Below are positions 1 through 35,559 of a stretch of 35,559 bases of DNA, piece by piece. The notes under the pieces were generated by a model. It was given only the letters and a program-made list of their open reading frames with translations. It searched no databases and had not been told where the DNA came from. How positions within the stretch are numbered: the stretch's first letter is position 1; each line of letters opens with the position of its first letter. A program made the position numbers and the translations under genes. Source of the DNA: Burkholderiales bacterium (lineage in GTDB: Bacteria > Pseudomonadota > Gammaproteobacteria > Burkholderiales > JAEUOS01); NCBI GenBank assembly GCA_947473125.1, contig CANJDH010000046.1, positions 1-35,559 of the forward strand, written 5' to 3'.

Positions 1-1637
1 TATCCGAGCGCGTGGTTGCGGAAGATCGCTATACCTCAATCCATATCGAAGAACTGAACGTGGTCGCGCGCGATACCAAACTCGGCTCGGAGGAAATCAC
101 GCGCGACATTTCCAACCTCTCTGAAGGGCAGCTGGCGCGCCTGGATGAATCGGGCATTGTCTACATTGGTGCCGAAGTGCAGGCAGGGGATGTGCTGGTC
201 GGCAAGGTCACCCCCAAGGGTGAAACCCAGCTGACACCTGAAGAGAAGCTGCTGCGTGCAATTTTTGGTGAAAAAGCCAGCGACGTCAAAGACACGTCGC
301 TACGTGTTTCTTCAGGCATTGCCGGCACCGTCATTGACGTGCAAGTGTTCACGCGCGAGGGCATCGAGCGCGACAAGCGCGCGCAGTCGATCATCGATGA
401 CATGCTCAAGAGTTACAAGCAAGACCTTGCCGACCAGATGCGGATCGTCGAGAACGACACCTTCGCACGCATCGAGCGCATGCTCAATGGCAAGGTGGCG
501 AACGGTGGCCCGAAGAAGTTGGTCAAGGGAGCCAAGATCACCAAGGAGTACCTGGCTGATTTGGAGCGGTACCATTGGTTCGACATTCGCCTCGCGAATG
601 AGGAATCCGCCCAGCAGCTCGAGCAACTCAAGGATGGCCTGGCGCAAAAGCGCGTCCAGTTCGATCAGGCCTTCGAGGAAAAGAAGAAGAAGCTGACCCA
701 GGGCGATGAACTGCCGCCAGGCGTTATTAAGATGGTCAAGGTCTATCTGGCAGTGAAGCGTCGCTTGCAGCCTGGTGACAAGATGGCTGGCCGGCACGGC
801 AACAAAGGGGTGGTATCGCGAATTGTTCCCGTCGAGGACATGCCGCATATGGCGGACGGTACACCGGTCGACATCGTGCTGAACCCGCTTGGCGTTCCTT
901 CGCGGATGAACGTGGGGCAGATTCTCGAGGTCCACTTGGGCTGGGCCGCCAAAGGCATCGGCCAGCGCATCGAGGAGATGCTCAAGGCCGAGCGCAAGGT
1001 CGCCGAGGTGCGCAAGTATCTTGAGAAGATCTACAACACCAGCGGCAAGCAAGAAGACCTTGCCCATTTGTCTGACGACGAGGTGCTTGACCTGGCGCGC
1101 AACCTTAGGGGCGGCGTGCCATTTGCCACCCCGGTGTTCGATGGTGCGACGGAAGATGAAATCCGCGGCATGCTTGATCTGGCGTATCCGGATGAATTTG
1201 CCAAGCCGCGCGGCTTTACGCCCTCCAAGACCCAGGTCACGCTTGTGGACGGGCGCTCAGGCGAGGCATTCGAGCGACCGGTTACCGTGGGATACATGCA
1301 CGTTCTCAAGCTGCACCACCTGGTCGACGACAAGATGCATGCACGTTCGACAGGCCCGTACAGCTTGGTTACCCAGCAGCCCCTTGGCGGGAAGGCGCAA
1401 TTCGGTGGCCAACGATTCGGCGAGATGGAGGTGTGGGCGCTCGAAGCCTATGGCGCGTCTTACACGCTCCAGGAGATGCTGACGGTCAAGTCGGATGATG
1501 TGCAGGGGCGCACCAAGGTTTACGAGAATATCGTCAAAGGTGACCACAAGATCGAGGCCGGCATGCCGGAATCGTTCAACGTGCTGGTCAAGGAAATCCG
1601 TTCGCTTGCGATCGATATCGATCTCGAGCGCCACTAA
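1..1637 (+). CDS. rpoB: DNA-directed RNA polymerase subunit beta, C-terminal part (5' end outside window)
   Basis: This is the last ~544 codons of the beta subunit; the reading frame is open from base 3 and continues off the left edge, so no start is present. The segment around bases 774-810 encodes [12 protein letters not shown], the active-site region with the two invariant lysines that contact the nucleotide substrate. The C-terminal clamp segment that packs against beta' ([11 protein letters not shown], about bases 1425-1460) is intact, and the stop is at 1635-1637. The rifampicin-binding region lies upstream and cannot be read here. rpoC follows after 21 bp with no terminator between them, as in the usual rpoBC transcript. 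Confidence 0.98.
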
Positions 1638-1658
1638 TCTCACCGGAGTGACACAAAC

Positions 1659-5861
<4,203 letters not shown>

Positions 5862-5872
5862 TCGATCAGTAC

Positions 5873-5900
5873 GCGGGTCGTCTGTTAAAGGATGATCCGC
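5873..5900 (+). other. Hairpin between rpoC and the rpsL promoter
   Basis: Bases 5873-5882 pair with 5891-5900 in a 10-bp stem (two G-U pairs) around an 8-nt loop. It begins 12 nt after the rpoC stop and ends two bases before the -35 box of the rpsL promoter. There is no downstream U-run, so it is not a canonical intrinsic terminator. It might slow read-through or protect the 3' end of the rpoBC mRNA. Confidence 0.5.
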
Positions 5901-5902
5901 CG

Positions 5903-5931
5903 TTGACATCGGCCAGGAAACCGGTTACCAT
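5903..5931 (+). promoter_or_regulatory. Sigma70-type promoter for rpsL-rpsG
   Basis: A perfect -35 hexamer TTGACA (5903-5908), a 17-bp spacer and a -10 of TACCAT (5926-5931) predict transcription from about base 5938. That is 57 bases upstream of the rpsL start. The spacing is optimal and it lies in the only large gap between rpoC and rpsL. Confidence 0.75.
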
Positions 5932-5946
5932 TCCAAGTCTTTGTTT

Positions 5947-5970
5947 GCGCTCGCCAATCGTAGCGGGCGC
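5947..5970 (+). promoter_or_regulatory. rpsL leader stem-loop with CAATCGTA loop
   Basis: Bases 5947-5954 pair with 5963-5970 in an 8-bp stem (one G-U pair) that presents the 8-nt loop CAATCGTA. It lies near the 5' end of the predicted rpsL transcript, 24 bases before the start codon. The same loop with the same closing pairs, on a different stem, occurs in front of rplC (10816-10835). This points to a shared cis-regulatory RNA element; the ligand is unknown. Confidence 0.55.
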
Positions 5971-5994
5971 GTATCAATAAAATACGGAATAATC

Positions 5995-6372
5995 ATGCCA
6001 ACCATTAATCAATTGGTGCGCCAAGCGCGCCAGGCGCCCAAGACCAAGAGCAAGGTCCCGGCGATGCAGCGTAGCCCGCAGAAGCGGGGCGTATGCACCC
6101 GTGTGTACACAACGACGCCGAAGAAACCCAATTCTGCATTGCGAAAAGTTGCCAAGGTGCGGCTGACCAATGGCTTTGAGGTGATCTCCTACATCGGTGG
6201 CGAAGGCCACAACTTGCAGGAGCACTCGGTCGTGTTGATTCGTGGTGGTCGTGTCAAAGACCTCCCGGGTGTGCGTTATCACATGGTGCGCGGTTCGCTT
6301 GACACGCAAGGGGTCAAGGATCGTAAGCAGTCCCGTTCGAAATATGGCGCGAAGCGCCCTAAAGCCGCATAA
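5995..6372 (+). CDS. rpsL: 30S ribosomal protein S12
   Basis: 125-residue S12, a decoding-centre protein of the small subunit. The start is the ATG at 5995, giving [13 protein letters not shown]; an in-frame ATG at 5941 would add 18 residues that no S12 has. The conserved loops [11 protein letters not shown] (K43, K44) and [14 protein letters not shown] (K88, D89) are wild type at the positions where streptomycin-resistance mutations normally occur, so it predicts a streptomycin-sensitive ribosome. It is first in the str group, with its own promoter and leader hairpin, and is 15 bp upstream of rpsG. Confidence 0.99.
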
Positions 6373-6387
6373 AGGTTGAGGTGAGCT

Positions 6388-6858
6388 ATGCCCCGTCGTC
6401 GTGAAGTTCCCAAACGTGACATCCTGCCGGATCCGAAATTCGGCAGCGTTGATGTTGCCAAGTTTGTCAATGTATTGATGTTCTCCGGCAAAAAGTCGGT
6501 TGCCGAGCGAACCATCTATGGTGCGCTTGATCAGATAACCAAGAAGTCTGGAAAAAGCGCCCTTGAAGTATTCGGCGCTGCTTTGAGCAACGCCAAGCCG
6601 ATGGTAGAGGTCAAAAGCCGTCGGGTTGGCGGTGCCAACTATCAGGTGCCGGTTGAGGTGCGTCCCATCCGCCGCATGGCGTTGGCGATGCGCTGGTTGC
6701 GTGAGGCTGCGCACAAGCGCTCCGAAAAATCCATGGGGCAGCGCCTTGCCAACGAACTGATGGAGGCCTCCGAGGGCCGTGGCGGCGCCGTAAAAAAGCG
6801 TGATGAAGTGCATCGCATGGCCGAGGCCAACAAGGCGTTTTCGCATTTTCGTTTCTGA
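6388..6858 (+). CDS. rpsG: 30S ribosomal protein S7
   Basis: 156-residue S7, which starts assembly of the 30S head by binding the 3' domain of 16S rRNA. The N-terminus [20 protein letters not shown] and the long alpha-helical core are typical, and the length matches the family. An AGGTGAG Shine-Dalgarno sequence lies upstream of the ATG at 6388. It is translated from the same message as rpsL. In Escherichia coli S7 represses the str operon through the rpsL-rpsG spacer; here that spacer is only 15 bp, so the same mechanism is not obvious. A strong terminator follows. Confidence 0.99.
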
Positions 6859-6882
6859 CGCCTGTTCTTTGTTGTCATACAG

Positions 6883-6914
6883 GCGCCGCTTTCGAGAAAG
6901 CGGCGCTTTTGTTT
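6883..6914 (+). terminator. Intrinsic terminator between rpsG and fusA
   Basis: A perfect 10-bp GC-rich stem (6883-6892 with 6897-6906), extendable by two weaker pairs, has a CGAG tetraloop and is followed directly by TTTTGTTT. It starts 24 bases after the rpsG stop. This is the clearest terminator in the window and would separate rpsL-rpsG from fusA-tuf. Confidence 0.88.
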
Positions 6915-7003
6915 GATGTTGTAGTAATTGAACGTAGTTCTCCAGAATTTTCCGCCGCGCGTCCATATTGCCGTGGCTTGATCTTTAAGAAAGAGGTGCT
7001 CAA

Positions 7004-9106
7004 GTGGCTCGCAAAACCCCCATCGAACGGTATCGAAATATCGGTATCTCCGCCCATATCGACGCTGGCAAGACCACCACCACCGAGCGCATTCTTTTTT
7101 ACACCGGGGTGAGCCACAAAATCGGCGAGGTGCACGATGGCGCCGCGACCATGGACTGGATGGAGCAGGAGCGCGAGCGTGGCATTACGATCACTTCCGC
7201 CGCCACCACCTGTTTCTGGAAGGGGATGGACAGCAGCTATCCCGAGCACCGTATCAACATCATTGATACCCCGGGACACGTAGATTTCACCATTGAGGTC
7301 GAGCGTTCGATGCGGGTTCTGGACGGCGCCTGCATGGTCTATTGCGCCGTGGGTGGAGTGCAGCCCCAGTCTGAAACGGTATGGCGCCAGGCCAACAAAT
7401 ACAAGGTGCCGCGCCTTGCGTTCGTTAACAAGATGGATCGTACCGGCGCGAATTTCTTCAAGGTCTATGACCAGATGCGCGCGCGCCTCAAAGCCAATCC
7501 GATCCCGTTGCAGATCCCCATCGGTGCCGAAGAGACATTTCAGGGTGTGATCGACCTGATTAGAATGAAGGCAATTGTGTGGGATGAGGCTTCTCAGGGC
7601 ATGAAATTCGAGCTCAAGGAGATTCCAGAAAATCTCCTTGAGTTGGCCAAGGAGTGGCGCGAGAAAATGATTGAAGCCGCCGCTGAAGCCAGCGACGAGC
7701 TGATGAACAAATACCTTGAAGGCGGGGACCTCAGCATTGAGGAAATCAAGCTGGGCCTGCGTACGCGCACCATTGCTAGCGAAATTGTTCCGATGCTGTG
7801 CGGTTCGGCTTTCAAGAACAAAGGCGTGCAGGCTATGCTCGACGCGGTGCTCGATTTCATGCCGGCACCGACGGACATTCCTCCCGTAAAAGGGGAGCTT
7901 GAAAATGGCGGCCCAACGGAGCGCAAGGCGGCAGACGACGAAGGCTTTTCCGCGCTGGCATTCAAGATCATGACGGACCCGTTTGTGGGGCAGCTGATTT
8001 TCTTCCGGGTGTACTCCGGCGTGATCAATTCCGGTGACACCATTTATAACTCGGTGAAGGGCAAGAAAGACCGCATCGGTCGTATTTTGCAGATGCATGC
8101 CAATCAACGAGAGGAAATCAAGGAAGTGCGCGCCGGCGATATCGCAGCCGCTGTGGGCCTCAAGGATGCGACGACCGGCGACACGTTGTGCGATCCGGAC
8201 AAGTTCATCATTCTGGAACGCATGATTTTCCCGGAGCCGGTGATCTCGCAGGCAGTAGAGCCGAAGACGAAAGTCGACCAGGAAAAGATGGGCATTGCGC
8301 TCAATCGCCTTGCTCAAGAAGACCCCTCGTTCCGGGTGCGTACCGACGAGGAATCCGGGCAAACCATTATTTCCGGCATGGGCGAGCTCCACTTGGAAAT
8401 TCTCGTGGACCGTATGAAGCGCGAATTCAGCGTAGAAGCGACGGTCGGCAAGCCGCAAGTGGCTTATCGTGAAACCATTCGCCGCACGGTAGAGAACGCC
8501 GAAGGCAAATTCATCAAGCAATCGGGCGGCCGCGGCCAGTACGGGCACGTAGTGCTCAAAGTGGAGCCCCAAGAGCCTGGCAAGGGTTTCGAGTTCGTTG
8601 ACGCCATTAAGGGCGGTGTGGTGCCTCGTGAGTTCATTCCCGCGGTGGAAAAAGGGCTGCGCGAGACCCTGCCTGCCGGCGTCCTTGCTGGGTATCCCGT
8701 GGTCGACATCAAATGCACCCTGCACTTCGGCTCGTACCATGACGTGGACTCCAATGAAAACGCGTTCAAAATGGCCGCTTCAATGGCGTTCAAAGATGGC
8801 ATGCGCGCTGCGTCGCCGGTGTTGCTCGAACCCATGATGGCCGTCGAAGTGGAAACCCCGGAGGACTATGCCGGAACGGTGATGGGCGACTTGTCATCCC
8901 GTCGCGGTATGGTTCAGGGCATGGAAGACATTTCGGGCGGCGGCGGTAAGGTTATCAAGGCTGAAGTACCGCTTGCCGAGATGTTCGGATATTCGACATC
9001 CTTGCGTTCCGCCACCCAGGGTCGCGCCACGTACACCATGGAATTCAAGCATTACAGCGAGGCACCGAAAAACGTTGCCGAAGCCATCATCAGCGCAAAG
9101 AAATAA
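7004..9106 (+). CDS. fusA: Elongation factor G
   Basis: 700-residue translocase EF-G, full length. The start is the GTG at 7004 ([14 protein letters not shown]), with a purine-rich AAGAAAGAGG sequence upstream; no ATG fits the homologous N-terminus. GTPase motifs are visible: G1 AHIDAGKTT (residues 17-25), DTPGH for G3, and NKMD for G4. Domains II to V follow without interruption, ending in [15 protein letters not shown]. The gene lies after a terminator and 145 bp from rpsG, so it needs its own promoter or leaky read-through; I found no convincing promoter in the gap. tuf follows after 43 bp. Confidence 0.99.
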
Positions 9107-9149
9107 CCATTCAGATTTCAACTTTCGTTCTTTTGATTAGGAGATAGTT

Positions 9150-10340
9150 ATGGCCAAGGGCAAATTTGAGCGTACGAAGCCGCACGTGAACGTGGGGACG
9201 ATTGGGCACGTTGATCACGGGAAGACGACGTTGACGGCGGCGATCACGACGGTGCTGAGCGCGAAGTTTGGCGGTGAGGCGAAGGCGTATGACCAGATTG
9301 ACGCGGCGCCGGAAGAGAAGGCGCGCGGGATCACGATCAATACGGCTCACGTGGAGTACGAGACCAAGAACCGGCACTACGCGCACGTTGATTGCCCGGG
9401 GCATGCGGACTACATCAAGAACATGATTACCGGAGCTGCGCAGATGGACGGCGCGATTCTGGTGGTGTCGAGTGCCGACGGCCCGATGCCGCAGACGCGT
9501 GAGCACATCCTGCTGGCACGCCAGGTGGGGGTACCGTACATCATCGTCTTCATGAACAAGGCTGACATGGTGGACGACAAGGAACTGCTTGAGCTGGTCG
9601 AAATGGAAGTACGCGAGTTGCTGTCGAAGTACGAGTTTCCTGGCGACGACACGCCGATCATCATTGGCTCGGCGAAGCTGGCATTAGAGGGTGACAAGGG
9701 CGAGATGGGCGAAGGCGCCATCATGAAGCTGGCCGACGCACTGGACAGCTACATTCCGGAGCCCAAGCGCGCCATTGACGGGCCGTTCCTGCTGCCGATC
9801 GAAGACGTATTCTCGATATCGGGTCGTGGCACGGTGGTTACGGGCCGGGTCGAGCGCGGTATTGTCAAGGTGGGCGAGGAGCTGGAGATTGTCGGCATCA
9901 AGGCGACCCAGAAGACGGTTTGCACGGGTGTTGAGATGTTCCGCAAGTTGCTCGACCAGGGTCAGGCGGGAGACAACGTTGGCGTGCTGCTGCGCGGCAC
10001 CAAGCGTGAAGACGTTGAGCGCGGCCAGGTACTGGCCAAGCCGGGCTCGATCAACCCGCACACCAAGTTTGAATGCGAGGTGTACGTGTTGAGCAAGGAA
10101 GAGGGTGGCCGGCATACGCCGTTCTTCAACAACTATCGTCCGCAGTTTTACTTCCGGACGACGGATGTGACCGGCTCGGTGGTGTTGCCGGAAGGCACGG
10201 AGATGGTGATGCCGGGGGACAACATCAAAATGATCGTAACCCTGATTGCACCGATCGCCATGGAACAGGGACTGCGCTTCGCCATCCGTGAAGGCGGTCG
10301 TACCGTCGGCGCCGGCGTCGTCGCTAAAGTCATCGAGTAA
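9150..10340 (+). CDS. tuf: Elongation factor Tu
   Basis: 396-residue EF-Tu, which carries aminoacyl-tRNA to the ribosome. GTPase motifs GHVDHGKT (residues 19-26), DCPGHADY and NKADM are present, and the C-terminal beta-barrel domains are complete. Start ATG at 9150 has a TAGGAGA Shine-Dalgarno. Betaproteobacteria usually carry a second tuf near secE-nusG, outside this window. Codon choice shifts inside the gene: bases ~9180-10200 are rich in G-ending GCG/ACG/GGG codons, while the last ~130 bases resemble the neighbouring genes. This suggests past gene conversion between tuf copies. Confidence 0.99.
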
Positions 10341-10405
10341 CTCTGCAACCATCCCGACTCAACGGCCGTTGCGTGCGTGACGGTCTCGTTCTTTAAGGAA
10401 AACTC

Positions 10406-10717
10406 ATGCAAAGCCAGAAAATTCGCATCCGCCTGAAGGCGTTTGATTACAGACTCATTGACCAATCCGCGCTGGAAATCGTTGAAACTGCCAAACGCAC
10501 TGGGGCAGTTGTGCGTGGCCCGGTGCCATTGCCGACAAAAATTCAGCGCTATGACGTGCTGCGGTCCCCTCACGTGAACAAAACATCGCGCGACCAGTTC
10601 GAAATGCGTACACATCTCCGCTTGATGGATATTGTCGATCCGACGGATAAAACCGTCGATGCCTTGATGAAACTCGATCTTCCGGCAGGGGTGGACGTAG
10701 AAATCAAGCTCCAATAA
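10406..10717 (+). CDS. rpsJ: 30S ribosomal protein S10 (transcription factor NusE)
   Basis: 103-residue S10, of normal length and sequence ([20 protein letters not shown]). It has a second role as NusE in antitermination complexes. Start ATG at 10406 with a TAAGGA ribosome binding site. It lies 65 bp after tuf with no terminator, but is cut off from rplC by 131 bp containing a hairpin, a promoter and a leader. It therefore probably belongs to the fusA-tuf transcript more than to the S10 operon whose name it gave. Confidence 0.99.
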
Positions 10718-10723
10718 TTCGAC

Positions 10724-10744
10724 TCAAGCCCGTTTTGGGCTTGA
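10724..10744 (+). other. Hairpin after rpsJ overlapping the rplC -35 box
   Basis: Bases 10724-10731 pair perfectly with 10737-10744 around the loop GTTTT, seven bases after the rpsJ stop. There is no U-run after it. Its right arm contains most of the -35 hexamer of the rplC promoter (10741-10746), so RNA 3' end formation and initiation share the same bases. Confidence 0.55.
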
Positions 10745-10769
10745 TGCACGAAGGTTTACACGTTATAAT
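10741..10769 (+). promoter_or_regulatory. Sigma70-type promoter for rplC and the S10 genes
   Basis: TTGATG (10741-10746), a 17-bp spacer and a perfect TATAAT (10764-10769) predict a start near 10776 and a leader of about 73 nt before the rplC GTG. It lies inside the only sizeable gap of the S10 region. Confidence 0.8.
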
Positions 10770-10781
10770 CCAAGGCTTTCC

Positions 10782-10813
10782 GGAATTCCCGATTTTGGGT
10801 ATTCCAAATTTTT
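10782..10813 (+). promoter_or_regulatory. Attenuator-like hairpin in the rplC leader
   Basis: Bases 10782-10786 pair with 10801-10805 and 10088-type numbering aside, the inner pairs are 10788-10790 with 10797-10799, separated by one T-T mismatch. The stem is followed by AAA and a run of five T (10809-10813). It begins only a few bases after the predicted transcription start. It could act as an attenuator comparable in role, but not in sequence, to the L4-controlled S10 leader of Escherichia coli. Confidence 0.45.
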
Positions 10814-10815
10814 CA

Positions 10816-10835
10816 CCCGGCCAATCGTAGCTGGG
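10816..10835 (+). promoter_or_regulatory. rplC leader stem-loop with CAATCGTA loop
   Basis: Bases 10816-10821 pair with 10830-10835 (one G-U pair) around the loop CAATCGTA, immediately upstream of the Shine-Dalgarno of rplC. The loop and its two closing G-C pairs are identical to those of the rpsL leader element at 5947-5970, while the outer stem pairs differ, as expected for a conserved RNA structure. Confidence 0.55.
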
Positions 10836-10848
10836 CAGGAGATAATAA

Positions 10849-11502
10849 GTGACCACGTCAGCAAGGGTAGGCCTTGTTGGGCGCAAGGTTGGCATGACTC
10901 GTATTTTTACTGCGGACGGCGACGCCGTTCCAGTGACCGTACTTGATGTGTCTAACAACCGTGTGACCCAGATTAAGACACCGGACACCGACGGCTATGC
11001 CGCGATCCAGGTTGCCTTTGGCAGCCGCCGCGCATCCCGCGTAACCAAGTCGTTGGCGGGCCATATGGCCAAAGCTGGCGTCGAGGCCGGCTCGATTCTC
11101 AAAGAGTTCCATGTAGCCGCAGGCGACCTTGGAAACTATACGGTGGGCGGCAAGATTGGCGTCGACCTGTTCAAAGAAGGCCAAAAGATAGACGTGCAGG
11201 GTACGTCGATCGGCAAGGGCTATGCTGGCGTCATTAAGCGCCACCATTTCTCGTCCAATCGCGCTTCGCACGGCAACTCGCGGTCGCATAACGTACCGGG
11301 TTCCATTGGTATGGCGCAGGATCCGGGGCGGGTTTTTCCGGGCAAGCGCATGACCGGTCATCTGGGCGATGTGACGCGCACAACGCAAAATCTGACGATC
11401 GCGCGTATCGACGTGGAGCGCGGCCTGCTGCTCGTGCGCGGCGCCGTTCCCGGGCACGACAATGGTCATGTCGTGGTCACTCCTGCAGTAAAGGGTGCGT
11501 GA
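10849..11502 (+). CDS. rplC: 50S ribosomal protein L3
   Basis: 217-residue L3, which helps start 50S assembly and reaches into the peptidyl transferase centre. The GTG at 10849 is preceded by GCAGGAGAT, an excellent ribosome binding site, and gives the expected N-terminus ([20 protein letters not shown]). The central extension [14 protein letters not shown], which includes the region methylated by PrmB in relatives, and the GKRMTGHLG segment are intact. It is the first gene after the rplC promoter and leader. Only one base separates it from rplD. Confidence 0.99.
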
Positions 11503-11503
11503 T

Positions 11504-12124
11504 ATGGAACTCAAACTAATCAACGCACAAGGGCAGTCGACTGGCAACGTGGCCGCGCCGGACACCGTTTTTGCGCGCGACTATAACGAGGCGCTTGTGC
11601 ATCAGGTCGTGGTGGCCTATCAGGCCAATGCGCGTAGTGGCAATCGGGCACAAAAAGATCGTGCCGAGGTCAAGCACTCGACCAAGAAACCCTGGCGCCA
11701 AAAAGGAACGGGCCGTGCGCGTGCCGGCATGACGTCAAGCCCCTTGTGGCGCGGAGGCGGCCGCATATTCCCGAATTCACCGGATGAGAATTTTGCGCAC
11801 AAGGTCAATCGCAAAATGTATCGCGCTGGCATGTGTTCTATCCTTTCGCAACTTGCCCGTGAAGATCGCATTGCTGTCGTAGACGACATCACGGTGGAAT
11901 CGCCGAAAACCAAGCTTTTTGCCCAGAAGGTGAAGGGCATGGGCTTTGACTCGGTGTTGTTCATCACCGACAGCTTCAACGAAAATCTCTTTCTTGCTTC
12001 ACGAAATCTGATCAATGTTGCTGTGGTTGAAGCCAAGCACGCCGACCCGGTTTCCTTGGTGCATTTCAAGAAAGTGTTGATGACCAAGGGCGCGGTTGAG
12101 CAGATGAAGGAGATCCTCGCATGA
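11504..12124 (+). CDS. rplD: 50S ribosomal protein L4
   Basis: 206-residue L4 starting at the ATG at 11504 ([14 protein letters not shown]); an in-frame GTG at 11495 would add three residues inside the rplC end and is unlikely. The loop that lines the exit tunnel (about residues 45-100, [14 protein letters not shown] and following) is complete. In Escherichia coli L4 represses its own operon by acting on the S10 leader; the attenuator-like hairpin before rplC is where a similar control could act here. Its last four bases overlap the start of rplW (ATGA), implying translational coupling. Confidence 0.99.
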
Positions 12125-12447
12125 GTCAACATACAGGAAATTACATCGCTGAACGCCTCCCGCTCGTATTGCTTGCGCCGATTGTCTCTGAGAAGAGCAC
12201 CATGGTGGCAGACAAGCTGCGCCAAATCGCCTTCCGAGTTGCAGCCGACGCGACAAAGGCGGATGTGAAGGCGGCGGTCGAAGCGATGTTCAAAGAGCAA
12301 AAAATTGAAGTTGCTTCAGTCCAAGTTCTCAATGTCAAGGGCAAAGAGAAGAAGTTCGGTCGCTTCAATGGGCGCCGGCGCAACTGGAAAAAAGCTTATG
12401 TCTGCCTCAAAGAAGGCAGCGACCTGAATCTCGCGGAGGCCGCATAG
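12121..12447 (+). CDS. rplW: 50S ribosomal protein L23
   Basis: 108-residue L23, a protein at the exit-tunnel rim where trigger factor and SRP dock. The core begins at [17 protein letters not shown], so the ~10 residues before it ([11 protein letters not shown]) are a short N-terminal extension compared with typical ~98-residue homologues. The [15 protein letters not shown] segment for 23S rRNA binding is present. The start overlaps the rplD stop by four bases, which fixes it firmly. rplB starts one base after the stop. Confidence 0.98.
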
Positions 12448-12448
12448 C

Positions 12449-13276
12449 ATGGCACTCGTAAAAATGAAACCCACCTCACCGGGCACGCGTGGTCAGGTGA
12501 GGTTGGTAAATGCGCATCTCTACAAAGGCCGTCCGGTTGACGCGTTAACCTCCAGCAAGAGCAAGACCGCTGGGCGTAACAACAACGGGCACATTACGAT
12601 GCGCCACCACGGTGGTGGCCATAAGCAACAATACCGGCTCATTGACTTTCGTCGTGACAAAGACGGTATTCCGGCAAAAGTCGAGCGTCTCGAATACGAT
12701 CCGAATCGAACCGCACATATCGCCTTGCTTTGCTATGCAGACGGAGAGCGTAGGTACATCATTGCCCCAAAAGGCATCGAGGTCGGCGCAACATTGCTGT
12801 CCGGTGCCGAGGCTCCGATCAAGTCAGGCAACGCCCTTCCGATTCGAAACATTCCAGTGGGAACCACCATCCACTGCATCGAAATGCAGCCTGGCAAGGG
12901 CGCGCAAATGGCGCGCACGGCGGGTGCTTCAGTGCAGTTGCTGGCGCGTGAAGGGACCTATGCCCAGTTGCGGCTGCGTTCGGGCGAGATCCGCAAAGCG
13001 CATATCGAATGCCGTGCGACGATTGGTGAAGTTGGTAATGGTGAGCATTCACTACGGCAGATCGGCAAGGCTGGCGCAAAACGTTGGCGCGGTATTCGTC
13101 CGACGGTTCGGGGTGTTGCAATGAATCCGGTTGACCATCCTCATGGTGGCGGCGAAGGCAAGACGGCGGCGGGCCGCGACCCCGTTAGCCCATGGGGTAC
13201 CAAGACCAAAGGCTACCGTACGCGCAAGAACAAACGCACGAACGTCATGATCGTGCAGCGGCGTCACAAGAAGTAA
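12449..13276 (+). CDS. rplB: 50S ribosomal protein L2
   Basis: 275-residue L2, a core 23S rRNA binder needed for subunit association and peptidyl transfer. The conserved C-terminal segment [13 protein letters not shown], which contains the functionally important histidines, is intact. N-terminal [15 protein letters not shown] and the basic tail ([14 protein letters not shown]-like ending) are typical. It starts one base after rplW and lies 12 bp upstream of rpsS. Confidence 0.99.
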
Positions 13277-13288
13277 AGGGACAAACAC

Positions 13289-13591
13289 ATGTCACGCTCA
13301 ATCAAAAAGGGACCGTTTGTCGACGCCCATCTGGTGAAAAAGGTCGAAACTGCCCAAGCAATCAAGGATAAAAAACCAATTAAGACATGGTCGCGCCGCT
13401 CTACGGTGCTGCCAGACTTTATTGGTTTGACGATCGCGGTACACAACGGGAAGCAGCATATACCCGTGTATATCTCCGAGAACATGGTCGGTCACAAGCT
13501 CGGTGAGTTTGCGCTGACTCGCACCTTCAAGGGCCACCCGGCCGACAAGAAAGCCAACATGGCCGGCAGCAAGGCGCCTGGCAAGAAATAG
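13289..13591 (+). CDS. rpsS: 30S ribosomal protein S19
   Basis: 100-residue S19 of the 30S head. The N-terminus [15 protein letters not shown] and the segment [17 protein letters not shown] are diagnostic. It is about eight residues longer than the usual 91-92 because of a basic C-terminal extension ([10 protein letters not shown]). Ribosome binding site AAAGGGA upstream of the ATG at 13289. The neighbours rplB and rplV are 12 and 9 bp away. Confidence 0.99.
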
Positions 13592-13600
13592 AGGCGAAGT

Positions 13601-13939
13601 ATGGAAACCAATGCAACGTTGCGCGGTGTGCGCCTGTCGGCCCAAAAAGGACGTCTCGTGGCGGACCAGATCAGAGGCCTGCCTGTCGATAAGGCACTCA
13701 ACATTCTGTCCTTTAGTCCAAAAAAAGGTGCGGGCATCATCAAGAAGGTGCTGGAGTCTGCAATCGCCAATGCCGAACACAACGATGGCGCCGATATCGA
13801 TGAACTCAAAGTGAGTCATATTTGCGTTGAAAAGGGCATGGTGCTCAAGCGGTTTACTGCGCGGGCCAAAGGCCGCGGAAACCGTATCAGCAAGCAAACC
13901 TGCCACGTCTATGTGACGGTTGGCGACGGCAAGAAGTAA
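13601..13939 (+). CDS. rplV: 50S ribosomal protein L22
   Basis: 112-residue L22, whose long beta-hairpin lines the nascent-peptide tunnel (tip region [16 protein letters not shown]). The core [20 protein letters not shown] is typical; it is followed by the usual helix [14 protein letters not shown]. Start ATG at 13601 with GAGGCGAAG upstream. Length is the family standard of about 110. No macrolide-type insertion or deletion is visible in the hairpin. Confidence 0.99.
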
Positions 13940-13950
13940 AGGGAATCGCA

Positions 13951-14859
13951 ATGGGTCAAAAAATACATCCGATCGGGTTCCGGCTCAGCGTCACCAAGGA
14001 TTGGGGCTCGCGTTGGTATGCAGGAAATCGCGATTTCGCCTCCATGCTTGGCGAAGACCTCCGTGTTCGTGAATATCTGCGCCGCAAGTTGGCACATGCT
14101 TCGGTAGGCCGCGTACTTATCGAGCGCCCGTCAAAGACCGCCCGCATCACGGTGTTTTCGGCGCGCCCTGGCGTAGTCATCGGAAAGAAGGGCGAGGACA
14201 TCGAAACCCTCAAGGCCGACTTGGCCCGACTGCTGAACGTTCCTGTTCACGTCAATATTGAAGAAATTCGCAAGCCGGAAACCGATGCCCAGTTGATCGC
14301 CGATTCGATAGCTCAACAGCTTGAGAAGCGCATCATGTTCCGCCGTGCAATGAAGCGCGCCATGCAGAACGCCATGCGCCTCGGCGCGCAGGGCATCAAG
14401 ATCATGTCTTCGGGACGGTTGAATGGAGCCGAAATTGCACGCAAGGAGTGGTATCGCGAAGGGCGCGTACCGCTCCACACGCTCCGCGCCAACATAGACT
14501 ATGGATTCGGTGAGGCACGTACGACCTACGGCGTAATTGGTATCAAGGTCTGGGTCTACAAGGGCGAAATGCTCGGCAAGAACGAGCAGCCCGCAGCCGC
14601 GCCAGTAGAGGCGGATCCGGGATTGGACAAAAAGCCGCGGCGTCCCCCACGGCCTAGCGCCAAGGATGGTGAAATGAAACCTGCTTCCCCGGCTACTCGG
14701 GCGCCGCGCAAGCGCGTCGCCAAGCCAGGCGAAGAAGATGTAAAACCGGAACCAGCCCCGACGACGGGGGATGCGGCACCTGCCAAGGCGCCAGCCAAAC
14801 GCGTGCGTAAAGCTGCGCCCGCTTCGGCCACCCCCGCTGCTGACGGCGCGAAGGAGTAA
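13951..14859 (+). CDS. rpsC: 30S ribosomal protein S3 with long C-terminal extension
   Basis: 302-residue S3. The KH domain with the GKKG loop (residues 78-81) and the C-terminal S3 domain up to about residue 210 are normal and form part of the mRNA entry site and its helicase activity. After about residue 211 follows a tail of roughly 90 residues rich in Pro, Ala, Lys and Arg (for example [13 protein letters not shown] and [16 protein letters not shown]). Escherichia coli S3 ends at 233 residues and betaproteobacterial ones are commonly about 260-280, so this tail is long. It is probably disordered and surface-exposed. rplP starts two bases after the stop. Confidence 0.98.
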
Positions 14860-14861
14860 TC

Positions 14862-15278
14862 ATGCTGCAACCAGCTCGGCGCAAATATCGTAAAGAACAA
14901 AAAGGCCGCAACAAAGGCATTGCCACGCGCGGCACCAAAGTGTCATTTGGCGACTTTGGCCTCAAAGCAATCGGTCGCGGGCGGCTAACCGCAAGGCAGA
15001 TCGAGGCAGCGCGTCGCGCAATGACCCGTCACATCAAACGCGGCGGTCGAATCTGGATCCGGATTTTTCCCGATAAGCCGATTTCGACCAAGCCTGCCGA
15101 GGTAAGGATGGGAAACGGCAAGGGCAATCCAGAGTACTACGTGGCGGAGATTCAACCAGGTAAAGTGCTTTATGAGATGGACGGCGTTGACGAAAAGCTG
15201 GCGCGCGAAGCGTTCCGCCTTGCATCTGCGAAGCTGCCAATCGCAACCACCTTTGTTTCACGTCAAGTAGGAGCGTAA
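14862..15278 (+). CDS. rplP: 50S ribosomal protein L16
   Basis: 138-residue L16, which stabilises the A-site tRNA and is a late assembly protein. N-terminus [19 protein letters not shown] and the segment [20 protein letters not shown] are diagnostic; the arginine hydroxylated by YcfD in relatives lies in the conserved basic region. The ATG at 14862 uses the AAGGAG at the end of rpsC as ribosome binding site, so the two are probably coupled. The rpmC start follows two bases after its stop. Confidence 0.99.
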
Positions 15279-15280
15279 AC

Positions 15281-15478
15281 ATGAAAGCAAGCGAATTGCG
15301 CGCCAAGGACGGCGAAGCGTTGAACAAGGAATTGGCTGACCTGCTGAAGGCGCAATTCTCCCTGCGCATGCAGGCGGCGACCCAACAACTTACCAATAAC
15401 AGCCAGATCAAGAAGACGCGTCGCGACATCGCACGCGTCCGCACCGTGCGGCACGAAGCTGAACTCAAAAAGGCCTGA
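15281..15478 (+). CDS. rpmC: 50S ribosomal protein L29
   Basis: 65-residue L29, the small two-helix protein beside the exit tunnel. The [18 protein letters not shown] start and the [18 protein letters not shown] helix match the family. The ribosome binding site (TAGGAG) lies within the end of rplP. It is six bases from rpsQ. Confidence 0.98.
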
Positions 15479-15484
15479 TCAATC

Positions 15485-15763
15485 ATGACCGAAGCGATCG
15501 CCAGCAATTCCTCCCTTACGCGCACCCTGACTGGCCGTGTGGTAAGTGACAAGATGAACAAGACGGTGACCGTCTTGGTGGAACGCCGCGTGAAGCACCC
15601 GATGATCGGGAAATACATTACGCGCTCAAACAAGTTTCATGCGCATAGCGAAGCCAACGAATTCAAGTTGGGAGATCTGGTTGAGATTGCGGAAACCCGA
15701 CCAATTTCGCGGACCAAAGCCTGGAAAGTCGTGCGTTTGCTTGAAAAGGCCAAAACAATCTAA
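15485..15763 (+). CDS. rpsQ: 30S ribosomal protein S17
   Basis: 92-residue S17, an early-binding 16S rRNA protein with an OB fold. The motif [20 protein letters not shown] and the downstream [12 protein letters not shown] are typical. It is the last gene of the S10 group here. It is followed by a 223-bp gap with the spc promoter and a structured leader; the -35 box of that promoter begins only five bases after the stop codon. Confidence 0.99.
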
Positions 15764-15767
15764 GGCC

Positions 15768-15796
15768 TTGCGCTTTGGTAGGATTACTGCTATACT
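15768..15796 (+). promoter_or_regulatory. Sigma70-type promoter for the spc group (rplN onward)
   Basis: TTGCGC (15768-15773), a 17-bp spacer and TATACT (15791-15796) lie directly after rpsQ. The predicted start near 15803 gives an unusually long leader of about 184 nt before rplN. Confidence 0.7.
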
Positions 15797-15844
15797 TTTT
15801 AGTCTTTGTCGCGTTTGGTAATTACATAAAGAGTGCGATGGTGG

Positions 15845-15959
15845 GCCGGCAGCGTTGCCGGACTTAGCTGGAACATCCAGCATGCCGGCATCAAGCTGCC
15901 AGACGATTGGAAATCAAACCCGTACGGGTTCCAAAACTGACCGAGCGCCAAGAGTGGCG
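15845..15959 (+). promoter_or_regulatory. Structured 5' leader of the spc operon
   Basis: Four stem-loops can be drawn: 15846-15851 with 15856-15861 (6 bp, GCGT loop); 15867-15871 with 15877-15881 (5 bp); 15907-15912 with 15929-15934 enclosing a smaller CCC/GGG helix; and 15946-15950 with 15955-15959 (5 bp, AGAG loop). The first helix competes with an alternative 7-bp pairing of 15845-15851 with 15883-15889. No U-run follows any of them, so translational control or an RNA switch is more likely than termination. I do not recognise the element. Confidence 0.45.
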
Positions 15960-15986
15960 AGCGGAAAAGTTGGAAAAAGGTGAATC

Positions 15987-16355
15987 ATGATTCAAATGCA
16001 ATCCAGGCTGGATGTGGCCGACAACACGGGCGCGCGTTCCGTCATGTGCATCAAGGTTCTGGGCGGCTCGAAGCGTCGGTACGCATCGATTGGCGACATC
16101 ATCAAGGTGTCGATCAAGGATGCCGCGCCGCGCGGTCGGGTCAAAAAGGGCGAAGTCTATAGCGCTGTGGTGGTACGCACGGCCAAGGGTGTGCGCCGCA
16201 GCGACGGGTCGTTGATCAAATTCGATGGCAATGCAGCCGTTCTGCTGAACGCCAAGCTCGAGCCGATCGGTACCCGAATTTTCGGCCCCGTGACCCGTGA
16301 GCTGCGTACGGAGCGCTTTATGAAGATTGTTTCTCTGGCGCCGGAGGTTCTGTAA
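15987..16355 (+). CDS. rplN: 50S ribosomal protein L14
   Basis: 122-residue L14, at the subunit interface of 50[21 protein letters not shown] and the C-terminal [15 protein letters not shown]-like ending (here [16 protein letters not shown]) are diagnostic. The ATG at 15987 has an AAAAAGGTG ribosome binding site. It is the first gene behind the spc promoter and its long leader. Its stop codon shares a base with the rplX start. Confidence 0.99.
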
Positions 16356-16675
16356 TGGAGAAGATTCGCAAGGGCGACGATGTGATCATCATCGCCGGAC
16401 GGGACAAGGGTAAGCGCGGTACGGTGCTCAAGCGCGTTGATGAAACGCATGTGCTCGTTGAGGGAATCAACGTCACAAAAAAGCACACCAAGCCCAATCC
16501 GATGAAGGGGCAGACGGGCGGCATCACGGACAAGACCATGCCGATCGACATATCTAACGTCGCATTATTTAATCCGGCAACGCAGAAGGCCGATCGTGTT
16601 GGCATCAAACTGCTTGATGATGCGCGCAAAGTGCGGATTTTCAAATCCAGCGGCGCACAGGTTGATGCCAAGTAG
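16355..16675 (+). CDS. rplX: 50S ribosomal protein L24
   Basis: 106-residue L24, an assembly initiator of 50S. The KOW motif is visible near the start ([19 protein letters not shown], residues 5-23), followed by [13 protein letters not shown]. The start overlaps the rplN stop by one base (TAATG), the strongest sign of translational coupling in this group. Length is normal. Confidence 0.99.
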
Positions 16676-16703
16676 TCGGCGAACAGGGAAGAGGTAGATG
16701 AGC

Positions 16704-17243
16704 ATGGCGCGTTTACAGCTGCAGTACAAGGAGAAGATTGTTCCTGACTTGATGGCAAAGTTCGGGTTCAAGTCTGTCATGGAAGTCCCGCGCATCACGA
16801 AGGTAACGCTCAACATGGGCGTATCCGAGGCGGTGGCCGACAAGAAAGTCATGGAGCATGCGGTAAGCGACATGACCAAGATCGCCGGTCAGAAACCGGT
16901 CGTGACCAAGTCAAAGAAGGCTATTGCGGGATTCAAGATCCGTCAGGACTACCCGATCGGGTGCATGGTGACCCTCCGCGGCGCCAAGATGTACGAATTT
17001 CTTGACCGCTTCGTGACCGTTGCCCTGCCTCGGGTTCGTGACTTTCGTGGCATATCAGGGCGTTCATTTGACGGGCGCGGCAACTACAACATTGGCGTCA
17101 AAGAGCAGATCATTTTCCCTGAAATCGAGTACGACAAGATCGACGCGTTGCGTGGTCTCAACATCAGCATCACTACCACGGCCAAGACAGACGACGAAGC
17201 CAAGGCGTTGCTGGCCGCATTCAAATTCCCCTTCAAGGCGTAG
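16704..17243 (+). CDS. rplE: 50S ribosomal protein L5
   Basis: L5 binds 5S rRNA and contacts the P-site tRNA. I chose the ATG at 16704 ([11 protein letters not shown], 179 residues) over the in-frame ATG at 16698: the GGGAAGAGG ribosome binding site ends at 16694, nine bases from 16704 but only three from 16698, and 179 residues is the usual length. [18 protein letters not shown] and [18 protein letters not shown] are diagnostic. In Escherichia coli the S8 repressor site of the spc operon lies at the start of this gene; I did not identify an equivalent. Confidence 0.97.
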
Positions 17244-17251
17244 ACCTCAAG

Positions 17252-17557
17252 ATGGCGAAACTGGCAACGATTAACCGTGAACTGAAACGCGAGGCGCTCG
17301 TAAAAAAATACGAGCCCAAGCGCAAGGCGCTTCTGGCCATTGTCAACGACTCCAAGCTTTCCGATGAGGAACGCATGGCTGCTCGATTGAAGATTCAACA
17401 ATTCCCGCGAAATGCCAGCCCGACACGGCTGCGCAACCGTTGTGAAATAACTGGCCGGCCACGCGGAACGTATCGCAAATTTGGTCTTGGACGCAGCAAA
17501 CTGCGTGAAGCGGCGATGCGTGGCGAGATCCCCGGTCTCGTCAAGGGCAGCTGGTAA
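17252..17557 (+). CDS. rpsN: 30S ribosomal protein S14
   Basis: 101-residue S14 of the long, zinc-free type: the CxxC pairs of the short zinc-binding form are absent (only one cysteine, in [11 protein letters not shown]). The C-terminal [19 protein letters not shown] is typical. Start ATG at 17252, eight bases after rplE. The zinc-independent type fits a proteobacterium. Confidence 0.99.
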
Positions 17558-17576
17558 GGATTAGGAGAGAATAGTC

Positions 17577-17972
17577 ATGAGCATGAGCGATCCGATCGCC
17601 GATATGCTGACGCGCATTCGCAATGCCCAGTCTGCTGAAAAGACTGAGGTAAAGATGCCGTCATCGAAGCTCAAAATCTCAATTGCTCGCGTCCTCAAGG
17701 ACGAGGGGTATGTTGACGATTTTGCAGTGCGTGAAGATGCCGGCAAGTCCGAGCTCTCCATCGCTCTGAAGTATTACGCCGGCCGTCCGGTAATTGACCG
17801 CATTGAGCGCGTCAGTCGCCCTGGCCTGCGAATTTACAAGGGCAAAGAGGACATCCCGACCGTCATGAACGGTCTGGGTGTGGCCATTCTGTCGACGTCG
17901 CAGGGCGTCATGACTGATCGCAAGGCACGCGCTACCGGAGTTGGCGGCGAAGTGTTGTGCGTAGTGGCATAA
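17577..17972 (+). CDS. rpsH: 30S ribosomal protein S8
   Basis: 131-residue S8, a primary 16S rRNA binder and, in Escherichia coli, the repressor of the spc operon. [16 protein letters not shown] and the C-terminal [15 protein letters not shown] are diagnostic. Two ATG codons are possible (17577 and 17583). TAGGAGAG upstream has the better spacing to 17577, which gives [11 protein letters not shown], so that start is used. The gene is 19 bp after rpsN. Confidence 0.98.
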
Positions 17973-17985
17973 GGAGGGATCGACA

Positions 17986-18519
17986 ATGTCTCGTGTAGGC
18001 AAAAGCCCGATCGCCGTTCCCAAGGGCGTGGACATTAACATTGCTGCCGACCAAATTACGGTCAAGGGGCCGCTCGGCTCCTTGAGCCAAAGTTTGAGCG
18101 CCGCCGTGACAGTGGTTCGTGATGGCGAAGAACTGAAAGTGAAGCCGGCGAACGATTCGCGCAATGCGGACGCTATGTCCGGAACAGTTCGTGCGCTGGT
18201 AAACAACATGGTAATTGGCGTCACCAAGGGGTTTGAAAAGAAGCTCAACTTGGTAGGGGTGGGTTATCGAGCGCAGGCGCAAGGTGACAAGTTGAACCTG
18301 ACGCTTGGATTCAGCCACCCGGTCGTGCACTCGATGCCGAAGGGCGTCAAGGCCGAAACCCCGCTGCAAACCGAGATCCTGATCAAGGGCATCGACAAGC
18401 AGCAAGTAGGGCAGGTAGCTGCCGAAGTGCGCGCTTATCGTCCGCCGGAGCCCTATAAAGGCAAGGGTGTGCGTTATTCGGATGAGCGCGTGGTCATCAA
18501 AGAGACCAAGAAGAAGTAA
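17986..18519 (+). CDS. rplF: 50S ribosomal protein L6
   Basis: 177-residue L6, near the sarcin-ricin loop and factor-binding site. The two duplicated domains are visible, with [17 protein letters not shown] at the start and the diagnostic [17 protein letters not shown] near the end. The ribosome binding site is the near-perfect AAGGAGGGA at about 17971-17979, overlapping the rpsH stop. Length and composition are normal. Confidence 0.99.
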
Positions 18520-18528
18520 GGGATGATC

Positions 18529-18876
18529 ATGGATAAAAAAGAATCCCGTCTGCGCCGTTCGCGTAAGACACGCCTGAAAATTGCCGAGTTGAAGGTAAAC
18601 CGCCTGGCGGTTCATCGCACCAACGGCCATATCTATGCCCAGGTGTTGAACGGCGGCAAGGTATTGGCAAGTGCTTCGACGAACGAAGTGGAAGTGCGCA
18701 AAGAACTGCCTAACGGCGGCAATGCGAAGGCTGCTGCGTACGTTGGCAAGCGGATTGCCGAAAAAGCGAAGGCAGCCGGTGTGAGCGAAGTTGCATTCGA
18801 TCGTTCTGGATTTGCCTATCATGGCCGCGTCAAAGCGCTGGCCGAAGCCGCGCGCGAAGCCGGCCTGAAGTTCTAA
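18529..18876 (+). CDS. rplR: 50S ribosomal protein L18
   Basis: 115-residue L18, which binds 5S rRNA together with L5. I start it at the ATG at 18529 ([15 protein letters not shown]) because the AAGGGA ribosome binding site overlaps the alternative ATG at 18523 and homologues begin [17 protein letters not shown] and the end [20 protein letters not shown] are diagnostic. It is 9 bp after rplF and 14 bp before rpsE. Confidence 0.98.
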
Positions 18877-18890
18877 CCGGGTATCAGATC

Positions 18891-19415
18891 ATGGCGAAAA
18901 TGCAAAAAGTCCAGGCCGGCGCTGAGGCGCGCGATGATGGTTTGAAGGAAAAAATGATCGCGGTAAACCGCGTCACCAAAGTGGTGAAGGGCGGTCGCAT
19001 TCTCGGCTTCGCAGCCCTGACGGTAGTGGGCGACGGCGATGGCCGCATCGGCATGGGCAAGGGCAAGTCACGTGAGGTTCCGGTGGCCGTCCAGAAGGCC
19101 ATGGAAGAGGCGCGTCGCAAAATGGTCAAGATCCAACTCAAGAACGGCACATTGCAACATGCCGTCATGGGCCGCCATGGCGCAGCAAAGGTGTTCATGC
19201 AGCCGGCGACTGAAGGAACGGGCATCATCGCCGGCGGTCCGATGCGCGCGGTGTTTGAGGTCCTCGGCGTGACAAACGTGCTGGCCAAGTGTCATGGTTC
19301 GACCAACCCTTATAACGTTGTGCGCGCGACTTTGAATGGCCTGACCGATATGACGACTCCGGCAGAAATTGCAGCCAAGCGCGGCAAGTCAGTTGAAGAA
19401 ATCCTCGCCGTTTGA
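18891..19415 (+). CDS. rpsE: 30S ribosomal protein S5
   Basis: 174-residue S5, involved in decoding accuracy and in the mRNA entry channel. The double-stranded RNA-binding-like domain ([16 protein letters not shown]) and the [18 protein letters not shown] loop, where spectinomycin-resistance mutations map in relatives, are of wild-type appearance. The C-terminal domain ends in [10 protein letters not shown]. rpmD follows after 11 bp. Confidence 0.99.
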
Positions 19416-19426
19416 TTGGAATGGAC

Positions 19427-19615
19427 ATGGCAGACAAAAAACAACTCAAGGTGACGCTGTTCAAGAGTCCGGCTGGCACCAACGAAAAGCACCGCGCAAC
19501 GGTGCGCGGTCTTGGTTTGCGCCGGCTTAATTCGTCGCGCGTGCTAGAAGATACGCCGGCGGTTCGCGGCATGGTCAATAAGGTCTACTACCTGGTCAAG
19601 GCCGAATCGGTCTAG
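19427..19615 (+). CDS. rpmD: 50S ribosomal protein L30
   Basis: 62-residue L30, the small protein between S5 and L15 in this group. I use the ATG at 19427 ([18 protein letters not shown]), which gives the family length of about 60; upstream TTG (19412) and ATG (19421) codons in frame would add residues not seen in homologues. The core [18 protein letters not shown] and [17 protein letters not shown] is diagnostic. Confidence 0.97.
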
Positions 19616-19631
19616 TCAGCAAGGAATCAAA

Positions 19632-20063
19632 ATGGAACTGAACACCATCAAGCCTGCAGCAGGGGCCAAAAAAGCACGGCGACGCGTTGGCCGGGGCATC
19701 GGTTCTGGCCTGGGTAAAACCGCAGGCCGCGGCCACAAAGGACAGAAGTCGCGATCTGGCGGTTTTCACAAGGTTGGCTTCGAGGGGGGGCAAATGCCTC
19801 TCCAGCGCCGCCTGCCCAAAAGGGGTTTCTTCTCGATGACGCGTGAATTCATGGCGGAAGTAAATCTCCACGATCTCGAGAAGATGGCCGAGACGGACAT
19901 TACGCTTGATGTGCTCAAGGCGACCGGCGTTGTGCCAACGCTTTCGTTGCGGGCCAAGGTCATTCTGTCGGGCAAGCTGACTCGCAAGGTCAACTTGGTT
20001 GGCGTCGCTGCGACCAAGGGTGCCAAGGCCGCCATCGAAGCAGCCGGCGGCACGATCGCCTGA
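19632..20063 (+). CDS. rplO: 50S ribosomal protein L15
   Basis: 143-residue L15, a late 50S assembly protein. The glycine- and basic-rich N-terminal extension that threads into rRNA is clear ([20 protein letters not shown], about residues 22-41), followed by the [18 protein letters not shown] motif. Start ATG at 19632 with an AAGGAATC ribosome binding site. It is 39 bp upstream of secY. Confidence 0.99.
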
Positions 20064-20102
20064 CCATCGCAACTGACAAACTGAGCGCATAGGACAGTAA
20101 CT

Positions 20103-21428
20103 GTGGCAACAGACGCGATGGCAATGGCCAAATCAGGCAAGTTCGGCGACTTGAAGCGCCGACTTGTTTTTTTGGTGCTGGCCATCATCGTCTACCGGAT
20201 CGGAGCGCATATTCCGGTGCCCGGTATCGATCCGGCCCAGCTCGCCGAACTGTTCAAACAGGCCAAAGGCGGCATCCTCGACATGTTCAACATGTTTTCG
20301 GGGGGGGCGCTCTCAAGGTTTACCATTTTTGCTCTCGGTATCATGCCGTACATTTCATCCTCCATCATCATGCAGCTTCTGACGGTGGTGTATCCACCGC
20401 TTGAGGCGTTGAAAAAGGAGGGCGAAGCCGGGCGCCGCAAGATTACTCAGTACACGCGCTATGCCACCGTGTTCCTGGCCCTGTTTCAGGCGGTAGGAAT
20501 TTCAATAGCACTTGAGTCGCAGGCAGGCTTGGTACTTGAGCCCGGTTTGATGTTCCGGTTTGTGACGGTCGCCACGTTGGTTACCGGGACAATGTTTCTC
20601 ATGTGGCTTGGTGAACAGATCACCGAGAGAGGCTTGGGCAACGGCATTTCGATGATTATCTTCGCTGGTATTGCCGCCGGCCTTCCGAACGCAATCGGCG
20701 GTCTTTTGGAATTGGTGCGCACCCAGGCGATGAACCCGCTGACCGCGATCTTCATCGTGGTGTTGGTGGTTGCAGTGACATACATTGTGGTCTTTGTCGA
20801 ACGTGGCCAGCGCAAGATTCTGGTCAACTATGCGAAGCGACAGGTTGGCAATCGAATTTACGCAGGGCAGGCTTCGCATCTCCCGCTCAAGCTCAACATG
20901 TCAGGCGTGATTCCGCCGATTTTCGCATCGTCGATCATCCTTTTTCCGGCGACCATCACAAGCTGGTTTTCCTCGGGCGACCAGATGCGTTGGCTCAAGG
21001 ATATTGCCGGCACCCTGACGCCGGGCCAGCCTATCTACGTGATGTTGTACGCTGCAGCCATCGTATTTTTCTGTTTCTTCTATACCGCGCTGGTATTTAA
21101 CAGCAAAGAGACGGCCGACAACCTCAAGAAGAGCGGCGCGTTTGTCCCGGGCATTCGGCCGGGTGAGCAAACGGCAAAGTACATTGACAAGATATTGATG
21201 AGGTTGACGCTCACGGGCGCGATCTATGTCACGTTGGTTTGCCTGCTCCCCGAATTCCTGATCCTGAAATGGAACGTGCCTTTCTATTTTGGTGGCACGT
21301 CTCTCCTAATCATCGTGGTCGTAACGATGGATTTCATGGCGCAGGTGCAGGCTTACATCATGTCGCACCAATACGAATCGTTGTTGAAGAAGGCAAACTT
21401 CAAGGGCGCTGGCGGCCTTGCGCGCTAA
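20103..21428 (+). CDS. secY: Preprotein translocase subunit SecY
   Basis: 441-residue central pore of the Sec translocon in the inner membrane. Ten hydrophobic segments can be followed, beginning with [20 protein letters not shown]. The plug and lateral gate region around [19 protein letters not shown] and the cytoplasmic loops that bind SecA or ribosomes ([19 protein letters not shown]) are intact. I start it at the GTG at 20103, seven bases after AGGA; the in-frame ATG at 20118 is an alternative. infA follows. Confidence 0.98.
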
Positions 21429-21468
21429 CACGAAAAAGAAACGAGCGTAGGCGAAGAGTGATACCGGA

Positions 21469-21690
21469 ATTGAATGGAAAGAAGACGTCATCGAGATGCA
21501 GGGCGAGATACCGGAGACCCTGCCGAATGCGACCTTCAAGGTGAAGCTCGAAAACGGGCACACCGTACCAGGACATAGATCCGGGAAGATGCGCATGCAC
21601 TACATACGCATTCTCCCGGGAGACAAAGTAACAGTGGAGCTGACGCCGTACGATTTATCCCGGGCACGCATTACCTTCCGGGCAAAGTAG
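21469..21690 (+). CDS. infA: Translation initiation factor IF-1, abnormal start and divergent (possibly decaying)
   Basis: IF-1 blocks the ribosomal A site during initiation. The S1-fold core is clear ([38 protein letters not shown]) and ends at the stop 21688-21690. Homology extends upstream of the first in-frame ATG (21496): codons 21475-21495 read W-K-E-D-V-I-E, matching the usual KEDVIEM start, but no ATG, GTG or TTG is in frame back to the TAG at 21448; only ATT at 21469 is. An ATG at 21474 lies in another frame and would restore MxKEDVIEM with two added bases. Conserved L14, T33 and I36 (E. coli numbering) are P, P and R. Translation could begin at ATT 21469, at ATG 21496 (64 residues), or not at all. 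Confidence 0.75.
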
Positions 21691-21763
21691 TGGCGTCAAA
21701 ACGCAGGTTTGGTTTCAACGTGATTTGCAAGATTAACTCAACAGGCGACAAGTCGAGGGCAAT

Positions 21764-21877
21764 ATGAAAGTTCTGGCATCGGTTAAAAAGATCTGCCGTA
21801 ACTGCAAGGTCATCAAACGCAAAGGCGTGGTGAGGGTTATCTGTACAGACCCGCGCCATAAGCAGCGCCAGGGTTGA
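21764..21877 (+). CDS. rpmJ: 50S ribosomal protein L36
   Basis: 37-residue L36, the smallest ribosomal protein. It is of the zinc-binding type with C11, C14, C27 and H32 ([20 protein letters not shown]). The ribosome binding site GAGGG lies just upstream of the ATG at 21764. It is placed between infA and rpsM, the standard position in proteobacteria. This copy keeps all four metal ligands. Confidence 0.97.
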
Positions 21878-21906
21878 ACGCGCAACGGATTAATTAAGGA
21901 CACGAC

Positions 21907-22275
21907 ATGGCTCGTATCGCTGGCATCAACATTCCAAACCATCAGCACACAGAAATCGCGCTAACCGCGATCTACGGTGTCGGGCGTTCACGCGCCAAAG
22001 AAATTTGCGCCGCGACCGGCATTGCGCCGAACGCCAAAATCAAGGATTTGTCGGATTCGCAAGTGGACAAACTGCGAATCGAGGTTGGCAAGTTCGCGGT
22101 CGAAGGCGACCTACGGCGTGAAGTGTCGATGAGCATCAAGCGCCTGATGGACTTGGGCTGCTATCGGGGTACCCGCCACAAGCGTGGGCTTCCCGTGCGT
22201 GGGCAGCGCACCCGCACCAACGCACGTACCCGCAAGGGGCCGCGCAAGGCGCGCAATGCCATCGCGGGGAAATAA
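21907..22275 (+). CDS. rpsM: 30S ribosomal protein S13
   Basis: 122-residue S13 at the top of the 30S head, forming bridges to 50S and contacting P-site tRNA through its basic tail. [20 protein letters not shown] and [20 protein letters not shown] are diagnostic. It is the first gene of the alpha group, 29 bp after rpmJ. No separate promoter is visible in that short gap, so it is likely read through from the spc genes. In Escherichia coli, S4 represses from the leader of this gene; I saw no matching structure. Confidence 0.99.
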
Positions 22276-22347
22276 GCCCCTTGGCAGTTGACCCCCACCC
22301 CCGTGCGAATGAGCAAACTGTCGCCGACCGAAATCAGGAACTAAATT

Positions 22348-22761
22348 ATGGCCACTAACAAACAACAGCAAAGCAATGCAGCCTCGACGCGCGTGCGCAA
22401 GAAGGTAAAGAAGAACGTTGCCGAGGGCATTGCCCACATTCACGCGTCGTTCAACAACACCATCATCACGATCACCGACCGGCAAGGCAACGCGCTGTCT
22501 TGGGCAACATCCGGTGGTGCAGGTTTCAAAGGTTCGCGCAAGTCGACACCGTTTGCGGCGCAGGTTGCCGCCGAAGCCGCCGGCAAAGTTGCTGTCGAGT
22601 GTGGTGTGAAGAATCTAGAGGTGCGCATTAAAGGTCCCGGCCCTGGCCGAGACTCTTCTGTGCGCGCCTTGAACGCGCTGGGGATGAAAATCGCCAGCAT
22701 TACCGACGTGACGCCGGTTCCGCACAACGGGTGCCGGCCACCCAAGCGTCGCCGCATCTGA
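22348..22761 (+). CDS. rpsK: 30S ribosomal protein S11
   Basis: 137-residue S11, at the platform of 30S next to the Shine-Dalgarno duplex. The core [20 protein letters not shown] and the highly conserved end [12 protein letters not shown] are complete. The N-terminus [19 protein letters not shown] is some eight residues longer than in Escherichia coli. It follows rpsM after a 72-bp gap, a little larger than usual for this operon, in which I find no clear promoter. Confidence 0.99.
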
Positions 22762-22823
22762 TTGTTGATACGGCTTCTTGGCGTCGAATATCCCGACGTT
22801 GTAAATCCTAGGGGATTGAACTA

Positions 22824-23447
22824 ATGGCTCGTTATACCGGTCCGAAATGCAAGCTCTCGCGTCGCGAGGGTACTGACCTATTTCTCAAAAGCTCGCGCAA
22901 GGCCTTTGCCGACAAGTGCAAGAGCGAAGTGGCGCCCGGCCAGCACGGCCTCAAGTCAGGGCAGCGTCTTTCCGATTACGGCAAGCAGCTGCGCGAAAAG
23001 CAAAAGGTGCGCCGCATGTACGGCATCCTTGAGCGGCAGTTTCGGCGTTACTACGCAGAGGCGGTGCGCCGCAAAGGTAATACTGGCGAGAATTTGCTGC
23101 ACCTTCTCGAGACGCGCCTAGACAATGTTGTCTATCGCATGGGCTTCGGATCGACGCGAGCAGAAGCCCGCCAGATCGTCGGTCACAAGGCGATCGAAGT
23201 GAACGGCAAGCCTGTCAACATTCCATCGCTGCAGGTCAAGCCCGGCGATGTGGTGGCCGTGCGTGAAAAATCCCGTGGTCAGCTGCGGATCAAGGACGCG
23301 GTATCGCTGGCAGAGCAGGCAGGGTTCCCTTCGTGGGTCGAGGTGGATATCGCCAAGCTCTCGGGGAAATTCAAGGCGCTGCCCGATCGCACCGAAATCG
23401 CCCAGGACGTCAATGAAAGCCTGGTTGTCGAGTTGTATTCGCGCTAA
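22824..23447 (+). CDS. rpsD: 30S ribosomal protein S4
   Basis: 207-residue S4, the 16S rRNA primary binder and, in Escherichia coli, autogenous repressor of the alpha operon. [19 protein letters not shown], the [19 protein letters not shown] helix region and the S4 RNA-binding domain ([20 protein letters not shown]) are intact. It is the zinc-free form, since the N-terminal region carries no cysteine cluster. A 9-bp hairpin lies between it and rpoA. Confidence 0.99.
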
Positions 23448-23458
23448 TTCTTTTTTGT

Positions 23459-23480
23459 GATGGCGCGTCCTCGCGCCATC
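23459..23480 (+). other. Perfect hairpin between rpsD and rpoA
   Basis: Bases 23459-23467 pair perfectly with 23472-23480 around the loop TCCT, 12 bases after the rpsD stop and 26 before rpoA. The T-run lies before the stem, not after it, on the + strand, so it does not fit an intrinsic terminator on either strand. An mRNA-processing or stabilising role is possible. Confidence 0.5.
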
Positions 23481-23506
23481 GCTGCAATTCTTTTCGGAAG
23501 GATCAT

Positions 23507-24487
23507 ATGGCTAATACGGGTTTTTTGAAGCCGAAGATCGTCAATGTCGAGGCGGTAGGTGCATCCCACGCCAAGGTGACGATGGAGCCGTTCGAGCGTG
23601 GATACGGTCACACACTCGGCAATGCGCTGCGTCGCGTATTGTTGTCTTCGATGACAGGTTATGCCCCGACGGAGGTCAGCATTGCCGGGGTCGTGCATGA
23701 ATATTCGACCATCGAAGGCGTCCAGGAGGACGTCGTCGACATTCTGTTGAATCTCAAGGGCGTGGTACTGAAGCTGCACAATCGTGATGAGGTAACGTTG
23801 GCGCTCAAAAAATCGGGCGCCGGCGCGGTGACCGCAAAAGATATCGAGTCGTCGCACGATGTGGAAATCATCAACCCGGACCACGTGATTGCGCACTTGG
23901 CAGGCAATGGCAAGCTTGACATGCAGATTAAGGTTGAGCGCGGCCGTGGCTACGTTCCCGGCAACGTTCGTATCGTTGGCGATGAAGAAACCAAGACCAT
24001 CGGCAAGATTGTGCTTGATGCCTCCTACAGCCCGGTCAAACGCGTCTCGTACGCCGTTGAGTCGGCACGCGTGGAGCAACGCACTGATCTTGACCGGCTG
24101 GTGATGGACGTCGAAACCAACGGCGTGATCGAACCCGAAGAAGCGGTGCGCCAGGCGGCGCGCATTCTGGTTGACCAATTGTCGGTGTTTGCCGCACTCG
24201 AAGGCACGTCGGTTTCCGCAGAGACGCCGAAGTCGTCTTCGGTCGATCCGATCCTTCTGCGCCCGGTGGACGACCTCGAACTCACGGTGCGTTCGGCCAA
24301 TTGCCTCAAGGCCGAGAACATCTACTACATTGGCGACCTGATCCAGCGGTCGGAGAATGAGTTGCTCAAGACCCCGAATTTGGGTCGCAAGTCGCTCAAT
24401 GAAATCAAGGAAGTCCTTGCCTCGCGTGGCCTCACGCTTGGAATGAAACTCGAAAACTGGCCGCCGGCCGGTTTGGAAAAAGTATAA
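23507..24487 (+). CDS. rpoA: DNA-directed RNA polymerase subunit alpha
   Basis: 326-residue alpha subunit. The N-terminal dimerisation domain ([20 protein letters not shown], about residues 30-50) and the C-terminal domain that contacts UP elements and activators ([20 protein letters not shown] to [12 protein letters not shown]) are both complete, joined by a normal linker. Start ATG at 23507 with the ribosome binding site GGAAGGA. It is 9 bp before rplQ. A frame open on the opposite strand across this gene is a codon-bias shadow. Confidence 0.99.
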
Positions 24488-24496
24488 GGAGCCGCC

Positions 24497-24901
24497 ATGC
24501 GCCACGGACATGGACTTCGTAAGCTCAATCGCACCTCCTCGCATCGCTTGGCGATGTTGCGCAACATGACAGTTTCGCTTCTCAAGCACGAGGTAATCAG
24601 GACCACGCTGCCTAAGGCAAAGGAACTGCGCAAAGTTGCAGAACCGCTCATCACGCTGGGCAAGGAAGACACGGTTGCCAACAAGCGCCTGGCGTTTTCG
24701 CGTTTGCGCGACCGCGACATGGTGGTCAAGCTGTTTGGTGAACTTGGTCCGCGCTATGCCAAGCGCCCCGGCGGTTATCTGCGCATTCTCAAATACGGCT
24801 ATCGTGTTGGCGACAAGGCGCCGATGGCTCTGGTTGAGTTGGTGGATCGCCCTGACGTTGAGGTCGGCAACCCGTCTGCCGATGAAGCTGCCGGCAGCTA
24901 A
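24497..24901 (+). CDS. rplQ: 50S ribosomal protein L17
   Basis: 134-residue L17 at the exit-tunnel outlet. [20 protein letters not shown] and [18 protein letters not shown] are diagnostic. The last ~20 residues ([17 protein letters not shown]) form an acidic tail beyond the compact core, common in betaproteobacteria. It is the last gene of the ribosomal run and is followed 18 bases later by a strong hairpin terminator. Confidence 0.99.
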
Positions 24902-24919
24902 GCCGCACTCACGCCAGAC

Positions 24920-24950
24920 GCAAAAGCCGGACTCTGTGTCCGGCTTTTGC
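24920..24950 (+). terminator. Terminator after rplQ (end of the alpha group)
   Basis: A perfect 12-bp stem (24920-24931 with 24939-24950) with a 7-nt loop and a T-rich right arm is followed by ATTT. The A-rich left and T-rich right arms could work in both directions. It closes the ribosomal superoperon 35 bases before the next gene. Confidence 0.8.
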
Positions 24951-24985
24951 ATTTCCGACGTCTCTAGTTCACCGTTGACTCCACG

Positions 24986-25900
24986 ATGACTTCCGTCTTT
25001 GCCATTCATGGTCTGCGCAAATCGTACGGCGGAAATGAAGTAGTTGCCGGACTGGATCTCGACGTGGAGCGGGGCACATGCTTTGGCATTCTCGGCCCCA
25101 ATGGCGCGGGCAAGACCACCACACTCAAGCTCTGCCTTGGCTTGATCAAGCCAGATGCCGGCACGATCAAAGTGTTGGGCCACGACGTGTCGGAACAGGC
25201 GCGCGTCGCGCGCCAGCGCATCGGCGTGGTGCCGCAGATGGACAACCTCGACCCCGATTTCACGGTTACCGAGAATCTGCAGGTGTATGGCCGTTACTTT
25301 GGCCTGAGTGATGCGCAGACGCGTGAGCGCATTCCCGCGTTGCTCGAATTCGCTAACCTCACGCCCAAGGCGGATGCACGCATTCAGGCGCTCTCGGGTG
25401 GCATGAAACGACGCTTGACTCTCGCGCGCTCATTGATCAACGATCCGGATCTGATCATCCTTGATGAACCTACCACCGGGCTTGATCCGCAGGCACGGCA
25501 CATGATCTGGGAGCGCTTGCGCCAACTGGTAGCGCAAGGCAAGACCCTGATTCTCACCACGCACTTCATGGAAGAAGCCGAGCGCTTGTGCACGCGGCTC
25601 GCTGTCATCGACCACGGCAAGAAAATCGCCGAAGGCTCCCCGCGCGAGCTCATCAATACGCACATCGAACCCGAGGTCGTCGAGGTGTATGGCGATGGCG
25701 TCGAAGCATGGGCGAACGAACGGGCCGCATCCTTGTCGGAGCGGGTCGAAAAAAGCGGCGAAACCGTGTTTTGCTACACGCATGACGCAAGCGGTCTCGC
25801 CAATGATCTGGCGCACCACGCCACGTTGCGCAGTCTGCGCCGACCGGCCAATCTCGAAGACGTGTTCATCAAACTCACCGGCCGTGAGCTGCGCGACTGA
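24986..25900 (+). CDS. ABC-2 exporter ATP-binding protein, NodI/DrrA-like
   Basis: 304-residue ATPase of an ABC exporter. Visible are Walker A GPNGAGKT (residues 37-44), Q-loop Q84, signature LSGGM (136-140), Walker B LIILDE (156-161) and switch H193, followed by the ~90-residue C-terminal domain typical of NodI/DrrA proteins. It starts 35 bp after the rplQ terminator and is nine bases from its membrane partner. The NodI/NodJ family exports lipochitooligosaccharides in rhizobia, but family members outside rhizobia have no known substrate; no nodulation gene is near, so a role in nodulation is not implied. Confidence 0.93.
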
Positions 25901-25909
25901 GAATCGCAC

Positions 25910-26692
25910 ATGACGCTCGATCTACGCTTGCCCAAGGTCTCTGCGCGGTTCATCCCGGTGTGGCGTCGCAACTTTCTGGTCTGGAAAAAGCTGGCGGGCG
26001 CCTCCATCCTCGGGAACATCGCTGACCCGATGATCGCGCTGGTGGCCTTCGGCTACGGGCTGGGCAGCCTGCTCCCGCAAGTCGACGGCGTACCCTACAT
26101 TCAATTCCTGGCAGCCGGCACGGTCTGCATGAGCGCGATGAATGCTGCTACATTTGAAGCCATGTACTCGGCGTTCTCGCGCATGCATGTGCAACGCACC
26201 TGGGACGGCATCATGAATGCGCCGGTTGACCTTGATGATGTGCTGCTGGGCGAGCTCGTCTGGGCGGCTACCAAGAGCTTTATGAGCGGATTGGCCATCA
26301 TGCTGGTGGTGTGGGCGCTTGGCCTCGCCAACGGGTGGACGTCCGTGCTCATTTTGCCGACCGTTCTATTGATCGGATTGGCTTTCGCCGGCCTTGGCCT
26401 CATCATCAACGCGCTGGCGCGCGGCTATGACTTCTTTCAGTATTACTTCACCCTGGTGATCACGCCCATGGCATTCATGAGCGGGGTGTTCTTCCCGACC
26501 GCCCAGTTGCCGGCGTGGCTGCAGGCGGTGGGTCAAGTCCTGCCCCTTACCCATGCAATCGAATTGGCCAGGCCGCTTCTCTTGGGCAAGGTGCCGGCTA
26601 CGCCCCTTCTCAATATTGCCGTGCTGATTGCGTACGCGCTGGCGGGCGCCTATGTGTCAACCGTGTTGACCCGCCGTCGCCTGCTCGCCTGA
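25910..26692 (+). CDS. ABC-2 exporter permease, NodJ-like
   Basis: 260-residue membrane partner of the preceding ATPase. Six hydrophobic segments can be picked out between residues ~28 and 255, and the ABC-2 type signature near the fifth (FMSGVFFPTAQLPAWLQAVG) is clear. The N-terminus begins with a short cytoplasmic stretch (MTLDLRLPKVSARF). The ATG at 25910 is nine bases after the ATPase stop, so they form one transcription unit. The gene converges with fxsA. Confidence 0.92.
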   Translation: MTLDLRLPKVSARFIPVWRRNFLVWKKLAGASILGNIADPMIALVAFGYGLGSLLPQVDGVPYIQFLAAGTVCMSAMNAATFEAMYSAFSRMHVQRTWDGIMNAPVDLDDVLLGELVWAATKSFMSGLAIMLVVWALGLANGWTSVLILPTVLLIGLAFAGLGLIINALARGYDFFQYYFTLVITPMAFMSGVFFPTAQLPAWLQAVGQVLPLTHAIELARPLLLGKVPATPLLNIAVLIAYALAGAYVSTVLTRRRLLA

Positions 26693-26709
26693 GCGGGTTA
26701 TCCGCCGTA

Positions 26710-26730
26710 GAATGGCTTCTGGGGCCATTC
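26710..26730. terminator. Possible terminator between the ABC exporter and fxsA
   Basis: Bases 26710-26716 pair with 26724-26730 around a 7-nt loop, in the 55-bp gap of a convergent gene pair. A second GCCATTC copy follows at 26736-26742. The U-run is poor, so a terminator role rests mostly on position. Confidence 0.35.
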
Positions 26731-26747
26731 TTAAAGCCATTCATGCC

Positions 26748-27191
26748 CTAGCGCAAGCGCGACTGGTCGTCCTTTACCTCGCGAAACTCGCCTTCAATCA
26801 CGTCGTCATTGGCGGCCTGCATTGGCGCGGCAACGGGGGAGATCACACGGCCAGGAAGAAGCAAAATTACAAGGGCCACAACATCCGACAGTACCCCCGG
26901 AAACAACAGCAGCAATCCCGCAAAGAAGGCCCGCGCGCCAGCCAGCAAGGTCCACAGCGAACCCACCATGAAGCGCGCATCGCCGCCGGCCATGCCGCGC
27001 AGGGAACGCCCAAACGTTTCCTTGGCGCGCAACAGCAACCAGATGCCGGTGATGGCGGCGGCCATCAGCCACCACAGGTAACGGTCGCCAAATAGGCGAT
27101 AGAGATACAGGTCGAGCAACAATTCGGCAACTGGCAGGCTCAGTAAAATCATGGGCAACCAGCGAAACACCGTTGAAACCAACTGCGGCAT
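26748..27191 (-). CDS. fxsA: FxsA family membrane protein
   Basis: 147-residue small inner-membrane protein. Four hydrophobic segments are visible (about residues 12-30, 39-54, 77-96 and 100-115), with the family pattern LLLLFPGVLSDVVALVILLLPGR and a C-terminal cytosolic IEGEFREV motif. FxsA is named from Escherichia coli, where excess protein relieves phage T7 exclusion by the F plasmid; its normal function is not established. The ATG at 27191 is only 14 bp from the divergent cutA start, so its promoter must lie within cutA. Confidence 0.88.
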   Translation of the reverse strand: MPQLVSTVFRWLPMILLSLPVAELLLDLYLYRLFGDRYLWWLMAAAITGIWLLLRAKETFGRSLRGMAGGDARFMVGSLWTLLAGARAFFAGLLLLFPGVLSDVVALVILLLPGRVISPVAAPMQAANDDVIEGEFREVKDDQSRLR

Positions 27192-27205
27192 GACAGGAAC
27201 CCTCG

Positions 27206-27538
27206 ATGGATGACGTGATTGCCATATTGACCAATGCCCCGGATGAGGCGCTTGCCCGGCATATTGGGGTGACTTTGGTGGAACAAAAGCTCGCGGCGTG
27301 CGTCAATATTCTAGGCGCTTGCGAGTCGGTGTACCGATGGCAGGGCAAAGTGGACTCGGTGCGCGAAATTCCGCTTCTCATCAAAACCACGCGCAGCCGG
27401 TACGCCGCACTTGAAGCTTCATTGCTGAAACTCCATCCCTACGACGTACCTGAGATCATCGTGCTCCCCATCGATGCTGGCTTGCCCGCGTATCTCGACT
27501 GGGTGCGCACAGAAACCTTACCGGACATCCCATTGTGA
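27206..27538 (+). CDS. cutA: Divalent-cation tolerance protein CutA
   Basis: 110-residue CutA1-type trimeric protein with the signature LAACVNILGACESVYRWQGK (residues 31-50) and the IKTTRSRYAALEA helix. It is the full family length. It is linked with copper tolerance in Escherichia coli, though the molecular role is unsettled. It overlaps the following dsbD-like gene by four bases (start GTG in the stop region), the same gene pair as in Escherichia coli (cutA-dsbD), and is divergent from fxsA. Confidence 0.95.
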   Translation: MDDVIAILTNAPDEALARHIGVTLVEQKLAACVNILGACESVYRWQGKVDSVREIPLLIKTTRSRYAALEASLLKLHPYDVPEIIVLPIDAGLPAYLDWVRTETLPDIPL

Positions 27539-28434
27539 TCAATGCATTCAGAAACGCCATCGTTGCGCTTGCAGGGAGCCTGCTGCTTGTCGGTATGGCA
27601 TCAGCGACGCCCGTCAAGGCCGAACCTGAATTGCTGGATGCCGCCGCCGCCTTCATGTTCTCGGCGCGCATGAAAGACGAAAAAACCATTGAAGTGCGCT
27701 ACGCCATTGCACCGGGTTACTACCTGTATCGCGAGCGATTCGCGTTTGTGGTCGATGGGGCGACACCGGGGCAACCGCGTATCCCGCGCGGCAAGCCGAA
27801 ATTCGACGTCACCTTTAACAAGACAATGGAAACCTTTCGCAAGGAAGTCGTGGTGAGCATTCCCTTGAAAGAGGTAGCGGCTGGGGCGTTCCAACTCAAG
27901 GCCACGTCGCAGGGTTGTGCCGATGCAGGCGTGTGCTACCCGCCAAATGAACAGATTGCTCAGTTTGGCAACGCCAGTGGGAGTTTTTCCGCCAAACCGG
28001 GCGCGGCAACCAGCGCGCTACTCAAATCGCCAGCATCGGGCAACGCAGCGCCGGGCGCAAACGCCAAGACCAGTCCCCTTTTCGCCCGTGTGACCAACAT
28101 CGACGACGTGGAGCAAAAGATCAAGTCCGCAGGGCGCATTGCCTTGCTGGATTTTTACGCTGACTGGTGCGCCCCCTGCAAGCAGATGGAACGCGTCACG
28201 CTGGCCGACAAGCGCGTCAAGGCCAAGCTTGCCCAGTTCGAAGCTTTGCAAGCCGACGTGACGCGCAACACGCTTGAAGACAAGCTGCTGCTCAAGAAAT
28301 ACAAACTCGTCGGGCCGCCCGCCATCGTGTTCTTCGACAAGGCTGGACAGGAAATCCCGGGTTTGCGGGTGGTTGGTTTCGAGCCCCCAGAGAAATTTCT
28401 GCAAACGCTTGAGCGCGTTCTGCGGGTTCCCTAA
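27535..28434 (+). CDS. dsbD: Periplasmic DsbD-like protein: alpha domain fused to gamma thioredoxin domain, no membrane domain
   Basis: 299 residues starting at GTG 27535, which overlaps cutA by four bases. After a signal peptide (about residues 1-29, ending near SATPVKA) comes the DsbD alpha domain with its cysteine pair C128 and C134 (GCADAGVCYPP). An Ala/Pro/Ser linker (about 150-185) leads straight into the gamma thioredoxin domain with W211-C212-A-P-C215 and a GPP cis-proline region (260-262). Normal DsbD is about 570-600 residues, with eight membrane helices between these domains that carry electrons from cytosolic thioredoxin. That whole beta domain is missing, yet the frame is intact. 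The product is predicted to be soluble in the periplasm and would need a separate reductant such as a CcdA-type protein. Confidence 0.9.
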   Translation: MINAFRNAIVALAGSLLLVGMASATPVKAEPELLDAAAAFMFSARMKDEKTIEVRYAIAPGYYLYRERFAFVVDGATPGQPRIPRGKPKFDVTFNKTMETFRKEVVVSIPLKEVAAGAFQLKATSQGCADAGVCYPPNEQIAQFGNASGSFSAKPGAATSALLKSPASGNAAPGANAKTSPLFARVTNIDDVEQKIKSAGRIALLDFYADWCAPCKQMERVTLADKRVKAKLAQFEALQADVTRNTLEDKLLLKKYKLVGPPAIVFFDKAGQEIPGLRVVGFEPPEKFLQTLERVLRVP

Positions 28435-28437
28435 GGA

Positions 28438-29529
28438 TCAAGGTGAGTTCTGCCGGAAGTGGGCCTCAAGGCGACGCGCTAGCAGGCGTTCAGGTTCCAC
28501 CAGCAAGGGTTTGGCCAACGCAAGGGCCGCCTCCATCGCGCCCGATTTACTCTGCAAAGTTGCGCGCAGGAATGCCAAGGCCAGATCGCGCGTTGCCGAC
28601 TTGATCGCGAGCGCACGTTCCGAGCGGGTGCGGTCCGTGAACACACTATGCTCGCCCCCTTCAAATACCGCGAGGTACTTTTTGCCCGGCGGGGCGGCAG
28701 GCGTATCGCGAAACACGGCGATCCGGTCGGTAACGTCAGAACCATATCCGGGGACACGGATGACGTCCTCAGTTCCCGTGACGTGCAGGGTCGGCAACTG
28801 GATGCCGCGCAGCACCGCGGCCTGATCCCCTTCGCCATGAAACGGCGGCGCCGACAGCAGTATCGCTGCCTTGATGCGCGCATCGGTAAAACTGATCCAC
28901 TTTCCGTCGCGTTCGACTGAGGCGCCTGCCACCAGCATGGCGGTATTGGCGCCGTAGGAGTGGCCCGCCACCGCAATGGCGCACGGATCGATGCGGGAAC
29001 CTATTTCGGTGTCCGCCAGCAGTGTGGTGATGACGAAAGACACATCCTGCGCACGCGCCAGTGCGTTGGCTTCACTGGCGGCTGATTGCACGTTGCCCAA
29101 TACCGATAGTGGACCGCCTTGCCACACCGCACGGTCGCTGCCGGCGTGTTGCAGATGCAGGGCGACGAAGCCGTTTTGCGCCAAATGTTGACCAAGATGG
29201 CTGTAGCCGAAGCGAGAGCCGCCCAGACCGTGCGAAAAGACCACCAAGGGCAACTTGGCCGCACTCGCTGATGTCGAAGGCGTTTCAAGAGCCGCAGGCA
29301 GGTAAATCCGGACCGGAACCAGGCGCTGCCGCGCCGCATCCTGCCAGTCGGCGTCACGCATGGCGACCCCAGATTGCCGCGCGGCCGCGGCGGCGGGAGG
29401 CGGGCCGGCGTGTTGTATCTGCAGCGTTTGGGCGATCGCAGCCGCCATCGAAAATCCGAACACGGCGCCCGTCAACACGGTGGGCACGCCTTGCTTGAAG
29501 AATTGGCGCGCGCGGAGGGGCTGATTCAT
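28438..29529 (-). CDS. Alpha/beta hydrolase (predicted dienelactone-hydrolase/PAF-acetylhydrolase-like), exported
   Basis: 363 residues from the ATG at 29529 (MNQPLRARQFFKQGVPTV); the longer open frame upstream lacks a suitable start. A hydrophobic segment at about 13-34 ending in AIAQ looks like a signal peptide. The alpha/beta hydrolase fold shows the oxyanion segment SHGLGGS (99-105), nucleophile elbow GHSYG with S191, a likely acid D255 (GTEDVIRVPG) and catalytic H294 (GGEHSVF). The substrate cannot be told. It follows phnE2 on the same strand after 106 bp and converges with the dsbD-like gene with only three bases between the stop codons. Confidence 0.85.
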   Translation of the reverse strand: MNQPLRARQFFKQGVPTVLTGAVFGFSMAAAIAQTLQIQHAGPPPAAAAARQSGVAMRDADWQDAARQRLVPVRIYLPAALETPSTSASAAKLPLVVFSHGLGGSRFGYSHLGQHLAQNGFVALHLQHAGSDRAVWQGGPLSVLGNVQSAASEANALARAQDVSFVITTLLADTEIGSRIDPCAIAVAGHSYGANTAMLVAGASVERDGKWISFTDARIKAAILLSAPPFHGEGDQAAVLRGIQLPTLHVTGTEDVIRVPGYGSDVTDRIAVFRDTPAAPPGKKYLAVFEGGEHSVFTDRTRSERALAIKSATRDLALAFLRATLQSKSGAMEAALALAKPLLVEPERLLARRLEAHFRQNSP

Positions 29530-29635
29530 CTTCAGGGAGCCAAATGGAGGAAGGTAGGACGCATAGTATGTACGCTTGGTTCCTCCTGTGCGACGTTCAA
29601 TGGACAACTTTACATTTCTGCAATTGCGGAATGCA

Positions 29636-30463
29636 TCAGGCGCCTGCGCGCACAAATCCGCGCCTCAGATAGCTGCTCGCGCCATCGACTAGAACCACCA
29701 GTATCAGCATCGCCAAGATCACCGTTGCCGCCTCGGCTTGCTGAAAGATCGACAAGTGAAAATAGAGCAATTGCCCCAAGCCTCCCGCACCGACAAATCC
29801 CAGGATCGCCGCCATGCGAATATTCATTTCCCAGCGGTACAGCGAGTACGCAACCAGCTGTGGCATCACGTTCGGAAGCGTGCCATAGACGAAGGCGGCG
29901 CTCGCACCGGCGCCCATGTCAGTGAGTGCATCTGCCGGTTCCGGGGGCGCGTTTTCGAGTGTCTCGGCAAACAAGCGCCCCAGTACGCCAGTGGTGTGAA
30001 GGGCCAGCGCCAGGGTGCCGGCGAACGGACCCAGCCCCGCCGCGAGCACCATCAATACGGCCCACACCAGCTCCGGCACGCTGCGCAAGACGTTGAGAAA
30101 AAAGCGCGTCACCTCTTTAAATGCCGGTCCGTAGCGGTTGCTTGCGGGCAGGGCCAGTGCCAGGCCGGCAAGGGCCGCGATCAGCGTGCCTACCCCGGAG
30201 ATCGCCAATGTCTCCACTGTCCCCTTGAGCGTCTTGAGCAAAAACTCGGGCGACAGGTTGGGGGGAAAGAACGATACGACGAACTTGGCCATGTAGCCAC
30301 GTGATTCAGCGGTGAACACGCCCGCGAAATCGATCTTGAGATAGGCGAAGCTCGCCCACACCAAAGCCGCGAGGGCCAGCGCTGACAACCAGCAAGCAAG
30401 GCAGAATCCGGCAGCCTGCCGCATCGGCGAGTCAACGGCGGCGGACATGGATTCGCGGCTCAT
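29636..30463 (-). CDS. phnE: Phosphonate-type ABC importer permease 2
   Basis: 275-residue permease of the PhnE family from the ATG at 30463, whose ATGA overlaps the stop of the upstream permease by four bases; the open frame reaching 30640 is out of register with any real start. Six hydrophobic segments are visible, and the EAA-type coupling loop lies at about residues 177-198 (ADALTDMGAGASAAFVYGTL). It is about 275 residues, similar in plan to its neighbour but clearly diverged, so the pair probably forms a heterodimeric channel. Confidence 0.9.
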   Translation of the reverse strand: MSRESMSAAVDSPMRQAAGFCLACWLSALALAALVWASFAYLKIDFAGVFTAESRGYMAKFVVSFFPPNLSPEFLLKTLKGTVETLAISGVGTLIAALAGLALALPASNRYGPAFKEVTRFFLNVLRSVPELVWAVLMVLAAGLGPFAGTLALALHTTGVLGRLFAETLENAPPEPADALTDMGAGASAAFVYGTLPNVMPQLVAYSLYRWEMNIRMAAILGFVGAGGLGQLLYFHLSIFQQAEAATVILAMLILVVLVDGASSYLRRGFVRAGA

Positions 30464-31296
30464 GCGAGCAACCTGCGCAAAAATGCACTGATGGCGTCGG
30501 CGAGCAGCACCAACAGCAGAAACACTACCAAAATGGTGGCGGCCTCGCCACCATTGAGCATTTTCATCGACGTATCCATCAACTGCCCCAGGCCGCCCGC
30601 GCCGACAAAACCCATCACCACCGAAGCGCGTACCGCGCACTCCCAGCGGTACACGGTGTAAGAAGCCAGCTCTTGGGCTGCGTTCGGGATCAACCCGTAG
30701 ACGAGTGCGGCAAGACGTCCACTGCCGGCCTCAAGCAGCGCGCGGGCTGGACGCGTATCGTTTGATTCGAGAATTTCCGCATACACCTTGCCGAGCATCC
30801 CGCCGTAGGTAATGGCGATGGCAAACACGCCAGCGGAGGGGCCCAGACCCACGGCACGCACGAACATCAGTGCCCAGACAATTTCCGGAATGGCGCGCAG
30901 CAAGGTGAGCACCACGCGGACGATCGAGCGCACGACCTCGCCGCGCAATCGTCCCGGACCCGGGCCGATGCGTGAAATCGACAGGCTGAAGGTCATGAGA
31001 AATGCCATCGGGCAGGCTATCACCAGTGCCAGTGCGATGCCCGCAGTGGCCATCGCCAAGGTTTCAAGGGTGGCCTTGGCCACATAGCCGAGAAACTCCC
31101 TCGAGGTATCGGGCGGCAAAAATCCCGCCAGAAACCCGCCCATGGTCGAGAGGTTCTTGGCGTCGAACAACGATAGTGGACGAAACTCTGACCACACCAG
31201 CATCGGCCAAAGCACCACCAGCGCCAGTAGCATTTGCGTAGTCCGGCGCCGCGCTGCTGGGTCACGTTGGTCGGGCTGGCCCAGCGCTGCACTCAT
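30460..31296 (-). CDS. phnE: Phosphonate-type ABC importer permease 1
   Basis: 278-residue inner-membrane permease. Hydrophobic segments run from about residue 21 to 275, with the EAA coupling loop at about 184-204 ([20 protein letters not shown]) and the conserved [10 protein letters not shown] segment (229-238) also present in the second permease. It overlaps both phnC (31293-31296) and the second permease by four bases, so all three are translationally coupled. Confidence 0.92.
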
Positions 31297-32132
31297 GCGC
31301 AGAGCGGGCGCTTGATCTCAGCAGCCCCAGGAGCGAGGTCGTGGGTCAGCGGCTCGTTCCCCTGGGTAGGCAGGATGCTGCCCTCGGATGAGTACAGATC
31401 GCGCAGCAGCACATCGTCAATCTTGACCGGCGGCAAATCAAACACAATCTGTCCGGCTTTGACGCCGACGATGCGAGGAAACCATTTGAGCGCCAGATCG
31501 ACGGCATGCAGAGAAGCTACCAGTGTGGCACCACGCTCGGTGGCGTCGGCTATCAACTGATTGATGGCGTGGTCAGCAAGTGCCGGATCCATCGCCGACA
31601 CCGGTTCGTCGGCCAGTACCAGATCAGGCTTCTGATAGAGCACACGCGCCACCCCCACGCGCTGCAACTGCCCGCCCGAAAGTCGGTCGCAACGGTCAAA
31701 CAGCCGATCGGCGAGGTCCAACTTTGCCAGGACAGCATGCGCCCCGGCAATGTCACCGGGATATACCAGAGAGGCGAGCGCTTTCCACAAGGGCCATTGC
31801 CCCAGCCGCCCCGCAAGTACCGCGGTGACCACGCGCAGGCGTGGTGGAATGGGCGGTGACTGGTGAATAACACCGATGCGTGCCCGCAAAGCCTTGAGCT
31901 CGCCGGCGCCCAATTGCCAGGGCGACGCGCCCAGTGTCGCCAGGCGGCCTTCGGTAGGACGCAGCGATGCAGCAATCAGCCGAATCAGCGAAGTCTTGCC
32001 CGCGCCCGAAGGTCCGATGATCGCGATGCGCTCGCCCTTTCCGGCCGACAAACTTACGCCCGTCAGGGCGCGATGCCCGTTCGCATGCGCCAGGCCAACG
32101 TGATCCAGTTCAAAGCTCATGGCAGGGCGCAT
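31293..32132 (-). CDS. phnC: Phosphonate-type ABC importer ATP-binding protein
   Basis: 279-residue ATPase. Walker A GPSGAGKT (residues 40-47), Q-loop Q91, signature LSGGQ (151-155), Walker B LVLADE (171-176) and switch H209 are all present. A start at the ATG at 32120 ([15 protein letters not shown]) is an alternative that drops four residues. The stop overlaps the next permease by four bases. A 162-bp region with large inverted repeats separates it from phnD, so the ratio of binding protein to ATPase may be set there. Confidence 0.93.
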
Positions 32133-32165
32133 GCGGCGTAATCCGGAAAGTTGAAAGATGCGATG

Positions 32166-32263
32166 GCCTGAAACGCTTGTGCGCCAAGGGTTTCAGGCAT
32201 GTATATGCCAAAACCCTTGGCGCACAAGGCCCTCCGTCCGGGGGGGTATCAGGAGCGGAGGGC
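32166..32263. repeat. Intercistronic inverted repeats between phnD and phnC
   Basis: Three dyads sit in this gap. Bases 32176-32193 and 32211-32228 form a perfect 18-bp stem, capped by a second helix of 5 bp (32196-32200 with 32205-32209). Bases 32229-32236 and 32256-32263 form an adjoining 8-bp stem. Bases 32166-32174 and 32190-32198 form a 9-bp stem that cannot coexist with the 18-bp one. No U-run follows in the direction of transcription (minus strand). The layout fits mRNA stabilisation of phnD, an attenuator or switch, or a mobile palindromic repeat. Confidence 0.7.
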
Positions 32264-32294
32264 GCAGGGACGCCATTCCGGCGGGATCGCCGGC

Positions 32295-33158
32295 TTACTT
32301 GATCAGCCCGGCGGCCTTGCCCGCCGCTTCGATGCCGTCGTAATTCGCAGTCTTGGTGGCGACGAACTTCGAGGCGCGCTGCAGGTTCATGATTTCCTTG
32401 TGCGCCGGGTTGGCCGGGTCCAGCTTGAGGAAAGCGTCTGTGATTTTTTTGGTCAATGCAGCGTCAAGGCCGGGGCGCACCGTCCAGTTGTAGTCAAAAT
32501 ACGGCGGCGTGGTGGCAATCACCTTTACCTTCATGGCGTTCGGATTCTTGGTTTCGATCAGCTTGTCCATCACCGATGCATTGAGCACGCCCGCTTCAGC
32601 CTTGCCGCCCGCGACAAAGGCAACGGTGGCGTCATGCGCACCCGAGAACGCAACGTTCTTGAAATCCTTGCCTGCGTCGATGCCGTCCTTCATCAGGAAG
32701 TAGCGCGGCATCAAATGGCCAGAGGTGGAAGAGGGCGACCCGAAAGCCATGGTCTTGCCCTTGAGTTCACTCAGGCTTTTGACCGGGCTGTCGGCCGGCA
32801 CGATGAATTTGCTGGTGAATTTCTCGTCCTCGGCACGCTGCACGATCGGGGTAACTCCGCCGTTGGTGCGGATTTTCGCCTGCACGAAAGTGAATCCGCC
32901 GAGCCAGGCGAGGTCAATCTTGTTGGTGGCCATTCCCTCGACGACGGCAGCGTAGTCGGTTACCGGAGTCCACTCGACCTTGAGGCCGGTTTCTTTTTCA
33001 AGATATGCTCCGAGCGGTGCGAACTTGCGAGACAACTCGGTCGGCGATTCGTCGGGGATGGCGGATACTTTCAGGGTCTGCGCAAAGACGGCAGAAACGC
33101 TCAGCATGGCGCCGAGGGCAACTGCGCTTTGGGCGACCAGGCGATGCATCATGAACAT
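32295..33158 (-). CDS. phnD: Phosphonate/oxyanion ABC transporter periplasmic binding protein, PhnD-like
   Basis: 287-residue periplasmic binding protein from the ATG at 33158, preceded by GGAG. Residues 1-25 form a signal peptide ending in VSAVFAQT. The mature chain begins LKVSAIPDESPTELSRKF and holds the family motif FGSPSSTSGHLMPRYF, where serine and threonine side chains bind the oxyanion in PhnD relatives. The SAIPDESPTEL start and VTDYAAVVEGMA segments resemble a branch I recall as annotated for putative selenate uptake; this is from memory and substrate is therefore open among phosphonate, phosphite, phosphate-type and selenate. No C-P lyase gene is in the window. Confidence 0.92.
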   Translation of the reverse strand: MFMMHRLVAQSAVALGAMLSVSAVFAQTLKVSAIPDESPTELSRKFAPLGAYLEKETGLKVEWTPVTDYAAVVEGMATNKIDLAWLGGFTFVQAKIRTNGGVTPIVQRAEDEKFTSKFIVPADSPVKSLSELKGKTMAFGSPSSTSGHLMPRYFLMKDGIDAGKDFKNVAFSGAHDATVAFVAGGKAEAGVLNASVMDKLIETKNPNAMKVKVIATTPPYFDYNWTVRPGLDAALTKKITDAFLKLDPANPAHKEIMNLQRASKFVATKTANYDGIEAAGKAAGLIK

Positions 33159-33231
33159 GGTGTCTCCAGTCAAAAGAAGGGGTGGGAACGGGTCAGGGCA
33201 AATACAAAATAGCGGGGAAGGACGGTTGGCA

Positions 33232-33260
33232 GCTTGCGCGAGGAATCTCTTCGCACAAGC
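33232..33260. repeat. Imperfect inverted repeat upstream of phnD
   Basis: Bases 33232-33244 pair with 33248-33260, 12 of 13 positions (one G-U pair, one mismatch). The right arm carries CGCACAAG and, on the minus strand, GCTTGTGCG, the same nine bases found in the large repeat at 32175-32183. It lies 74 bp upstream of the phnD start, so it could be an operator or a copy of the same repeat. Confidence 0.45.
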
Positions 33261-33375
33261 AACATACGCACCAGTGGATGGCCTGGATGCGAGCCCAGAT
33301 TGTACCGGCGAGTTCCGGCCCCGGCGGGGCGCTCCGCCAGGAACACTCCTCGGCGCTGCTTCGACGCGCGATGGA

Positions 33376-34440
33376 TTACGAGCGTGAGCGGCCGCCAGGC
33401 CCGCCGGTGTATTGCTTGTAGCGAAAGAACAGCAGCAGCACGCACGCCACCAGACCCATGCCTCCCAAGGTGACCCAGAAGCCCCAGTGCCAGTCAAGGC
33501 CCGGCATCTCCTTGAAGTTCATGCCGTAAATGCCGGTGATGAGCGTCAGCGGCATGAAGATCGCAGTGATGATCGTCAGCATGCGCATGATCTGGTTGGT
33601 GCGGTTCGCCGTGGCCGAAAAATGCAGTTGCACCGCAGACTCGGCCGTTTGTTCGAGCCGCTGCGCATGGTTGAGCACGCGCGCAATGTGCTCAAGCAGG
33701 TCGTTGAGGCGCACGTTCATCGCGTCCGACAACTCGTCAAGGTGGTAGTCGCGCCACTCCTGGATCGCATCGCGCTGCTCTTCACACAAGTGCTCGAGCT
33801 TGCGGATTTCGATGCGTTGCTCCAGCAGCGCGTGCCAGTCATCGAACGGGCGGCGCGGATCGAGCAGGTTGCGTTGCCAGCGGTCGAGCTTGTCGGTGAG
33901 CGGCTGACGCAGTTCGAGGTAGCGATCCACCATCGCATTGAGCACGCGATACGCCAGTTCCAGAGGCGAGGCAGGTACGCGCGTGGCGCTCGCGAGCAGG
34001 CGCGTACGCACGGTGCCGATCGCGGGGGCCTCCTCGGGCCGCACCGTGAGCAGCAAGCGGTCGAACACCAAAAATGAAATCGGCGAACTCTTGATGCGAT
34101 AGGGCTGGGTGTTGATCGGGCCGAAGTGAAATTGCCTGCCCTCGGCAACCCGCATGGTCTTGTCGTCTTCGGTTGGCTCGGCATGTGCCGACAGTCCGCG
34201 AAAAATCACCATTTCGTAGTCGCTGGTGTTGTCGAAATACGAAGGGTGGAATTCGTTCGCCGAGTCGAGCATGTGCGCATCGAAGACACGCACGCCGGTG
34301 AGCTTCTCGATCAGGTCGCGCCAAGCCTCAGCCGGCTCGCCGATGCCCGCATCAATCCACAGCCAGCCGTCTGGCGGTAGCGAATCAATCTCGTCGATGC
34401 GCAGGGCCGGCTTGTCTTTGGCGATCAGGAGGAGCTGCAT
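33376..34440 (-). CDS. corA: CorA-family metal ion transporter
   Basis: 354-residue CorA-type channel. A large cytosolic domain (about residues 1-280) with a long helical stretch is followed by two membrane helices (about 286-305 and 321-340). The selectivity motif Y305-G306-M307-N308 lies at the end of the first helix. The basic tail RYKQYTGGPGGRSRS is cytosolic. Magnesium is the usual substrate, but CorA/ZntB relatives also move zinc, nickel or cobalt, and the GMN motif alone does not settle this. The start ATG at 34440 leaves 99 bp to hemB. Confidence 0.9.
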   Translation of the reverse strand: MQLLLIAKDKPALRIDEIDSLPPDGWLWIDAGIGEPAEAWRDLIEKLTGVRVFDAHMLDSANEFHPSYFDNTSDYEMVIFRGLSAHAEPTEDDKTMRVAEGRQFHFGPINTQPYRIKSSPISFLVFDRLLLTVRPEEAPAIGTVRTRLLASATRVPASPLELAYRVLNAMVDRYLELRQPLTDKLDRWQRNLLDPRRPFDDWHALLEQRIEIRKLEHLCEEQRDAIQEWRDYHLDELSDAMNVRLNDLLEHIARVLNHAQRLEQTAESAVQLHFSATANRTNQIMRMLTIITAIFMPLTLITGIYGMNFKEMPGLDWHWGFWVTLGGMGLVACVLLLFFRYKQYTGGPGGRSRS

Positions 34441-34490
34441 GGCATTTCATTCTACTTGAGGACCGTACCCCGACCCGTGCAGGCAAGTGG

Positions 34491-34524
34491 CATGCAGCGG
34501 CAAGCAGCCCGATGCCGCTGCATG
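34491..34524. other. Perfect hairpin between hemB and corA
   Basis: Bases 34491-34502 pair perfectly with 34513-34524 (12 bp, 10-nt loop), 15 bases after the hemB stop on the minus strand. A smaller alternative helix joins 34520-34525 to 34532-34537. There is no U-run on the minus strand, so it may be a weak or Rho-assisted terminator for hemB or an RNA 3' stabiliser. Confidence 0.5.
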
Positions 34525-34539
34525 GTGGCCGCCATGCAC

Positions 34540-35556
<1,017 letters not shown>

Positions 35557-35559
35557 TCA

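Follow-up and report, generated by a model that had tools for sequence, protein, structure and literature searches.

A gene directly downstream of cutA in a bacterium of the order Burkholderiales encodes a derivative of DsbD that consists of the two periplasmic domains, alpha and gamma, and lacks the eight-helix membrane (beta) domain. The gene lies in the 35,559-nucleotide stretch of DNA analysed here (the window), and a homologue with the same architecture occupies the same locus in another genus of the family. Beyond the original prediction, which had described the missing domain, we find that the gamma domain carries a thioredoxin-type site, that the lack of full-length DsbD goes with the presence of ScsB, and that relatives keep either the alpha domain alone or nothing at the locus.

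Domain architecture of the alpha-gamma protein

The gene stands in the cutA-dsbD arrangement, encodes both periplasmic domains with the four cysteines C128, C134, C212 and C215, lacks the beta domain and has an open frame, all as originally predicted and with the residue numbering upheld (Table 1). The reading frame is uninterrupted from the GTG start to its end and is also open for 27 codons 5' of the GTG (a frame of 326). The DsbD_N family (PF11412) matches residues 31-143 with 99.9 bits against a cut-off of 25, and thioredoxin-like families match residues 190-295, whereas DsbD_TM has no Pfam match in the 299-residue protein, which thus contains no stand-alone CcdA-type or ScsB-type membrane domain. 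Relative to a full-length relative of 602 residues, the deficit in beta-coding sequence is about 0.9 kb.

Structure comparison with Foldseek relates the alpha domain to the N-terminal structures of E. coli and Neisseria DsbD (1l6p, 3pfu and 1vrs) and the gamma domain to DsbD C-terminal structures (2fwh and 2fwe), with the alpha-gamma complex 1vrs matched in both halves; a sequence search of the PDB agrees with these matches. The AlphaFold model (mean pLDDT 86.5), computed from an input alignment that contained full-length proteins and in which some linker columns pair with beta residues, comprises two confident domains and a low-confidence linker. This linker of about 30 residues has pLDDT below 50 over nearly the whole of residues 148-178; the alignment with full-length DsbDs that was used to view it held four wrong-strand frames and served for the linker only. 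The signal-like start, a hydrophobic run at residues 2-22 recognized by reading the sequence, coincides with a helix at residues 2-22 in the model. The product is a soluble fusion, in line with the original prediction, and is probably exported. Since the beta domain is missing, the protein is not expected to move electrons across the inner membrane, and by the same reasoning should itself be unable to take them from cytoplasmic thioredoxin.

Table 1. The alpha-gamma gene, its parts and its neighbours, in window coordinates
Feature	Position	Strand	Remarks
FxsA-like membrane protein, divergent from cutA	26748..27191	-	29.8 bits (curated cut-off 40, not reached); same place in G001
cutA	27206..27538	+	Overlaps the alpha-gamma gene by 4 bases (at the cutA stop)
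Alpha-gamma DsbD-derived gene without beta domain	27535..28434	+	299 aa, GTG start; homologue with the same architecture in G001
Probable Sec signal peptide	27535..27606	+	Residues 1 to ~24; hydrophobic run, by reading
Alpha domain (DsbD_N)	27625..27963	+	Residues 31-143; Pfam, Foldseek
Alpha cysteines C128 and C134	27916-27918 and 27934-27936	+	CxxxxxC pair
Linker where full DsbD has the eight-helix beta domain	27976..28068	+	Residues 148-178; pLDDT, alignment with full-length DsbDs
Gamma domain, thioredoxin fold	28102..28419	+	Residues 190-295; Pfam, Foldseek
Gamma site C212-A-P-C215	28168-28179	+	Also Q217, A237, V259

The NCBIfam model for DsbD (NF001419) scores 220 bits, below its curated cut-off of 330, and the thioredoxin model TIGR01068 scores 37.5 bits, below its curated cut-off of 96.8; in both sequence and fold, the gamma domain is nearest to DsbD gamma. 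We do not file the protein as DsbD because it lacks the beta domain and falls short of the NCBIfam cut-off; judged by its sequence, it is a DsbD-derived alpha-gamma variant.

Conservation of the architecture and its rarity

The original prediction had named related genomes as the place to look for the same architecture, and it is indeed found, at the same locus, in one of them. A search of 60 genomes, comprising the genome of the window (G000; a draft of 209 contigs, 97% complete) and 59 relatives, identified a homologue in another genus of the same family (G001; 92% complete), with 55% identity over residues 16-296 and a frame of 301 codons that yields 298 residues from the first ATG or 278 from the methionine preceding the signal-like run. 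The gene order in G001 is the same: the FxsA-like gene on the minus strand, then cutA and the alpha-gamma gene on the plus strand. The other three genomes of the family, from a single genus and 84-90% complete, gave no alpha-gamma match in this search. Next to cutA in two genomes of the family, G003 and G004, is a gene related to that of the ABC-transporter permease at 25910-26692 of the window, and no alpha domain was found within the 3.3 kb read at the cutA loci.

Among 399 genomes of the order, 209 had a match at a cut-off of 1e-25, and among the matches listed (down to about 110 bits) only those of G000 and G001 span alpha to gamma in one stretch. A sample of 398 genomes from the phylum, searched at an E value of 1e-30 that distant homologues would escape, produced matches in 13, with the sole one-stretch match in G000 itself. 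Likewise, none of the 67 loci of a separate scan, which catches close relatives only, had alpha joined to gamma in a single frame that lacks a membrane domain. Four matches of about 250-280 residues with a C-terminal thioredoxin were rejected as rhodanese-thioredoxin fusions. None of 1702 matching plasmid records covers 80% of the query. Sixteen of the 20 plasmid rows listed (H5-H20) are matches to the alpha domain, about 115 residues at 42%, on plasmids of Escherichia, Klebsiella, Enterobacter and Acinetobacter; one of these (H5) sits under a bleomycin-resistance annotation. No report of a natural alpha-gamma protein was recognizable among the titles and abstracts listed from an open-licence library.

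Reduced forms at the cutA locus and their origin

Genes encoding DsbD_N only, with neither beta nor gamma, occur at ten loci in other families of the order (L100, L101, L102, L171, L181, L182, L185, L197, L198 and L199). All ten are in genomes that possess ScsB and lack full DsbD, and thus represent a recurrent cut-down DsbD. A TlpA/ResA-like gene follows in all ten and cutA lies directly upstream in eight (the exceptions being L102 and L199), while aroQ was matched in eight and accB in nine, some of the loci ending early. Two further loci from ScsB-containing genomes, L214 (G015) and L215 (G025), have lost DsbD altogether, so that the TlpA-like gene comes directly after cutA. The cutA locus thus presents a graded series of full DsbD, alpha-gamma, alpha only and nothing. 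A different kind of variation is seen in nine full-length DsbDs that carry two tandem alpha domains before the membrane domain (L030, L166, L168, L170, L173, L177, L183, L184 and L037); the tandem copies of L030, L037 and L183 sit in different parts of the alpha tree.

In the tree of alpha domains (76 rows; the bootstrap had yet to settle, and two of the alpha-only rows sit on very long branches), the G000 and G001 proteins are sisters (96/82) inside a group that otherwise consists of full DsbDs from other families, the forks around this group having support of 90/88 and 89/87, not starred. All 11 alpha-only rows fall outside this group, six of them together (87/86). A common origin of the alpha-gamma and alpha-only proteins is therefore disfavoured, and separate losses are favoured by these sequences but not proven. 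The gamma tree (52 rows) again pairs G000 with G001 (99/97). An alignment that mixed alpha and gamma pieces in the same columns was discarded.

Divergence of the gamma domain

The gamma active sites of the two alpha-gamma proteins read CAPCKQ and CGPCKQ. In contrast, among 46 gamma domains from the order, all have glutamate after C-x-x-C-x and none has proline in the motif, which is CVSCKE in 32, CISCKE in four, CVACKE in three and different again in the remaining seven. These domains belong to full-length proteins whose loci were selected for their similarity or position, and are thus not a random sample. Four gamma residues are common to both alpha-gamma proteins and absent from all 46 full-length DsbDs at positions where one residue occupies more than 75% of the full-length rows: P214 (serine in 41 full-length proteins, alanine in four, threonine in one), Q217 (glutamate in 46), A237 (leucine in 41) and V259 (phenylalanine in 43, tyrosine in three). 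The same filter applied to alpha against 57 alpha domains revealed no shared residue with zero full-length occurrences; the two positions that passed it, A36 and N95, have residues that occur in three and four of the 57 full-length proteins, respectively. The known alpha-gamma proteins number only two, and their common gamma signature is therefore taken as a single event.

The branch lengths agree with this asymmetry, the stem of G000 and G001 measuring 0.34 in gamma versus 0.086 in alpha. In the difference between gamma and alpha identity, G000 and G001 rank third and fourth lowest of 52, the two lower values belonging to long-branch rows. The residues that tune Cys-461 in E. coli, given in PMC3961690 as Asp-455, Glu-468 and Gln-488, correspond in the PDB alignment to D206, E219 and Q239; all three are kept in G000, and G001 has glutamine in place of Glu-468.

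The set of 46 leaves out two duplicate cuts and loci L033-L099, which came from a pattern scan. Among the latter, L033-L037 have CVSC or CVTC, and L040 and L041 have CTDC. CAPCKQ is found in two full-length DsbD-like proteins from candidate division KSB1 (L038 and L039), and CLPC in a full-length one from a planctomycete (L043); the scan patterns included WCAPCKQM, so that these three cases give no frequency. The CxPC-KQ motif is not exclusive to beta-less proteins, and beta domain and motif can coexist.

Membrane donors and the ScsB association

A full DsbD encoded elsewhere in the genome, which the original prediction had marked as a point to check, was not found in the draft with DsbD_TM at E values up to 1: the only match is a ScsB-like protein on a different contig (C49) from the alpha-gamma gene. 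This 749-residue protein combines DsbD_N (65-185), DsbD_TM and Thioredoxin_7 and, by reading, has all six expected cysteines as pairs in alpha, beta and gamma. At E 0.001 its sequence matches a single PDB entry, 6c29, which bears the deposited title of a putative metal resistance protein and which we take to be the ScsB alpha domain of Proteus mirabilis. Given that the only DsbD_TM protein has its own alpha and gamma, a split gene with beta encoded elsewhere was rejected. Directly 3' of the ScsB-like gene is an AhpC-TSA/redoxin-type gene (L032:2773-3378), a candidate ScsB client. A ScsB-like transporter is also present in G001, and hence in both alpha-gamma genomes. G000 further encodes a DsbC with a CGYC site, and ScsB-like and DsbC genes are both found in G003 and G004.

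Across 66 genomes, full DsbD is present in 45 and missing in 21, and a ScsB-like protein occurs in 20 of the 21 genomes without full DsbD versus two of the 45 with it (G028 and G263). For this table, full DsbD was defined by a PF02683 score above 190 bits and ScsB-like proteins by a score of 45-85 bits in a long frame that also matches PF11412; DsbD_TM frames that were weaker or shorter and had no DsbD_N (e.g., in G032, G312, G017, G023, G031, G036, G038 and G053) and an 821-residue frame with a weak PF11412 match (G085) were not counted as ScsB, and two pieces at contig ends in G395 were taken as one split ScsB-like gene. Three of the first 60 genomes were omitted to shorten the list (G054, G057 and G059) and nine were added by choice (G060, G067, G148, G223, G312, G085, G316, G395 and G263); with these nine removed, the counts are 14 of 15 versus one of 42. 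The one genome with neither full DsbD nor a counted ScsB (G002) is 84% complete and has a fragment only. Fisher's p is very small but ignores kinship, by which the association is structured, and we rely on the counts: in related lineages, ScsB goes with the lack of full DsbD. Among the 21 genomes without full DsbD, 12, all of which have ScsB, retain an alpha frame that lacks beta and does not exceed 360 codons; in G000 and G001 it is alpha-gamma, and in the remaining ten gamma gave no match. Beside a full DsbD, an extra short alpha frame was seen in three of the 45 genomes (G049, G039 and G026).

Functional predictions and alternative explanations

In DsbD, electrons pass from tmDsbD to cDsbD to nDsbD, the last being the hub to DsbC, CcmG and DsbG, as described in PMC7347389; ScsB keeps ScsC reduced, according to PMC8900818. 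Because the beta domain is missing, gamma would need a donor in trans, and we propose ScsB in this role because, of the two donor classes searched, it alone is present in both alpha-gamma genomes. We suggest that, in an ancestor of G000 and G001, a normal cutA-linked dsbD lost its beta-coding region, and that the product is exported and acts as a soluble two-domain thiol relay. Gamma, with its CxPC site, would be reduced by a different inner-membrane transporter, for which the ScsB-like protein is the likeliest candidate. Alpha would then receive the electrons over the flexible linker and would still provide the surface that reduces DsbC-type partners; the path would thus run from ScsB through gamma and alpha to the client. 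We hold this relay, with ScsB as its donor in trans and DsbC-like proteins as partners, to have a little less than an even chance of being correct. Retention of the clients would fit with the unaltered alpha domain, and a switch of donor with the altered gamma domain. We infer here the export, the electron donor, the direction of flow, the substrate and the adaptive nature of the gamma changes. Several observations speak against a relay fed by ScsB: ScsB-like proteins have their own alpha and gamma, which leaves no obvious need for a further relay; ScsB and DsbC seem to suffice in G003 and G004, which have no alpha-gamma gene at cutA; CAPCKQ occurs in the full-length KSB1 proteins as well; and the alpha-gamma and ScsB-like genes are not neighbours. 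More tentative still is the extension of this idea, namely that ScsB was taken up as the carrier and DsbD turned into a soluble adaptor, with gamma rebuilt into an acceptor of the thioredoxin type for docking to a foreign transporter and alpha retaining its client list.

Free thioredoxins typically have a site of the CxPC type, as gamma does here; the protein also lacks a membrane domain, and no redox gene was seen next to it. These features would suit a free-standing periplasmic oxidoreductase that has no dedicated donor and shuttles, oxidises or isomerises disulfides with the help of other Dsb proteins or small thiols, in which case gamma would have changed to suit the new job. We consider this unlikely, if still a serious competitor, because alpha, the donor to DsbC-type partners, has no shared departure from full-length DsbDs, suggesting that the reducing output was kept, and because a ScsB-like donor is at hand in both genomes. 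Somewhat less probable again, though also a serious competitor, is a decaying remnant, in which ScsB made dsbD dispensable, beta was lost first, alpha-gamma is on its way out and the gamma changes reflect relaxed constraint. The graded locus series, the co-occurrence of all 12 beta-less forms with ScsB and the faster divergence of gamma than alpha speak for such decay, but two genera at 55% identity have both kept the open frame, the signal-like start, the four cysteines and the two domains, and the identical proline and glutamine in the two proteins are not scattered changes.

The original prediction had offered a separate CcdA-like protein as a feeder, which is the weaker version of the idea of a donor in trans. 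G000 does encode a 240-residue PF13386 protein (contig C36), but its gene adjoins a HemN-like gene (named by reading), and the 3.6 kb inspected there showed no redox gene. In G001 (92% complete), which shares the alpha-gamma gene, PF13386 yields no match above the cut-off, whereas both genomes have the ScsB-like transporter. We regard this small protein as an improbable substitute for ScsB. Least credible of all is an assembly deletion in a normal dsbD: the genome is a draft in many contigs, but the independent genome G001 has the same architecture and locus, and the two proteins have gamma-specific substitutions in common, so that the alpha-gamma gene can hardly be an artefact.

Relationship to known systems and implications

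The protein resembles DsbD of the E. coli type in its alpha and gamma domains by sequence, fold and tree, in its linkage to cutA and in both periplasmic cysteine pairs, and differs from it in lacking the beta or any membrane domain, in having four of six cysteines and in a gamma site of the CAPC/CGPC-KQ rather than the CVSC-KE type. Like CcdA, it represents a reduced version of the three-domain scheme and would depend on partners in trans, but it is the opposite half: CcdA, as presented in PMC4460558, is beta alone, and this protein is alpha and gamma only. With ScsB, an alpha-beta-gamma protein (PMC8900818), it shares the domain kinds alpha and gamma, without the membrane domain that the local ScsB-like protein has. 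The DsbD_N-only proteins of related families are likewise beta-less and occupy the same locus, but have no gamma in frame, are followed by a TlpA/ResA-like gene and have alpha domains outside the fork that includes G000 and G001. In laboratory constructs of the DsbD periplasmic domains, alpha-gamma exchange has been studied with isolated domains (the 1vrs complex); those are engineered, whereas the present protein occurs in nature and its gamma site is altered.

The described classes, DsbD, ScsB (PMC8900818) and CcdA (PMC4460558), each keep the beta membrane domain. A natural protein with the two periplasmic domains only indicates that the module can come apart the other way. Because the change is limited to gamma, it points to residues with a possible role in docking to beta, and the loci with full DsbD, alpha-gamma, alpha only or none form a comparative series for the replacement of a transporter and the fate of its clients. 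If DsbD has indeed become an adaptor to a foreign carrier, ScsB could serve DsbD clients while their binding sites stay unchanged.
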